Source: Catenuloplanes indicus (GTDB lineage Bacteria > Actinomycetota > Actinomycetes > Mycobacteriales > Micromonosporaceae). From it: a stretch of 64,000 nucleotides of DNA. A model generated the notes under the pieces. That model worked only from the letters and a program-made list of their open reading frames with translations. It was not told where the DNA came from and did no database searches. Numbering within the stretch: the first letter of the stretch is position 1; every line of letters begins with the position of its first letter. Below, piece after piece: positions 1 through 64,000 of this stretch. A program made the position numbers and the translations under genes. The DNA is taken from positions 3,286,001 to 3,350,000 of the forward strand of contig NZ_JAUSUZ010000001.1 of the NCBI RefSeq assembly GCF_030813715.1. The letters are read 5' to 3'.

Positions 1-2374
1 CGTCCCAGTTGACCTCGCCGGCGTAGAGCACGGCGTTGCGGCCGCGCCCGATGTCCACGAACGCCGCCTCCATGCTGGGCAGCACGTTCTGCACCTTGCC
101 GAGGTACACGTTGCCGGCCATGGTCCCGGAGGAACCGCGGCTGACGTAGTGCTCGACCAGGATGCCGTCCTCCAGCACCGCGATCTGCGTACGGTCGCTG
201 GTCTGCCGGACCACCATCGTGCGGTCGACGGCCTCGCGGCGGGCCAGGAACTCCGACTCGGACAGGATCGGCGGGCGGGTCCGGCGCTGCTCACGGCCGT
301 CCCGGCGGCGCTGGCGCTTCGCCTCCAGCCGGGTCGAGCCGGACACGCCCTGCACCTCGTCGGCGACGGCGCGCGGCTCACGGATGCGCACCACCGTGTG
401 GACGCCGGCCTCTTCGGCCTCGTCCGCGTCGCCGGAGCCCTTGCGGCGGCGACGGCGGCGACGGCGGGTCATCGGCTCGCCGCCGTCCTCCTCCTCGTCG
501 TCCTCGGACTCGGCGGCGGGCGCGTCGGCCTCGGACTCCGGCTGGTCGTCGTCGCCGGCCTCGTCGTCCGAGGTGCCGCGGCCGCGGCCACGGCCACGGC
601 GGCCACGGCGGCGGCGACGGCGGCCGGCGGCCTCGTCGTCGTCCGACTCCCCGTCCAGATCGTCCTCGACGTCGTCCGCGCTCTCGTCCGGCTCCTCCAG
701 CGCAGCGTCGGTACCCCGGCCGCGGACCTCGGCGGTCTCGTCCTCGTCCGGCTCCACCAGGTCGGCGGCCGCACCACGGCGGCGGCGACGGCGACGGCCG
801 GTCTCGATCGGCTCCGGCTCCTCGTCCGCGGCGACCGGCTCCGGCACGGACACGGCCTCGGCCGGTGCGACCAGCGCGGCGGCCGGCGGCTCGGCGCGGC
901 GGGTGACCGGCACGACCGGCTCCGGCTCGGGCGCCATGAACAGCACCGGCGGCGGCATCGCGGCGCGGCGGCGCCGGGTGCGCGGCTCGTCCTCGGCCGG
1001 CTCGACCGGCGCGGCGACCGGGGTCGCGGCGCCGGACTCGTCCTCGAGCTGGTCGTCCAGCGGGACCACCACGATCGGCAGCTGCTCCTGCGGAGCGCTC
1101 TCCGCGGCCGGGGCCGCGGTCTTGCGGGTACGGGTACGTGTGCGGGTCGCCTTGACCGGCGCGGCCGGGGCCTGGTCGCCCTCCAGCGCGATCGGCACCG
1201 GGCTGATCTCCGGGTTGACGCCGGCCTGCGTCTCGGGGTGCGACTCCGCTCCGACCGCCGCGTCGGCAGACGTCGCGGCCGGCGACTCCGCGGCCGGTTC
1301 GGCGGCGAGCGCCGGTGCGGCGGCCTTGCGGCTCCGGGTGCGGCGCACGGGCGCGGCGGGCGCGTCCTCCGCGGTCTCACCCTCTGCGGCAGGCGCGGCG
1401 GCCTTGCGGGTCCGGGTACGCGTGCGTGCGGCCTTGACCGGCAGCACCGGTACCTCGGCCGCGTCCGCGCCGCCGGCCGGCTCCGCGTCACCGGCCACGA
1501 TCCCGCCGGCCGCCGTGTCCGTGTCGCCGATCGCATTCGCGCCGGCAGCCGGGTCCGCCGCGTCGCCGGCCAGGTCCGCGTTACCGACCACGTCCGCGCC
1601 GTCGGCCGCGGCATCGTACTGAGCAGGCGAAACAGCCGAAATGCCGGCAGCGCCTGAATCAGCGGCAGTCTCGGTCGCGTCAGCGTCGGCATCGTTCTGC
1701 GCGGCGACCGCACCGGCGCCCGCGCCGGAACCGCCGACCGCGTTGACGCCGAGTTCCGCGGTGGCGTCGAGTTCCACGGCGGCACCCGGCTCAGCGGTGG
1801 CACCAGCAGCCGGAACATCGCCGGCCGCGGCATCGGTCACGCCGGCACCCGGCTCAGCCGAGGCAGCAGGCGCGACCGGCGCACCAGCGGCAGCGCTCGC
1901 CACGGCCACATCCGCCGCCGCAGGCTCCGCGTGCACCGCAGGCTCCGTGGACTCGCCACCGCCGGCGGGAGCCGCCTCGATCGGCGCCGGACCGGCGTCG
2001 ACCGGCACGCCCTCGCTCACCGGCCCCGTCTCGCCGGACTCCCGCGCCGGGGTGTCGAACGTCCCGACCGGCACCGACTCCTCGACCGCCGGAGCGATCT
2101 CGTCGTCCGCGGCGGCGATGTCGTCCACCGCGGTGGGGACGTCGTCCACCGAGTCGGTCGAGGGCACCGCCTGCACCGGCGTCGTCTCGCCGAGCACGTC
2201 AGCGGCGGCGCCGGGAGCGGACGGAGCCGGGGAATCCACCGGGACCGGACGGTCCGGCCCCTGATCTCCCGAGATGTCCCCGTGTGCCGCAGCGTCCGGG
2301 GTAGTGCTGTCGACGGTGTTCTCGGCCGGCGTGGAACCGGTCCGCTCACCGCCCTCTGGCTCGTGGTCGAGCAT
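1..2374 (-). CDS. rne: Rne/Rng family ribonuclease, 5' part (3' end off the window)
   Basis: Endoribonuclease of the RNase E/G family, which processes rRNA and turns over mRNA. About 790 codons lie in the window and the gene runs off the left edge, so the catalytic core is mostly missing. The start ATG follows GGAGAACGCCC. The first ~650 residues are low-complexity Ala/Pro/Glu sequence with three KAxRTRTRTRK-like basic repeats, several runs of 5-8 arginines and acidic patches. The folded part starts at about residue 690 (EFLARREAVDRTMVV) and enters the S1-type domain, with VYLGKVQNVLPSMEAAFVDI and GRNAVLY visible. Actinobacterial RNase E carries its disordered scaffold N-terminal to the catalytic domain, as here. 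It is the last visible gene of the TIGR03960-TIGR03936-rne neighbourhood. Confidence 0.93.
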   Translation of the reverse strand, partial: MLDHEPEGGERTGSTPAENTVDSTTPDAAAHGDISGDQGPDRPVPVDSPAPSAPGAAADVLGETTPVQAVPSTDSVDDVPTAVDDIAAADDEIAPAVEESVPVGTFDTPARESGETGPVSEGVPVDAGPAPIEAAPAGGGESTEPAVHAEPAAADVAVASAAAGAPVAPAASAEPGAGVTDAAAGDVPAAGATAEPGAAVELDATAELGVNAVGGSGAGAGAVAAQNDADADATETAADSGAAGISAVSPAQYDAAADGADVVGNADLAGDAADPAAGANAIGDTDTAAGGIVAGDAEPAGGADAAEVPVLPVKAARTRTRTRKAAAPAAEGETAEDAPAAPVRRTRSRKAAAPALAAEPAAESPAATSADAAVGAESHPETQAGVNPEISPVPIALEGDQAPAAPVKATRTRTRTRKTAAPAAESAPQEQLPIVVVPLDDQLEDESGAATPVAAPVEPAEDEPRTRRRRAAMPPPVLFMAPEPEPVVPVTRRAEPPAAALVAPAEAVSVPEPVAADEEPEPIETGRRRRRRRGAAADLVEPDEDETAEVRGRGTDAALEEPDESADDVEDDLDGESDDDEAAGRRRRRRGRRGRGRGRGTSDDEAGDDDQPESEADAPAAESEDDEEEDGGEPMTRRRRRRRRKGSGDADEAEEAGVHTVVRIREPRAVADEVQGVSGSTRLEAKRQRRRDGREQRRTRPPILSESEFLARREAVDRTMVVRQTSDRTQIAVLEDGILVEHYVSRGSSGTMAGNVYLGKVQNVLPSMEAAFVDIGRGRNAVLYAGEVNWD

Positions 2375-2550
2375 GGGCGTTCTCCAGTTCTGGCGGCCCC
2401 GGGCGCGGGTGAGCGCTGCCACGCAGGGTCGCCGCAAAGGTGTTCCGGTGACGCGCCGCGCGGCCGTCCCGCCGCCGTCAGTGATGGCCGGGAAGACCGA
2501 GAAGCGCGAAATACCGAAGTCTGCCGACGAGTGCTGGCCGGAAAACCCGG

Positions 2551-3285
2551 TCAGCTCCCACCGATGGTTGCCCCGTCGCGGTCCGCTGCCAGCGGGTCGA
2601 CGATCTCCCCCTGCGCGGTCAGCGTGCCCTGCGCCAGCCGTGTCGCCCTCGGCGGCACCGGCGGCTCCAGGTCGGCCACCACGCGGAGGCCGGACAGGAC
2701 GTCATCGGGTCGCACGGACGGGGTGACCTGCCGCACGACAAGGTCCAGTATCGCACACGGTGCGGCCCCGACCCCGGAAGGTGCGTCCCCCTCCGATTTG
2801 ACCTCGATGCGGGTGACCGGCGTACGTGCGTCGAGCTGGCGCCGCCCCTGCTTGGTGAGGCGTTCGACACTCACGTCCGGCGCGTCGCGGAACGCGGCGA
2901 CCGCGCGGCCGAGCGTCTCCGGCGTGATCCCGGGCAGCTCGATCCGCCAGTGCGACGCGTCGATCCGGTCGGCCAGGCTGCCGGGGCCGGCCTCGACCGC
3001 CTCCAGCACGTCCAGCCCGGGTGAGAGCGCGGCGTCCAGCGCGGCGCGGACCGTCTCCGGGTCGGTGCGGGTCTGCAGGCCGATCTCCAGGTACTCCGCC
3101 TCGCTGGCCACGCCGGTCGGCGCCGCGGACGCGTACGAGATCTTGGGGTGGGGGGTGAATCCCTGGGAGAACGCGATGGGGATGCCCGCGCGGCGCAGAG
3201 CCCGCTCGAACGCGCGCGCGAAGTCCCGGTGCGAGGTGAACCGGAGCGGGCCGCGCTTGGCATAGCGGAGGCGAATCCGCTGCAC
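2551..3285 (-). CDS. TIGR03936 family radical SAM-associated protein (DUF2344)
   Basis: The protein begins VQRIRLRYAKRG and continues with RFTSHRDFARAFERALRRAGIP and FSQGFTPHPKISYASA, the hallmark core of DUF2344/TIGR03936. This family is normally encoded next to, or fused with, the TIGR03960 B12-binding radical SAM enzyme; its reaction is not known to me. The start is uncertain. The listed GTG (3285) is the first canonical codon before the core, but it has no ribosome-binding site. An AAAGGAG lies further upstream, 4 nt before an in-frame ACG (3330) and 7 nt before ATT (3327), which would add about 15 residues. An in-frame ATG at 3405 is upstream of that RBS. The C-terminal ~30 residues are variable. 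Family assignment is firm; the start is not. Confidence 0.85.
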   Translation of the reverse strand: MQRIRLRYAKRGPLRFTSHRDFARAFERALRRAGIPIAFSQGFTPHPKISYASAAPTGVASEAEYLEIGLQTRTDPETVRAALDAALSPGLDVLEAVEAGPGSLADRIDASHWRIELPGITPETLGRAVAAFRDAPDVSVERLTKQGRRQLDARTPVTRIEVKSEGDAPSGVGAAPCAILDLVVRQVTPSVRPDDVLSGLRVVADLEPPVPPRATRLAQGTLTAQGEIVDPLAADRDGATIGGS

Positions 3286-3432
3286 AACGGGCGCCTGGCC
3301 CCCCTCTGGCTGTGGCTTCGGAGGAATCGTGGTGCTCCTTTGTCCTCTGGTGGGTCCCGCCCATCTTCCCGTAACCGTCGCGCCGATGCGACTCGCCGTC
3401 GCCATTCGCCTACGCAGGCCGTTACACCGGAC

Positions 3433-4500
3433 ATGAAGGCTCTGATGCTGGCCGGTGGGCGGGGTACCCGGCTGCGGCCGCTCACGCACACCTCCGCGAA
3501 GCAGTTGTTCCCGGTCGCGAACAAGCCGGTGATCTTCTACGGCCTGGAGGCGATGCGCGAGGCGGGCATCACCGAGGTCGGGGTGATCACCGGGGAGACC
3601 GGCGCGGAGGTTCGTGCCGCGCTGGGCGACGGGTCCCGGTTCGGGTTGCAGATCACCTACATCCCCCAGGACGCGCCGCGCGGGCTGGCTCACTGCGTGC
3701 TGATCGCGCGCGACTTCCTCGGCGACGACGACTTCGTCATGTACCTCGGCGACAACTTCCTGCTCGGTGGCGTTCAGGAGCTGGTCTCGTCGTTCCGGGC
3801 CGGCGACTACGAGGCGCAGATCCTGCTCGCGGCCGTGGACGACCCGCGTTCGTACGGCGTGGCCACGCTCGGCCGCAGCGGTGAGATCGTCGGGCTGACC
3901 GAGAAGCCGGCCGAGCCGGAGAGCGACCTGGCGATCGTCGGCGTCTACCTGTTCAGTCCCGCGATCCACCGGGCGGTCCGGGAGATCGGTCCGTCCGCGC
4001 GCGGCGAGCTGGAGATCACCGACGCGGTGCAGTGGCTGATCGCACACGGCCACCGGGTGCATTCGCACCTGGTCAGCGGCTACTGGAAGGACACCGGGCG
4101 GGCGCGGGACATCCTCGAGTGCAACCGGATGGTGCTGGAGTCGGCGGAGCCGCGGCTGGACGGCACGGTCGACGGCCGCACCGAGATCATCGGGCGGGTG
4201 GTGCTGGAGGCCGGCGCCGTGGTCGAGGACTCGGTGCTGCGCGGGCCCATCGTGATCGGCACCGGCACCAAGATCGTCCGCTCGTACGTGGGCCCGTTCA
4301 CCTCGATCGCGGACAACTGCATGCTGGAGGACGCGGAGATCGAGTACTCGATCGTCTTCGACAACGCCTCGATCCGTGGCGTCTCCCGGATCGGTGAGTC
4401 GATCATCGGCCGGGACGCCCGGGTGCTGCCCGCGCCGCGCACGCCCGCGGCACACCAGCTGATCGTCGGCGATCACAGCACCGTCCGGCTGCGGGCCTGA
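3433..4500 (+). CDS. Glucose-1-phosphate thymidylyltransferase, long (StrD/RmlA-long) type
   Basis: Makes an NDP-sugar, probably dTDP-glucose, from dTTP and a sugar 1-phosphate, the first committed step toward deoxysugars. The N-terminal nucleotidyltransferase domain shows the pyrophosphorylase signature LAGGRGTRLRPLT (residues 6-18), KQLFPVANKPVI, and YLGDNFL for metal and nucleotide binding. At 355 residues it is longer than classical RmlA (~290). The C-terminal ~110 residues have the hexapeptide pattern of a left-handed beta helix (IIGRVVLEAGAVVEDSVLRG), as in the TIGR01208 long family of antibiotic and glycan clusters. It is divergent from TIGR03936 and shares a 147-bp promoter region with it. 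Its TGA overlaps the ATG of the methyltransferase by 1 nt, so the two are translationally coupled. Exact substrate is inferred. Confidence 0.88.
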   Translation: MKALMLAGGRGTRLRPLTHTSAKQLFPVANKPVIFYGLEAMREAGITEVGVITGETGAEVRAALGDGSRFGLQITYIPQDAPRGLAHCVLIARDFLGDDDFVMYLGDNFLLGGVQELVSSFRAGDYEAQILLAAVDDPRSYGVATLGRSGEIVGLTEKPAEPESDLAIVGVYLFSPAIHRAVREIGPSARGELEITDAVQWLIAHGHRVHSHLVSGYWKDTGRARDILECNRMVLESAEPRLDGTVDGRTEIIGRVVLEAGAVVEDSVLRGPIVIGTGTKIVRSYVGPFTSIADNCMLEDAEIEYSIVFDNASIRGVSRIGESIIGRDARVLPAPRTPAAHQLIVGDHSTVRLRA

Positions 4501-5225
4501 TGCGCGGCGCCGACATCCGGGACACCACCGCGGTCGAGGACCGGCACTGGTGGTACCGCGAGCGCCGCGCTCTCCTCGCCCGGGAATTGCGGCGGCTGCA
4601 TGCCCACCCCGGCCGGGAGGCCGTCGAGATCGGCGCGGCCGGTGGCGGGAACTGCCTGGTCATGCGCGACTTCGGCTATCAGGTGCTGGCCACCGAATTC
4701 CTGCCGGAGGGCGTGGAGATCGCGCGGGCCCGCGGCCTCGACGCGATCCAGGCGGACGCGCGCGACCTGCCGCTCGAATCGGCGACCCGGGACCTGTTGG
4801 TCGCGTTCGACGTGCTGGAGCACATCGAGGAGGACGCGCGCGCAGCCGCCGAGATCCACCGCGTGCTGCGTCCGGGCGGCAGCGCGCTCATCGCCGTACC
4901 GGCTGATATGCGGTTATGGTCAGTCTTCGACGAACTCAGCGGACATGTCCGGCGCTATGACCGGGCCGGCCTGACCGCGCTGATCAGCGGCGCGGGCCTG
5001 CGCGTCGACGCGCTCTGGAGCTGGAACGTGCTGCTCCGCCCGGCCGTCGCGCTGCGCCGCACCGCCACCACGCGGCAGCCGGAATCGGCCCTGCGGCACG
5101 ATGTGACGGCCGTCCATCCGCTGCTCAACGCGCTGCTCGGCGGCATCGTCCGGCTCGAACGTGGCCTCCCGGTCGGCCGCCTCCCCGGTGTATCGCTCTT
5201 CCTGCGAGCACACAAACCCCTGTAG
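4500..5225 (+). CDS. Class I SAM-dependent methyltransferase
   Basis: A 241-residue Rossmann-fold methyltransferase of the Methyltransf_11/23 type. SAM motif I is seen as VEIGAAGGGNC (about residues 42-52), the acidic end of strand 2 as ATEFLPEG, and motif post-II as LVAFDVLEHIEEDARAAAEIHRVLRPGG. The N-terminal HWWYRERRALL is typical of methyltransferases found in polysaccharide and lipid-sugar clusters. The gene overlaps the upstream nucleotidylyltransferase by 1 nt (TGATG), suggesting a two-gene operon that modifies a sugar or lipid-linked glycan. The substrate cannot be read from the sequence. The stop codon is immediately followed by a copy of the dispersed 3' element. Confidence 0.85.
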   Translation: MRGADIRDTTAVEDRHWWYRERRALLARELRRLHAHPGREAVEIGAAGGGNCLVMRDFGYQVLATEFLPEGVEIARARGLDAIQADARDLPLESATRDLLVAFDVLEHIEEDARAAAEIHRVLRPGGSALIAVPADMRLWSVFDELSGHVRRYDRAGLTALISGAGLRVDALWSWNVLLRPAVALRRTATTRQPESALRHDVTAVHPLLNALLGGIVRLERGLPVGRLPGVSLFLRAHKPL

Positions 5226-5316
5226 AAACCGATTTTCCCGCTTCCGGCGGGGTGCCGTCCGCATGCTCCCGCGGGCACCGGTCGTCGCTGGCGCTCCTCC
5301 CTGCATGTTTCGCCGT
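5226..5316 (+). repeat. Dispersed 3'-end element, copy 1
   Basis: Begins directly after the methyltransferase stop codon. It has the same order of blocks as copies 2-4: TTCCCGCTTCCGGC, a variable spacer, GCTCCCGCGGGCACCGG, TCGTCGCTGGCGCTCCTCC, then a short variable part and GGCAAGACC. CCCGCGGG in the middle is a perfect palindrome. Every copy is read on the same strand as the gene that ends just before it. Confidence 0.8.
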
Positions 5317-5563
5317 GGCAAGACCACAGGCCCGCCGCGGGGCGGCGGCGCCCGGCGTGGCACGGCCGACCGGGCGCCGCGTCCGGCTATCTCGGCTATG
5401 ACGACGCGGACGGGCATCGGCACCGCGAACCCGCGCCCGATACCTCGCCCCATGACGGCGCCAGCGGGCACCGGGCACGGCGGACCGGGCGCCCGCGCCG
5501 GATATTTCCGCCTGTGCCGGTGCGGGCGGGCATCGCGGCGGGCATCGGCTGGCCGGGAGCGGA
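5317..5563. other. Non-coding stretch with an imperfect direct duplication
   Basis: No credible CDS. A GC-rich block beginning GACCGGGCGCC at about 5368-5420 recurs in degenerate form at about 5483-5548; both carry CGGGCATCG. It separates two convergent genes. Confidence 0.5.
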
Positions 5564-8158
5564 TCAGTCCGCCGAGGTGACGCGGTAGTTGGCGGCGGAC
5601 TCGGGCAGCTCGTAGACGTCGCAGGCGCCGGCCGTGAAACGGTGGATCGCGTAGCGCGCGAGTTCCGGTGGTGGCGTGCTGGTGCGGCGGTCGACCAGGA
5701 ACCAGCGCACCCGGTGGTCGGCCGCGAGCCGGCCGACGCTGACCGCGGACGGCATCTGGAACGCGGCGTCGTTCAGCTTGAGCAGCGTACGGTCCCAGAA
5801 CTCGACCCGGTTGACGACCGTGCCGGTGCGGGCCGCCTCGGCGTGCGCGGTCACGGTGTATCCCCAGCCGGAGACCAGGACGCGGCGTTCCGTGTAGGCC
5901 GACACCCAGAAGTTGCGGTTGTCGCAGACCCACTGGCGCAGCGTGCGGCAGTGCGCGTTCGTCGCGACCAGATCGCCGGGCGTGGAGTGGTCGCGCAGCC
6001 AGCGCCCGGCCTCCACCGCGCCCTCCGGGATCGCGGGCCGCACCTCGGCCGGTTCCGCGTCCATCGGGACGTCCCGCCAGCCGTCCCGGACCGCCGCCAT
6101 GATCGGCGAGGCGTACCCGGCGACCGCGCCCGGCGCGACCATGCCGAGCATCGCCAGCCAGACCGCGAACCAGGCCCGCCGCGCCGGACGCACCCGGCGG
6201 CGCAGCCGGGCGAAGCCCCAGACCAGCAGCCAGACCGCGAGCCCGGCACCGGCCAGCACGGCCAGCGGCGCGAGCACCGACCCGAAGCCCTGGTTGTCGC
6301 GCGGCTCGCCGATCAGATCGTGCCCGGCCCAGACCGCGCACGCGCCGGCCGCCAGCGAGAACAGGCCCAGGAACCAGCCACCGACGGTACGGCGCTGCGC
6401 CGTCGCCACGGACAGTCCGGCGACCGCGAGCGCGGCGAGGTACGGCCGCGCCGAGTTCACGAAGTACAGCTGGCTCGCGCCCGGATGCTCGAACGTGAGC
6501 GCGGCACCGAACCCGGCCGCGACGATGCCCAGGCAGATGAGCACGCCCGGGTCGACCAGCCGGCGCGGGCGCAGCAGCATCGCCCAGGCACCGCCGACCA
6601 TGCTCATCCAGAGCAGCAGCACCAGTGTGGCCAGCGCGAACGCGGGCCACCAGCCCAGCTCCGCGACGCGTTCCAGGCCGAGCTGCGCCAGCCCGTCACC
6701 GACCACGCCGGGCGCGGTCGCGGCCGCGCCCTCGACCGCGGTGCCGCCGGTCGCGGCGGTGACGCCGATCGGCGCGAGCGCGGCCGGGTCCACGTCCTGA
6801 CCGCCGAACGGCACACCGTCCATCGCGGAGTACCGGATCGGCGCCGGCGGCCCGCCCTCGGTGCCGGGCGGGAACGTGGCGGTGCCGGCGATGTGTCCGA
6901 GCGCGGAGTTCAGTGCGGTGGAGAGCGGCTTGACGCTGAGCCCACCGGCCGAGTCGGAGAAGAGGACGAGCTGCGCGAAGATCAGCGTGACCGCGGTCAG
7001 CCCGGTCGCCGCGAGCGCGGCCCAGGGCGGCCGGAACTCGCCGATCCAGCGCACGGTCACGGCCAGCACCAGCCCGGCCAGCAGCAGCGGCTGGTACGTC
7101 GCCTTGGCACCGGTGATCACCACGAGCAGCAGGATCAGCATCACCCACCGGCCGGCGCCACCGGCGTCACGGAGCAGCTCGATCAGCAGCAGCACGGCCG
7201 CGACCGCCAGCATCGCGCCGAACGTCTGGGTCGGGCTGAGCCAGAGCGCGTCCAGGATCGAGCCCTGCGGCACCGACGCGAGCACCCCCTGGTACGGGTT
7301 GACCGGCGCCCCGACCAGCGGCAGCAGTGCCGCGAGCGGGCCGGTCCACCACGGCACGGCGGTGCGGAACTCACCGGCCAGCTTGGTGGCGAGCACCGCG
7401 GTGCCGATCACGAAGATCAGCGCCATCGGCAGCAGGCTCAGCCGCAGCAGCAGGACCTGGAGCTCGATGCCGGTCGCCCAGCTGGTCGCGGCCAGGTCCG
7501 CGTAGACGAACCAGTGATAGTGCAGCGGCTCGCCGATCACGTACGGGATCTGCGGCGGCGCGTGGTTCTTCAGCTCACCGGCGAGCGCGAGGTGGAACGG
7601 CATGTCCACGTACGGCGAGCCGGACGTCGGCCAGGACAGCCCGTGCGACCGGAAGAACTTCGCGGCGGTCCAGCCGAGCACCAGCAGGCAGACCACCGCG
7701 ACGCCCCACGCCCAGCGGCGCGGCACCGGTGCACCCGAACCGCGCCAGAACCGACGCAGCGGCTTGATCAGCAGGAACGCGGCCAGGATCGCGAGCGGCA
7801 GCGCGGGCGCGAGCCGCGGCTGACCGGCCCAGCGCGCGGCCACGTACCCGATGATCTCCAGGGAGTAGCCGATCGCGGCGCCACCGGCCACGTCGGACGG
7901 CAGCGCGCCCGGGCCGCGGCGCAGCGCGCGCCAGACCAGGGTGCCGGGCAGCAGCACGGCCAGCAGCAGGTATCCGGCGAACGCGGCGATGTCCCGCGTG
8001 CTCACGCCGTACCAGCGAAGGACCATGATCGTGATGACGGCCGTGACCACGGCGGGCAGGAAGCGCACCAGGAAACCGGCACCGCGGGCGAACCGGCCGG
8101 GGACCGGCGGCGGGGTGACCGGCCCGGCCGGCTCAGTGCGGGTAAGCGTGGCGGTCAC
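5564..8158 (-). CDS. Large polytopic membrane protein, possible GtrC-like GT-C glycosyltransferase
   Basis: An 864-residue protein with about 12-14 hydrophobic helices in the first ~650 residues, then a soluble C-terminal domain ending near CDVYELPES. No named family is obvious to me. The layout (many helices, an acidic residue in the first large loop at D185 within SPYVDMPFHLA, and a later HYHWF) resembles GT-C glycosyltransferases that use polyprenyl-phosphate sugars. GTG is the start because it overlaps the GtrA stop in a GTGA arrangement. It is cotranscribed downstream of GtrA and divergent from a GtrB-like GT2, so the most likely role is the transferase of a three-component GtrA/B/C system. 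This role is inferred from context; membrane topology is seen in the sequence. Confidence 0.7.
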   Translation of the reverse strand: MTATLTRTEPAGPVTPPPVPGRFARGAGFLVRFLPAVVTAVITIMVLRWYGVSTRDIAAFAGYLLLAVLLPGTLVWRALRRGPGALPSDVAGGAAIGYSLEIIGYVAARWAGQPRLAPALPLAILAAFLLIKPLRRFWRGSGAPVPRRWAWGVAVVCLLVLGWTAAKFFRSHGLSWPTSGSPYVDMPFHLALAGELKNHAPPQIPYVIGEPLHYHWFVYADLAATSWATGIELQVLLLRLSLLPMALIFVIGTAVLATKLAGEFRTAVPWWTGPLAALLPLVGAPVNPYQGVLASVPQGSILDALWLSPTQTFGAMLAVAAVLLLIELLRDAGGAGRWVMLILLLVVITGAKATYQPLLLAGLVLAVTVRWIGEFRPPWAALAATGLTAVTLIFAQLVLFSDSAGGLSVKPLSTALNSALGHIAGTATFPPGTEGGPPAPIRYSAMDGVPFGGQDVDPAALAPIGVTAATGGTAVEGAAATAPGVVGDGLAQLGLERVAELGWWPAFALATLVLLLWMSMVGGAWAMLLRPRRLVDPGVLICLGIVAAGFGAALTFEHPGASQLYFVNSARPYLAALAVAGLSVATAQRRTVGGWFLGLFSLAAGACAVWAGHDLIGEPRDNQGFGSVLAPLAVLAGAGLAVWLLVWGFARLRRRVRPARRAWFAVWLAMLGMVAPGAVAGYASPIMAAVRDGWRDVPMDAEPAEVRPAIPEGAVEAGRWLRDHSTPGDLVATNAHCRTLRQWVCDNRNFWVSAYTERRVLVSGWGYTVTAHAEAARTGTVVNRVEFWDRTLLKLNDAAFQMPSAVSVGRLAADHRVRWFLVDRRTSTPPPELARYAIHRFTAGACDVYELPESAANYRVTSAD

Positions 8159-8574
8159 CGGAACGACCAGCCGCGATGCAGCTGATACGTGATCATCGGG
8201 GCGACCACGATGATCAGCGCCTGGGCCGGCAGCACCGGCAGGCCGGCCGACTCGACCAGCAGCGGCAGCCCCACCAGCGTGCACGCCAGGCTGCCCAGCG
8301 AGACCAGGTAGAACCGGACCAGACCGGCCGCCCAGGAGCCGGTCCCGCCGAAGATCCGGCGGTAGACCGGGTAGGTGAGCACCGCGGTCGCCGCGTTCGC
8401 GAGCACCGCCAGCAGCAGGTAGCCGGCCTGAAAGATCAGCCAGCCACCGGAGAAGAGCCCGTAGTAGACGCCCGCGCCCAATGCCCCGGCGAGAACGTAG
8501 TGAGCGCGTCGGTCGTTGAGCAAGGGGCGGAGCGATCGCCTCCGCCGGCCGGTCGCGTGCGCGGTGCAAGTCAC
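8155..8574 (-). CDS. GtrA family membrane protein
   Basis: A 139-residue protein with four hydrophobic segments and a basic N-terminus. The pattern (RAHYVLAGALGAGVYYGLFS, LANAATAVLTYPVYRRIF, and the terminal ITYQLHRGWSFR) is characteristic of GtrA/DPMS flippase-like proteins, which end in [YF]xxxRxWxF. GtrA proteins are thought to move polyprenyl-phosphate-linked sugars across the membrane for a GtrC-type transferase. The gene overlaps the downstream large membrane protein by 4 nt (GTGA) and is divergently oriented to the GT2 gene 51 bp away, which would make the lipid-linked sugar. Family is firm; the sugar carried is unknown. Confidence 0.88.
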   Translation of the reverse strand: MTCTAHATGRRRRSLRPLLNDRRAHYVLAGALGAGVYYGLFSGGWLIFQAGYLLLAVLANAATAVLTYPVYRRIFGGTGSWAAGLVRFYLVSLGSLACTLVGLPLLVESAGLPVLPAQALIIVVAPMITYQLHRGWSFR

Positions 8575-8625
8575 GCGTGTTCAACGATCCACCGGGGAAG
8601 TCGGTGGCCAGGTGGGAAGGTGCGG

Positions 8626-9570
8626 ATGCGGATCTCGGTCGTCGTGCCCTGTTACCGCTCGGCGGACACGCTCCCGGCCCTGGTGTCGCAGCTCAGCGAC
8701 GTGCTGACCGGCCCTCTCGCCGGCCATGAGGTGGTGCTCGTCGTGGACGACGACGGCGGCATCGAGACCTGGTCGACCGCGTCCGCGCTGGCCGTGGCAC
8801 ACCCGGAGGTGCGCGCGATCCGGCTGGCCCGCAACGCCGGCCAGCACGCCGCGCTGCTGGCCGGGCTGCGCGCGGCCCGGCACGAGGTGATCGTGACCAT
8901 GGACGACGACCTGCAGCACCCGCCGGCCGAGATTCCGCGGCTGCTGGCCGCGCTGACCGACGACGTGGACCTGGTCTACGGCCTGCCCGAGACCGAGGAG
9001 CACGGCTTGCTGCGCAACGCCGCATCCCGCCTGGTCAAGGCCGGGCTGGCCGGTGCGATAGGGGTGCGCAACGCGCGGCTGGTCGGCGCGTTCCGCGCGT
9101 TCCGGGCATTCCTGGTGCGGGGTCTGGACGGCGTGCACGGCCCGGGCACCGCGATCGACGTGGGCCTGTCCTGGGGCACCACCCGGGTGACCGGCGTCCC
9201 GGTGCGGATCTCGCCGCGCGCGGCCGGCCGGTCCGGCTACACGCTCGGCCGGCTGCTGCGGCACGCCGCGGACATGACGTTCGGCTACTCCACCGCGCCG
9301 CTGCGCCTGGTGACGTACGCCGGTTTCCTCGCCGGGCTCGGCGGCTTCGCCCTGGTCGTGCGGCTGATCTGGGCGCACGCGAGCGGCGAGACCAGGATCG
9401 CCGGCTTCACCACGATCGCGTCGATGGTCGCGTTCTCCTCGTCCGCCCTGATGATCGCGGTCGGCGTCCTCGGCGAGTACATCGGCCGCATCCACACCAC
9501 CGGCAGCGGCCGGCCCGGTTACGTGATCCGCGAGCAGGTGGAGGGCCCGGTCCATGCTCCGTCCCGCTGA
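8626..9570 (+). CDS. Family 2 glycosyltransferase, GtrB/ArnC-like polyprenyl-phosphate sugar synthase
   Basis: A 314-residue GT-A enzyme: ISVVVPCYRSADTLP at the N-terminus, VVDDDGG, and the metal-binding TMDDDLQHPP (about 91-100). After the catalytic domain comes the GtrB/ArnC signature RSGYTLGRLLRHAADMTFGYST, then two transmembrane helices at about 225-250 and 262-288. Members of this branch put a sugar from UDP or another nucleotide onto undecaprenyl phosphate at the inner membrane face. The start ATG lies 5 nt behind AAGG. The end overlaps the GNAT gene by 17 nt, so both are translated together. It is probably the GtrB partner of the divergent GtrA. Confidence 0.88.
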   Translation: MRISVVVPCYRSADTLPALVSQLSDVLTGPLAGHEVVLVVDDDGGIETWSTASALAVAHPEVRAIRLARNAGQHAALLAGLRAARHEVIVTMDDDLQHPPAEIPRLLAALTDDVDLVYGLPETEEHGLLRNAASRLVKAGLAGAIGVRNARLVGAFRAFRAFLVRGLDGVHGPGTAIDVGLSWGTTRVTGVPVRISPRAAGRSGYTLGRLLRHAADMTFGYSTAPLRLVTYAGFLAGLGGFALVVRLIWAHASGETRIAGFTTIASMVAFSSSALMIAVGVLGEYIGRIHTTGSGRPGYVIREQVEGPVHAPSR

Positions 9571-10048
9571 GCCGCACGATCTGGAGCCGGTGCGCCGCTG
9601 GCGCAACCACCCCGAGGTCCGCGCACAGTTCCTGTTCCGCGACGTGATCACGCCGGAGGGCCATCGCACCTGGTGGTCCCGGGTCGCCGCGGACCCGGCG
9701 CGGCGCGTGCTGATCTACGAGCACGAGGGGACACCGGCCGGCGCGGTCACGTTCCAGGACCACGACCCGCTCGCGCGTACCGCGGAGTGGGGCTTCTTCC
9801 TCGACCTGGACGGCCTGCGGCCGCGCAACGCGCTCTTCGGCGCCTGGATCGGCCTGGAGCAGGCCGCCATCCGCTACGCGCTGGACGACCTGGGGCTGGC
9901 CGTCCTCGGCGCCCGCACGCTGGCCACGAACCGGCCGGTCCTCACGCTGCACCGCCGCAACGGTTTCGTCGAGGTACCGTCCCGCCACTACAGAACCGAC
10001 ATCGACGGTACGCCGACCGACGTCCTCTGGCTCGAACTGCACGCCTGA
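9554..10048 (+). CDS. GNAT N-acetyltransferase, PseH/WecD-like
   Basis: A 164-residue GNAT enzyme starting MLRPAEPHDLEPVRRWRNHPEVR, the typical beginning of acetyltransferases acting on amino-deoxysugar nucleotides. The core includes EWGFFLDLDGLRPRNALFG, where the acetyl-CoA loop would be, and ends in LHRRNGFVEV, a late motif typical of the family. It overlaps the GT2 gene. Combined with the StrS-type aminotransferase 600 bp away, it suggests N-acetylation of a 4-amino-4,6-dideoxyhexose before lipid loading. The substrate is an inference from neighbours. Confidence 0.8.
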   Translation: MLRPAEPHDLEPVRRWRNHPEVRAQFLFRDVITPEGHRTWWSRVAADPARRVLIYEHEGTPAGAVTFQDHDPLARTAEWGFFLDLDGLRPRNALFGAWIGLEQAAIRYALDDLGLAVLGARTLATNRPVLTLHRRNGFVEVPSRHYRTDIDGTPTDVLWLELHA

Positions 10049-10558
10049 CCCGCCTCAGCGGGCCGGCTGGCGGGCGCTCCGCGCCCGGAATCTCATCTTC
10101 CGACACCCAGCCGACGTCACCATTTCCCGACACTCACCGGAATTGTCATTGAGCGTTTTCGAACGCATTCCACCAGCCAAGGCGATCATCGTTCATCAAC
10201 GTCACACGAATGATTGTGAGCCGCGTGCGCCAAATTCCTGCGGGTAGCGAGAATGGAAGTTCCGGGCCGAGCTCCGCCACAGCCCGCACCGGACCATCGC
10301 GATCATCCAGTTCCGCTCGTGCCTGCGTGCGAATGCCGCGAACAAGACGAAATATCGGGCGCGCGGCGCTCGACCGCGCCTCGTCGACCGCAGCCGGAGA
10401 GCGGCGATCGAAATCGGCACGATATCGCCCAGTAAAGCCACATCAGACCATCCGGCGAAACGGCAGCAGACCAGCCGGCGAAACAGCGGCGGATCGCGAC
10501 GGTGGAAGGGGGCTGCGGAAGATTCGCCGGGTGTTCGGCCGCGCGGCGCGGAAGGTTT
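10049..10558. other. Non-coding stretch between convergent genes
   Basis: About 510 bp with visibly lower GC than the flanks, especially 10100-10250, where AT-rich words such as TTGTCATTGAGCG and CGAATGATTGTGAG occur. Reading frames here lack coding bias and plausible starts. I see no tRNA, no clear hairpin and no homology I can name. It could hold decayed DNA or a small RNA. Confidence 0.4.
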
Positions 10559-10657
10559 GGTCTTGCGACCGCGGAACGTGCAGGGAGGAGCGCCAGCGAC
10601 GACCGGTGCCCGCGGGAGCACGCCCGGAGCGAACCCGCCGGAAGCGGGAAGAAAGGT
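10559..10657 (-). repeat. Dispersed 3'-end element, copy 2
   Basis: Lies directly after the TAA of the aminotransferase, on the same strand as that gene. It shares with copy 1 the blocks TTCCCGCTTCCGGCGGG, GCTCCCGCGGGCACCGG, TCGTCGCTGGCGCTCCTCC and CAAGACC. The match to copy 1 is near-identical over the central ~45 nt and diverges in the spacer. Confidence 0.8.
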
Positions 10658-11830
10658 TTAAAGCTCGTGATTTCCCGGGCGGTACGCGGTGACCGCGTCG
10701 ATGACCTGGTCGAGTTCGGTGGCGGTCATGCCGGCGAAGAGAGGCAGCCGGACCAGGCGGTCGGCGATGTCGTCGGTGACCGGGCAGCCGGCCGGTGCGG
10801 TGCGCCCGTAGCGGCGGCCGGCCGGGGCCGCGTGCAGCGGCTGGTAGTGGAAGGTGGCCTGGATGCCGCGGTGGCCGAGGTGCCGGATGAACTCCTGACG
10901 GTCGGTGAGGTCGCGCATCAGCAGCTGGTAGAGGTGCGCGGGGTGGTCACGGCCGGCCGGCACGACCGGCCGCTGGACGCCGATGGACGCGGCCCAGGTG
11001 GCCAGGCGGGTGTCGTAGGCGGACCAGATCGCGTGCCGGCGGCGTTGGATGTCGTCGAACGCCTCCAGCTGGGCGGTGAGGAACGCGGCCAGCAGGTCCG
11101 CGGGCAGGTAGGACGAGCCGACGTCGATCCACCGGTACTTGTCCACCATGCCGCGGAAGAACTGGCTGCGGTTCGTGCCCTTCTCCCGGATGATCTCGGC
11201 GCGGGAGAACCAGCTCAGGTCGTTGAAGATGAGCGCGCCACCCTCACCGCACTGCACGTTCTTGGTGACGTGGAAGCTCTGCGTGGCCAGCGCGCCGAGC
11301 GAGCCGAGCGGCCGCCCGTGGTAACTGCCGCCCAGCCCGTGCGCGTTGTCCTCGATCACGGTCAGGCCGTGCCGGGCCGCGATCGCGGTGATCTCGGACA
11401 TCTCGCAGGCCACGCCGCCGTAGTGGACGACCACGATCGCCCGGGTACGGGACGTGATCGCGTCCTCGATCAGCCGCTCGTCCAGATTGAGCGTGTCCGG
11501 CCGGCAGTCGGCGAACACCGGGACCGCCCCGCGCAGCGCGAACGCGTTCGCGGTGGAGACGAACGTGAACGACGGCATGATCACTTCGTCGCCGGGCCGG
11601 AGGTCGAGCAGGATCGCGGCCATCTCCAGCGCATGCGTGCAGGAGGTGGCGAGCAGCGCCTCCGGCGCGTCGACGAGGCGGGCGAGCAGGCCGGTCGCGC
11701 GCGCGGTGAACGGTCCGTCACCGGAGAGCGCGCCGAGCCCGATCGCCTCGCCGACGTACTCCCGTTCCAGGCCGCACAGGTAAGGGCGGTTGAACGGGAT
11801 TCCGGTCAAAGTGGTCGTCGTCGCGGTCAC
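10658..11830 (-). CDS. DegT/DnrJ/EryC1/StrS aminotransferase (WecE/RffA-like)
   Basis: A PLP-dependent sugar aminotransferase, 390 residues. Family motifs are IPFNRPYLCG at the N-terminus, ATSCTHALEMAA for phosphate binding, GDEVIMPSFTFVSTANAF, VIEDNAHGLGG with the PLP-contacting aspartate, and SFHVTKN containing the Schiff-base lysine K190. IPFNRP plus SFHxTKN is close to WecE (dTDP-4-keto-6-deoxyglucose 4-aminotransferase, giving dTDP-Fuc4N). The likely product is a 4-amino-4,6-dideoxyhexose nucleotide. The start is GTG with no Shine-Dalgarno, but a TATTAAT box sits 9 nt upstream, so translation is probably leaderless. No 4,6-dehydratase (RmlB) gene is present in the window. It would supply the sugar for the neighbouring acetyltransferase. 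Confidence 0.87.
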   Translation of the reverse strand: MTATTTTLTGIPFNRPYLCGLEREYVGEAIGLGALSGDGPFTARATGLLARLVDAPEALLATSCTHALEMAAILLDLRPGDEVIMPSFTFVSTANAFALRGAVPVFADCRPDTLNLDERLIEDAITSRTRAIVVVHYGGVACEMSEITAIAARHGLTVIEDNAHGLGGSYHGRPLGSLGALATQSFHVTKNVQCGEGGALIFNDLSWFSRAEIIREKGTNRSQFFRGMVDKYRWIDVGSSYLPADLLAAFLTAQLEAFDDIQRRRHAIWSAYDTRLATWAASIGVQRPVVPAGRDHPAHLYQLLMRDLTDRQEFIRHLGHRGIQATFHYQPLHAAPAGRRYGRTAPAGCPVTDDIADRLVRLPLFAGMTATELDQVIDAVTAYRPGNHEL

Positions 11831-11839
11831 CCGAACGAC

Positions 11840-11846
11840 ATTAATA
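11840..11846 (-). promoter_or_regulatory. Probable -10 box of a leaderless promoter
   Basis: TATTAAT ends 9 nt before the GTG of the aminotransferase, so transcription would start at or next to the start codon. The -35 region is poorly conserved. A four-codon ORF (ATGTCGTTCGGGTGA) overlaps the start and is probably accidental. Confidence 0.5.
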
Positions 11847-11888
11847 CCCTTTTTCCGGTAATGTCCGATCTAAACAAACAACAACCCG

Positions 11889-13859
11889 TCAGTGTGCGTG
11901 CACGCGCGGCCCGGACGCGTTCAGTGGGGTCAGCGGCAGCAGCTTCTTACCGGTCGGGCCGATCTGGATCTCGGTGTCCATCGAGGGGCACACGCCGCAG
12001 TCGAAGCACGGGGTCCACCGGCAGTCGTCCTGCTCGAACTCGCTCAGCGAGTCCTGCCAGTCCTGCCACAGCCAGTCCTTGTCCAGCCCGGAGTCCAGGT
12101 GGTCCCAGGGCAGCACCTCGTCCTCGAAGCGCTCCCGGACCGTGAACCAGTCCAGGTCGACGCCGAACGCGGGCAGCGTCTCGCCGGCCGACTCCACCCA
12201 GCGCTGGAAGGAGAAGTGCTCGTTCCAGCCGTCGAACCGGCCGCCCTTCTCCCAGACCCGCCGGATCACCGCGCCGACCCGCCGGTCGCCGCGGGACAGC
12301 AGGCCCTCGATCAGCGACGGCTCGCCGTCGTGGTAGCGGTACCCGATAGCGCGGCCCAGCGACCGGTCGCTGTTGATCGCCTGCTTGAGCAGCCGGAGCC
12401 GGTTGTCGATCACCTCGGGCCGGTCCATCTTCGCCCACTGGAACGGCGTGTGCGGCTTCGGCACGAACCCGCCGATGCTCACCGTGCAGCGGATGTCCTT
12501 CGAGCCGGTCGCGGCGCGGCCCGCCTTGATCACCTCGTGCGCGAGCCGGGCGATCTGCAGCACGTCCTCGTCCTGCTCGGTCGGCAGGCCGCACATGAAG
12601 TACAGCTTGACCTGCCGCCAGCCGTTCGAATACGCCGTGACCACGGTACGGATCAGGTCTTCCTCGCTGACCATCTTGTTGATCACGCGACGGATCCGCT
12701 CCGAGCCGCCCTCCGGCGCGAACGTCAGGCCGGTGCGCCGCCCGTTCTTGGACAACTCCTGCGCCAGCTCGATGTTGAACGCGTCCACCCGGGTGGACGG
12801 CAGCGACAGCGAGACGTTCGTCCCGGCGTACTGCTCGGCCAGGCCGGAGCACATGTCGCCGATCTCGGTGTGGTCCGCGCTGGACAGCGACAGCAGGCCG
12901 ACCTCGGAGTAGCCGGAGAACTCGAGCCCCTCGCGCACCATCTGGCCCACGGTCTCGATCGAGCGCTCGCGGACCGGGCGGGTGATCATGCCGGCCTGGC
13001 AGAACCGGCAGCCGCGCGTGCACCCCCGGAAGATCTCCACCGCGTACCGCTCGTGCACCGACTCGGCCAGCGGCACGATCGGCTTCTTCGGGTACGGCCA
13101 CTGGTCCAGGTCCATGGTCGTGCGCTTGTGGATCCGGGCCGGCACGCCCGCCCGGTTCGGCACGACCCGGTGGATCCGGCCGTCGGGGAGGTAGGTGACG
13201 TCGTAGAAGCGCGGCACGTAGACGCTCTCGGTCTTCGCCAGGCGCAGCAGGATCTCGTCCCGGCCGCCGGGCGAGCCCTCGGCCTTCCAGGCGCGGACGA
13301 TCGCGGTGATCTCGAGGACCGCCTCCTCGCCGTCGCCCAGCACCGCCGCGTCGATGAAGTCCGCGATCGGCTCCGGGTTGAACGCGGCGTGCCCACCGGC
13401 CACGACGATCGGGTGCGCCTCCGTGCGGTCCGCCGAGTCCAGCGGGATGCCGGCCAGGTCCAGCGCGGTCAGCAGGTTCGTGTAGCCCAGCTCGGTGGAG
13501 AACGAGAGACCGAACAGGTCGAAAGCCCCTACCGGCCGGTGCGAGTCGACGGTGAACTGGGAGACGCCTCGCTCGCGCATCAGCGCCTCGAGGTCCGGCC
13601 ACACCGCGTAGGTGCGCTCGGCCAGTACGTCCGCCTGCTCGTTGAGCACCTCGTAGAGGATCTGGACGCCCTGGTTGGGCACGCCCACCTCGTAGGCGTC
13701 CGGGTACATCAGCGCCCAGCGCACGGCGGCGGCGTCCCAGTCCTTGACGACCGCGCCGAGCTCGCCGCCGACGTACTGGATCGGCTTGCTGACGAGCGGC
13801 AGCAGCTGCTCCAGCTGGGGCCACACCGAAATCGCGCTCTTTGGTGCCGCGGTGCTCAT
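11889..13859 (-). CDS. TIGR03960 family B12-binding-domain radical SAM protein
   Basis: A 656-residue radical SAM enzyme. The N-terminal half contains a cobalamin-binding-like domain (DAYEVGVPNQGVQILYEVLN, FDLFGLSFSTELGYTNLL). The [4Fe-4S]/SAM motif is FRGCTRGCRFCQAG, with Cys280, Cys284 and Cys287. Downstream SLPSTRVDAF and TFAPEGGSERIRRVINK complete the TIM barrel. The C-terminal region carries a second Cys group, CFDCGVC. TIGR03960 is widely conserved and co-occurs with TIGR03936, but its reaction is not established. ATG follows GGGAGG by 4 nt. Here it is separated from TIGR03936 (2.5 kb) by the glycan cluster, although in related genomes the two are usually adjacent. Confidence 0.93.
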   Translation of the reverse strand: MSTAAPKSAISVWPQLEQLLPLVSKPIQYVGGELGAVVKDWDAAAVRWALMYPDAYEVGVPNQGVQILYEVLNEQADVLAERTYAVWPDLEALMRERGVSQFTVDSHRPVGAFDLFGLSFSTELGYTNLLTALDLAGIPLDSADRTEAHPIVVAGGHAAFNPEPIADFIDAAVLGDGEEAVLEITAIVRAWKAEGSPGGRDEILLRLAKTESVYVPRFYDVTYLPDGRIHRVVPNRAGVPARIHKRTTMDLDQWPYPKKPIVPLAESVHERYAVEIFRGCTRGCRFCQAGMITRPVRERSIETVGQMVREGLEFSGYSEVGLLSLSSADHTEIGDMCSGLAEQYAGTNVSLSLPSTRVDAFNIELAQELSKNGRRTGLTFAPEGGSERIRRVINKMVSEEDLIRTVVTAYSNGWRQVKLYFMCGLPTEQDEDVLQIARLAHEVIKAGRAATGSKDIRCTVSIGGFVPKPHTPFQWAKMDRPEVIDNRLRLLKQAINSDRSLGRAIGYRYHDGEPSLIEGLLSRGDRRVGAVIRRVWEKGGRFDGWNEHFSFQRWVESAGETLPAFGVDLDWFTVRERFEDEVLPWDHLDSGLDKDWLWQDWQDSLSEFEQDDCRWTPCFDCGVCPSMDTEIQIGPTGKKLLPLTPLNASGPRVHAH

Positions 13860-14026
13860 GAAACCTCCCGGGATCAACCAACCAGGGTACGCGGCCGCGC
13901 CGACCGCCCCGCGACCCGGACCGCCCGGCCAAACCGTCACGGACCGGACTGGCCGGGCGGGGATAACCTCGCTTGTAGGGCCCGGACGCACGGCCCGCAC
14001 CCTGAAACCGCGAGGAGACTGCAGCG

Positions 14027-15652
14027 ATGGCGGAAGATCGGCCGGACCGCCACCCGGAGCCGGATCCGCCGGCCGCCGCCGGTTCCACCCCCGCCGGATC
14101 ACACCCCTCCGAGGGTACGGCCGGTGGCCGCGCGCCGGACAGCGACACCACTTCGCCGAACGACACCGAGAAGGTTTCCGGCGGCACCTCTGCAGCGGCC
14201 GACCGCACCACTGCGGTGGCCGACCACACCGCGAGGATGGACAGCGGCTCGGCGGAGCCGGCCGACGGCACCGCGAAGCTCGCGGACGGCGCCACGACCG
14301 GCGACGGCGGCGTGGCGGCGCTGGACGAGGACGACGCGCCGACCGAGGTGCCGCGGCCGGCGCCGTGGCGGGGTGCGGCCGCGGTGCCGCCGCCCGGGCC
14401 GAAGAAGCGCCGCCGGTTCGGCTTCGGCCGGGACCGGGACGAGGAGCAGCCCGCCCCGCGTCCGGAGAAGCCGGTCGACCCGACGCTGGATCTGCCCGCG
14501 CCGGTCGACCCGTGGGAAGGCACGGAGGGGTGGGACGACCACGCGCCGGACCACCACTACGACCACCCGGCGCCGCCGCTGCACCCGACCCGGATCGACC
14601 GGGCGGACCTGCCGCGCACCACCGTCGAGCCACCGTCCCGGCGGTCCGCCGCGCCGCCCCCTCCCCCGCCGCAGCAGGCCGGCCCGCAGTCACCGCCGCA
14701 CCGGACGACGCCACAGGAGGGGCAGGGGCAGCGGGGGCAGCAGCCGCGTCCGCCGCACTGGCAGCCGCCGCACGGGCAGCAACCGCCCTACGGTCAGCAG
14801 CCGCCGCGGTCGGAGCAGGCGGCGCGCTCGCAGCAGCCGCCACCACCGCCTCCGCCGCAGTACGCGCCGCCGTCCTACCCGCGGTCCCAGCAGCCGCCTC
14901 CGCCGCCACCGGCGCAGACGCGGCCCGCACAGAGCCGGCCGCCGGGCCCGCCCGCCGCACCGCCGAAGGAGAAGAAGCGCAAGAAGGACCGCCGGGCCGC
15001 CGCCACGCGGCCGCAGCTGCCGCCGGGGTATCCGCCGCCGGGCTACCCGCCGCCGCAGCAGATGCGCCGCCGGCGCCGGCGGAAATGGCCGATGGTGCTG
15101 CTCACCATGCTGCTGCTGACCGTGGCGTGCTGCTGCGGGCTGCCCGCCTACTTCGGCGTGCCACTGTGGCAGCAGTACCCGGCGTCGGCCTCGCTGCCGG
15201 ACGCGATAGCGGACCTGTCGCTGAGCACCGGCCCGGAGGCGGACGAGACGTCGCAGGCGCTGGAGGGCGAGATGCGCGGCGTGCACCTGCTGGCCGAGAG
15301 CACGTTCGCGGGCGTCTACGGCGACGCGGCGGGCAAGCAGGTGACGGTGTTCGGCGTGACCGGGTTCCGCTGGTCGCCGGAGTCCGACCTGGAGGCCGAG
15401 ATGACCCGGCTGACCGAGATCTACGCGTTGTCCGGCGTCGAGCCGGTCGACGCCGGGGACAGCGGTGGCTTCCAGCGCTGCGGCACCGGCGAGGCGGACG
15501 GCGCGACCGTGGTGGTGTGCGGCTGGGCCGACCACGGCAGCCTCGGCACCGCGGTCTTCACCCGGCGCTCGGTCGCGGACAGCGCGGCGCTGCTCGACCG
15601 CATCCGCGGCGCCGTGATCACCCGGGACCAGATCTCGTTCCAGCAGGCCTGA
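14027..15652 (+). CDS. Proline-rich single-pass membrane protein, unknown function
   Basis: A 541-residue protein without a family I recognise. Residues 1-345 are hydrophilic and disordered: acidic first, then Pro/Gln-rich with runs such as PPPPPPQYAPP and GQQPPYGQQPP, ending in basic KEKKRKKDRR. One transmembrane helix follows at about 357-377 (MVLLTMLLLTVACCCG). The C-terminal ~165 residues form an extracytoplasmic domain with a single Cys pair candidate (RCGTG and VVCGW). The start ATG is preceded by GAGGAG at 11 nt. It is divergent from TIGR03960 with 167 bp between them. The architecture resembles actinobacterial cell-envelope proteins with an intracellular Pro-rich tail; a specific role cannot be given. 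Confidence 0.75.
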   Translation: MAEDRPDRHPEPDPPAAAGSTPAGSHPSEGTAGGRAPDSDTTSPNDTEKVSGGTSAAADRTTAVADHTARMDSGSAEPADGTAKLADGATTGDGGVAALDEDDAPTEVPRPAPWRGAAAVPPPGPKKRRRFGFGRDRDEEQPAPRPEKPVDPTLDLPAPVDPWEGTEGWDDHAPDHHYDHPAPPLHPTRIDRADLPRTTVEPPSRRSAAPPPPPPQQAGPQSPPHRTTPQEGQGQRGQQPRPPHWQPPHGQQPPYGQQPPRSEQAARSQQPPPPPPPQYAPPSYPRSQQPPPPPPAQTRPAQSRPPGPPAAPPKEKKRKKDRRAAATRPQLPPGYPPPGYPPPQQMRRRRRRKWPMVLLTMLLLTVACCCGLPAYFGVPLWQQYPASASLPDAIADLSLSTGPEADETSQALEGEMRGVHLLAESTFAGVYGDAAGKQVTVFGVTGFRWSPESDLEAEMTRLTEIYALSGVEPVDAGDSGGFQRCGTGEADGATVVVCGWADHGSLGTAVFTRRSVADSAALLDRIRGAVITRDQISFQQA

Positions 15653-15764
15653 CCCACCACGGGATCGACCCCGGCCACCGTGCAAGTTGCATGTGAGCTG
15701 AACCACACACGTAAACGGTGCGTCACCGGGAAGCGCGGCGTGCGACGGGGAAAGAATTCGTCGC

Positions 15765-17237
15765 ATGCGGCGCTGGCTGTTCGGGGATCAACTGGGCCCG
15801 CACTTTCTCGACGATCAGCGCCAGACCGCGCTCATCGTCGAGTCGAGGGCGGTCTTCGAGCGCCGCGCCTTCCACCGGCAGAAGGCGCACCTGGTGCTCT
15901 CCGCGATGCGGCACCGGGCCGCGGAGCTGGGCGACCGCGTGCTGTACCTGAAGACTCGGACGTATCGGGAGGCGCTGCGGCTGGCCGGTGAGCCGGTCGA
16001 CGTCTGCGCGCCCACCACGCTGCGTGCCCGCCGGTTCGTCAACGGACTGGACGGCGTCACCGTGCTGCCGCCCCGCGGTTTCGTGACCGGCCACGACGAT
16101 TTCGTCGGGTGGGCCGACGCACGGCGCGGCACGCTGCGGATGGAGGAGTTCTACCGGTACGCCCGGCACCGGCACGGCGTGCTGATGGAGCCGGACGGGA
16201 GTCCCACCGGAGGCAGGTGGAACCTGGACGCGGACAACCGGAACCCGCCGCCGCGCGGGGTGGACCGGCTGGACGTACCGTCGCCGCCGGAGATCGTCGA
16301 GGACGAGATCGATGCGGAGGTCCGCGCCGACCTGGACCGGTGGGCGGCCGAGGGCGTCGTGTTCACCGGCCGGGACGGGCCGCGCCTGTTCCCGGCGACC
16401 CGGGCCGAGGCGCTGGCCCGGCTGCGGCACTTCGTCCGGTACCGGCTGCCGCACTTCGGCCCGTACGAGGACGCGATGCTCTCCGGCGACCCGTTCATGG
16501 CGCACAGCCTGCTCTCCAGCAGCTTCAACCTGGGCCTGCTGGACCCGATGGAGGCGGTCCGCCGCGCGGAGAGGGCGCACCGGGACGGCGACGTGCCGCT
16601 GGCCGGTGCGGAGGGCTTCATCCGGCAGCTGATCGGCTGGCGGGACTACGTCTGGCACCTCTACTGGTACTTCGAGGCCGGCTACCGCTCGGTCAACGAG
16701 CTCGGTGCGCGCGGCCGGCTGCCGGACTGGTTCGCGAACCTGGACGCGGACGCGGTGGAGGCCGCCTGCCTGTCGGACGTGCTGTCCGGCGTACGAGATC
16801 GTGGCTACGTGCACCACATCCCGCGGCTGATGGTGCTGGGCAACTACGCGCTGCAACGCGGCTGGCGGCCGTCCGCGATGGTCGACTGGTTCCACCGGAA
16901 CTTCGTCGACGGCTTCGAGTGGGTGATGGTGGCGAACGTGGTCGGCATGAGCCAGTACGCCGACCTCGGCCGGATCACCACGAAGCCGTACGCCGGCGGC
17001 GGCAACTACATCAACCGGATGAGCGACTACTGCGGCGGCTGCCGCTACGACCCACGCACCCGGTCCGGCGAGAACGCGTGCCCGTTCACCGCCGGCTACT
17101 GGGCGTTCCTGCACCGCACGGGCGAGCGCCTGTCCGGCAACGTCCGGATGATGCGCGCGCTCCAGCAGCTCGACCGCATCGACGACATCGCCGCGATCGT
17201 CGCCCAGGAGCAGGCCCGCGGCTCGGACGCACCCTGA
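15765..17237 (+). CDS. phrB: Iron-sulfur (6-4) photolyase, PhrB type (cryptochrome/photolyase family)
   Basis: Light-dependent repair enzyme for (6-4) photoproducts, 490 residues. The N-terminal antenna-binding domain begins MRRWLFGDQLGP and contains ARRFVNGLDGVTVLPPRGF. The C-terminal FAD domain holds HSLLSSSFNLGLLDP, GFIRQLIGWRDYVWHLYW, and NVVGMSQYADLGRITTKPY. Four cysteines, C335, C423, C426 and C439, have exactly the spacing of the [4Fe-4S] ligands of Agrobacterium PhrB (350/438/441/454), and a His pair at 350-351 matches PhrB His365/366. ATG follows GGGGAAAG at 10 nt. The gene ends one base before the convergent acyltransferase stop. Family and cofactor are strongly supported; activity is inferred. 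Confidence 0.92.
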   Translation: MRRWLFGDQLGPHFLDDQRQTALIVESRAVFERRAFHRQKAHLVLSAMRHRAAELGDRVLYLKTRTYREALRLAGEPVDVCAPTTLRARRFVNGLDGVTVLPPRGFVTGHDDFVGWADARRGTLRMEEFYRYARHRHGVLMEPDGSPTGGRWNLDADNRNPPPRGVDRLDVPSPPEIVEDEIDAEVRADLDRWAAEGVVFTGRDGPRLFPATRAEALARLRHFVRYRLPHFGPYEDAMLSGDPFMAHSLLSSSFNLGLLDPMEAVRRAERAHRDGDVPLAGAEGFIRQLIGWRDYVWHLYWYFEAGYRSVNELGARGRLPDWFANLDADAVEAACLSDVLSGVRDRGYVHHIPRLMVLGNYALQRGWRPSAMVDWFHRNFVDGFEWVMVANVVGMSQYADLGRITTKPYAGGGNYINRMSDYCGGCRYDPRTRSGENACPFTAGYWAFLHRTGERLSGNVRMMRALQQLDRIDDIAAIVAQEQARGSDAP

Positions 17238-17915
17238 CTACGAGCCCTTGGGCTCCTTCGGCGGCGCGTAGCGGGGTACGTACTCCTGGCCGGTGAGCTT
17301 CTGGATCTCGACCATGACCTCGTCGGTCATCGCGCGCAGGCCCAGCGTGTCCGTCTCCCGGCCGGTGAAGTCCATCGGCTTGCCGAAGCGGATGATCGCG
17401 TTGCTGCGCCGGAAGCTCGGCAGGCGCTGGCCGATCGGCTGCATCCGGTCCGTGCCGAGCACGCCCATCGGGATGATCGGCACGCCGGCCATGGTGGCCA
17501 GCCGGACCGCGCCGGTGCGGCCCTTGTAGAGCCGGCCGTCCGGCGAGCGGGTGCCCTCCGGGTAGATGATCACCTGGCCGCCGCGCTGGAGCACCGGGAC
17601 GGCCGCGTCGAACGCGGCCAGCGCGGCCCGGCCACCGGCCCGCTCGACCGGGATCGCGCCGAGCGCCTGCAGCAGGTGCTTGACGAACAGGCCCCGGGGG
17701 CCGCGGCCCGCGAAGTATTCCGACTTCGCCCAGAACGACAGGTGCCGCGGGACGACCACGCCGGAGAGCACCTCGTCGGCCACGGAGAGGTGGTTGCTGG
17801 CGAAGACGACGCCGCCGCTGCTCGGGATGTGCTCGAGGCCCTCGACCGTCGGCTGCCAGATCAGGTTCAGGAGCGGGCCGACCGTGACCTTCCCGAACGA
17901 ATAGAGCGGTGGCAA
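17238..17915 (-). CDS. 1-acyl-sn-glycerol-3-phosphate acyltransferase (PlsC family)
   Basis: A 225-residue acyltransferase that would make phosphatidic acid at the membrane. Motif I is NHLSVADE (NHx4D), motif III YPEGTRSPDGRLYKGRTGAVRLA, and motif IV VPIIPMG. The TTG start follows an AGGAGGG at 7 nt, which is a strong site and decides the start. Downstream of ileS on the same strand but separated by a strong terminator, so it is probably transcribed on its own. Its stop is directly adjacent to the stop of the photolyase, with no base between them. Confidence 0.9.
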   Translation of the reverse strand: MPPLYSFGKVTVGPLLNLIWQPTVEGLEHIPSSGGVVFASNHLSVADEVLSGVVVPRHLSFWAKSEYFAGRGPRGLFVKHLLQALGAIPVERAGGRAALAAFDAAVPVLQRGGQVIIYPEGTRSPDGRLYKGRTGAVRLATMAGVPIIPMGVLGTDRMQPIGQRLPSFRRSNAIIRFGKPMDFTGRETDTLGLRAMTDEVMVEIQKLTGQEYVPRYAPPKEPKGS

Positions 17916-17985
17916 CCTTCTACCCTCCTGCGAATCATCCCCCGAGCGGGGCGTTCACACGGTAGCCGACCGGCGCCCGAAAGAA

Positions 17986-18023
17986 ACCACCCCGTGCCAC
18001 TGGTAACAGCGGCACGGGGTGGT
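17986..18023 (-). terminator. Intrinsic terminator-like hairpin after ileS
   Basis: Perfect 13-bp arms, ACCACCCCGTGCC (17986-17998) and GGCACGGGGTGGT (18011-18023), around a 12-nt loop. It lies 10 nt after the ileS stop. There is only a short T-poor tail, as is common in high-GC actinomycetes. Confidence 0.8.
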
Positions 18024-18033
18024 ATCGCGCCGG

Positions 18034-21000
18034 TCAGCGGGCGACCCGCACGGTGACCGTCTCGCCCTCGCCGACCTCACCGGCGAAGCCCTCGACGGCC
18101 GGGTCGAAGCGGACGTCGTCGGCGAGCACCTCGCCGGCCACGAACTCGCGGTACGCGGTGACCGCGGCGACCACCTCGTCGGAGGCGGCCAGCGTCACCG
18201 TGATCCGGTCGGAGACGTTCAGGTCCGCGTCCCGGCGGGCCTGCTGCACCACCCGGACCACGTCGCGGGCCAGGCCCTCCGCGGCCAGCTCCGGCGTCAC
18301 GGCCGTGTCCAGCACGACCACGCCGCCGTTCGGCAGCGTCGCCGAGTTCTCCACGTCCACCGCGACCAGCTTCAGCTCGAACTCGCCGTCCTGCAGCGTG
18401 ACGCCGGCCGCGACCGGCGTGCCGTCGACGAGCTCCCAGTTGCCGGTCTTGACCGCCTTGATCACTTGCTGCACCTGGCCGCCGACCCGCGGGCCGAGCG
18501 CGCGCGGTACGACCGTGAGCACCTGGCGGCAGTAGTCGGCGACCTGCTCGGTGAAGACGACCTCCTTCACGTTGACCTCGTCCGCGATCAGGTCCTTGAA
18601 CGCCTCGAGCGAGGAGGCGTCCGGCGTGGCCACGGTCAGCCGGGACAGCGGCAGCCGGACGCGCAGCGCGCGAGCCTTGCGCAGGGACAGCGCGCCGGAG
18701 CACACGTCCCGCACCGAGTCCATCGCCGCGACCAGCGCGTGGTCGGCCGGGAACTCCTCCGCGGACGGCCAGTCGGTCAGGTGCACCGAGCGCTCGCCGG
18801 TCAGGCCGCGCCAGATCTCCTCGCTGGTCAGCGGCGCGAGCGGCGCCACCACCCGGGCGAGCGTCTCCAGCACGGTGTAGAGCGTGTCGAACGCGTCGGA
18901 GTCGCCCGCCCAGAACCGGTCGCGGGACCGGCGCACGTACCAGTTGGTCAGCGCGTCCAGGTAGCCGCGCACGGACGCGCAGGCGCCGGAGATGTCGTAG
19001 TCGTCCATCTGGCGCTGCACGGCCGTGACCAGCTCACCGGTCTTGGCCAGGACGTAGCGGTCGAGCACGTTGGTGCTGTCGGTCCGCCGGGTCGCCTCGT
19101 AGCCCTCCGCGTTCGCGTAGAGCGAGAAGAAGTACCAGACGTTCCACAGCGGCAGCAGCACCTGACGGACCGCGTCGCGGATGCCCACCTCGGTGACCGC
19201 CATGTCGCCGCCGCGCAGCACCGGCGAGGACATCAGCATCCAGCGCATCGCGTCCGACCCGTGCGAGTCGAACACCTTGTACACGTCCGGGTAGTTGCGC
19301 AGGCTCTTGGACATCTTGCGGCCGTCCTCGCCGAGCAGGATGCCGTGGCTGAGGCAGTTGCGGAACGCCGGCCGGTCGAACAGCGCGGTGGCCAGCACGT
19401 GCATGGTGTAGAACCAGCCGCGGGTCTGGCCGATGTACTCCACGATGAAGTCGCCCGGGTAGTGGTCCTCGAACCACTCCGTGTTCTCGAACGGGTAGTG
19501 CACCTGCGCGAACGGCATCGAGCCGGACTCGAACCAGCAGTCCAGCACCTCCGGCACCCGGCGCATGGTGGACTTCCCGGTCGGGTCGTCCGGGTTGGGC
19601 CGGGTCAGCTCGTCCACGAACGGCCGGTGCAGGTCCTCGATCTTGACACCGAAGTCCCGCTCCATGTCCGCGTACGAGCCGTACACGTCGACGCGCGGGT
19701 AGTTCGGGTCGTCGGACTTCCAGACCGGGATCGGGGAGCCCCAGAACCGGTTCCGGCTGATCGACCAGTCGCGCGCGTTCGCCAGCCACTTGCCGAACGA
19801 GCCGTCCTTGATGTGCGACGGCGTCCAGTTGATCTGCTGGTTCAGCTCGACCATCCGGTCCCGGAACGTGGAGACGGCCACGAACCAGGACGAGACCGCC
19901 TTGTAGACCAGCGGGGTCTCGCAGCGCCAGCAGTGCGGGTACGAGTGGGTGTAGGTGTCCTGCCGGAGCACCACGCCGCGGTCCTTGAGCAGCCGCATGA
20001 TCGGCTTGTTGACGTCGAAGACCTGCTCGCCCTGGAAGTCCGGGACCAGCGCGGTGAACCGGGTGTGATCGTCCACGGTCACGATGGTCGGGATGCCGGC
20101 CGCGTTGCAGGCGTTCTGGTCGTCCTCACCGAACGCGGGCGCCATGTGCACCACGCCGGTGCCGTCCTCGGTGGTGACGAACTCGGCGCCGAGCACCTGG
20201 AACGCGTTCGGCCCGGCCTGCTCGACCAGGTAGTCGAAGAGCGGCGTGTACCGCTTCCCGACCAGCTCGCTGCCCTGCACGGTGCCGACCTGCTCGAACC
20301 CCTCCAGCTCCTTGGCGTAGGCCGCGACCCGCGACTCGCCGAGCAGGTAGCGCGCGCCGTCCTTCTCCAGCACGGCATAGGTGATGTCCGGGCCCACGGC
20401 CAGCGCCAGGTTCGACGGCAGCGTCCACGGCGTGGTGGTCCAGACGCCGATCTTCTCGCCGGAGTCGAGCTGGAACCAGACCGTGACGGACGGGTCCTGC
20501 CGGTCCCGGTAGGTGTCGTCCATCCGCGTCTCGGTGTTCGACAGCGGCGTCTCGCAGCGCCAGCAGTACGCCAGCACCCGGAAGCCCTCGTACACCAGGC
20601 CCTTGTCGTGCAGCGTCTTGAAGGCCCACATCACGGACTCCATGTAGTCCGGATCGAGGGTCTTGTAGTCGTTCTCGAAATCGACCCAGCGGGCCTGGCG
20701 GGTGACGTACCGCTCCCACTCGTTCGTGTAGCGCAGCACGGAGGTGCGGCAGGCGTCGTTGAACGTCTGCACGCCCAGGTCCAGGATCTCCGCCTTGGTG
20801 GAGATGCCGAGCTGCTTCTCCGCCTCTACCTCGGCGGGCAGGCCGTGCGTGTCCCAGCCGAACCGCCGCTCGACGCGCCGGCCACGCATCGTCTGGTAGC
20901 GCGGGACCAGGTCCTTCACGTACCCGGTGAAGAGGTGGCCGTAGTGCGGGAGGCCGTTGGCGAAGGGCGGGCCGTCGTAGAAGACGTACTCGTTGTCGGC

Positions 21001-21186
21001 GGAGCTCGCGGAGCCGTCCGTGGCACTGTCCGTCAGCTCCGGTTTCCGGCCGGCGGCCGGCCTGGCATCGACCGATGCTTCGAAGGTCTTGTCGGACGCC
21101 CAGTAGTCCAGGACGCCGCGCTCGACCGCCGGCAGGTCCGGACTGGCCGGCACGCCGGGTGTCGCAGCGTTCTTGGGGTACGCCAT
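18034..21186 (-). CDS. ileS: Isoleucyl-tRNA synthetase
   Basis: Charges tRNA-Ile with isoleucine. A 1,050-residue class I synthetase with the HIGH motif as HYGH (81-84, in [14 protein letters not shown]) and KMSKS at about 622 ([13 protein letters not shown]). The editing (CP1) domain lies between them. The length and the C-terminal half without a zinc-finger pair fit the eukaryote-like/actinobacterial IleS2 class, which is often linked to mupirocin tolerance; this class assignment is tentative. The ATG has an AGGAAG 9 nt upstream, part of the T-box output region, so expression should respond to uncharged tRNA-Ile. Confidence 0.97.
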
Positions 21187-21191
21187 CGGTG

Positions 21192-21418
21192 GTCACTTCC
21201 TCGTCGCAGCCTGCACAGGTCTGCGAGGACGAGCCCTTGGACGGGCCCGCGGTACCACCCCGCTTGACGGCCTCGGCAGAGGCCGCCCGCTCATTCGCCG
21301 GCTGTGACGGGCCGTCCCGTCCGGTTCTACTCGGCCCCGGAGAGGGCCTTTCTTCCGGAGGCTCCCCGGTGATGGCCGGATCGACGCCTTGCTGCCCTCC
21401 AGAGTACCCACCCTCCCC
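21192..21418 (-). promoter_or_regulatory. T-box riboswitch of ileS, translational type
   Basis: The leader carries the T-box sequence GGTGGTACCGCGG (core at 21248-21257), which pairs with the tRNA acceptor end. A candidate specifier ATC (isoleucine codon) lies at 21379-21381 in the expected 5' stem, followed by a GAAGAAA-type purine stretch. Downstream, CTCGTCCTCGC can pair with the Shine-Dalgarno region GAGGAAG (around 21196-21202), so tRNA binding would free the ribosome-binding site instead of controlling termination. This is the known actinobacterial ileS arrangement. Confidence 0.9.
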
Positions 21419-21489
21419 CGCCGGTCTCATCCGAGTTACCGGTGATTCGGCCGAACCCGAATTCGTTTCTCGGCCGGCCGCGTCCGTCC

Positions 21490-21495
21490 TAGGTT
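21490..21495 (+). promoter_or_regulatory. -10 box of a probable leaderless promoter
   Basis: TAGGTT lies 7 nt before the ATG of the ABC ATPase gene and there is no Shine-Dalgarno sequence. Transcription would start at the start codon. Confidence 0.55.
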
Positions 21496-21502
21496 CATCG
21501 AC

Positions 21503-22498
21503 ATGGAGAACGCGATCGAGGCTGAAGGGCTGCGGCGTACCTACCGCAGCCGCACGGGGTGGCTGAGACCGAGGACCACCGAGGTGCACGCGGTGCGCGG
21601 CGTGGACCTGACGGTGGGCCGGGGCGAGCTGTTCGGCCTGCTCGGACCGAACGGCGCCGGCAAGACCACCACCATCAAGATGCTGAACACACTGCTCATC
21701 CCGTCCGCCGGGACCGCCCGGATCTGCGGTTTCGACGTCGAGCGGCAGACCCGCGAGGTGCGCCGGCGGATCGGGTACGTGTTCGGCGGCGACCGGGGCC
21801 TCTACGAGCGCCTCTCCGCGCTGGACAACCTGCGGTACTTCGCCGAGCTCTACGGCGTGCCCGCGCGCGAGCAGAGGCGCCGGATCGCGGAGCTGCTGGA
21901 GCTGGTCCGGCTGACCGGCCGGGAGAACGAGCGGGTCGAGGGCTACTCGCGCGGCATGCGGCAGCGGCTGCACATCGCGCGCGGACTCCTGCACGCCCCC
22001 GAGGTGATCTTCCTGGACGAGCCGTCGATCGGCGTGGACCCGGTGGCCGCCCGCGAGCTGCGCGCGACCGTGGCCAACCTGGCCGCGACCGGCACCACCG
22101 TGCTGCTGACCACGCACTACATGGCGGAGGCGGACGAGCTCTGCGACCGGATCGCGGTGATCGCGGACGGCGAGATCCAGGCGCTCGGCACCCCCGCGGA
22201 GCTGCGCCACCGGGCGGACGGGCGGCGCGTGCTGGAGATCGAGGCCTACGGCGTACCCGCTGATGCCCTCGAAGATCTGCAAAACCTTCCGGGGGTACGG
22301 GAGGCGGCCGTCGAGGAGCGCGGACAGGTGCAGGTGGTGACCGTGCAGTCGGACGCGGACGTCGACGTGCAGCAGGACGTGCTGCGCCGGCTGGACGGCG
22401 TGCGACTGGGCCGGGTGACGTCCCGCGAGCCCACGCTGGAGGACGCGTACGTCGCGATCATCTCGGCGGCCGGGAAGAAAGAGCCGGTGATCGTGTGA
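21503..22498 (+). CDS. ABC transporter ATP-binding protein (ABC-2 exporter type)
   Basis: A 331-residue ATPase of the DrrA/NatA kind. Walker A is GPNGAGKTTT, the signature is YSRGMRQRL instead of LSGGQ, Walker B is VIFLDEPSIGVDP, and the switch histidine is in LLTTHYMAEAD. A C-terminal ~100-residue extension (LEIEAYGVPADALEDL onward) is usual for ABC-2 exporters. The gene has no RBS but a -10 box 7 nt before the ATG. It overlaps the first permease by 4 nt (GTGA). With two permeases it forms an exporter for an unknown substrate, possibly a lipid, glycan or drug. Confidence 0.93.
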   Translation: MENAIEAEGLRRTYRSRTGWLRPRTTEVHAVRGVDLTVGRGELFGLLGPNGAGKTTTIKMLNTLLIPSAGTARICGFDVERQTREVRRRIGYVFGGDRGLYERLSALDNLRYFAELYGVPAREQRRRIAELLELVRLTGRENERVEGYSRGMRQRLHIARGLLHAPEVIFLDEPSIGVDPVAARELRATVANLAATGTTVLLTTHYMAEADELCDRIAVIADGEIQALGTPAELRHRADGRRVLEIEAYGVPADALEDLQNLPGVREAAVEERGQVQVVTVQSDADVDVQQDVLRRLDGVRLGRVTSREPTLEDAYVAIISAAGKKEPVIV

Positions 22499-23265
22499 GT
22501 TCCCTGCGGATGATCGTCATGGGGATGCTGTTCCACATCAAGCACGTGTCCCGGTCGTCGTTCGAGATCGCGGTGTTCGTGGTGGTCCCGGTGGTGCAGG
22601 CATCACTCGCGGTCTACCTGTTCCGCGCGTCCGCGGAACCGCAGAAGCTGCTCCAGGCCGCGGTCGGCGCCGGGATGATGGGCGTCTGGTCGTCCGTGCT
22701 GTTCGGCGCGGGCGGCGCAATCCAGTCGCAGCGCTGGCAGGGCACGCTGGAGATGCTGATGCTGGCGCCGCGCCGGCCCGTCATGATCTTCCTGCCGATC
22801 ACGCTGGCGCAGGGCGTGATCGGCAGCTACGCGCTGCTGGCCACGCTCGTCTGGGGGCGCGTGCTCTACGGCATCCGGCTGGACTTCGCGCGCCCGTGGG
22901 CGTTCCTGGTCGCGGCGCCGGTCACCGTGCTGTCGCTGGGCGCGTCCGGGATCCTGCTGGCGTCGCTGTTCGTGCTGCTGCGGCACGCGAACGCGCTGCA
23001 GAACGCGCTGGAGTACCCGATCTGGCTGCTCTCCGGCATGCTGCTGCCGATCGCGTCGCTGCCCGGGTGGACCGGTCCGCTCGCGGCCGCGCTGCCGACC
23101 ACCTGGGGTGCGCGGGCGATGCGCGAGGCGACGGTCGGCGGTGCGGTCTGGCCGTCGCTGGCCTGGTGCACCGGCATCAGCGCGGCCTGCCTGGCGCTCG
23201 GCGCGCTGTCCCTGGTCCACGTGGAGCGGCGGGCCCGCGCGGCGGCCACGCTGGCGCTGGCATGA
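22495..23265 (+). CDS. ABC-2 type permease 1
   Basis: A 256-residue integral membrane protein with six predicted helices and the ABC-2 layout: an amphipathic N-terminus, VVVPVVQASLAVYLFR, the coupling region QRWQGTLEMLMLAPRRPVM, and the late EYPIWLLSGMLLPI typical of this family. GTG starts inside the ATPase stop (GTGA), and its own stop overlaps the next permease start (ATGA), so all three subunits are translationally coupled. Confidence 0.9.
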   Translation: MSSLRMIVMGMLFHIKHVSRSSFEIAVFVVVPVVQASLAVYLFRASAEPQKLLQAAVGAGMMGVWSSVLFGAGGAIQSQRWQGTLEMLMLAPRRPVMIFLPITLAQGVIGSYALLATLVWGRVLYGIRLDFARPWAFLVAAPVTVLSLGASGILLASLFVLLRHANALQNALEYPIWLLSGMLLPIASLPGWTGPLAAALPTTWGARAMREATVGGAVWPSLAWCTGISAACLALGALSLVHVERRARAAATLALA

Positions 23266-24050
23266 GCGGCCCGTTCCGGCTGCTCGGCATGGGCAGCGTG
23301 ATCGCGTACCGGGCGCTGTTCAACTGGACGACGCCGGCGGTCTTCGTCGGGTCGCTGCTGGTCGGGCCGCTCTTCCAGCTGATCTTCTTCGCCTACGTGG
23401 GCCGGCAGCTCGCGGTCGGCGACGACCGGTTCTACATCGTCGGCAACGCGGTGCTGGCCGCGGCGTGGACGTGCGTGTTCGGCGGCACCATGGCGATCGG
23501 CAACGAACGCCGGTTCGGCACGCTCGGGCACGTGCTGCTCTCCCCGCGCAGCCGCACGCTGATCTTCCTGGGCCGGGCCACGCCGTACGCGCTGAACGGG
23601 CTGTTCGTCGCCGCGGTGATCCTGGCGACCGGCGCGACGTTGCTCGGGCTGCACATCCCGGCGCCGGCGATCCCGCTGCTGGCGCTGTGCCTGGCCGCGG
23701 GCGCGATGGCGTCCGCGTTCTTCGGGCTCACGCTGGGCGCACTCGGGCTGCGGTTCCGCGACATCTGGGTGATCTCGAACGTGACGTCCGCGCTGATGGT
23801 GCTGCTCACCGGCGTGAACGTGCCGCTCGATCAGCTGCCGGCCGGGCTGCGCGCGATCGGCTCGGTGCTGCCGATCACGCACGCCGCCGCGGCCGCCCGG
23901 GACGCTGCCGCGGGTGCCGGGCTCGCCGAGATCGCGCCGGATCTGCTGACCGAGGCCGGCATCGGGCTGGCGTACGCGGTGCTGACCGCGGTGCTGCTGC
24001 GCGTCTTCGAGGCGGAGTCCCGGCGGCGGGCCTCACTGGACACGCTGTGA
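23262..24050 (+). CDS. ABC-2 type permease 2
   Basis: A 262-residue membrane protein with six hydrophobic segments. It is related to permease 1: NERRFGTLGHVLLSPRSRTLIF matches the coupling motif, and LMVLLTGVNVPLDQLPAGLR the late ABC-2 motif. The two permeases probably form a heterodimer with the upstream ATPase. The start overlaps permease 1 by 4 nt (ATGA). Substrate unknown. Confidence 0.9.
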   Translation: MSGPFRLLGMGSVIAYRALFNWTTPAVFVGSLLVGPLFQLIFFAYVGRQLAVGDDRFYIVGNAVLAAAWTCVFGGTMAIGNERRFGTLGHVLLSPRSRTLIFLGRATPYALNGLFVAAVILATGATLLGLHIPAPAIPLLALCLAAGAMASAFFGLTLGALGLRFRDIWVISNVTSALMVLLTGVNVPLDQLPAGLRAIGSVLPITHAAAAARDAAAGAGLAEIAPDLLTEAGIGLAYAVLTAVLLRVFEAESRRRASLDTL

Positions 24051-24054
24051 GACG

Positions 24055-24060
24055 TAGGCT
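24055..24060 (+). promoter_or_regulatory. -10 box of a probable leaderless promoter
   Basis: TAGGCT lies 6 nt before the ATG of the serine hydrolase, with no Shine-Dalgarno in between. The hydrolase may therefore be expressed independently of the exporter operon that ends 4 nt upstream of the box. Confidence 0.5.
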
Positions 24061-24066
24061 GCGTCG

Positions 24067-25080
24067 ATGACGTCCCTGGCGGAGGCGGTCGACGCGATCG
24101 CCGAGGAGCACGGGTTCTCCGGCGTGGTGTCGGTGGACCGGGGTGGCCGGGCCGAGTTCGCGAAGGCGTACGGCCCGGCCGACCGCGCATACGCGATCCC
24201 GAACACGGTGGACACCCGGTTCGCGATCGCCAGCGGCGCGAAGGCGCTGACCGCGCTGACCGTGGTGAGCCTGATCGAGGACGGCGTGCTGCGCCTGGAC
24301 ACGACCGCACGGTCGCTGCTGCGCGACGACCTGCCGCTGATCGACGACCGGGTGACCGTGGAGCAGCTGCTCGCCCACCGGTCCGGGATCGGCGACTACC
24401 TGGACGAGGACGACCCCGATCTGGACCTCGACGACTACCTGCTGCCGGTGCCGATGCAGCAGCTCGCCGCGCCGGAGGACTATCTCGGCGTGCTGGACGG
24501 GTACGCCGCGAAGTTTCCGCCCGGCGAGCGGTTCAGCTACTGCAACGCCGGTTACGTCGTGCTGGCGCTGCTCGCGGAGCGGGCCAGCGGCGTGGGCTAC
24601 CACGAGCTGGTCCGCAGCCGGGTCTGCGCACCGGCCGGGATGCGCGACACCGAGTTCCTGCGCTCCGACGAGCTGCCGGACCGGACCGCCCGCGGTTACG
24701 TGCCGGCCGGGGACGGGCGGTGGCGCAGCAACGTCTTCCACCTGCCGGTGCGCGGCGTCGGCGACGGCGGTGCGTACACCACGGTGGCCGACATGAGCGC
24801 GTTCTGGCGGGCACTGTTCGCCGGGCGGATCGTCCCGGCGCGGTGGGTGACCGAGATGGTCCGGCCGCGGCAGGACGTGCCCGGCGAGCGGCTGCGCGCC
24901 GGCCTCGGGTTCTTCCTGCACGAGACGCGTGACCAGGTGACGCTGATCGGGCAGGACGCCGGGGTGTCGTTCATGAGCGTGCACGACCCGGCGTCCGCCC
25001 TCACCTACACCGTCATCGGGAACACGTCCGCCGGGGCCTGGCCGGTGCTCCGGCCGCTGCGCGAGCGGTTCTCCGGCTGA
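24067..25080 (+). CDS. Serine hydrolase (class C beta-lactamase / D-Ala-D-Ala carboxypeptidase family)
   Basis: A 337-residue penicillin-binding-protein-like hydrolase. The catalytic SxxK motif is SGAK (56-59), the second motif YxN is YCN (158-160), and FPPGERFSYCNAGYVVLA is diagnostic. The third motif is weak (around IGQDAGVS, 290s), as often seen in esterase-like members. There is no signal peptide, so it would act in the cytoplasm, or be exported by an unusual route. It is probably leaderless. Its stop is 1 nt from the convergent phoD stop. Substrate unknown; beta-lactamase activity is not implied. Confidence 0.85.
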   Translation: MTSLAEAVDAIAEEHGFSGVVSVDRGGRAEFAKAYGPADRAYAIPNTVDTRFAIASGAKALTALTVVSLIEDGVLRLDTTARSLLRDDLPLIDDRVTVEQLLAHRSGIGDYLDEDDPDLDLDDYLLPVPMQQLAAPEDYLGVLDGYAAKFPPGERFSYCNAGYVVLALLAERASGVGYHELVRSRVCAPAGMRDTEFLRSDELPDRTARGYVPAGDGRWRSNVFHLPVRGVGDGGAYTTVADMSAFWRALFAGRIVPARWVTEMVRPRQDVPGERLRAGLGFFLHETRDQVTLIGQDAGVSFMSVHDPASALTYTVIGNTSAGAWPVLRPLRERFSG

Positions 25081-25081
25081 G

Positions 25082-26614
25082 TCACGGGCGCGGCAGCGTC
25101 CGGCGGAACAGCGACCGGCCGTCGATGTCGCGCAGGTCCACGGTGAACGCGCCGGTGCGTGCGTCGATGTTGACCTCGCCGAAGTGCTGGAAGCCGGCGG
25201 CCGGTGAGGTGTTCGCGGCCGGTGGCGCGTTCACGAACACCGCCTCCGGGCCGAACGTGCCGTCCAGCGCGTTCGGGCCGAACGCGCCCGCGTGCGCCGG
25301 GCCGGAGACGAACTCCCAGAACGGCGTGAAGTCCTGCACCGCGGCGCGCGCCGGGTCGTAGTGGTGCGCGGCCGTGTAGTGCACGTCCGCGGTCAGGAAC
25401 ACGATGCCGCTGACCCGCGCCCGGTGTGCCTCCCGGAGCACGGTGTGGATCTCCAGCTCGCGGCCGAGCGGCGCGCCCGGGTCACCCTGGGCCACGCCCT
25501 CCTGCGCGGTCCCGCCGTCCGGCACGACGAGGCCGATCGGCAGGTCGTTCGCGATCACCTTCCAGGTGGCCCGGGACCGCTTGAGCCCGTCGATCAGCCA
25601 CCGCTTCTGCGCGGCGCCGAGCAGGCCGCGGTTCGGGTCGGCGTACGTGTTGCCGTCGTTGACGTCCTTCACCGTGCGCATGTCCAGCACGAACACGTCG
25701 AGCATCGGGCCGTACGACAGCTTGCGGTAGATCGGCCCGGACAGGTCCGGGATCGGCAGGTACTCGAAGTACGCCTGCCGTGCACGCCGGGCCAGCACGT
25801 CCACCCGCTTCTCGGTGTACCGGGCGTCCTCCAGGATCTCGCCCGGGTACCAGTTGTTCGTGACCTCGTGGTCGTCCCACTGATTGATCTGCGGCACCTC
25901 GGCCGCGAACCGGCGGTACGGGTCGTCGAGCAGGTTGTACGCGTACTGGCCGCGGTACTCGTCGAGCGTCTCCGCCACCTTGGACTTCGCGTCGGTCACC
26001 ACGTTCGTCCACACGGAGCCGTCCGGCAGCGTCACGGACTCGGAGATCGGGCCGTCCGCGTAGACGGTGTCGCCGCTGTGCAGGAAGAAGTCGGGCCGTC
26101 GCGCACGCATCGAGTCGAAGATGCGCATGCCGCCGAACGCCGGGTTGATGCCCCAGCCCTGGCCGGCCACGTCCCCGGTCCAGACGAACCGGATGTCGTC
26201 CCGGCCGGTGGGCGCGGTGGTCAGCGAGCCGGCCAGCGGCGCGGAGGCCCGGCGGTCGCCCTCCACCCGTACCCGATAGAAGACCTTCTCGCCGGCCGGC
26301 AGGTCACGCAGCCGCACCTTGCCGGTGAAGTCCGAGCCCGCGGTCAGAACCGGCCCGCGCACCAGCCGCGCGCCACGGAAGTCGGGCCGCCGGCTGACCT
26401 CCACCAGCATCCGCCCGGCCCGGTCGGACCGGGTCCAGACGATCGCGGAGTTCGCGGTCGCGTCGCCGCTCTGCACGCCGTGCGTGAGCACCGGACGGCC
26501 GCCCGGGTGGAACGCCGGGCCCGCGCTCGCGGCGCCGGCCAGCAGCTGACCACCGATGATGCCCGCGCCGGCGCCGAGGCCCGCCCGGAAGAGTCCACGC
26601 CTGTCAATAGTCAT
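25082..26614 (-). CDS. phoD: Alkaline phosphatase D family protein, Tat-exported
   Basis: A 510-residue secreted phosphatase/phosphodiesterase. The Tat signal TIDRRGLFRAGLGAG is followed by a hydrophobic stretch and ASAGPA cleavage region. Then comes the PhoD N-terminal fibronectin-like domain (HGVQSGDATANSAIVWTR). The metal-centre motifs are VWTGDVAGQGWG, LHSGDTVYADGP, WDDHEVTNNWYPGE, ANDLPIG and TADVHYTAAHHY. It releases phosphate from phosphodiesters such as teichoic acids or phospholipids; the usual cofactor is Ca/Fe. The ATG start has only a weak upstream site, but places the twin-arginine motif at residues 5-6. Confidence 0.92.
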   Translation of the reverse strand: MTIDRRGLFRAGLGAGAGIIGGQLLAGAASAGPAFHPGGRPVLTHGVQSGDATANSAIVWTRSDRAGRMLVEVSRRPDFRGARLVRGPVLTAGSDFTGKVRLRDLPAGEKVFYRVRVEGDRRASAPLAGSLTTAPTGRDDIRFVWTGDVAGQGWGINPAFGGMRIFDSMRARRPDFFLHSGDTVYADGPISESVTLPDGSVWTNVVTDAKSKVAETLDEYRGQYAYNLLDDPYRRFAAEVPQINQWDDHEVTNNWYPGEILEDARYTEKRVDVLARRARQAYFEYLPIPDLSGPIYRKLSYGPMLDVFVLDMRTVKDVNDGNTYADPNRGLLGAAQKRWLIDGLKRSRATWKVIANDLPIGLVVPDGGTAQEGVAQGDPGAPLGRELEIHTVLREAHRARVSGIVFLTADVHYTAAHHYDPARAAVQDFTPFWEFVSGPAHAGAFGPNALDGTFGPEAVFVNAPPAANTSPAAGFQHFGEVNIDARTGAFTVDLRDIDGRSLFRRTLPRP

Positions 26615-26710
26615 GCCAGTCGGTCTACCGACCGAACCTTGCGCAGCGGCGACGAACCACCAAATCCCACACGAAGCCGGTACGGGTTTTGCGGGACCGC
26701 CCACGGATCG

Positions 26711-26800
26711 GACAGGGAGGAGCGCCAGCGACGACCGGTGCCCGCGGGAGCATGCGGAAGGTGCCCAGGCCGGAAGCGGGAACATCAAGATCTTGATCTC
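26711..26800 (-). repeat. Dispersed 3'-end element, copy 3
   Basis: Lies 65 nt downstream of the ndk stop, on the ndk strand, and upstream of phoD. Contains the central blocks TTCCCGCTTCCGGCC, GCATGCTCCCGCGGGCACC and GGTCGTCGCTGGCGCTCC as in copies 1 and 2. The distal end (GGTTTTGCGGGACC, read on plus) is shared with copy 4. Confidence 0.78.
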
Positions 26801-26864
26801 CCCGGCCCCGGCCTGGCCCACAGCTCGCGGCCGCGGAACGACCGGTCACGTGGTCAGCGGAAGG

Positions 26865-27290
26865 TCAGGCCTTGCCGGGGAACCAGAGGTCGATCTCACG
26901 CTTCGCGGACTCCGGGGAGTCGGAGGCGTGCACCAGGTTCTCGCGGTTGGACAGGGAGAAGTCGCCGCGGATGGTGCCGGCCGCGGCCTTGCGGCCGTCG
27001 GTCGCGCCGATCAGCGCGCGGGTGACCGTGATCGCCTCGTCGCCGGAGAGGACCAGCGCGACGAGCGGACCGGACGTGACGAACTCGCGGAGCGGCGGGT
27101 ACCACGGCTGCTCGGTGTGCTCGGCGTAGTGGGCGTCCGCGGCGGCGGCATCGATCGTACGCAGCTCCATCGCGTCGATGGTCAGGCCCTTGCGCTCGAA
27201 CCGTCCGAGCAGCTCGCCGACGAGGCCGCGGCGGACCGCGTCGGGCTTGAGGAGCACGAGCGTGCGCTCGGCCGGGGTGGTGGTGGACAC
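26865..27290 (-). CDS. ndk: Nucleoside diphosphate kinase
   Basis: Transfers the gamma phosphate between nucleoside triphosphates and diphosphates. 141 residues, the usual length. K15 lies in LVLLKPDAVRRG, and the phosphohistidine is H121 in NLVHASDSPESAKREI. GTG start with AGGAGG 7 nt upstream. In actinobacteria ndk commonly follows folC-DUF4233; here two plus-strand genes (27.5-34.8 kb) come between. Its downstream side carries a copy of the dispersed 3' element. Confidence 0.97.
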   Translation of the reverse strand: MSTTTPAERTLVLLKPDAVRRGLVGELLGRFERKGLTIDAMELRTIDAAAADAHYAEHTEQPWYPPLREFVTSGPLVALVLSGDEAITVTRALIGATDGRKAAAGTIRGDFSLSNRENLVHASDSPESAKREIDLWFPGKA

Positions 27291-27464
27291 CGAACTGCCT
27301 CCTGGGGTGGATCACCGCGTTCCCGATGGAACCGGCGTGACGTTGGGTACTCAGACTAATAGCCGCAGGTTGCGGGGCAGCCGTCACCCAGCGGATGACC
27401 TGGCCCTTCCCATCCCCCTGCGAACCGGCCTAGCCTGGTTTTCAACACTCCCGGGAGGTCCACT

Positions 27465-30400
27465 GTGGCGAACGGTACCCGACCGATCGCGCCGATCCGC
27501 AAGGTGAGCGCCGCCGTCCTCGGCACCATCGCGGTGTTCATCATGCTCTTCGGCGCGGGCATGACGAGCTGGCCGATCGCGGCGCTCGGCATCGCGCTGC
27601 TCGTCCTCGCCATCAGCCTGCTGGTGACGAACGTGATGCGCCGCGGCCCGCGCGCGCTGGTCCAGGGCACCGCCGAGGTCCGCAGCATCTCCGAGGCGCC
27701 GGTCGGCCAGCAGTACGGCCGGGCCGAGATGCAGGTGCGGATCGACGCGCCCGGCCTGCCGATCGCGGACGTGCGCATCCGCGATCCGCGAGTGCCGGTC
27801 AACAAGTGGCCCGACCCGGGCGCGCTGCTGCCCGTCCTGGTCGCGATGGACGACATGCGGTACGCGCGGATCCAGTGGGACGACGTGCTCACCCACGCGG
27901 AGGCCGCGGCCGGCATGGGCGAGACCGCGTTCCTCGCACCGGCCGACGAGGACGTGGACGAGATGCTCCGCGAGGCGGAGCAGACACCATGGGACCGGCG
28001 CGCGGACGACAACCCCGGCGGTACGCCGCTCTACACCGACGAGGGGTACGCGGCGAGTCCGTACGCGACCGAGTCGTACCCGCCGGAGCCGCCCGCGGGC
28101 GGTGGCGGCGGCGCTCCGGCCGGCGGCGACATCCCGCACGGCCGCACACCGCAGGACGACCGGCCGAACCCGGTGGTCATCCGCGAGACGCCCGGCGGCG
28201 GGATAGTGCTGGAGGGCAGCTTCGTCGCGAAGGACGACCCCGGCGTCACGCAGCTCCCGCACCGGGCCCGCCGCCCCCGCCCGCACCGCACGGATGCGGC
28301 CACGGCCGGGCACCCGACCGGCACCGCGCTCGCCGATCCGCCGCCCGCACCCGGCGCGCGCTCGGTGCCCGACTGGGACGACGACGACCGCGACCCGGAG
28401 ACCGACGTACCGCTCGACGGCCCGTGGTCGTCCCCACCGGAGGAGACCGCGGACCGGCCGTCCGTGGGCGTGACCGACGCCGGGCGGGCCCGCATCTCCG
28501 GGCTGGACGTGCCGGACGGCGACTACTCACCGCGCACCCGGTCGGCGGCCGACCTGGACCCGGAGATGGGCTCGGCGTACTCACCGCGCGGCGCGTCCAC
28601 GACGGCGCCGCCGGCCGGCTACTCGCCGCGGGTCGCGGGCGACACCGCGGACCGGGGAGCCGGCTATTCGCCGCGGGTGGTGCGCGAGTCGTCCGAGGCC
28701 GGCGAGGGTTACTCGCCGCGGCCGGTGCGCGACGTGGAGGGTGAGGCGCGGTCGAATCCGGGGCGGGCACCGCGGAGCGAGGGCCGGTCGGCCGCTCGGC
28801 CGCGCAGTACGGACGACGATGCGGAGGATGACACACGGGCCTCGTCCGCCGAGAGCCGCGGGCGGCGGACGGATGAGGACGTAGCGGCACCGAGGCCGTC
28901 GCCGTTCGTGGACGACGAGGCTTATGCGGATCATGACTCGCACGTCGAGGACGACGCCGCGGCTGGTTCGGCTGCGGAGACTGAGTCTTTCGCTGAGTCC
29001 GGTGCCGCTGCTGCGCCTGGTTCCGGCGACGAGTCCGGTTCCGCCGGTGGGACCGGTTCTGCCGCGGGGGGCGCGTTCCGCACCGCGGCCGCGGCGGCGG
29101 CCGGGGCGGCCGTGGGAGCGGCGGCGGCGCGGTTCCGCAATCGCCGGGATCGGGAGCCGGCGGGCGGCGATCATGAGCCGGAGGAGGTCACGGGCGATCG
29201 GCCGGCGGCGCGGGACCGCTTCGCGTCCGACGCGGATCTGGATCCACCGTCGCCGTGGGCGCGGCCGGCCAGGGAGCGGGATTCGGCACCGGGTGGTGAG
29301 CCGGCCGAGTCCGATGTGGCGCCGGGCGGTGAGCCGGCGAAGGCCGATGCGGCGCTCGGCGGTGAACCGGCCGAGGGCGGTGTGGCGGCGGGCGGGGTCC
29401 GGCCGCGAGGTCCGATCACCGGGCCGGCCGATGTCGCGGTGGAGGGGCCTGCGGTCGCGGCGCCGTCGGCGAGCGCGGCACGCAGCCGCCCCGCCGCGAT
29501 GCCGGCCGCAGGCCCGGCCCCACGTGCCGATGACGATGACCTGGCAGGACGCCGGCCGGGCCGCCGGGGACCGAGCGATGGCGACGGCACCGGCGAGCGT
29601 GATGGCGACGCGGGTCCGCGTGGCGGAGATGTCGGCCGGCGTGGCGATGACCCGGCGACGGGTGCCGATCGTGGCGTCGTATCGGATCGAACGTCGGCGG
29701 CCGGTGCTGCCGGTCCCCGGCCGGTCGCCGGGCCGGGGCCGGTCGGCGAGCAGCGGCCGGGTGGCAGAGCGGCGGGAAGTGCGCCGGGTGGTCCGGTGAA
29801 GGGTCTGATCGCGGGCGTGAAGGGGCTCCTCGGCCGACTGGCCGGGCCGGCATCGCGCGATGATCACGGCCCGGCCGCGCGCAAGCTGGCCACCGCGCCG
29901 AGGCCGCCGGCCACCCCGGCCGGGAACGATCTGGGCCTGCCGTTCGAGGAGCAACGTGCGGCACCGAGGCCACGCCCGGCGCCCGGTGAGCACCGCACGG
30001 CACCCGGCGAACCGGACACGACGACGGCTCGCACCACCGCGACCCCGGCCGAGCGGCATCCCGGCCGGACACCGTCCGATGAGCTGGACGTCCCGATCGA
30101 CGACGAGCGGATGACCGCGTCCCGATCGGACGCGGCGGCACCGGGCGGCACGTCAACGGCGGCCGCCGCCGGTGCCGTAGCGGCGGCAGCAGCGGCCGGT
30201 GCGGCCGCGGCAGCCGCCGACCGGGAGTCCGGGACTGCATCCGACCTGCGGTCCGACCGTGCCTCCGGCACATCCGCCGACGGTGCCACCTCCACCGGAC
30301 CGGCCGTCAACCGGGACATCGCCGCGGACGCGGCCACCGGCCGGGACAGTGCCGCGAAAACCGCGGGCAGCGAGGACACGGGCGCGGGGCACGCGGGTTC

Positions 30401-33400
30401 GCCGGATGCAGCGGCCGGTGCGACGGCTGCGGCCCCGCGGGCGGCAACGCCGGAACCCGCGGATGACGACATCGACATCGCGCTGCACGATGACGTCGAT
30501 CTTCCGCTCGACGACGGCCCGCAGACGCGGGCACCGAGTCGGGTCGTGCCGGGTGGACGCGTTGCGCCCGCATCGGACCCGGTTCCGCTCACCGATCCGA
30601 CGATCTCGCCGGCCGGCGACGCCAACCGGTCTGACCTCGACGACGGAGACACCGGCGGCCGCACCACCGCGACGGCCACGTCTGGCGGGGTCAGCGGCGA
30701 CGCCGAGCCGGTCGCCACCGGTGACCCGGCCGGCACGCCGGACCCGGCTTCTCCGCCGGATCACAAGCGCCGCGCCACGGTCAGCGACAGCACCATCGAG
30801 TCTGATGATTCCGCGCCCGGCGAATCCGGCGGGCCCGCGCTTGGTGGCCCTGCGCCCGGGGAACCAGCATCCGCCGGGCCCGCGCCCGGCAAATCCGGCC
30901 AGTCCGCGTCCGGCGAGTCGGCGACCGGCGGGTCCGCGGCGACCGGCGCCGTGTCCACGCCGGTGGACGGCGGTGCCCGGAGCATGCCCAGGCGGGAGGC
31001 GGACGTTTCGGCGCCACCCGCAGCGGGCGGCATGGTGCGGTTCACCGCTCGCCCCCGGGTTCCGGCGGATCAGGAACACGCCAGCCCGAGCGTGGCCGCG
31101 CCTCCTGCCCGTTCTGCGGAGCCGTCGCCTGGCGGCCGTGCCGCATCATCGGCGGCCGCGGGCACACCGGAGCGGGATATCGCCACCCATGAGCGCGGCG
31201 GCTCCAGGCACCGCGACGCCGACCGGCACGACGACCGCACCGGCCGGGGCGAATCCGGTATCGGTGCCGATCAGCGCAACGCACGCACCGACCAGCGTGC
31301 CGCCGGCACGGACCAGCGCGACGGCGGTGGTGTGGGTGGGCGCGACCGTGGCGGGGTCACCAGGGACCGCGTCTCCTGGGCGAGTACTCCACTGCCCGCG
31401 GACGCGCCCGAACTGGCGCCCCGTCGCTATGCCGGTGCCGGCGAAGAGCAGTCCGGTGACGCGCGGGAGGCCAGCCGATCGCGTCCCGGCGGGAGCGGTG
31501 GGCACCCGTCCGAGTCCGCGTGGTCCACGCCACCGGGAACCGCCCGGCGCACTCCCCCACCGGTCGGCTCCGGCCGCACGATCTCCGCCAGTCCGACGCC
31601 CTCCGACCTCACCGCGCCGGACGCCCGCCAAGACGTGTCCAGCGACCGGAACACGCCCGCCGAGCGGAACCTGTCCAGCGGCCCGAACGCAGCCGCCGGT
31701 ACGAACGTGTCCACCGCCTCGGGCGCGGACACGACCGGGGAAGCGGCCGCTGCCGGGCAGACCGGGGCCGGCGGCGAAGGTCCGTCCGCGCGTTTCGTCG
31801 CCCCGGCCACGGTCGGCCATGACGTGCGGCCTTCGGCGAGCAACGACCCGGAAACCGACCGGACCGGCACCGAACACCCGGCTGGTCCGCGCACCGAACA
31901 CCCCGCCGGGCCGGGCACCGAACCGGCGGGGGCAACCGCCCCGCCGACCGTTCACCCGGGCCGCCCGGTCGCGCCCACCCATCCGGACACCAGCCGAACC
32001 GCCACCGGCCCGGACACCGGTTGGCCGACCGCAAGCCGGGACGCTGACGGACCGGCCACCGGCATCGAGGCCGGCCGGCCGGTGACCGGACCGGCGACCG
32101 CGCATCCGACCGCGGGCATGGGAACGACCCGGCCGGCTCCGTTCCGGCCGGACGAGAGGGCCGACGGCGGCGACCCGGGCACCGGTGCGGAGGGCAGCCG
32201 GCCGGCACAGCCGAGCGCGACACCGAAGCTGCCGCCGAATCCACGGCTGCAGCGCCCGACCGGCAACAAGATCGGGCCGCCACGGCTGCCGAAGCGGCCC
32301 ACGACGATCGAGATGACGCTCATCTCACCGCATTCGCTGCCACCGCTGGAGACGGAAGCTCCCACGGCACCCCAGGCGCCCGCACCGCCCCAGGACGATG
32401 CGACACCGTCCACCGCCGACAGCCCGGGATCGGACTCCGGCTCCCGGACGACCGCACCGGAGGCAACCGGGCCCACGGCCGTCACACCGGATGCCGCGAA
32501 CGGGACGAGCTGGCCGGGAGCGCTGGCCGACGACGTCCGCGCGGCAGGTTCCCGCGATGACCACGGAACGGCGACGCCGCCCGAGGACGGCACCGGACCG
32601 ATGTCCGAGCACGGCGGGCTGGGACCGGTGCTCGGGGCTCAGGTCGTTCCGGGACCGTGGAGCGCGGGCGACGCCCCGCCGGCCGCGCTGCTCGGCTCGG
32701 CGACCACCCGCCCCACCACCCACGCGGATCCGGACCCCGAAGCCCGGAAAGCGGCCACCGGCGCAGACACCGACACCGCTCACGACGCGACGGGTACGGC
32801 GCCGGAGGCTCCGGGCAGCGGCGCGGCTCCGGGCGTACCCGCGCGGGATGTGCCGGAGTCCGCGGAACCGGCGGCGGACGACGCGGGCGGCACCGGTACG
32901 CACGCCGCTCCCGGTCCGCGGGAGCTCGGCGCCGGTCCGCCGGTGTCCGGGATCGGGACCGTCGGGTGGCGGGACGTGGATCCGGCGACCGCGCCGGACC
33001 GGCCGCTGAGCCGGGGTGCGCACCGCGCGCCGGAGGAGGTGCCGGCCCGGTCGCGGTTCTCCGACGAGGCGGGCGGCGCGGCGCTGGATGACCTGATCAC
33101 GGCGTATCCGAGCGCGCGCCCGGGTGCCTCGGGCGGGATTCACGGTGTCGGCATCACGATTCTCGTGACGGAGCTGGACCGCTCGATCGAGTTCTACCGG
33201 GACGTGCTCGGCTTCCACGAGATCGACCGCGGCGAGCGGAACGTGTTCCTCGCGTCCGGTGACACGCGCCTGGTGCTGCGCACCGTGTCCGAGTCACTGC
33301 CGGCGCACGTGCGGACCGTGCACGTGAATCTGGAGGTCGGCGACGTGCAGGCGGTCTACGACGCGTTGCGTCGGAAGGGTGTCGCGTTCGCGCACGAGCC

Positions 33401-33509
33401 GCAGCCGCTCAACCGGGGCGAGCGGCTGGAGCTGTGGGCCGCCGCGTTCTCCGACCCGGACGGCAATGGCATTACGGTGTCCCAATGGAGGACCGCTCCA
33501 CCCGTCTGA
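27465..33509 (+). CDS. Giant membrane-anchored disordered protein with a C-terminal VOC (glyoxalase-fold) domain
   Basis: 2,014 residues in one open frame of 6 kb. Two transmembrane helices lie at about 13-33 and 36-55, followed by an ordered domain of about 130 residues (LVQGTAEVRSISEAPVGQQY, then an acidic part to about 190). From about 200 to 1,880 the chain is low-complexity Ala/Pro/Gly/Thr/Asp. It has five YSPR repeats (about 350-430), GGEPAE repeats, GGPAPGEPA repeats, and scattered acidic motifs such as LDVPIDDE and VDLPLDDG. The last ~125 residues form a VOC domain (HGVGITILVTELDRSIEFYRDVLGF to DPDGNGITVSQW). GTG follows GGGAGG at 6 nt. It overlaps the GT87 gene by 25 nt. Function unknown; the VOC domain may bind a metal or ligand. 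Confidence 0.82.
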   Translation: MANGTRPIAPIRKVSAAVLGTIAVFIMLFGAGMTSWPIAALGIALLVLAISLLVTNVMRRGPRALVQGTAEVRSISEAPVGQQYGRAEMQVRIDAPGLPIADVRIRDPRVPVNKWPDPGALLPVLVAMDDMRYARIQWDDVLTHAEAAAGMGETAFLAPADEDVDEMLREAEQTPWDRRADDNPGGTPLYTDEGYAASPYATESYPPEPPAGGGGGAPAGGDIPHGRTPQDDRPNPVVIRETPGGGIVLEGSFVAKDDPGVTQLPHRARRPRPHRTDAATAGHPTGTALADPPPAPGARSVPDWDDDDRDPETDVPLDGPWSSPPEETADRPSVGVTDAGRARISGLDVPDGDYSPRTRSAADLDPEMGSAYSPRGASTTAPPAGYSPRVAGDTADRGAGYSPRVVRESSEAGEGYSPRPVRDVEGEARSNPGRAPRSEGRSAARPRSTDDDAEDDTRASSAESRGRRTDEDVAAPRPSPFVDDEAYADHDSHVEDDAAAGSAAETESFAESGAAAAPGSGDESGSAGGTGSAAGGAFRTAAAAAAGAAVGAAAARFRNRRDREPAGGDHEPEEVTGDRPAARDRFASDADLDPPSPWARPARERDSAPGGEPAESDVAPGGEPAKADAALGGEPAEGGVAAGGVRPRGPITGPADVAVEGPAVAAPSASAARSRPAAMPAAGPAPRADDDDLAGRRPGRRGPSDGDGTGERDGDAGPRGGDVGRRGDDPATGADRGVVSDRTSAAGAAGPRPVAGPGPVGEQRPGGRAAGSAPGGPVKGLIAGVKGLLGRLAGPASRDDHGPAARKLATAPRPPATPAGNDLGLPFEEQRAAPRPRPAPGEHRTAPGEPDTTTARTTATPAERHPGRTPSDELDVPIDDERMTASRSDAAAPGGTSTAAAAGAVAAAAAAGAAAAAADRESGTASDLRSDRASGTSADGATSTGPAVNRDIAADAATGRDSAAKTAGSEDTGAGHAGSPDAAAGATAAAPRAATPEPADDDIDIALHDDVDLPLDDGPQTRAPSRVVPGGRVAPASDPVPLTDPTISPAGDANRSDLDDGDTGGRTTATATSGGVSGDAEPVATGDPAGTPDPASPPDHKRRATVSDSTIESDDSAPGESGGPALGGPAPGEPASAGPAPGKSGQSASGESATGGSAATGAVSTPVDGGARSMPRREADVSAPPAAGGMVRFTARPRVPADQEHASPSVAAPPARSAEPSPGGRAASSAAAGTPERDIATHERGGSRHRDADRHDDRTGRGESGIGADQRNARTDQRAAGTDQRDGGGVGGRDRGGVTRDRVSWASTPLPADAPELAPRRYAGAGEEQSGDAREASRSRPGGSGGHPSESAWSTPPGTARRTPPPVGSGRTISASPTPSDLTAPDARQDVSSDRNTPAERNLSSGPNAAAGTNVSTASGADTTGEAAAAGQTGAGGEGPSARFVAPATVGHDVRPSASNDPETDRTGTEHPAGPRTEHPAGPGTEPAGATAPPTVHPGRPVAPTHPDTSRTATGPDTGWPTASRDADGPATGIEAGRPVTGPATAHPTAGMGTTRPAPFRPDERADGGDPGTGAEGSRPAQPSATPKLPPNPRLQRPTGNKIGPPRLPKRPTTIEMTLISPHSLPPLETEAPTAPQAPAPPQDDATPSTADSPGSDSGSRTTAPEATGPTAVTPDAANGTSWPGALADDVRAAGSRDDHGTATPPEDGTGPMSEHGGLGPVLGAQVVPGPWSAGDAPPAALLGSATTRPTTHADPDPEARKAATGADTDTAHDATGTAPEAPGSGAAPGVPARDVPESAEPAADDAGGTGTHAAPGPRELGAGPPVSGIGTVGWRDVDPATAPDRPLSRGAHRAPEEVPARSRFSDEAGGAALDDLITAYPSARPGASGGIHGVGITILVTELDRSIEFYRDVLGFHEIDRGERNVFLASGDTRLVLRTVSESLPAHVRTVHVNLEVGDVQAVYDALRRKGVAFAHEPQPLNRGERLELWAAAFSDPDGNGITVSQWRTAPPV

Positions 33510-34777
33510 CCCGGTTCGTCCGGTTCGGCCGCCCCCACCCGGGGGCGGCCGCGCTGTGGGCCGTGTTCGTGGCGACCGCGATCGTCTCGTCCGTGCTGGT
33601 GCTGCACCGCGCGCCGGACGACCGGCTGTCCGACCTGCACATCTATTACGGCGCGGCCGAGGCGGTCCGGGCCGGTGACGCGCTGTACGGGTTCGTGGCG
33701 GAGAACGGCGGTCCGTTCACCTACCCGCCGTTCGCCGCGGTCCTGTTCCTGCCACTGACCTGGATCCCCGAGCTGACGCTGCGGATCGTCTGGCTCGCGG
33801 CGACGGCCGGTGCGGTGGCCGCGATCGGCGCGGCGATGTCCCGCCTGGTGCCCGCGCGGCGCACCGCACTGCTCGCACCACTTCTCGCGTTCGCCGTGCT
33901 GATCACCTCGTCCGCGCAGAGCAACCTGCGGTTCGGGCAGGTCAGCGCGTTCCTGGTGCTGCTGGCGCTGGTCGACGCGGCCGGTCTGACGCCCGCCCGT
34001 CACCGGGGCGTACTGATCGGTGTGGCGGCCGCTATCAAGCTGATCCCGCTGCTGTTCGTGGTCTTCCTGGTGTGGTCCAGGCAGACCGGCGCCGCGGTAC
34101 GGGCGGCCGTCACGTTCGCCGGCTGCGCCGTGCTGGGCGCGCTGGCCCTGCCGTCGGACAGCTGGACGTACTGGTCCGGCACGGTGCTGCGCACGTCCCG
34201 GATCGGCGACCTGGCCTCGACCGGCAACCAGTCGATCAACGGCATGTTGCTGCGCGCGGGTGTCCCGCAGACCGCGGTGTGGGTCGCGGTGGCCGGCGCG
34301 GTCTGCGTCGTGGCGCTCTGGCACGCGCGCCGCGCGCACCTGGCCGGCGAGCCGGGCCGGGCCGCCGTGCTGGCCGGTTGCGCGACCGTGGCCGCGTCGC
34401 CGGTCTCCTGGACGCACCACCAGGTGTGGCTGCCGCTGGCGGCGATCATGTTGATCACCGCGGGCGGCGGACGAGCCAGACCCGTCGCCGGTACGGTCCT
34501 GCTGTGCGCGGCCGTGCTCTCGCCCAGCACGGTGCTGCGCGCCGCCGGGGCGTACCCCGGCCTGGCATTCCTGGGTGACAACGCGCGGACGCTGGCCACG
34601 ATCGCGGTGTGCCTGACCGGGCTCGGCCTCGCCCGGGCCGCCGGTTCCCCGCCGGTGCTGCCCCTGCCCCGCTCGGATCCCGGCCGCCGATGGTCGCGGC
34701 TAGGACAGGATCGTCTTGCGTACGTGCAGCGCGTAGAGCCAGACCAGACCGAAGATCACCCCGAGCGCGGTCAGTGA
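33485..34777 (+). CDS. Glycosyltransferase family 87 (DUF2029) membrane mannosyltransferase-like protein
   Basis: A 430-residue polytopic GT-C protein. The first loop has SDLHIYYGAAEAVRAGDALYGF, with the catalytic-aspartate pattern of GT87, followed by GGPFTYPPFAAVLFLPL. Further signatures are LRFGQVSAFLVLLALVDA, GVAAAIKLIPLLFVVF and STGNQSINGMLLR. Family members such as PimE use polyprenyl-phosphate-mannose to mannosylate lipids or glycans outside the membrane. The ATG lies 25 nt inside the end of the giant VOC gene, so the pair is translationally coupled. Its 3' end overlaps the convergent DUF4233 gene by 78 nt. Exact acceptor unknown. Confidence 0.88.
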   Translation: MEDRSTRLTRFVRFGRPHPGAAALWAVFVATAIVSSVLVLHRAPDDRLSDLHIYYGAAEAVRAGDALYGFVAENGGPFTYPPFAAVLFLPLTWIPELTLRIVWLAATAGAVAAIGAAMSRLVPARRTALLAPLLAFAVLITSSAQSNLRFGQVSAFLVLLALVDAAGLTPARHRGVLIGVAAAIKLIPLLFVVFLVWSRQTGAAVRAAVTFAGCAVLGALALPSDSWTYWSGTVLRTSRIGDLASTGNQSINGMLLRAGVPQTAVWVAVAGAVCVVALWHARRAHLAGEPGRAAVLAGCATVAASPVSWTHHQVWLPLAAIMLITAGGGRARPVAGTVLLCAAVLSPSTVLRAAGAYPGLAFLGDNARTLATIAVCLTGLGLARAAGSPPVLPLPRSDPGRRWSRLGQDRLAYVQRVEPDQTEDHPERGQ

Positions 34778-35056
34778 CCAGTGCAGGAAGCCGCCGGCCA
34801 GTAGCACGATCTGCAGCGCGCTGCCACCGTGCCAGGCCCATGGCCGGCGCATCAGGCCGGCCAGCGCGATCGCGGCCACGGTCAGCGTGATGACCAGGCC
34901 GATCGCGACCGGTCCCAGTTCGCCGCCGAGCAGCCGGATCGGCTGGATGGCGAGCAGCAGGATCACGGCTTCCATGATCAGGGTGCCGGCGCCGAGGCCG
35001 CGCACCGCGCCCTCCGGGTTGCGCAGCCCGGAGGGCTTACGGTCGGGCGTGCTCAT
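34700..35056 (-). CDS. DUF4233 membrane protein
   Basis: A 118-residue protein with four transmembrane helices (LIMEAVILLLAIQPI, GLVITLTVAAIALAG, LQIVLLAGGFLHWSL, VIFGLVWLYALHV). DUF4233 proteins almost always lie directly after folC in actinobacteria, as here, but their function is unknown. Its ATG overlaps the folC stop (ATGA), so it is coupled to folC. The 3' end overlaps the convergent GT87 gene by 78 nt. Confidence 0.9.
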   Translation of the reverse strand: MSTPDRKPSGLRNPEGAVRGLGAGTLIMEAVILLLAIQPIRLLGGELGPVAIGLVITLTVAAIALAGLMRRPWAWHGGSALQIVLLAGGFLHWSLTALGVIFGLVWLYALHVRKTILS

Positions 35057-36378
35057 CGCTTCAACAGCGCCCGTGCGTCCGCGACCGTCACCATCGAGCC
35101 GGTGATCAGCACGCCGACGCCGCTCATGCCGCCCTCGGTGTCCGACTCGGCCAGTTCGACCGCGCGCTCGATCGCATCCGGCATGTTCGGCAGTACGTGC
35201 ACCCGGTCCTCGCCGAAGATCTCGTCCGCGATCTGGGCCAGTTCCTCCGGCGCCATGCAGCGCGGCGACGAGTTCCGGGTCACGATGATCTCGGAGAGGA
35301 CCGGTTCGAGCAGCTCGAGCACGCCCTCCACGTCCTTGTCGCCGAGCATCGCGACGATGCCGACCAGGTTGCGGAACATGAACTCGTCCTCGACGGCCTT
35401 GACCGTGGCGGCCATGCCGTGCGGGTTGTGCGCGCCGTCGACCAGGATCGTCGGCGCGTGCCGGACCCGCTCCAGGCGGCCGGGCGAGTCGACGTTCGCG
35501 AAACCCTCCCGGACGATGTCGATGGACAGCTCCTTGGCGTTGCCGGCGCCGAGGAACGCCTCGACGGCGGCGAGCGCGACGGCCGCGTTCTGCGCCTGGT
35601 GCTCGCCGTGCAGCGGCAGGAAGATCTCGTCGTACCGGGCGCCGAGGCCCTGGAGGTTGAGCATCTGGCCGCCGAGCGCGACGGCCCGCTCGATCACCCG
35701 GAACTCGCCGCCCTCGCGCGCGATGGTGGCGCCGACCTCGGCGCACCGCTCCAGGATCGGCCGCGCCGCCTCCTCGTCCTGCACCGACGTGATCACGGTG
35801 GCGCCGGCGTGGATGATGCCGGCCTTGGCCAGCGCGATGTCCTCGATCGTGTCGCCGAGCCACTCGGTGTGGTCCAGGCCGATCGGGGTGATCACGCAGA
35901 CGCCGGCCTGGATGACGTTGGTGGCGTCCTCCGCGCCGCCGAGCCCGACCTCGACCACGGCCACGTCGACCGGCGCGTCCGCGAACGTCGCGAACGCCAG
36001 CGCCGTGGTCATGTCGAAGTAGGTCAGCGGCTCCGCGTTCCGCGCGTCGATCAGCTCGGCGAGCGGCTCGACCTCGGTGTAGACCGCGGCGAACCGTTCC
36101 TCGGAGACCGGTTCGCCGTCCAGGCTGATCCGTTCGCGGACCGACTCCAGGTGCGGGCTGGTGTACCGGCCGGTGTGCAGCCCGTACGCCCGCAGCAGCG
36201 AGTCGATCATCCGGGCCGTCGACGTCTTGCCGTTCGTGCCGGTCAGGTGAATCGACGGGTACGCCCGCTGCGGGCTCCCGAGTACGTCGAGCAGGTCCTC
36301 GATCTTGCCGAGGTCGAACTCCATGCGGGTGAAGCCGCGCCCGTCGAGCGCGGCCACCGCCTCTTCATAACTGCTCAT
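35053..36378 (-). CDS. folC: Bifunctional folylpolyglutamate/dihydrofolate synthase
   Basis: Adds glutamate to folates. A Mur-ligase-like enzyme of 441 residues. The P-loop is HLTGTNGKTSTARM, with the conserved EVGLGG, ITPIGLDHTEWLGDT and ILVDGAHNPHG motifs. The ATG has GGAAG 5 nt upstream; a GTG 21 nt earlier (36399), behind GGAG, is an alternative. It lies downstream of valS, separated by three tandem hairpins, and overlaps DUF4233 by 4 nt. Confidence 0.95.
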   Translation of the reverse strand: MSSYEEAVAALDGRGFTRMEFDLGKIEDLLDVLGSPQRAYPSIHLTGTNGKTSTARMIDSLLRAYGLHTGRYTSPHLESVRERISLDGEPVSEERFAAVYTEVEPLAELIDARNAEPLTYFDMTTALAFATFADAPVDVAVVEVGLGGAEDATNVIQAGVCVITPIGLDHTEWLGDTIEDIALAKAGIIHAGATVITSVQDEEAARPILERCAEVGATIAREGGEFRVIERAVALGGQMLNLQGLGARYDEIFLPLHGEHQAQNAAVALAAVEAFLGAGNAKELSIDIVREGFANVDSPGRLERVRHAPTILVDGAHNPHGMAATVKAVEDEFMFRNLVGIVAMLGDKDVEGVLELLEPVLSEIIVTRNSSPRCMAPEELAQIADEIFGEDRVHVLPNMPDAIERAVELAESDTEGGMSGVGVLITGSMVTVADARALLKR

Positions 36379-36401
36379 GCCGACTTCCGGTCTCGTCACG
36401 G

Positions 36402-36478
36402 CTCCGCCGCGCGGGCGCAGCGGAGTGGCTCTGCCACGCGCGTGGCAGAGGACCTCCGCCGCACGCGCGCGGCGGAGG
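36402..36478 (-). promoter_or_regulatory. Three tandem hairpins between valS and folC
   Basis: Within 77 nt there are three adjacent stem-loops. The first pairs CTCCGC (36402-36407) with GCGGAG (36420-36425). The second is a perfect 22-nt palindrome at 36429-36450, with arms CTCTGCCACG and CGTGGCAGAG. The third pairs CCTCCGCCGC with GCGGCGGAGG (36453-36478) around ACGCGC. There is no T-run. They could attenuate transcription or stabilise mRNA ends between valS and folC. Confidence 0.7.
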
Positions 36479-36486
36479 GTGGAGCG

Positions 36487-39111
36487 TCAGCTCGCGGGCA
36501 GCGCCTCGAGCGCCGCCGCGATCCGGGCCAAGTCTGCCTCGGCCGCGGCGAGACGGTCCTTGATCTTCGCCACTACGGCCTCCGGTGCCTTGCCGACGAA
36601 CGCCTCGTTGCCGAGCTTCGCCTGGCACTGCGCCTGCTCCTTGGCCGCGGCGGCCCGGTCCTTCTCCAGTCGCGCCCGCTCCGCCTTCACGTCGATCGTG
36701 CCGCGCGTGTCCAGCTCCACGGTCACCTGGTCGGAGACGGCCAGCGTCGCGGACGCCGCGAAGTCGCCGTCGGCCGCGTCCAGCCGGGCGAGCGAGCGGA
36801 TCAGCGACTCGTGCGCCGCGATCCCGGCCGTGTCCAGGCCGGTCAGCCGCGCCGTGACCCGCTGGGTCGGCTTCACACCCTGGTCGGAGCGGAACCGGCG
36901 GATCTCGGTGACCACCTTCTGCAGCGTGGCCAGCTCGGCCTCGGCCGCGTCGTCGACCAGCTCCGGGACCGCGACCGGCCACGGGGCCCGCACGATCGTC
37001 TCGCCGCCGGTCAGCGCCAGCCACAGCTCCTCGGTCACGAACGGCACGATCGGGTGCAGCAGCTTGAGCAGCTTGTCCAGCACCTCGCCGAGCACCCGGC
37101 GGGTCGCGTCCGCGGCCGGGCCACCGGCCTGCATGACCGGCTTGGCCAGCTCGACGTACCAGTCGCAGACGTCGTCCCAGGCGAAGTGGTACAGCGCGTC
37201 ACAGACCTTGGCGAACTCGAACGCCTGGAAGCACTGGTCGACCTCGCCGATCACGTGATGCAGCCGGGACAGGATCCACCGGTCCACCGTGGACAGCTCG
37301 GCCGGCAGGTCGCCCTCCACGGTCGCGCCGTTGAGCAGCGCGAACCGGGTCGCGTTCCACAGCTTGTTGTTGAAGTTCCGGGAGCCCTGCGTCCACTCCT
37401 CGGAGACCGCGACGTCCGAGCCCGGGTTGGCGCCGCGGGCCAGCGCGAAGCGGGTCGCGTCCGCGCCGAACCGGTCGATCCAGTCCAGCGGGTCGACCAC
37501 GTTGCCGAACGACTTCGACATCTTCTTGCCGTACTGGTCGCGCACCATGCCGTGCAGCGCCACCACGTCGAACGGCTGCTTCCCGTCCATCGCGTAGAGC
37601 CCGAACATCATCATCCGGGCGACCCAGAAGAACAGGATGTCGTAGCCGGTGACCAGCACCGACGTCGGGTAGAACTTCGCCAGCTCCGGCGTCTGCTCCG
37701 GCCAGCCGAGCGTGGAGAACGGCCACAGGCCGGACGAGAACCAGGTGTCCAGCACGTCCTCGTCCTGGGTCCAGCCCTCGCCGGACGGCGGCTCCTCGTC
37801 CGGGCCGACGCAGACGATCTCACCGGCCGGGCCGTACCAGACCGGGATGCGGTGGCCCCACCACAGCTGACGCGAGATGCACCAGTCGTGCATGTTGTCG
37901 ACCCAGGCGAAGTAGCGCTTGGCCAGCTCCGGCGGCTCGATCCGGACCCGGCCGTCGCGCACCGCGTCACCGGCGGCCTGCGCGAGCGGCGTCGTGTTCA
38001 CGAACCACTGCAGCGACAGGCGCGGCTCCACCGTGGTCTTGCAGCGCGAGCAGTGCCCGACCGCATGCACGTACGGCCGCTTCTCCGCGACGATCCGGCC
38101 TTCCGCACGCAGAGCGGCCACGATCGCCGGACGAGCCTCGAACCGATCAAGACCTTCGAACGGCCCGGGTACGGTGACGACGCCGCGCTCGTCCATCACG
38201 GTCAGGCTCGGCAGGCTGTGCCGTTGGCCGATCTCGAAGTCGTTCGGGTCGTGCGCCGGCGTCACCTTCACCGCGCCGGTGCCGAAGCTCGGGTCGACGT
38301 GTTCGTCCGCCACGATCGGGATGCGCCGGCCGGTGAGCGGCAGCTCTACCTCGGTGCCCACGAGGTGCTTGTAGCGCTCGTCGTCCGGGTGGACCGCGAC
38401 CGCGGTGTCACCGAGCATGGTCTCGGCCCGCGTGGTGGCGACCACGATCGCGTTCTCGCCCTCGCCGTAGCGGATCGAGACCAGCTCGCCGTCGTCGTCG
38501 CTGTGCTCGACCTCGATGTCGGAGAGCGCGGTCAGACAGCGCGGGCACCAGTTGATGATCCGGTTCGCGCGATAGATCAGGCCGTCGTCGTACAGCTTCT
38601 TGAAGATGGTCTGGACCGCGCGGGACAGGCCCTCGTCCATGGTGAAGCGCTCGCGGCTCCAGTCGACGGAGTCACCGAGCCGGCGCATCTGACCGAGGAT
38701 CGCGCCACCGGACTCCGCTTTCCACTGCCAGACGCGCTCGACGAAGGCCTCGCGGCCCAGGTCGTGCCGGGACTGGCCGTTCGCGGCGAGCTGGCGCTCC
38801 ACCACGTTCTGCGTCGCGATGCCGGCGTGGTCCATGCCGGGCAGCCAGAGCGTCTCGAAGCCCTGCATGCGCTTCCGCCGGATGATCGCATCCTGGATCG
38901 TGTGGTCCAGCGCGTGGCCGACGTGCAGCGAGCCGGTCACGTTCGGCGGCGGGATGACGATGGTGAACGGCGGCTTGTCACTATGCGCGTCCGCCGTGAA
39001 GTACCCGTTGGATACCCACGACTCGTACCGCCGCTGCTCTACCTCAGCCGGCGCGTACTGGCTGGGGAGTTCGGTGGTCGGGTTCGTGCGGGCATCCGTC
39101 GTATCGGTCAC
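36487..39111 (-). CDS. valS: Valyl-tRNA synthetase
   Basis: Charges tRNA-Val. 874 residues, class I. The HIGH motif is HVGH (63-66, in [14 protein letters not shown]) and KMSKS lies at about 527 ([18 protein letters not shown]). An editing domain ([26 protein letters not shown]) is present. The C-terminal coiled coil ([19 protein letters not shown] to [18 protein letters not shown]) is typical of bacterial ValS. The GTG start has no Shine-Dalgarno; a TAGAAT box sits 6 nt before it, indicating a leaderless mRNA. First gene of the valS-folC-DUF4233 group. Confidence 0.97.
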
Positions 39112-39117
39112 CCGTCG

Positions 39118-39123
39118 ATTCTA
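39118..39123 (-). promoter_or_regulatory. -10 box of the leaderless valS promoter
   Basis: TAGAAT 6 nt before the GTG. The -35 region is weak. It is only about 40 nt beyond the rRNA terminator, so valS has its own promoter. Confidence 0.55.
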
Positions 39124-39162
39124 CGGACCTGCGGCGGGCTGCCCGTCCCGGGGTTGAAACAC

Positions 39163-39194
39163 ATCAGGGCCACCCCGGATGGGGTGGCCCTGAT
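39163..39194 (-). terminator. rRNA operon terminator
   Basis: Perfect 14-bp arms, ATCAGGGCCACCCC and GGGGTGGCCCTGAT, with a 4-nt loop, followed on the minus strand by GTGTTTC. It lies just past the 3' end of 5S rRNA. Confidence 0.88.
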
Positions 39195-39205
39195 CATGAA
39201 GAAGT

Positions 39206-39322
39206 CCGGCGGCGTCCTACTCTCCCACACCCTCCCGAGTGCAGTACCATCGGCGCTGAAAGGCTTAGCTTCCGGGTTCGGAATGTAACCGGGCGTTTCC
39301 CTCTCGCTATAACCGCCGTAAC
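39206..39322 (-). rRNA. rrf: 5S ribosomal RNA
   Basis: About 117 nt. The 5' part reads GTTACGGCGGTTATAGCG and the 3' end GTAGGACGCCGCCGGAC, which pair as helix I. The loop CCCGGTTACATTCCGAACC is the standard conserved region. It follows 23S after an 86-nt spacer. Ends are approximate. Confidence 0.92.
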
Positions 39323-39408
39323 ACTATGAACTTAACAAACCGGGGTGTTCACGGTTGTTTGTTCAGATATCACACAGTGGACGCGTAGCAAACTTTGCAC
39401 GTTTAATG

Positions 39409-44362
<4,954 letters not shown>

Positions 44363-44465
44363 ATCTAGAGAAAATCTGTCCCGACAGTCATCAAACTGCC
44401 AAAGGAATCCAACCGAAACCAAAGCTCCGGCCGGGGTATAAATCAATTGGCACTGGCTTTTCAAG

Positions 44466-44490
44466 CACCCTGTTGAGTTCTCAAAGAACA
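44466..44490 (-). promoter_or_regulatory. Pre-16S leader boxA-like antitermination element
   Basis: The transcript reads GTTCTTTGAGAACTCAACAG about 105 nt before 16S. This motif is standard in actinobacterial rRNA leaders, where it takes part in Nus antitermination and RNase III processing. Confidence 0.7.
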
Positions 44491-44583
44491 ACCGCACACC
44501 ACACCGCGACCCGGGTCAACCGGACCCCGCCGTGGGGCATTTCGTCCGTTCCGTACCCTTTGTCTCCGCCGGGCACTTGGTCT

Positions 44584-44611
44584 ATCTTACCGGTCGTTTT
44601 CGCTCTGTCAA
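44584..44611 (-). promoter_or_regulatory. rRNA operon proximal promoter
   Basis: -35 TTGACA (44606-44611), a 16-bp spacer and -10 TAAGAT (44584-44589). This is the best sigma-70-like promoter in the window and lies about 220 nt before 16S. Confidence 0.8.
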
Positions 44612-44788
44612 GTCCGTTCTCCGTGAGGAGATAGCGGATCTTTCCGAGAGCAACGCCCGGGTCTCCCCATGCTGACGCACATCGTCTCCGATGTCTGCCG
44701 CTTCGAGGAATCCCGCGGACCGGCCTGCGACCTCAGAACGCGTCAAAGCGCTCGGATCGTTCTTGCCCGGCTCCCGCTGGCTGTCCTA

Positions 44789-44817
44789 CTCTACCCGGCC
44801 GGTTTCGCAACTCCAAA
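44789..44817 (-). promoter_or_regulatory. Possible distal rRNA promoter
   Basis: -35 TTGGAG (44812-44817), 17-bp spacer, -10 TAGAGT (44789-44794). rRNA operons of actinomycetes usually have several promoters. The rest of 44612-45038 shows no gene. Confidence 0.45.
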
Positions 44818-45038
44818 TCGAGGTCTCCCCGATCCGGTCACACCACCCGGTTGCCCCGATTCCGGCCTCTCAGCGGCTTTCGCCCTGTTCGTCCGGTTCC
44901 CCGTGGCGAAGAGAAAGTTACGCGGCCATCGCCCCGGAACACAAATCATGATCCGTCGATGAGACCCGGTGCGCCGGTCCGGCATCGATGTCCGCAAGAC
45001 ACTCCCGGTGCCCGGTTCCGCGTGCCAGAGTTGGCGGC

Positions 45039-45263
45039 ATGGCAACCGATACGCCCGCGACGAGCCCGGCGGCCGACGCGCTGCTCGGCCAGCTCTTTCC
45101 GCTGTGGCACCTGGTCATCGGCGGTTTCGTGCTGCTCGTGCTGGTGCTCTCGGTCCGCCGTCTCGCCGCCCGCGGCCAGACCCGGATGACCACCGCGCTG
45201 CTCGTCACCGGCACCGCCATCGCGGGTCTCACCGCCCTCGGCATCTTCTTCGACGCCCGCTGA
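45039..45263 (+). CDS. Small two-helix membrane protein
   Basis: A 74-residue protein, MATDTPATSPAADALL at the N-terminus, then two hydrophobic helices (LWHLVIGGFVLLVLVLSV and MTTALLVTGTAIAGLTALGIFF) joined by a basic loop. No family recognised. There is no Shine-Dalgarno; CAGAGT sits 7 nt upstream, similar to the leaderless promoters elsewhere here. An ATG at 44988 in the same frame is a less likely start because the extra residues are non-hydrophobic and unlike a leader. Confidence 0.55.
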   Translation: MATDTPATSPAADALLGQLFPLWHLVIGGFVLLVLVLSVRRLAARGQTRMTTALLVTGTAIAGLTALGIFFDAR

Positions 45264-45379
45264 CTTGGTCTCGCACCACCCCTCGGTTCCACGCGGCTCC
45301 CCGGGCGATACAGAAGACCGGCCGTACGGATGCCGGCACCCGGAACTCCGGATGCCGGCGTGGCGAAGCGGAGTGACGG

Positions 45380-46189
45380 TCAGCCGCGAAGGTGCTGGAC
45401 CAGCGACAGGAAGAGGCGCGCGTTGGTCAGCTTGCCGTAGGAGAACCCGACCAGCGTTCGCCCACCCGACTGGATCTTCGCGTCGTCGTAGCTGCGCTCG
45501 ACACCGGTGATCTGCGACCACGGCGTGAGCGTGCCGGACCAGATCAGCCCGTCCGCTCGTACCGTGAAGTCCTTGAACGGCACTTCACCGCCGGCCGCGA
45601 GGGCCTGCTGCGCCGCGGGAAGTTTCGCCCGGGCCACGCCGGTCTCCAGGGCCTCGGCCAGTTCCGTCGTGTCGGTCCAGCCGCTGAGCAGCACGATGTC
45701 CGGCCGCCCCGCGCGTTCGACGGTGTAGAGGTGGTCGATCCGCCAGTTGTTCTGGGTGTGGATGTAGGTACGGGTGATCGAGATGTACAGGTCCTGCACC
45801 TCCGTCCACGGCACGACGTCCACGGCACCCGGCAGCGCCCGCGCGAAGCCGTTCTCAAAGATCACCATGGCGGTACGTCGTTTGGGCAGCACCAGCATCG
45901 CGATGATCGATCCGGCGAGCAGGGCGGCGCCGAGGATCGCGAGCGGCACGCCGACCGACGCCCCGCCGAGGAGGCCGCCGAGTCCGCCGCCGCCGATCAG
46001 CACGACGACGCCGCCGAGCAGCGCCGGGTACACGACGATGAACTGCCAGGTCGGCAGCGACGCGTGGTAGTGGGTCCGCAGCTTTTCGCCCAGCCGCCCG
46101 CCCGCCTCGGATATCGCGGCCGCTTCGAGTTCCGGTGCGGCCGCGGTGGCGTTGGCCAAGCCGGCTTTCTGATCTCCCCGTGTGGTCAT
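45380..46189 (-). CDS. DUF6585 family membrane protein
   Basis: A 269-residue protein with two hydrophobic segments (FIVVYPALLGGVVVLIGGG and VGVPLAILGAALLAGSIIAMLVL) followed by a PH-like beta domain: TAMVIFENGFARAL, VVPWTEVQDLYI, then VPFKDFTVRADGLIWSGTLTPWSQITGVE near the end. This matches my knowledge of DUF6585, an actinobacterial family without known function. ATG has TAGGGT 7 nt upstream and no RBS, so it is probably leaderless. Confidence 0.75.
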   Translation of the reverse strand: MTTRGDQKAGLANATAAAPELEAAAISEAGGRLGEKLRTHYHASLPTWQFIVVYPALLGGVVVLIGGGGLGGLLGGASVGVPLAILGAALLAGSIIAMLVLPKRRTAMVIFENGFARALPGAVDVVPWTEVQDLYISITRTYIHTQNNWRIDHLYTVERAGRPDIVLLSGWTDTTELAEALETGVARAKLPAAQQALAAGGEVPFKDFTVRADGLIWSGTLTPWSQITGVERSYDDAKIQSGGRTLVGFSYGKLTNARLFLSLVQHLRG

Positions 46190-46196
46190 CCGCCGG

Positions 46197-46202
46197 ACCC
46201 TA
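46197..46202 (-). promoter_or_regulatory. -10 box of a probable leaderless promoter
   Basis: TAGGGT, 7 nt before the ATG of the DUF6585 gene, with no Shine-Dalgarno between. Confidence 0.5.
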
Positions 46203-46213
46203 CCCGGCGAAGC

Positions 46214-46864
46214 TCAGGGGCGGTGCACGCGGAAGTGGGACATCGCGGTCTCCACCTCCTCCTCGGTCAGGTGCCGGCCGGGCAGCGGCGTCGGCGCGTC
46301 CCGGCGGGCGGCGAGCCCGTCGCGGAGGATGGTCAGGAAGCGCAGCCACACGTCCGGCCCGACCGGCCGACTGTAGTCCGTCACCGCCCCGATCATGACC
46401 ATCAGCACGGGTACGTCCGAGGGCTGCAGATCCTCGCGGAGGACCCCGGCGGCCTTGGCGCGGTCGAACAGTCGGGTGACCGCCGGGTTGAGCCGCTCGC
46501 GGACCAGGGTGACCCGGTCACCGGAGTACCGGCCGCCGAGCATGACCTCGCGCAACCCGCGGTCGCCGGCTTGCAGGTCGGCGACCGCGCGGAGCCAACG
46601 GTCCAGCGCCACGGCCGGGTCGGGTTCGTCCGCGGCGTTCTCGGCGATCTGCGCCAGCCGGGCCATCTTCGACTCGAACAGCGCCTCGACCAGCGCGTCC
46701 TTGGTGGGAAAGCGCCGGTAGACGGTGCCGACGCCGAGACCAGCGTGGTGGGCGATGTCGTCGAGCGTCACGTCGAGGCCCTGAGCGGCGAACAGCTCAC
46801 GGGCCGCCTGGAGGATCCGCTGGCGGTTCAGCTCGGCATCCCGGCGCAGCGGTTTGGCGGCCAT
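46214..46864 (-). CDS. TetR family transcriptional regulator
   Basis: A 216-residue repressor. The helix-turn-helix lies at about 14-60 (NRQRILQAARELFAAQG, then VTLDDIAHHAGLGVGTVYRRFPTKDALVEALF). The C-terminal ligand domain belongs to the TetR_C_33-like type (RWLRAVADLQAGDRGLREVML). Divergent from an MFS exporter with 86 bp between starts, it most likely represses both genes and is released by an exported compound. Probably leaderless: TAGACT sits 6 nt before ATG. Confidence 0.92.
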   Translation of the reverse strand: MAAKPLRRDAELNRQRILQAARELFAAQGLDVTLDDIAHHAGLGVGTVYRRFPTKDALVEALFESKMARLAQIAENAADEPDPAVALDRWLRAVADLQAGDRGLREVMLGGRYSGDRVTLVRERLNPAVTRLFDRAKAAGVLREDLQPSDVPVLMVMIGAVTDYSRPVGPDVWLRFLTILRDGLAARRDAPTPLPGRHLTEEEVETAMSHFRVHRP

Positions 46865-46870
46865 GTGACG

Positions 46871-46934
46871 AGTCTAGCAATAAGTGGAGATGGTGCCTCA
46901 ACTTGTCGTTAAACTGGAGAACGCATCTCCACTT
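46871..46934. promoter_or_regulatory. Divergent TetR/MFS promoter with operator-like repeats
   Basis: TAGACT (minus, 46871-46876) is the regulator -10 box, with TTGAGG about 19 bp upstream. AAGTGGAGATG (46882-46892) and CATCTCCACTT (46924-46934) are perfect inverted repeats. The right copy forms a compact palindrome, TGGAGA-N5-TCTCCA (46915-46931), of the size expected for a TetR dimer. The left copy sits between the -35 and -10 of the regulator. Confidence 0.6.
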
Positions 46935-46950
46935 CTCCCGAAGGAATCCC

Positions 46951-48402
46951 ATGACCGAGACGGCCCACGGCCGCCGCTGGCTGATCCTCGCCGTGCTCGG
47001 CGTCGCCCAGCTCATGGTGGTACTCGACGCCACCATCGTGAACATCGCGCTACCGACAGCCCAGCAGGACCTCGGCTTCTCCGACGCGGACCGGCAGTGG
47101 GTCATCACCGCGTACGCGCTGGCGTTCGGCAGTCTGCTACTGCTCGGCGGCCGGATCGCCGACCTGTTCGGCCGCAAGAACACGTTCCTGACCGGCCTCG
47201 CCGGCTTCGCCATCGCGTCCGCGCTCGGCGGCGCCGCGCCCAACTTCGAGACCCTGGTGGCTGCCCGCGCGCTGCAGGGCATCTTCGGCGCGCTGCTCGC
47301 CCCGGCCGCGCTGTCGCTGCTCACCACCACGTTCACCGATCCCGCCGAGCGCGGCAAAGCGTTCGGCATCTTCGGCGCGCTCGCCGGCGGTGGCGGCGGC
47401 ATCGGGCTGCTCCTCGGCGGAGTGCTCACCGAGCACCTGTCCTGGCGGTGGTGCCTGTACGTCAACCTGATCTTCGCGGCCGTCGCGTTCGCCGGTGGTG
47501 TCGCGTTCCTCAGCCGCCAGCGGCCGGCGCACCGGCCCGCGCTCGACATCCCCGGCGTGATCACCGTGTCGGCCGGCCTGTTCGGCCTGGTCTACGGCTT
47601 CGCCAACGCCGAGACCGAGGGCTGGTCCGACCCGATGTGCTGGGGTTTCCTGGCCGCCGGCGTCGTCCTCGTCGCGGTCTTCGTCGTCCTGCAGACCCGC
47701 GTGCCGCATCCACTGCTGCCGCTGCGCGTCATCCTCGACCGTGGCCGCGCCGGCTCGTACATCGCGGTGGCGGTCTCCGGTGCGGGCATCTTCGGCGTCT
47801 CGCTGTTCCTCACGTACTACCTGCAGGCCGTACGCGGATACAGCCCGGTCGAGACCGGCCTGGCGTTCCTCCCCCAGATCGGCGGCACCATGCTGGCCGC
47901 GACCACCGGCAACGCCGTCCTGGTCCGCCGGTTCGGCGCCCGCCCGCTGGTCACGCTCGGCATGGTGCTGTCCGGCCTCGGCATGGTGTGGATGACGCTC
48001 CTGGAGGCCGACTCCGCCTACGCCGCCCACGTACTCCCGCCGCTGATCACGCTCGGTCTCGGCTTCGGCCTGATCATCGCCCCGGCGATGAGCACCGCCA
48101 CGTCCGGCGTCGATCCGGCCGACGCCGGTGTCGCCTCCGCCACGGTGAACACGTCCCAGCAGGTCGGCGGCTCCATCGGCACCGCACTGCTGAACACGCT
48201 CGCGGCCTCCGCCGCGGCGGACTACCTGACCGGCCGTCAGCCGACCGCGGACGCGATCATCCAGTCCCAGCTGGCCAGCTACCACACCGCCTTCTGGTGG
48301 ACGGCCGCGTTCTTCGCGGTCGGCGCGATCACCTGCGGATTGCTGCTGCCGTCCGGCCGCCCGATCCACGACCCGGACGCCGAACCGGCACTGGTCCACT
48401 GA
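46951..48402 (+). CDS. MFS transporter, DHA2 (14-helix drug exporter) family
   Basis: A 483-residue proton-driven exporter. The first helix carries VAQLMVVLDATIVNIALPTAQQDL, the DHA2 signature; motif A is LLLGGRIADLFGRKNTFL, and motif C is the GIFGALAGGGGGIGLLLGGVLTE helix. About 14 helices, ending in a short polar tail. ATG follows GAAGGAA at 5 nt. An upstream in-frame start at 46903 would add 16 polar residues and overlap the operator, so it is less likely. Controlled by the divergent TetR protein. Substrate unknown. Confidence 0.93.
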   Translation: MTETAHGRRWLILAVLGVAQLMVVLDATIVNIALPTAQQDLGFSDADRQWVITAYALAFGSLLLLGGRIADLFGRKNTFLTGLAGFAIASALGGAAPNFETLVAARALQGIFGALLAPAALSLLTTTFTDPAERGKAFGIFGALAGGGGGIGLLLGGVLTEHLSWRWCLYVNLIFAAVAFAGGVAFLSRQRPAHRPALDIPGVITVSAGLFGLVYGFANAETEGWSDPMCWGFLAAGVVLVAVFVVLQTRVPHPLLPLRVILDRGRAGSYIAVAVSGAGIFGVSLFLTYYLQAVRGYSPVETGLAFLPQIGGTMLAATTGNAVLVRRFGARPLVTLGMVLSGLGMVWMTLLEADSAYAAHVLPPLITLGLGFGLIIAPAMSTATSGVDPADAGVASATVNTSQQVGGSIGTALLNTLAASAAADYLTGRQPTADAIIQSQLASYHTAFWWTAAFFAVGAITCGLLLPSGRPIHDPDAEPALVH

Positions 48403-48448
48403 CCGCAGGCATCATCGGCAAGCAGGATCGCGTAGTGCCGACAGAGTT

Positions 48449-48488
48449 ACGCGGCCCGCGACACGCAAAGCCGTGGCGCGGGCCGCGT
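48449..48488 (+). terminator. Terminator-like hairpin after the MFS gene
   Basis: Perfect 12-bp arms ACGCGGCCCGCG and CGCGGGCCGCGT around a 16-nt loop, 47 nt past the stop codon. Confidence 0.65.
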
Positions 48489-48500
48489 GACGCGCACCGT

Positions 48501-48542
48501 GTGACGCGGGCTGCGTGACGCGGGCTGCGTGAAGCGGGCTGC
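48501..48542. repeat. Three tandem 14-bp repeats
   Basis: GTGACGCGGGCTGC occurs twice in a row and a third time as GTGAAGCGGGCTGC. The rest of 48543-48764 is non-coding and GC-rich, with scattered degenerate variants of the same words; no gene is supported there. Confidence 0.75.
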
Positions 48543-48764
48543 GGACCCAAGCAGCGCAGCGCCGGCGCGCGACGCAAGCCGCGCAGCAGTACCACCCGCG
48601 CGACGCAACGGCGCATCACCAGCGGCACGGCACGAACCGCATCACCGGTCGCATGATTCGGGCTGCGCAGCCGGGGGCCGGGAATCCCGCGAGAGACGAG
48701 GCCGTGCGGCGCCTCGGTTGTGCGAACCGAGGTCGGGGCCGGGAGTTGAGTGCCGCCGGACGCG

Positions 48765-48908
48765 CGGGTTTTTGCGGGACCACGGCGGAACCGGCTCCGA
48801 TGCCGCGGGCGGAGCGGAGTGCCAGCGGAGTCGGAGGCCTCGGCGAGGTTTGCCCGCGGGAGCGTGCGGGCCGCGCCACGCCGGGAGTGGGAATATCGGT
48901 TTGCGCGG
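48765..48908 (-). repeat. Dispersed 3'-end element, copy 4 (divergent)
   Basis: Starts directly after the TAA of the nitrilase-family gene, on its strand. Keeps the order CCGATATTCCCACTCCCGGC, CGCACGCTCCCGCGGGC, CGCTGGCACTCCG, and the distal GTCCCGCAAAAACC end shared with copy 3. It has an insertion in the middle relative to copies 1-3. Confidence 0.6.
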
Positions 48909-49706
48909 TTAGAGGCGGCGGTTGGCCAGGCTGGGGAGTTCCAGACGGATCGTGTCGAGGCGGGGGAGGTCGAGGTCGGCGATGGCGATGGTGGTGGTGT
49001 CCGGGGCCTGGGCGAGGACGGTGCCCCACGGGTCGATGATCATGCTGCGGCCGAAGCAGGTGCGGGACGGCTCGTGGTTGCCGATCTGGCCGGCGGCGAG
49101 GACGTAGCACTGGTTTTCGATGGCGCGGGCGCGGAGCAGGACTTCCCAGTGGTCGCGGCCGGTGTGTGCCATGAAGGCGGCCGGGACCACCAGCAGTTTG
49201 GCCTGGCCGTCGGCGGCGAGGCGGCGGTAGAGCTCGGGGAAGCGCAAGTCGTAGCAGATCGACAGGCCGAGGCCGATGCCCTCGACGTCGACGACGACCG
49301 GGGTGGTGCCTGCGGCGACCGTGCGTGACTCGTGGAAGGAGACCTTGCCGGGGATCTCCACGTCGTAGAGGTGGATTTTGCGGTAGGTGGCGGCCAGCTC
49401 GCCGGTGCGGTTGAACACGAGGCTGGTGTTGTAGATGTGGTCCGGGTCGGGGCCGGCCTCGTGAAAGGAGCCGGCGTGGACCCAGATGCCGAGGTCGCGG
49501 GCGGCGTCGGCGAAGAACGTGGCGTATTCGCCGTCGACCGGCTCGGGTTTCGGGGCACCAGCGGCGGGGCCGAGGTAGTCCGTGTATTCAGGGAGGACCG
49601 CGAGGTCGGCACCGGCGTCCGCGGCGCGGGTGAGAAGGTCGCGGGCGACGGCCAGGTTGGCGGCGCGGTCCGCACGGGCGTTGAGCTGGCACACGGCGAC
49701 TCGCAT
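48909..49706 (-). CDS. Carbon-nitrogen hydrolase (nitrilase family, NIT1/NIT2-like)
   Basis: A 265-residue hydrolase with the Glu-Lys-Cys triad: E in VLPEYTDY (about 40), K in YRKIHLYDVEIPG (about 109), and C in SICYDLRFPELYRRLA (about 150). This motif set matches deaminated-glutathione amidase and omega-amidase-like enzymes. ATG has TAGGCT 7 nt upstream and no RBS, hence probably leaderless. The -10 box lies within the end of the upstream GNAT gene. Cytosolic. Confidence 0.9.
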   Translation of the reverse strand: MRVAVCQLNARADRAANLAVARDLLTRAADAGADLAVLPEYTDYLGPAAGAPKPEPVDGEYATFFADAARDLGIWVHAGSFHEAGPDPDHIYNTSLVFNRTGELAATYRKIHLYDVEIPGKVSFHESRTVAAGTTPVVVDVEGIGLGLSICYDLRFPELYRRLAADGQAKLLVVPAAFMAHTGRDHWEVLLRARAIENQCYVLAAGQIGNHEPSRTCFGRSMIIDPWGTVLAQAPDTTTIAIADLDLPRLDTIRLELPSLANRRL

Positions 49707-49713
49707 GCAGCCG

Positions 49714-49719
49714 AGCCTA
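49714..49719 (-). promoter_or_regulatory. -10 box of a probable leaderless promoter
   Basis: TAGGCT 7 nt before the nitrilase-family ATG. Confidence 0.5.
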
Positions 49720-50367
49720 CGGCGCTCCCGGCGCGTCTACCAGGGGCGTTTGCAGGATCGCCTCGGCACCGACCGGGGTGAAGCCGGCGGCCAGCAGCGT
49801 GCGGGTGCTGGCCGCGTTACCCGGGGAGATCTGCGCCCAGACGTGCGCACCGGCGGGGATCAGGTGGCGAGCGGCGGTGACCAGGGCGCGGCCGAGGCCG
49901 GCGTTGCGGTGCTCCGGGAGAACCTCCATGGAGAGCTCCCACCGGCCGGCCAGGCCCCGGCCGACGGTGAGCAGTCCCCCGGTGGCGGCGTAGACCCGGA
50001 CGTGGTCGCGGTAGCCGACCGCGTGGCGTACCCGGGGATGCGTGTGGTCGGTGATCTCAGTCAGTGCGAGCGGGGGCGGGCCGGGCAGCGCGGGGGCGAC
50101 GAGCATCTGGTCGATGTTGTTGACGCGGCGGCCGAGGTGGCGTTCGAGCGCGTGCAGGAACGGCGGGTTCATCGGCTCGGAGAACTCGTCGCCGGAGTCC
50201 GGGAGGTGTGCGGTCACCCAGTCCAGCGTGACCGGGGCGGCGATCACCACGTGCGCCGGGAAGGAGAGCACGGCGAAGTCGCGAGCGGACGGCGGCGGGA
50301 CGATCTCCAGGAACGGCTCGGTGGGCAGGCGCCCGCCGTGGGCCACGTGGTCCAGCAGCGACGACAA
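49717..50367 (-). CDS. GNAT family N-acetyltransferase
   Basis: Up to 216 residues. The N-terminal half (PTEPFLEIVPPPSARDFAVLSFPAHVV) is a separate, poorly known domain. The C-terminal half is GNAT: ELSMEVLPEHRNAGLGRALVTAARHLI holds the acetyl-CoA loop (RNAGLG), and NAASTRTLLAAGFTPVG the final motif. The start is uncertain: TTG (50367) lies 3 nt after the clpX terminator hairpin without an RBS; GTG at 50346 is another option. It lies downstream of clpX on the same strand. Substrate unknown. Confidence 0.8.
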   Translation of the reverse strand: MSSLLDHVAHGGRLPTEPFLEIVPPPSARDFAVLSFPAHVVIAAPVTLDWVTAHLPDSGDEFSEPMNPPFLHALERHLGRRVNNIDQMLVAPALPGPPPLALTEITDHTHPRVRHAVGYRDHVRVYAATGGLLTVGRGLAGRWELSMEVLPEHRNAGLGRALVTAARHLIPAGAHVWAQISPGNAASTRTLLAAGFTPVGAEAILQTPLVDAPGAP

Positions 50368-50370
50368 ACG

Positions 50371-50390
50371 CCCCGGCGTGAACGCCGGGG
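50371..50390 (-). terminator. clpX terminator-like hairpin
   Basis: Perfect 8-bp arms CCCCGGCG and CGCCGGGG with a 4-nt loop, followed on the minus strand by CGTTTGTC, 21 nt after the clpX stop. Confidence 0.75.
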
Positions 50391-50411
50391 CGTGCGTGTC
50401 GTGCGGGGCGG

Positions 50412-51707
50412 TCAGGCCGACTTCTCCTCGCGCTCGCGGCGGGCACGGCGGCCGGTGAACTCGCGCGGGACGATGGTCGGGTTGACGTTCTCCAGGACGA
50501 CGCCCTTGGTGATGAGCACGCGGGCGGCGTCCGGGTTCGACGGCACCTCGTACATCACGTTCTGCAGGACCTCTTCCATGATGGCGCGCAGGCCGCGGGC
50601 GCCGGTGCCGCGGAGCATGGCCTGGTCCGCGATCGCGTTCAGCGCCTCCTGCTCGAACTCCAGCTCGACGCCGTCGAGCTCGAAGAGCCGCTGGTACTGG
50701 CGGACGAGCGCGTTGCGGGGCTCGGTGAGGATGCTGACCAGTGCCTCGCGGTCGAGGTTGCGCACCGTGGTGAAGACCGGCAGACGGCCGATGAACTCGG
50801 GGATCAGGCCGAACTTCAGCATGTCCTCCGGCATCACCTTGGACATGATGTCGTCGGTGTCGCGGTCGCGGATGCTGCGCAGATTCGCCCCGAAGCCGAC
50901 GCCGCCGGCGCCGATCCGGGACTCGACGATCCGGTCCAGGCCGGCGAACGCGCCACCGCAGATGAACAGCACGTTCGTGGTGTCGATCTGGATGAACTCC
51001 TGGTGCGGGTGCTTGCGGCCGCCCTGGGGCGGAACGTTCGCCGTGGTGCCCTCGAGGATCTTCAGGAGGGCCTGCTGGACGCCCTCGCCGGAGACGTCGC
51101 GCGTGATCGACGGGTTCTCCGACTTGCGGGCGATCTTGTCGACCTCGTCGATGTAGATGATGCCGGTCTCGGCGCGCTTGATGTCGTAGTCAGCGGCCTG
51201 GATCAGCTTGAGGAGGATGTTCTCCACGTCCTCGCCGACGTAGCCGGCCTCGGTCAGCGCCGTGGCGTCGGCGATCGCGAACGGGACGTTGAGCATGCGG
51301 GCCAGCGTCTGCGCCAGGTGCGTCTTGCCGCAGCCGGTCGGGCCGATCAACATGATGTTCGACTTGGCGAGTTCGATCTGCTCGCTGCCGGAGCCGGGGG
51401 CGCCGTTCGCCTCCGCCTGGATCCGTTTGTAGTGGTTGTAGACCGCGACGGCGAGCGCGCGCTTGGCGCTCTCCTGGCCCACCACATATTGATCCAAGAA
51501 CTGGACGATCTCCATCGGCTTGGGAAGCTCTTCCCACTTCACCTCGCCGGACTCGGCCAGCTCCTCCTCGATGATCTCGTTACAGAGATCGATGCACTCG
51601 TCGCAGATGTAGACCCCGGGGCCCGCGATGAGCTTCTTGACCTGCTTCTGCGACTTTCCACAGAAGGAGCACTTCAGTAGGTCGCCGCCGTCACCGATCC
51701 GTGCCAC
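50412..51707 (-). CDS. clpX: ATP-dependent Clp protease ATP-binding subunit ClpX
   Basis: Unfoldase that feeds substrates to ClpP. 431 residues. The N-terminal zinc domain has KCSFCGKS and CDECIDLC. The AAA+ domain has Walker [11 protein letters not shown] (about 121-130), Walker [10 protein letters not shown], the sensor region FGANLRSI, and the ClpP-binding IGF-type loop region near VGFGANL. GTG follows AGGGAGA at 6 nt. Lies 318 bp after clpP2. Confidence 0.97.
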
Positions 51708-51976
51708 CTACGCTCTCCCTGCGCTCATCGGCTGGAAACTCCCAACCCTGGCCTGAGGACGACCTGGTCAAACGGTCTTCGCTCAACGGTATTCGATCGT
51801 CCACCGGACCGCGATGTTTAGCGGTGCGGCCTCGACGTTACCCCCTGCGGGGGCGTTTCTCCGACCCCCAAAACTGGCGTGTCAGAGACCAACCAGGCTA
51901 GCGGGTCGCCCCCACTGGAGGTTTGACGCCGTTTGCCCGATTTCAGTGCGTATCTTCGAAGCAACCACAGTGAAGA
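51708..51976. other. clpX leader region
   Basis: About 270 nt without a gene. Contains a short hairpin (CCCCC-TGC-GGGGG, 51841-51853) in the likely clpX 5' leader. No ClgR palindrome like the one before clpP1 was found. Confidence 0.5.
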
Positions 51977-52004
51977 CCAGCCACAGTAACCTACCTGCGG
52001 CTGG
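51977..52004 (-). terminator. clpP2 terminator-like hairpin
   Basis: On the minus strand CCAGCCGCAG pairs with CTGTGGCTGG (one G-U pair) around an 8-nt loop, followed by TCTTC. Starts 21 nt after the clpP2 stop. Confidence 0.7.
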
Positions 52005-52025
52005 CCTCCGTCGCGGGCGCTGGGT

Positions 52026-52691
52026 CTAGCTGGAAGCGCCGACCCCGATCAGGCCGCTCTTCTTCCGGTTCGCCAGGACCGTGTCGACGATCCCGTACTC
52101 CTTGGCCTCTTCCGCGGTCATGATCTTGTCACGGTCGATGTCCTTGGTGACCAGATCGGCGGACCGGCCGGTGTGCCGGACCAGCATCTCCTCCATCTGC
52201 GAACGCATGCGGAGGATCTCCCGGGCCTGGATCTCGATGTCCGAACCCTGACCGTAGCCACCCTCGGTGGCCGGCTGGTGGATTATCACCCGCGAGTGCG
52301 GCAGCGCCATGCGCTTGCCCGGGGTGCCCGCCGCCAGCAGGATCGCGGCCGCGGACGCCGCCTGGCCCAGGCAGACCGTGACGATGTCGGGGCGCACGTA
52401 CTGCATGGTGTCGTAGATCGCCGTCATGGCCGTGAACGAGCCACCGGGCGAGTTGATGTACATCGTGATGTCGCGATCCGGGTCCGTCGACTCCAGCGTC
52501 AGCAGCTGGGCCATCACGTCGTTCGCCGAGGCGTCGTCCACCTGGACGCCGAGGAAGATGATCCGGTCCTCGAACATCTTGTTGTACGGGTTGGACTCCT
52601 TCACCCCGTACGACGTGCGCTCGACGAAAGAAGGAAGCACGTACCGGTTGTGCACCGGAGCGAACCGCGGGGGAAGTGTCATGTCCGTCAT
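52026..52691 (-). CDS. clpP2: ATP-dependent Clp protease proteolytic subunit ClpP2
   Basis: 221 residues. The catalytic serine lies in [16 protein letters not shown], the histidine in [11 protein letters not shown], and the aspartate in the [11 protein letters not shown] region. The N-terminus [21 protein letters not shown] is typical of the second actinobacterial ClpP. ATG is 5 nt behind GAGGAAGG; a second ATG 9 nt later is possible. It follows clpP1 by 11 nt, and the two subunits form a mixed ClpP1P2 complex with ClpX or ClpC. Confidence 0.97.
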
Positions 52692-52702
52692 TGTCGCCTT
52701 CC

Positions 52703-53335
52703 TCAGTTCAGCGTTCCGGCGCCCTCGGGGACCTGCGTCGCCCCGGTGATCACCTTGTCGATGAAGCCGTAGTCCTTGGCCTCCGCGGACGTGAACCAGC
52801 GGTCCCGGTCCGAGTCGGCCTCGATCGTGCTCTGCGTCTGCCCGGTGTGGAACGCGACGCGCTCCTGGAACATGCGCTTCGTGTAGAGCATCTGCTCCGC
52901 CTGGATCGCGATGTCCGCCGCGGTGCCGCCGAGGCCACCGGACGGCTGGTGCATCATGATCCGCGCGTGCGGCAGCGCGTAGCGCTTGCCCTTCGTGCCG
53001 GCACAGAGCAGCAGCTGGCCCATGGAGGCCGCCATGCCCATCGCGACGGTCGAGACGTCGTTGTCGATCCACTGCATGGTGTCGTAGATCGCCATGCCGG
53101 CGTAGACCGAGCCACCGGGCGAGTTGATCCAGAAGTGGATGTCGCGCTCCGGATCCTCCGCCGCGAGCAGCAGCAGCTGGGCGCAGAGGCGGTTGGCGAC
53201 CGAGTCGGTCACCTCGCTGCCCAGAAAGATGATCCGCTCCTTCAGCAGCCGGTTGTAGACCGAGTCGTCAAGGCCACCGGCGAGGTCGCCGCCGCCTCTG
53301 GCCAGAGGCGACGCATTGAGATGCAAGTCGGTCAT
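52703..53335 (-). CDS. clpP1: ATP-dependent Clp protease proteolytic subunit ClpP1
   Basis: 210 residues. Catalytic serine in [16 protein letters not shown], histidine in [14 protein letters not shown], aspartate in the [17 protein letters not shown] region. ATG follows GAAGGG at 5 nt. First gene of the clpP1-clpP2 operon. A ClgR-type palindrome lies about 80 nt upstream, and a strong terminator separates it from tig. Confidence 0.97.
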
Positions 53336-53412
53336 GGCAGCCCTTCGCTGTTGTCCGTCGTAGGACCGACCCTAGCCCGTCATTGGGGCACTTCGTCCGT
53401 GCATGGGGCACT

Positions 53413-53429
53413 GTTCGCTGTAAGCGCAC
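53413..53429. promoter_or_regulatory. ClgR binding site of the clpP1P2 operon
   Basis: GTTCGC-TGTAA-GCGCAC. It contains an exact match to the published ClgR consensus GTTCGC-N5-GCG from Streptomyces and lies about 80 nt before clpP1. ClgR activates clp genes in actinobacteria. Two AGTGCCCCA(A)TG direct repeats lie between it and the gene. Confidence 0.75.
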
Positions 53430-53449
53430 GCCTTCTGCCCTCAGAAGAA

Positions 53450-53489
53450 CCAGAGCCGCCGCGGGTACGCGTACCCGCGGCGGCTCTGG
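53450..53489 (-). terminator. tig terminator, 40-nt perfect palindrome
   Basis: Both 20-nt arms are perfectly complementary around GTACGCGTAC; the outer arm begins CCAGAGCCGCCGCGGG. On the minus strand it is followed by TTCTTCT. Starts 12 nt past the tig stop. Confidence 0.88.
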
Positions 53490-53501
53490 GTTTCCGTGCC
53501 T

Positions 53502-54836
53502 TTAGTGCACGTGGTGGTGCTCGTCCTGGATCGCCTCGAGCGTCACCGGGTTGCCCGCGGTGTCCTTGATCGTCACACGCTCCAGCACGATCTGCAGCGC
53601 CTTCCCGCGACGCACGTCACCGAAGACGGCCTGCGCCTCACCCGAGCGGGCGAGCTGGTCGTAGTACTGCTGGGGCTGCATGCCGGCCCGCTGCGCGCGG
53701 TGCATGATCTCGTGGCCGAACTCGTCGTCGGAGACCTGGACCTGCTCGGCCTCCGCGATCGTGTCGAGCAGCAGCTGAATCTTGACGCCCTCGGTCGCGG
53801 CCTCCTGCAGCTCGGTGTCGATCTGCTCCTCGGTCTTCTCCTCCGAGGCGAGGTAGTCCTCCAGCGACGCGCCGATGCGCTCCAGCTGGTCGGTCATCGC
53901 GGCCTTGCGCTGCTCCACCGCGTCCTTCACGACGCCCTCCGGCGCCGGGATCTCGGCGGCCTCGACGATCTGCGCCAGCACCTTGTCACGGGCCGCGTAG
54001 ATCTGCTCGACCTTCTTGACCCGGGTGACCCGCTCACGGACGTCGCCCTTCAGCTCCTCCAGCGTGTCGAACTCGCTGGCCAGCTGCGCGAAGTCGTCGT
54101 CGAGCGCGGGCAGCTCCTTCTCCTTCACGGTGCGGACCGTGGTGGAGACCTCCGCGTCCTGACCGGCGAAGTCGCCGCCGACCAGCTTCGTGGTGAACGT
54201 GGCGGACTCACCGGCGGACAGGCCAACCAGAACCTCGTCCAGACCCGGGAGCAGCTGCTGCGAGCCGACCTCGTGCGAGATGTTGGACGCGGAACCGCCC
54301 GGCACCTCGACGCCGTCGACCGTCGCGTTCAGGTCGAGCTGCACGTAGTCGCCCTCGGCAGCCGGCCGCTCGACCGTCTTCAGCGTGGCGAACCGCTCGC
54401 GCAGGTTGCTGACCTGCTCGTCGATCTCGCTGTCACCGATCACCAGCTCGTCGACCTCGACCTCGATGCCGGACAGGTCCGGGATCGTCAGCTCCGGCCG
54501 CACGTCCACCTCGGCGGTGAACTTCAGCGGCTCGTTGTCCGCGAACTCGGTCACGTTGACCTCGGGCCGGCCGAGCAGCTTGACGTCGTGCTCCTGCACG
54601 GCCGCGAACAGCTGCGCCGGGATCGCCTCGTTGACGGCCTCGTTCAGCACGGTCTCCCGGCCGACCCGCTGGTCGATGACCGCCGCCGGGATCTTGCCGC
54701 GGCGGAAGCCGGGGATCTGCACCTGAGACGCGATCTCCCGGTACGCCTTCTTCAGGCTCGGCTCGAGCTCGGCGAACGGCACCTCGATGGCGAGCCGCAC
54801 CCGAGTCGGGCTCAGAGTCTCGACGGTGCTCTTCAC
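53502..54836 (-). CDS. tig: Trigger factor
   Basis: Ribosome-bound chaperone and prolyl isomerase, 444 residues. The ribosome-binding loop is VQIPGFRRGKIPAAVID (the GFRxGK signature, about 43-48). The PPIase domain follows (EGDYVQLDLNATVDG, with FTTKLVGGDFAGQDAEV), then the helical C-terminal chaperone arms, ending in a His-rich tail EHHHVH. GTG start, with AAGGAG 7 nt upstream. It lies before clpP1P2-clpX, the usual bacterial order. Confidence 0.97.
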   Translation of the reverse strand: MKSTVETLSPTRVRLAIEVPFAELEPSLKKAYREIASQVQIPGFRRGKIPAAVIDQRVGRETVLNEAVNEAIPAQLFAAVQEHDVKLLGRPEVNVTEFADNEPLKFTAEVDVRPELTIPDLSGIEVEVDELVIGDSEIDEQVSNLRERFATLKTVERPAAEGDYVQLDLNATVDGVEVPGGSASNISHEVGSQQLLPGLDEVLVGLSAGESATFTTKLVGGDFAGQDAEVSTTVRTVKEKELPALDDDFAQLASEFDTLEELKGDVRERVTRVKKVEQIYAARDKVLAQIVEAAEIPAPEGVVKDAVEQRKAAMTDQLERIGASLEDYLASEEKTEEQIDTELQEAATEGVKIQLLLDTIAEAEQVQVSDDEFGHEIMHRAQRAGMQPQQYYDQLARSGEAQAVFGDVRRGKALQIVLERVTIKDTAGNPVTLEAIQDEHHHVH

Positions 54837-54993
54837 AGGCGTACTCCTTGATGGATCTGGGTGATGTGCGGCGTGTCCGCTGTCCTGGGCGTCTGCGCTC
54901 TGTCTGCGGTCTGCCACTGTTTCGTCTGCAGACACGCCGGCGTTACGCGCCGTCGCTCTCGCGAGTTTAGGCCGTCGTCGCGGCACGCTCGCG

Positions 54994-55012
54994 CCCGGGT
55001 TTGAAACCCGGG
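54994..55012 (-). terminator. Hairpin after tRNA-Pro
   Basis: CCCGGGTTT and AAACCCGGG arms around one base, 12 nt past the tRNA-Pro 3' end. A TAAACT box (54964-54969) just downstream may be the tig -10 element. Confidence 0.55.
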
Positions 55013-55023
55013 TCATCCTGTCG

Positions 55024-55097
55024 TCGGGGTGGCGGGATTTGAACCCACGGCCCCTCGCTCCCAAAGCGAGTGCGCTACCAAGCTGCGCCACACCCCG
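55024..55097 (-). tRNA. tRNA-Pro (anticodon TGG)
   Basis: 74 nt. Acceptor arms CGGGGTG and CACCCCG, D-arm GCGCAGCTTGGTAGCGC, anticodon arm CTCGCTTTGGGAGCGAG, T-arm GTGGGTTCAAATCCCGC. No CCA is encoded. Confidence 0.96.
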
Positions 55098-55239
55098 TGG
55101 CGCTTCGAGTGTAAGCGCCGTGCGCACGCATCGGCGCGGCGGGCCGGGGAGGTTCCGGTGTGGCGAGGGGGATACCGGCTTGGGAAGATCGGGGGGAGTG
55201 GGTAGTCTAGGGCGGCACCGGCCGTTACGGGCGGGGCGC

Positions 55240-55313
55240 GCGGACGTAGCTCAATGGTAGAGCCTCAGTCTTCCAAACTGATTACGCGGGTTCGATTCCC
55301 GTCGTCCGCTCCA
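55240..55313 (+). tRNA. tRNA-Gly (anticodon TCC), with encoded CCA
   Basis: 74 nt including CCA. Acceptor arms GCGGACG and CGTCCGC, D-arm GCTCAATGGTAGAGC, anticodon loop CTTCCAA, T-arm GCGGGTTCGATTCCCGT. Its 3' half is the presumed integration site of the element to its right. Confidence 0.96.
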
Positions 55314-55366
55314 CTTGGGGTCACTGTGTCAACGGAGTGCGTTGACCTGGGCGTTCCGCATGCCAC

Positions 55367-55385
55367 CCGGGGGCCGAGCCCCCGG
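55367..55385 (+). terminator. Hairpin after tRNA-Gly
   Basis: CCGGGGGC and GCCCCCGG arms with a CGA loop, 53 nt past the tRNA. It may end tRNA-Gly transcription and protect it from the element's minus-strand transcription. Confidence 0.6.
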
Positions 55386-55431
55386 ACCCCCACGTTCCGG
55401 TTGGTTGCTGTTTCGGCGTGGTTGATCTTGC

Positions 55432-55464
55432 GTGCCATTCACGTGCCATTGGCGTGCCACTAGG
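55432..55464. repeat. Three tandem 11-bp repeats, possible integrase arm sites
   Basis: GTGCCATTCAC, GTGCCATTGGC and GTGCCACTAGG follow each other without a gap, ending over the int stop codon and about 120 bp inside the presumed attL. The spacing of one helical turn fits arm-type sites of tyrosine recombinases. Confidence 0.55.
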
Positions 55465-56602
55465 TCTGCTTCTTGGGCTTCTTGGGCTTGGTTGCCCTGG
55501 CGATGCGCTTGTCCATGTCGTTGGCGATCTCGCGGTCGCGTTCGTTCGTTGCGTGCTGGTAGATCAGTGCGGCCCGCATGCTGGACTGGCCCATCCGGAC
55601 CATCAGCTCGCGGGTGCTGGCGCCGGTTGAGGCGGCGAGGGTGTTGCCGGTGTGGCGCAAGTCGTGGAAGTGGAAGCCGTCCGGCATCTTCGCGTTCTTG
55701 AGTGCGGTCTCCCACTTCACTGCGCGGCGGAAGTTGCCGGTGCGCAGTAGGGCGCCCTTGTCGCCGGTGAAGATGAGCGCCTCGTCTCCGGCGTCGACGT
55801 GCTCCTTCAGGTGTTCTTCGAGGGCGGCTTTGGCGATTGCCGGAAGAGTGACGGCGCGGCGGCCAGCGGCGGACTTGGGTGGACCGAAGATCAGTTCGCC
55901 CTTGAGTGCGGCGAGCTTGCGGTGGATTCGGAGCGTGCCGGTCGTTGGGTCGTAGTCCGCGCGTCGCAGCGCGACCAGTTCGCCCCAGCGGGCGCCGGAG
56001 AATGCTGCCGTGATGATCAGGGCGCTGAAGCGGTCGGGCATCTGGGCAGCGAGCGCGAGCACCTGGGCGACGGTTGCGGTCGGGCGCTCGGGGGTGTGGT
56101 AGCGGTCATAGCCGGGGATGCGGCACGGGTTCTGCCGGATGATCTCGTCTTCCTTGATCGCGGTGTTGAGGATCGCGCGGAGCAGGGAGTAGGCCTTGAC
56201 CGCCTGGGGCTCGGTGGTGCCGCGCTTGAGGAGCTGGCGACGCCAGGAGCGGATCGCCGCCGGGGTGATGTCGCCGAGCGCGGTGTCGCCGAGGTCGGGC
56301 ACGACGTGCAGGCGGAAAAGATCTTCATAACCCTCGCGGGTACGAGGTTGAAGCGTGCGTTCCGAGATCCAGCGCCGGCCGTAGGGGGCGAGACGGATCT
56401 CCTTCTCCTCGGGTGGCTGCCACTCCCCCTTGATGATTTCCGACTCGACGACTGTCAGCCAGCGGTCCGCGTCACGGCTCGTCTCGAATGTGTGCGGAGC
56501 CGTGCGCATGATGCCGTCCGGGCCGCGATAGCGCGCCTGGTAGCGGCCGGACGGAAGCTTGCGGATGCTGCCGAAACGGCGGTGGCCTTCCTTGTTCGCC
56601 AT
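55460..56602 (-). CDS. int: Tyrosine-type site-specific integrase
   Basis: A 380-residue phage-type integrase. The N-terminal arm-binding region is GSIRKLPSGRYQARYRGPDG, and a core-binding SAM-like domain follows (LQPRTREGYEDLFRLHVVPDLGD). The catalytic domain has R at about 202 (SGARWGELVALRR), HxxR at about 310 (HFHDLRHTGNTLAA), and the nucleophile Y at about 346 (IYQHATNERD). The end is basic, ATKPKKPKKQT. ATG overlaps the xis stop by 1 nt (TGATG). It lies 147 bp from tRNA-Gly, the position expected of an integrase that uses this tRNA. Confidence 0.95.
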   Translation of the reverse strand: MANKEGHRRFGSIRKLPSGRYQARYRGPDGIMRTAPHTFETSRDADRWLTVVESEIIKGEWQPPEEKEIRLAPYGRRWISERTLQPRTREGYEDLFRLHVVPDLGDTALGDITPAAIRSWRRQLLKRGTTEPQAVKAYSLLRAILNTAIKEDEIIRQNPCRIPGYDRYHTPERPTATVAQVLALAAQMPDRFSALIITAAFSGARWGELVALRRADYDPTTGTLRIHRKLAALKGELIFGPPKSAAGRRAVTLPAIAKAALEEHLKEHVDAGDEALIFTGDKGALLRTGNFRRAVKWETALKNAKMPDGFHFHDLRHTGNTLAASTGASTRELMVRMGQSSMRAALIYQHATNERDREIANDMDKRIARATKPKKPKKQT

Positions 56603-56820
56603 CAGGTGGCACCCCTCAGCCAGGCGCGGATCTGCGCGCGGTCGGTCGGCTCGATTCGCTGGTTGCGGATGTAGGTCTCGACGTCGGCCGGGTCGAAGCG
56701 GACCAGCCGGCCGACCTTGACGTAGGCGATGCGGCGCTCGGAGACGAGCCGGCGCACGAATCGGGTGGTGGACTTGAGGCGAGCGGCGACCTCGATCGGG
56801 GTCAACAGCTCGTCGATCAT
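56602..56820 (-). CDS. xis: Excisionase / helix-turn-helix DNA-binding protein
   Basis: A 72-residue winged-helix protein of the MerR-like excisionase group: LLTPIEVAARLKSTTRFVRRLVSERRIAYVKVGRLVRFDPADVETYI. ATG has AAGGAGG 7 nt upstream. An ATG 24 nt earlier overlaps the rep stop but lies before that RBS. Partner of the integrase for excision. Confidence 0.92.
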   Translation of the reverse strand: MIDELLTPIEVAARLKSTTRFVRRLVSERRIAYVKVGRLVRFDPADVETYIRNQRIEPTDRAQIRAWLRGAT

Positions 56821-56840
56821 GCGGGTGCCTCCTTGTGGGT

Positions 56841-58529
56841 TCATGCGGCTTGGGTCCGGGCGGTGTCGAGCTGTGCGCGCCATCGGATGCGAGCCGAGAC
56901 AGCGCGCAGGACGCGATGTTCGAGCGGGAGGACATCCGGGTCGTCCGGTCTGGCCAGCTCGAAGCGGAAGCGCTTGGGATCGGTCTGCTCGGTCGCGCTC
57001 TGGCCGTCCTCGGTGTCCGCCAGGTCACCGGCCAGGACCGCGCGGACCCAGGCGCGGTTGTCCGCGCGGTGGTCGGCGAGGGTCTTGCCGGACCACTGCC
57101 GAGACACCAGGACGCGGCGGCCGGTGAAGCCGAGCGTCGAGCGCTGGTGGACCTTGCCGGAACAGCGGCCCGGCGTGAGGCCGGGTTTCGCGCCGTCCGG
57201 CTGGACGTTGTAGAGCAGCCAGTTCGCGCACGTCGGCGAGCACGGAAGCGTGGACAGCTCGGCGTGGAGCCGGTCAAAGTGCGCGCGCTGCGGGTCGGTC
57301 TTCGGGGTGGCGTGCTCGGTCAGGTCTTTGGTGACGTACTTCGTCACGTAGCGGATCGCGCGCTCGGCGTCCTTAGTGCCGGACTCGATCCCGCGTGCGT
57401 CGATGCGGCCGAGCCGGGCGACGTAGGCGGGGTCTTCGTCGATCGCGTCCAGGGCCTCAGCCCACGTCGGTAGCGGGACGCGGGTCTTCGGGTCGACGTA
57501 GGCCGCCTGGTCGGCGTCCCAGACCGGCGGCTTGTCGACCGTGTACGTCGGGCGGTCGAAGGACGGCCACCACACCTGGTGGTAGGTGGCCGCCGCTACC
57601 TGCTTGAGCAGCCGCCGCGGAATGGTGCCGCGGATCGCGAAGTGCGCATGCGGAGCGAGACGCCGTTGCAGCTCGACGGCACCGGCATATTGAACGTTCC
57701 AACCGGCCGCCCGGCGGAGGTTCTGCCACCAGCGGTCCATCACGCGCGCGAAGTGGATCGCGTCGAGTGCGGCCCGCCGGTAGTCGTAGGTGTCGAGGTC
57801 GACCGGTGTGCCGAGTTCCGGGTCGTACTGGCCGTGCCGGGCGCCGCACTCGCACGGGACGACGTAGGCGCCGCGCCGGATGTGCGAGTGGACCGGCCCG
57901 TGCGAGTCGAGGGTCAGCGTGACGAGCATCGACGGCCGGTAGGTCTTGCCCTCCCGGCCGGCGAAGGCACGGCCGACTGTGCGGCCGTCGACGGGCAGGC
58001 GCGGGAGGTCTGGGGAGTCCTGGCGCCGCTTGGTAGACCGTTTCCGCCGGGGGCGGTCGTCCCGGTCGCGTGGGGTGAGGTGGCCGCGGAGATTTGTCTC
58101 GGCCAGCAGCTCGTCAGCCTGGGCGATCTCCTCATCCAGGCCGGTGATCTGCGCGGCCCGCTCGTCCGGGGTCATCGGCTGGTAGTTGACCGCTTCCCGG
58201 TCGAACTCCAGATGTGCCCGCCGCGCCACCAGGTCGAGCACATCCGCCGCGGGCGGGTCCGGGTCGATCGCGGGCTCGTCCGCGAGGTGCCAGCCTTCCC
58301 GGATCTGCTGGATGCGCAGCCGCCGGCCGCGCTCGGCGCACGGCTTGCACTTCGCGGCGAGAGTCGCGCCGCACGGCACTTCGACGATCTCCGTGACGCC
58401 GGTGAACGTGTCGGTGCGGCGCAGGACGACCGGGCGTACGCAGACGCCGTTGTTCTCCGCGAGCTGCTTGAGCGCTTCCTTGGCGAGCGGCTGCCGCATC
58501 CGCGCGGCCCGCGAACCCGGACGGGGCAT
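56841..58529 (-). CDS. RepSA-like replication initiator
   Basis: A 562-residue initiator protein of the AICE/pSAM2 type, for rolling-circle replication of the excised circle. The N-terminus GVCVRPVVLRRTDTFTG and the Cys group CGATLAAKCKPCAERGRRLR are typical of the family. An HUH motif is seen as APHAHFAIRG (about 270-280), and a Tyr motif as YVTKYVTKDL (about 385). The zinc-like PCECGARHG precedes the HUH. ATG at 58529 follows GAGGTG by 6 nt; ATG at 58547 is also possible. It lies 20 nt before xis. Confidence 0.88.
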   Translation of the reverse strand: MPRPGSRAARMRQPLAKEALKQLAENNGVCVRPVVLRRTDTFTGVTEIVEVPCGATLAAKCKPCAERGRRLRIQQIREGWHLADEPAIDPDPPAADVLDLVARRAHLEFDREAVNYQPMTPDERAAQITGLDEEIAQADELLAETNLRGHLTPRDRDDRPRRKRSTKRRQDSPDLPRLPVDGRTVGRAFAGREGKTYRPSMLVTLTLDSHGPVHSHIRRGAYVVPCECGARHGQYDPELGTPVDLDTYDYRRAALDAIHFARVMDRWWQNLRRAAGWNVQYAGAVELQRRLAPHAHFAIRGTIPRRLLKQVAAATYHQVWWPSFDRPTYTVDKPPVWDADQAAYVDPKTRVPLPTWAEALDAIDEDPAYVARLGRIDARGIESGTKDAERAIRYVTKYVTKDLTEHATPKTDPQRAHFDRLHAELSTLPCSPTCANWLLYNVQPDGAKPGLTPGRCSGKVHQRSTLGFTGRRVLVSRQWSGKTLADHRADNRAWVRAVLAGDLADTEDGQSATEQTDPKRFRFELARPDDPDVLPLEHRVLRAVSARIRWRAQLDTARTQAA

Positions 58530-58593
58530 GTCGGTCACCTCAGACATGCCTATTCGCCTCGCCGCCTGTACCTGCTCGTGCGACTCTGCCGCC

Positions 58594-58914
58594 GTGGACA
58601 ACTTCGGCACCGAACCCTTCGTGAACGTGGATCTCCCACGCAGCGGCGGACCGTACGCATGTCCGTGCTGCGGCTACCTGACCCTTGGAGAGCGCGGAGG
58701 CTTCGAGATTTGCGACGTCTGTTTCTGGGAGGACGACGGGCAGGACGCTCACGACGCCGACGAGGTTCGCGGCGGACCGAACCGTGCCCTGAGCCTCACC
58801 GATGGCCGGCGTAACTTCGCTCGATACGGCGCGAGCGACCCCAGGGACTTGAGGCACGTCCGTCCGCCCCTGCCGGAGGAGCACCCGCCTCCTCCTCAAA
58901 ACGGCACCGCCTGA
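58594..58914 (+). CDS. CPCC family cysteine-rich protein
   Basis: A ~106-residue protein with YACPCCGYLTLGERGGFEICDVCFWEDDGQ, a zinc-ribbon-like pair of Cys motifs, followed by the family-typical DEVRGGPNRALSLTDGRRNFARYGASD and RPPLPEEHPPP. The CPCC family is widespread and of unknown function, often among immunity-type genes. The start is uncertain: GTG at 58594 is listed, without a clear RBS; an upstream ATG at 58546 is another option. It lies opposite to the transfer operon, between rep and DUF2637, with its end overlapping DUF2637 by 19 nt. Probably accessory cargo. Confidence 0.75.
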   Translation: MDNFGTEPFVNVDLPRSGGPYACPCCGYLTLGERGGFEICDVCFWEDDGQDAHDADEVRGGPNRALSLTDGRRNFARYGASDPRDLRHVRPPLPEEHPPPPQNGTA

Positions 58915-59450
58915 CCGACAACCGGCGCCGACACGCGAGACGCGAACGCCGTTGACGGAACCGGCACGACGCCAGGACGACGCACCGGCATTTCCGGCCC
59001 CAGCTCGGTTGCATCCGATGCGGGTTTCTCGGCCGCCGCTTCGACCTGCACCGGCCCCAAGTGCTTGGCCGGCGTCCCGGAGAGGACGAGCTTGGACAGG
59101 CCCATGAAGGCCAGCGCCGGTACGGCGGACAGCAGCCAGCCGGAGATGCCCGGCTTGGCGACCGCGAGCTGTGCCGACAGCGACAGCGCGACGCCGCAGA
59201 TGAGCAGGAACATCGGGTAGCGGGTCGGCTTGTCGGCCCGCCGCCGGGCGCGGATGGTGAGCAGTGCGGCGATCGGGAGGAGTTCGGAGATCGCGGCGTT
59301 GGCCCAGCCGAACCAGTCCGGCGTACCGGCGGGGCTGTTGTCCATGGTCCAGTCGTGGACGTGCGTGAACGACGCTGCGCCGGCGAGCGTGCCCACGGTC
59401 AGCAGGATGGCGACCAGGACGATGCCTTCGAAGCGTTCGGCTCGGGTCAT
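58896..59450 (-). CDS. DUF2637 membrane protein of the conjugative element
   Basis: 184 residues. Four hydrophobic segments at about 8-28, 45-65, 78-98 and 102-122 (IVLVAILLTVGTLAGAASF, FGWANAAISELLPIAALL, YPMFLLICGVALSLSA, GWLLSAVPALAFMGLSKL), then a polar tail. DUF2637 is found mostly in actinomycete plasmids and AICEs, where such proteins may help the spread of DNA between mycelial compartments. ATG follows GGAGGGGG at 4 nt and overlaps the stop of the translocase gene (ATGA). Confidence 0.85.
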   Translation of the reverse strand: MTRAERFEGIVLVAILLTVGTLAGAASFTHVHDWTMDNSPAGTPDWFGWANAAISELLPIAALLTIRARRRADKPTRYPMFLLICGVALSLSAQLAVAKPGISGWLLSAVPALAFMGLSKLVLSGTPAKHLGPVQVEAAAEKPASDATELGPEMPVRRPGVVPVPSTAFASRVSAPVVGQAVPF

Positions 59451-60880
59451 CGGTCCCCCTCCACGATCTCGCCCTCGACGACCTGCGCGTATCCGTACCG
59501 GTGGCAGAGGTCTTGAATGTCGCTGTCGGAGTGGTAGGCGAACCGGACCCGGACCGGCTCACGCACGCCGTCGAGCGCTACGTAGGCGACGCCGGGTGAG
59601 GTCTCCGGGATCTCGTCGGCGAGTGCGCCACGGTTGCGGGCGCCGTCGCCGAGGATGAGGTCCACTTGCTCGGCCTCGGTGAGTCGGAGTGCGATCCGGG
59701 TCGGGAACAGGTCGCGGAACGGCAGCACCTCCTTGCGCGGGTCCTGGAGTGCGGCGATGACGTGGACGCCGACCGCGCGGCCCTGGGACAGCAGCAGCGA
59801 CAGGGACTCGCGGATGCGGTCGCGGACCTTGCGGTCGGAGATGTAGGAGGTGAGCGCGGCCAGCTCGTCGATCACGATGACGATCAGCGAGTCGCCGGGG
59901 GTCGGGGTGTGCTGGCGGGTGATGCCGCGGAGCCGGTTGGCGCGTGCCCGCATGCGCACCACGGCGTCTTCCAGGGCGCCGGCCATGGTCTCGGCGGTGT
60001 CGTAGACGAAGCGGGTGAACAGCGGGAGGCCGCCGGCCAGTTCCATGCCGCCCTTCGGGTCGAAGACCCACAGCTCGACGAGCCGTTGTTGGATGCCGCC
60101 GGCGAGCGCGGCGATCAGCGCCCAGATCACCGAGCCCTTGCCTGCGTTCGTCGCCCCGCCGACCAGCACATGCGACCCGGCGAGCCGCAGCGCGTACGCG
60201 TCGCCGTTCTCCTGAACGCCGAGCGGCAGCCGGGCGAGGTCGAGGCTCGTGGGAGTCGCAATCGGTGCGATCGTCTCTGCCAGCGGATCGCGGCGCAGGA
60301 AGACCAGAACGATCCGGTCGGGACGGCGATGCGTGCGAGCGCGGCCGTCCCGGACGCGGAACGTGTAGGCCAGGCGCGGTGCAGCTTTGCCCCAGTCGTC
60401 CGGGTGCTGGCCGGGCAGCATCCGTACGGTCACTTCGTCGCCGAACTCGGTGGCGCGGACGCCGAGGAGCTGCGGGACATACTTGTCCCCGCCGAACGCG
60501 GTTGCCAGCCCGCAGGTCGCCATGGCCGGCGCCCAGCTGCGCCGGTAGACGAACAGCCGCCGCCACCGGCCCAGCAGCGGCCACCACACGAACCGTTGCC
60601 AAGTCGCCCGATGCCACCGCCACCACGCCGCACCGCCCGCCGCCAGCGTGGCGAGCACCACGAGCAGGGTTTGCCAGCCGAAGTCCACCCAGATCCAGGC
60701 GGCCAGCGCGGCCGGGCCGGTCAGCCACCAGTAGCGGACCGCGAGCACGGTCGCGTGGAAGGTGCCGCGGAGCGTCCACCATAGGACGAGGAGCCAGCCG
60801 GGCACCCGCCATACGGGTACCCGGACGTTCATCGGCGCGGGCGGGATCTTGTCGCCTGGGATGACGTTGATCAGTGGCAT
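59447..60880 (-). CDS. FtsK/SpoIIIE-like DNA translocase (TraB/TraSA-like)
   Basis: A 477-residue hexameric-type translocase that would move double-stranded element DNA between cells, the hallmark of actinomycete conjugation. Two membrane helices lie at about 30-80 (GWLLVLWWTLRGTF, LVVLATLAAGG). Walker A is VGGATNAGKGSVIW (about 236-248), followed by WVFDPKGGMEL. Walker B is LIVIVIDELAALT, with QGRAVGVHVIAALQDP and TRIALRLTEAEQ of the FtsK domain. The ATG lies within the previous gene (10-nt overlap). No FtsK gamma domain is evident. Confidence 0.92.
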   Translation of the reverse strand: MPLINVIPGDKIPPAPMNVRVPVWRVPGWLLVLWWTLRGTFHATVLAVRYWWLTGPAALAAWIWVDFGWQTLLVVLATLAAGGAAWWRWHRATWQRFVWWPLLGRWRRLFVYRRSWAPAMATCGLATAFGGDKYVPQLLGVRATEFGDEVTVRMLPGQHPDDWGKAAPRLAYTFRVRDGRARTHRRPDRIVLVFLRRDPLAETIAPIATPTSLDLARLPLGVQENGDAYALRLAGSHVLVGGATNAGKGSVIWALIAALAGGIQQRLVELWVFDPKGGMELAGGLPLFTRFVYDTAETMAGALEDAVVRMRARANRLRGITRQHTPTPGDSLIVIVIDELAALTSYISDRKVRDRIRESLSLLLSQGRAVGVHVIAALQDPRKEVLPFRDLFPTRIALRLTEAEQVDLILGDGARNRGALADEIPETSPGVAYVALDGVREPVRVRFAYHSDSDIQDLCHRYGYAQVVEGEIVEGDR

Positions 60881-61248
60881 GACGTCGCCCCGGTGTCGGG
60901 GAACAGCGCGATCTGATCCGCGTGCTGTGCGGGCTCCGGTGCCGGCTGCCGGCTGTGCTGGCCCGGCTTGGTGTTGGTCTCGGGCACGTGCCGGATCATG
61001 GTCGGCAGCCACCGGCCCCGGCCGAGGACCGCGCGCATGTCGCCCGGATCGGAGACGTAGGGCGCGATGCTGGCCGGGTCGAGGTGGTTGAGCTTGACGA
61101 TGGTCCGGGCGAGGGAGGCGGCGGCAGCGGAGATCTCCACCAGGGCCGCCACCCGCAGCACGTCGACCGGGGACGAGACGTAGACGTGCCGGACGACCGC
61201 GATCCCCAGCGCCGCCAGCTTCCGCACGACAACACGACGGACGGTCAC
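60871..61248 (-). CDS. Hypothetical element protein, 125 aa
   Basis: Starts TVRRVVVRKLAALGIAVV; a mildly hydrophobic middle (VLRVAALVEISAAAASLA) is followed by LDPASIAPYVSDPGDMRAVLGRGRW and a Pro/Gln-rich end. No family recognised. The GTG start overlaps the stop of the preceding zinc-ribbon gene (GTGA), and the end overlaps the translocase start by 10 nt. It is part of the transfer operon. Confidence 0.65.
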   Translation of the reverse strand: MTVRRVVVRKLAALGIAVVRHVYVSSPVDVLRVAALVEISAAAASLARTIVKLNHLDPASIAPYVSDPGDMRAVLGRGRWLPTMIRHVPETNTKPGQHSRQPAPEPAQHADQIALFPDTGATSCH

Positions 61249-61427
61249 AGCGACCACCGCCACACCGGCCGGCCCAGCCGCGCCCGGCAGCGACGGCAGC
61301 ACATCCGCTTCGGGTCGAACCGGCGCGGCTTCACCCAGGACTCGCAGTACATGCACCACATCGCGGAGACCGTCGACCGGGCACCGCAGTGCAGCCCGAC
61401 GATCGTGAACAGCGTGGCCGTGGTCAT
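61245..61427 (-). CDS. Small zinc-ribbon-like protein
   Basis: 60 residues. TVGL-type start MTTATLFTIVGLHCG, then MWCMYCESWVKPRRFDPKRMCCRRCRARLG with CxxC/CxxC pairs that could bind zinc. ATG follows GGAGG by 7 nt and overlaps the previous stop (TGATG). No named family; small Cys-rich proteins like this are common in AICE transfer operons. Confidence 0.65.
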   Translation of the reverse strand: MTTATLFTIVGLHCGARSTVSAMWCMYCESWVKPRRFDPKRMCCRRCRARLGRPVWRWSL

Positions 61428-61651
61428 CACGCTACCTCCGAACCGCGCAGCCGGGCCGCGGTCTCCCGCGCCGTGCCCGCCAGCTCGACGGCTTCCACGG
61501 TGCCGACGCGCTCCAGCAGGTCAGCCTTCGCGTCGAACCAGGCCGCCCGTTCGTGGTCACTCGCGTTTCGGTCCGGCATGGCACCCAGTAACGCCGACAG
61601 CTGCGCGCCGATCGACTGCATCGGGGCAGCCTCGTCTACCGTGGGCTTCAC
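61427..61651 (-). CDS. Hypothetical element protein, 74 aa
   Basis: Mostly helical: SIGAQLSALLGAMPDRNASDHERAAWFDAKADLLERVGTVEAVELAGTARETAARLRG. No family recognised. GTG start with AAAGGAG 7 nt upstream. First gene after a hairpin that separates it from the Pra-like gene. Confidence 0.65.
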   Translation of the reverse strand: MKPTVDEAAPMQSIGAQLSALLGAMPDRNASDHERAAWFDAKADLLERVGTVEAVELAGTARETAARLRGSEVA

Positions 61652-61686
61652 AGCCCCACTCCTTTCGAGGGGTATGGGTTGGCAGC

Positions 61687-61731
61687 GCGGGGCCGGGCCG
61701 AAGTCTTTGGTCGGAGGACGGCCCGCCCCGC
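61687..61731 (-). terminator. Hairpin after the Pra-like gene
   Basis: GCGGGGCGGGCCG pairs with CGGCCCGGCCCCGC (one bulge) around an 18-nt loop, 12 nt past the stop. It may lower readthrough from the activator gene into the transfer operon. Confidence 0.5.
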
Positions 61732-61743
61732 GTCAACATCTGT

Positions 61744-62175
61744 TCAAGTAGCAGCCGCGCCGGGCACGACGCCCGCGGCACGCATCCCGGTAGCGCGCAG
61801 CGAATACGCCATCCGCGCCCGGCACTTACTCGACGACCCGCCACAGCGGTTCCCGTCCACATACGGCGTGATCGTCAGCCCGTCGAACTCCACCGCCGGC
61901 GGGTAACCCGGCACGCTCGACGCCGGCGGCACCGGCTGATGCGGCGCCACGACCTTCACCTTCACCTCGGTCGTCCGCCCGAACTTCCCGGCCTCCGGGT
62001 CCAGGTCCATGACCTTGACGACCCAGACCCGCTCCCCCGTCTCCTTGTCCCGCGCCTGGTTGTCCGCCTCCCCACGCCGGTCAAAGTCGACCTGCGCATC
62101 CACCCCCAGGCAGAGCGCCCCGCGCGGAAACACGTACTCGGACGGCACCGGCACCTTCAACGTCAGCGGAACCAC
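61744..62175 (-). CDS. pra: Pra-like activator of replication, integration and excision
   Basis: 143 residues. The pattern LKVPVPSEYVFPRGALCLGVDAQVDFDRR, then ETGERVWVVKVMDLDPEAGKFGRTTEVKVKVV, then VEFDGLTITPYVDG and the Arg-rich RMAYSLRATGMR is characteristic of the small AICE protein annotated as pra. In pSAM2, Pra turns on rep, xis and int and is repressed by KorSA. GTG with AAGGAGG 7 nt upstream. A KorSA-like operator lies in its promoter. Family assignment is from memory of such proteins. Confidence 0.72.
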   Translation of the reverse strand: MVPLTLKVPVPSEYVFPRGALCLGVDAQVDFDRRGEADNQARDKETGERVWVVKVMDLDPEAGKFGRTTEVKVKVVAPHQPVPPASSVPGYPPAVEFDGLTITPYVDGNRCGGSSSKCRARMAYSLRATGMRAAGVVPGAAAT

Positions 62176-62227
62176 GAACCAGCCTCCTTGCTACACAGCC
62201 ATCCAAGTGATGACCGGTTATGCAAAC

Positions 62228-62256
62228 AAGCTAGGCCGACTTGTGCACACAAGCAA
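62228..62256 (-). promoter_or_regulatory. Promoter of the Pra-like gene with embedded operator
   Basis: -35 TTGCTT (62251-62256), 17-bp spacer, -10 TAGCTT (62228-62233). The palindrome CTTG-TGCACA-CAAG (62240-62253, plus-strand reading) fills the spacer, so a bound repressor would block the promoter. It matches the site before the GntR gene. Confidence 0.65.
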
Positions 62257-62356
62257 GAAACGAGATTTGGTTTTCAGATCACGCACATCCGGGCGCTTCG
62301 ATCCCGGCTTGACGAGCGGCTTCCGTCTGCGTGGACGCCGCACGTAGGGTGCCTTA

Positions 62357-62659
62357 ATGATCGACGAGGAGCGGGCGCGGCAGATCGCGGAAGCGATTCT
62401 GGCTCACGATGCGACCGAGCCCGGCACACCGCCCTTGGCCATCGTCAACGTCGAGGAACACCCGATCGGCTGGGTGCTCTACTACAACTCCGCGAAGTAC
62501 GTCCGGACCGGCAACTTCATGGACGCCACCGTGGGAAACGCGCCAATCGTGGTCGAGCGGGCGACTGGCCGTGCACACATCACGGGCACAGCTCGAAGCA
62601 CCGCCTACTACCTGGCCGAACTCGACGCGGGAACGCACTCATGCACACACTGCCCCTAG
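62357..62659 (+). CDS. YrhB / Imm35-like protein
   Basis: 100 residues. ARQIAEAILAH, PPLAIVNVEEHPIGWVLYYNSAKYVRTGNF, NAPIVVERATGRAHITGTARSTAYYLAEL match the YrhB/immunity-protein-35 fold, whose members are predicted immunity proteins of polymorphic toxins or chaperone-like. It lies opposite to the regulatory genes, between pra and korSA. The start is supported only by the family and a weak upstream AGGGTG. A partner toxin is not visible in the window. Confidence 0.75.
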   Translation: MIDEERARQIAEAILAHDATEPGTPPLAIVNVEEHPIGWVLYYNSAKYVRTGNFMDATVGNAPIVVERATGRAHITGTARSTAYYLAELDAGTHSCTHCP

Positions 62660-62687
62660 CGAGGCGGCAGGGCATGAAGCTGCTGAG

Positions 62688-63416
62688 CTAGGGCAGCGGA
62701 TATGCGTCGTCGATCTCGTGCCGCGAACCGGGCATCACCAATTGGGACGACAGCACGGCCTCACCCGACGACTGATACACCGTGATCACGGTGCTGATCA
62801 CGGACTCGTCGTACGGCACCTCAAGCCAGCCGGCCTCGCTCTCGGTGACGCGGCGAGCGGTCAGCTGCTCGATCACGTAGTCCCCGCGGATGCCGCGTAC
62901 CCGGTTGATGTGGTCAAGGAGGCTGCCGGCAATCGGGTCCGGCTTGATGATGTCGGTGCCGACCGCCACATCCACCGGAACGTACGTCGACACCATGTCA
63001 ACCGGCCCGAACTCCGACACCGTGATCCGGTGCCGCACGTAGACCGGCGTCTCGTTCGGGATGTGCAGCGAAGCCGCAATCCGCGGCGGAGCTAGCACCG
63101 GCCCGACGTGCACGACGTTTGTGGAAACGGTCTCATCCAGATACAACGCTTCCCGCGCATACTGCGGCGAGACACCGGACGCGGACGGCCGGCCACGCAC
63201 GAAGTGCCCCTTGCCCTGCTGCGACTCGATCCACCCGTCCTGACGCAGGATGCCCAGCGCCTTCAACACGGTCGGCCGCGCGACCCCGAACTCCTTGGCA
63301 AGCGTGTTCTCCGACGGCAGCGAGGTCCCCGGCGGGTACGTGTCGCTCTCGATGCGCTCACGGATCGTGTTGAGCACCCGCAGGTACTTCGGCGTCGGCA
63401 CCTCGTACGCGCTCAC
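62688..63416 (-). CDS. GntR family regulator with UTRA domain (KorSA-like)
   Basis: 242 residues. Winged HTH at about 8-75 (PTPKYLRVLNTIRERI, TSLPSENTLAKEFGVARPTVLKALGILRQDGWIESQQGKGHFV) and a C-terminal UTRA ligand domain (ETPVYVRHRITVSEFGPVDMVSTYVPVDVA). In pSAM2, KorSA is a GntR protein that represses its own gene and pra. GTG 63416 is chosen because it starts the conserved part; GTG codons 4 nt and more upstream are alternatives. A palindrome at its own promoter supports autoregulation. Confidence 0.85.
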   Translation of the reverse strand: MSAYEVPTPKYLRVLNTIRERIESDTYPPGTSLPSENTLAKEFGVARPTVLKALGILRQDGWIESQQGKGHFVRGRPSASGVSPQYAREALYLDETVSTNVVHVGPVLAPPRIAASLHIPNETPVYVRHRITVSEFGPVDMVSTYVPVDVAVGTDIIKPDPIAGSLLDHINRVRGIRGDYVIEQLTARRVTESEAGWLEVPYDESVISTVITVYQSSGEAVLSSQLVMPGSRHEIDDAYPLP

Positions 63417-63443
63417 ACACACCCCGTCCGGATCAACAACCCA

Positions 63444-63487
63444 CTTGACAACACAAGACACTAAACCTGATGCACATGAGCAGGCAA
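63444..63487 (-). promoter_or_regulatory. GntR promoter with autoregulatory operator
   Basis: -35 TTGCCT (63482-63487), 18-bp spacer, -10 TAGTGT (63458-63463), followed directly by CTTG-ACAACA-CAAG (63444-63457, plus-strand reading) over the likely transcription start. It shares CTTGnnnACACAAG with the site before pra. Confidence 0.6.
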
Positions 63488-63493
63488 GAACCG

Positions 63494-63775
63494 TCACGCG
63501 TCGGAGGGCTCTTCAACCACTTGAACGCCGAACCACTCCGTCCGGACGCCAACTCTGCGAAGCCCGATCAGCTGCGGGCGAGTGGCGCCGGGCCGCCGCG
63601 CCGGCAACCGCAAGTAGCGACCGAACACCCGCAACGCCGCGCGCCGCAGCGGACACGGCCCTTCAAGATCGCAGACCGGGCACCGCCCGTCGCTGGCGAG
63701 ATCGGTATGCCGATCCAACTGGCGCTGCGCCTCCCGCAGTTCGGAGCGCGCCTCAGCGGTCAGGTAGACCGTCAT
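63494..63775 (-). CDS. Hypothetical element protein, 93 aa
   Basis: TVYLTAEARSELREAQRQLDRHTDLASDGRCPVCDLEGPCPLRRAALRVFGRYLRLPARRPG. One Cys motif CPVCDLEGPCP may bind zinc. No named family, though small proteins with this layout are common in AICEs. ATG follows GAGGAAGG at 7 nt and overlaps the stop of the gene before it (ATGA). Confidence 0.7.
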   Translation of the reverse strand: MTVYLTAEARSELREAQRQLDRHTDLASDGRCPVCDLEGPCPLRRAALRVFGRYLRLPARRPGATRPQLIGLRRVGVRTEWFGVQVVEEPSDA

Positions 63776-63978
63776 CGCTCAACCTTCCTCATCGGTCGTC
63801 GCTCCGGCGCAGCACGTCGTAGACCACCGCGGAGCACGAAGACCTCTCGTCGTACGGTCGCTTCACCAGTTACGGGGTCGACGACGTAGCCGAGAACCCA
63901 GGCCCATCCGTCGTAGGTCGCCCGGTCGGACACCGAGATCACCCGCAGAATCAATGCATTGGCGCCGTTGAACTGCAC
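63772..63978 (-). CDS. Hypothetical element protein, possibly incomplete
   Basis: 68 residues in view: QFNGANALILRVISVSDRATYDGWAWVLGYVVDPVTGEATVRREVFVLRGGLRRAAP. The TYDGWxWLxGYVxD motif with xRREVFV is familiar from small AICE proteins. The GTG listed lacks a good RBS, and the reading frame stays open to the window edge, so the true start may be outside. Overlaps the next gene by 4 nt. Confidence 0.6.
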   Translation of the reverse strand: MQFNGANALILRVISVSDRATYDGWAWVLGYVVDPVTGEATVRREVFVLRGGLRRAAPERRPMRKVER

Positions 63979-64000
63979 CGACGCTTGCCGATCGACGATC

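Follow-up and report, generated by a model that had tools for sequence, protein, structure and literature searches.

A predicted membrane-anchored VOC protein with a disordered linker of highly variable length in Micromonosporaceae

We analyzed a window of 64,000 nucleotides from Catenuloplanes indicus, the whole stretch of DNA that surrounds the gene described here. The gene (27465-33509, + strand) has a GTG start and encodes 2,014 amino acids in a single open frame without internal stops, exactly at the coordinates and length first reported. The sequence GGGAGG, read directly 6 nt upstream of the start codon (27453-27458, + strand), is a likely ribosome-binding site. The protein begins with a membrane hairpin of two helices and ends with a VOC domain; between them lie a small beta domain and then a disordered linker of ~1,730 residues. 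A divergent neighbor 174 nt away (26865-27290, - strand), which we take from its sequence to be ndk, is the adjoining gene in 25 of 27 relatives (the exceptions are L050 and L054). The downstream neighbor, presumably folC judging from its sequence (35053-36399, - strand), is seen in 24 of 27 relatives, and the loci of the other three end before it. A gene for a GT87 glycosyltransferase (33485-34777, + strand) shares 25 nt with the end of the VOC gene if its likely ATG is used.

We considered whether the frame might be a chance or frameshifted one, and rejected both. In the five Catenuloplanes genomes the linker has no stop in the coding frame, versus 3-29 in the other five frames, and none of the 200 base-shuffled linkers made per genome was free of stops. 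In all 16 region comparisons, codon position 3 has more substitutions than either other position. The dN/dS of the linker ranges from 0.32 to 0.60, with 0.54-0.60 in its second half, and that of the N domain against G002 is 0.37, which counts against the reading preferred below. Gap lengths in the nucleotide comparisons are divisible by three in 38 of 43 cases for G004, 46 of 59 for G003, 37 of 53 for G001 and 37 of 82 for G002, although the gap lengths of the G002 pair, with an identity of just 60%, are uninformative. Judged by these patterns, the giant Catenuloplanes linkers evolve as translated sequence. The original prediction of one 2,014-residue frame thus held, and the frameshifts that might have broken it did not materialize.

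The N part and the VOC domain are encoded in a single frame in 25 of the 27 fetched Micromonosporaceae relatives and in all 12 further ones. One of the two exceptions is cut by a contig end. The other, L048, is split by one in-frame TAA at codon 251, inside a repeat, which may be real, an assembly error or the mark of a pseudogene. Apart from this stop, relatives with the N part and the VOC as separate short genes, an arrangement that would have spoken against a single protein, were not seen in the genomes examined. Ten genomes were missed by the N-part search; eight of them keep a gene with a hydrophobic anchor, a linker and a VOC adjoining ndk. In G015, no VOC adjoins ndk. Within the window's own genome, the N-part search found one copy and no second. 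Going by these comparisons, the protein is conserved in most of the examined Micromonosporaceae, in one frame and at a syntenic place.

The two N-terminal anchor helices that had been proposed are borne out by the structure model (residues 11-32 and 36-59) and by hydropathy, which lies above the cut-off from about residues 6-15 to 40-47 in all 27 proteins. The hairpin (residues 11-59; 27495-27641, + strand) has Arg or Lys on both outer sides, with such residues ahead of the first helix in 26 of the 27 proteins (exception L058) and behind the second in every one. The turn between the helices is uncharged in 21 proteins and charged in six. The original prediction allowed the VOC to be either cytoplasmic or extracellular. 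The charge pattern favors the cytoplasm over the outside and suggests that the linker and the VOC are cytoplasmic. We consider it improbable that the topology is the opposite, with both parts outside and the S/T/P-rich linker possibly mannosylated. In addition to the charges, the diverged orthologues argue against it, as their N-terminal tails are long and basic in six of eight and short and Arg-rich in two of eight. The composition of the linkers, which are P/S/T/G/A-rich and Cys-free in 39 of 39 cases, would be compatible with an outside location, and the GT87 gene would fit too. It is found at the same place in all four congeners, but in none of the 23 other relatives (three of those loci end at the VOC). 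Three proteins, including the window protein, have a later hydropathy window above the cut-off, so they may have a further membrane segment. In the window protein this Ala-rich stretch lies near residue 900 and would also suit an outside location, but it is absent from the other four Catenuloplanes.

The folded part expected after the helices corresponds to a small beta domain in the structure model (residues 65-136; 27657-27872, + strand). It has no match among PDB profiles at E up to 1 and no convincing match in Pfam (best E 0.008 among 28 members), and a fold search with the N part returned nothing at E up to 0.001. Most members have the domain, but it was not seen in eight diverged orthologues. 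Outside Micromonosporaceae, partial matches to the N-part profile were found in 11 of the 296 genomes searched (E 3.8e-14 to 6.9e-4), and a second profile search gave 11 among 298. Most of them lie over the beta domain; those in G422 and G141 lie over the membrane helices. These weak actinobacterial matches share part of the N profile but differ in their short open frames (47-390 aa in the 296-genome search) and in that no VOC was found at the six loci fetched (each ~2 kb).

The C-terminal end consists of a pre-VOC strip (DDLITAYPSARPG...) and the VOC domain (together residues 1875-2014; 33087-33506, + strand). Residues 1897-2003 match Pfam Glyoxalase (PF00903) with an E of 1.8e-15 (57.8 bits versus a cut-off of 20.6), and all 27 members hit this family with an E value no higher than 0.001. 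By the order of its strands and helices, the structure model has two beta-alpha-beta-beta-beta units. The model was built from three sequences, was the only good one of five, and has a mean pLDDT of 68, with lower values in the first 25 residues and around residues 71-90. Foldseek matched it to 368 PDB entries at E up to 0.001, with TnmS1 (5umq) on top (E 2e-10). Profile, model and fold search all agree with the terminal glyoxalase-fold domain of the original prediction.

The usual interpretation of a VOC domain is a small, soluble enzyme or a drug-binding protein. This one shares its fold, and weak family-model matches, with glyoxalase I, FosA and the extradiol dioxygenases, but it falls far below the cut-off of every listed NCBIfam VOC-type model. 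For instance, the domain alone scores 29 of 120 bits for glyoxalase I and 29 of 180 for Fos_GSH. The metal ligands of E. coli GloA are H5, E56, H74 and E122 (the residues were confirmed in its sequence). Among 47 VOC domains, the H5 position is always G, S or A and the E122 position always A, T, N, G or S, so that two positions of the four-ligand glyoxalase I site are lost throughout. Where GloA has H74, 37 of the 47 domains retain His, and the E56 column is placed differently by two alignments, one of which gives E in 7 of 47; one or two metal ligands could therefore remain. The position of R1935 is R in 43 domains, K in three and N in one. The Pfam match and the retained His would suit a membrane-held, metal-dependent enzyme, be it a glyoxalase, a dioxygenase or a thiol transferase. 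We regard this as highly improbable given the two lost positions and the low enzyme-model scores. With half of the site gone in all 47 domains, the VOC probably serves for binding or docking and is unlikely to be a glyoxalase-type enzyme.

The antibiotic-binding VOCs TnmS1, TnmS2 and Ble-like proteins share the fold, and the top two profile matches of the VOC, 5uhj and 5umq, both come, by their titles, from the Streptomyces strain of TnmS1. VOCs of this kind work without metal, and their incomplete metal site is shared by the 47 domains here. They are, however, small soluble proteins that stand alone (TnmS-type chains have 129-142 residues), whereas the VOC here forms the tail end of a chain anchored in the membrane and encoded next to housekeeping genes. 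In the parts of the literature that were accessible, a search found no description of this protein.

The linker (residues 150-1883; 27912-33113, + strand) was characterized by sequence comparison and shuffles. It is 61% P/S/T/G/A, has no Cys and confirms the expectation of a long disordered stretch before the VOC. It may sweep a large volume as a scaffold or sensor. Less clear-cut for the reading frame is the GC content of third codon positions, which is 0.93-0.98 in the first 400 residues, drops to 0.70-0.87 between residues 401 and 1900 and is back at 0.95 in residues 1901-2000. Across the family, linker lengths range from 69 to 2,237 residues (~30-fold), with 1,489-2,237 in the five Catenuloplanes and 69-250 in many relatives. 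Long linkers fall into one 15-member clade (support 0.934). Because the ~1,700-residue linker lies near the top of the family range, its length is a trait of the clade rather than what defines the protein. Among the five Catenuloplanes, linker length spreads over 748 residues while the N domains are 91-99% identical, and this difference within a genus argues against an exact reach.

Such a spread, like the short linkers of many relatives and the dN/dS of the second half of the linker, is what neutral length drift would produce. The protein would then have an ordinary short-linker function, and the giant linker of Catenuloplanes would have grown as GC-rich DNA slipped and duplicated in tandem, with selection tolerating growth that preserves frame and disorder. 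Tandem repeats are present in the long linkers looked at, and their periods are divisible by three in all but one of the 14 rows listed for the window gene and in 26 of 26 for L034; a repeat search found, for instance, a 33-nt tandem repeat that encodes GGEPAE-type units (29285-29395, + strand). We take drift to be a serious contender, at somewhat under even odds. It accounts less easily for the 14 linker stretches conserved between the five Catenuloplanes, and for long linkers kept across the 15-member clade, in 14 members of which an acidic motif is found.

The motif patterns were picked after reading the sequences, and their counts in the linkers are above those in shuffled controls. The five YSPR repeats of the original prediction are present (residues 354-419; 28524-28721, + strand), and YSPR occurs in 3-5 copies in each of the five Catenuloplanes and in one of 22 other linkers. 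Two further repeats had been named: GGEPAE is found twice in its exact form, GGPAPGEPA only once. The acidic motif [LV]D[VL]P[IL]D[DG] has two exact occurrences, LDVPIDD (residues 874-880; 30084-30104, + strand) and VDLPLDD (residues 1011-1017; 30495-30515, + strand), so its description as spaced motifs was slightly generous for this one sequence. All five Catenuloplanes have it, as do five of 22 other linkers, for which shuffling gives a mean of 0.03; the L117 linker has five copies. Conserved islands include VIRETPGGGIVLEGSFVAKDDPG (residues 238-260; 28176-28244, + strand), with a LEG-type core in 13 of 22 other-genus linkers, and GNKIGPPRLPKRPTTIEMTLISPHSLPPLETE (residues 1600-1631; 32262-32357, + strand), with a TIEMTL-like sequence in 3 of 22. 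All five Catenuloplanes have a stretch similar to the amphipathic GPVKGLIAGVKGLLGRLAG (residues 776-794; 29790-29846, + strand). Other patterns are RRPSPRPR-like (11 of 22 other linkers; one of five Catenuloplanes, there no more than in shuffles), PPW..R (6 of 22; none of five), YPSARP-like (2 of 22; none of five), whose strip sits at the linker/VOC cut, and Ala/Gly runs (3 of 22; four of five). The acidic copies, the conserved islands and the amphipathic stretch would fit a linker that is itself the working part, in which acidic motifs, YSPR and the amphipathic island recruit partners to the membrane and the VOC only dimerizes or caps the chain. This seems rather unlikely to us, since only 3 of 24 members outside the long-linker clade have the acidic motif, whereas in every member the VOC ranks with the best conserved parts.

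Our preferred reading, to which we assign a probability of roughly 0.5, is a lineage-specific Micromonosporaceae protein with a cytoplasm-facing, membrane-anchored VOC head on a variable linker that presents motifs. What the tethered protein does we can only infer. The linker would lengthen by in-frame duplication of repeats, and most of its length would be loosely constrained filler. It would keep the VOC head near the membrane and show partners short motifs (acidic hD[ILV]P[IL]DD, LEG-type and TIEMTL). Having probably lost its metal chemistry, the VOC may serve as a ligand-binding or docking head, with TnmS1 as the nearest solved structure by fold search. Other VOCs form dimers, and this head is probably a dimer as well. 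One bacterial family keeps a VOC membrane-tied at a syntenic place on linkers of tens to >2,000 residues, and its orthologues offer a natural experiment on disordered linker length over a wide range. The gene is also a conserved one in an antibiotic-rich family.

A highly improbable proposal is a divisome scaffold, in which repeated half-copies of the FtsZ tail in the tether would engage FtsZ-tail-binding proteins, the metal-free VOC would be a ligand-controlled switch, and the clade would have tuned avidity through linker and motif copies. The genome's own FtsZ ends in DDVDVPDFLKNGS, and the linker sequences DELDVP and DDVDLP share with this tail the acidic-hydrophobic-D-h-P core. There are 15 copies of the core in 27 linkers (7 of the 27 carry it), versus a shuffled mean of 0.09 and a maximum of 1. 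The resemblance is to half of the tail only: the hydrophobic-basic half (FLK/R), which is part of the FtsZ binding peptide, is absent from the linker motifs, with DFLK in FtsZ versus IDD or LDD in the motifs of the window protein. Genome-wide, the FtsZ-tail-like DNA pattern occurs 23 times versus 18 for the reversed control, so it is not generally enriched; two of the 23 occurrences lie in the VOC gene and one in ftsZ.

The gene at 27465-33509 (+ strand) encodes 2,014 residues in a single stop-free frame, opens with a GTG start 6 nt past GGGAGG and ends in a C-terminal match to the Pfam Glyoxalase family (residues 1897-2003, E = 1.8e-15), which upholds the original prediction of one long frame with a terminal VOC domain. 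The AlphaFold models of the N-terminal part (N part; three sequences, pLDDT 73) have helices at residues 11-32 and 36-59, followed by a beta domain with strands between residues 65 and 136. The best VOC model (three sequences, pLDDT 68) shows two beta-alpha-beta-beta-beta units, and the four remaining models reached a pLDDT of 39-47. The protein is real and conserved, and its architecture is that of a membrane-tethered VOC module with a variable linker, the VOC domain being of a kind already known. No description of this protein was found in the literature searched. The host genome is 9.2 Mb, and the N part of Catenuloplanes japonicus is 87% identical to that of the window protein.

The N part is present in 30 of 61 genomes, its own included, and in 161 of 200 Micromonosporaceae genomes. 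We fetched 27 of the 29 relatives, leaving out one whose contig ends just past the match (G006) and one weak partial match in another family (G043); L031/L036 and L032/L058 are one locus each, and each pair was counted once. The N part and the VOC domain share one frame in 25 of the 27 relatives, the exceptions being L048, split by one stop, and L059, cut by a contig end. The same holds for 12 of 12 extra family genomes, which were picked partly for long frames. Separate short genes for the two parts, the arrangement named as counting against the original prediction, did not turn up among the relatives examined. The stop in L048 (4184-8035, genome G032) is a single in-frame TAA at codon 251, inside a repeat; eight further genomes from the same genus have the frame open as far as the VOC domain.

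Ten of the 39 family genomes (out of 200) without an N-part match were examined. Eight carry a gene divergent from the neighbour that we take to be ndk (the names folC, ileS and valS are likewise assumed from the sequences). This gene has a low-complexity stretch, a VOC domain that is 32-36% identical in the genome search, and hydrophobic stretches that were spotted by eye in its translation. In these diverged orthologues (L101-L108), which lie beside ndk as in other relatives, the beta domain is not recognisable. In one further genome (G015) ndk lacks a VOC neighbour, and in another, 69% complete (G009), neither VOC nor ndk was found. The ndk loci fetched from other families (L109-L111, three of five with an ndk match) gave no VOC of this kind at E ≤ 1e-4, and beyond the family the N-part profile gave partial, weak matches only, in 11 of 298 genomes in one search and 11 of 296 in another.

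N-terminal hydropathy windows above the cut-off span two helices' worth in all 27 proteins. Arg or Lys residues lie ahead of helix one in 26 and behind helix two in 27, and the hairpin turn is uncharged in 21. Because of the positive-inside rule, both protein ends are predicted to be cytoplasmic. Counting against this, 3 of the 27 have a later window above the cut-off; in the window protein it falls in an Ala-rich stretch around residue 900 and has no counterpart in the other four Catenuloplanes. In keeping with cytoplasmic ends, the N-terminal tails of the diverged orthologues are long and basic in six of eight (rich in Lys, Gly and Ala) and short and Arg-rich in two.

As far as sequence can tell, the linker is translated. 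In 16 of 16 region comparisons with the four congeners, substitutions are most frequent at codon position 3. The linker's dN/dS ranges from 0.32 to 0.41 over residues 171-900 and from 0.54 to 0.60 over residues 901-1860, against 0.06-0.37 in the N domain and 0.07-0.32 in the VOC domain. The five Catenuloplanes linkers have no stops in the coding frame versus 3-29 in the other five frames, and 0 of 200 base-shuffled linkers lacked stops for each of the five.

Across the window protein and 26 relatives, the five Catenuloplanes have linkers of 1,489-2,237 residues and the remaining 22 proteins (L048 with its stop among them) linkers of 69-1,004; the range in the 12 extra family genomes is 162-1,368. 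In a FastTree tree of N part plus VOC from 39 proteins, every linker of at least 500 residues except that of L054 (779 residues) lies within one clade of 15 (local support 0.934). The window gene has tandem repeats, as does L034, where they are longer, and these hint at the way the linker grows. The repeat period is divisible by three in 13 of 14 rows for the window gene and 26 of 26 for L034. A precise ruler or reach role is unlikely because the five congeners, with N domains 91-99% identical, have linker lengths 748 residues apart. A better fit is a linker whose length is loosely constrained and whose islands are under constraint. Fourteen linker stretches (10 of 12 columns invariant) are conserved across the five Catenuloplanes.

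The repeats claimed for the linker are present; the exact acidic motif, [LV]D[VL]P[IL]D[DG], occurs just twice in the window protein, fewer than the claim implied. Of the 22 linkers of other genera, 13 contain an LEG-type motif ([VL][ELD]G.[LIFV][VI]; mean of the shuffles 0.14), 5 contain the acidic motif (0.03) and 3 a TIEMTL-like motif (0.00); since the patterns were picked after the sequences had been seen, the shuffles show non-randomness, not function. The acidic motif is found in 14 of 15 members of the long-linker clade versus 3 of 24 others. YSPR is essentially confined to Catenuloplanes (22 copies among the five, and present in one of the 22 other linkers), and all five Catenuloplanes retain an amphipathic stretch resembling GPVKGLIAGVKGLLGRL.

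The linker motifs DELDVP and DDVDLP match the first half of the FtsZ tail of the same genome (C-terminus DDVDVPDFLKNGS), but its FLK half is missing from them. The FtsZ-tail-like core has 15 copies in seven of the 27 linkers (shuffled mean 0.09), and the corresponding DNA pattern is not enriched genome-wide (23 versus 18 in a reversed control). That these motifs make the tether a divisome-linked scaffold is retained as a lead, though a very unlikely one.

The best fold match of the VOC domain is TnmS1, an antibiotic-binding VOC protein. According to PMC6804068, TnmS1-type proteins may sequester tiancimycin, and PMC8195603 describes metal binding via beta1 and beta4 residues of both units for most members of the VOC superfamily. 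None of the 47 VOC domains compared with E. coli GloA keeps the residue of the H5 or the E122 position, whereas His is retained at the H74 position in 37, with Tyr in 9 and Arg in 1. For E56 the two alignments give different results: R in all 27 domains of one, and a mixture that includes E in 7 of 47 in the other. At R1935, which the model places on strand four, 43 of the 47 domains have R, 3 have K and 1 has N. We infer a putative metal-free binding or docking domain, whose conserved basic residue is possibly for an anionic ligand.

In 25 of the 27 relatives, all but L050 and L054, ndk adjoins the VOC gene divergently; folC lies downstream in 24, the remaining three loci ending before it. 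A GT87 mannosyltransferase-like gene (33485-34777, + strand) overlaps the VOC gene 3' end by 25 nt and was seen here in Catenuloplanes only (4 of 4 congeners, against 0 of the 23 other relatives, among which three loci stop at the VOC); the two genes likely form a coupled operon. Between folC and GT87, overlapping the GT87 3' end, is a small membrane-protein frame (about 34700-35050, - strand), presumably the DUF4233 gene usual beside folC. Upstream, the ATPase of an ABC-2 transporter set (21503-22498) was read from sequence, and a beta-lactamase-family serine hydrolase (PF00144; 24067-25080, + strand) follows that set. A complete rRNA operon (16S, 23S, 5S; 39204-44361, - strand) lies about 5.7 kb downstream of the VOC gene and adjoins the presumed valS.
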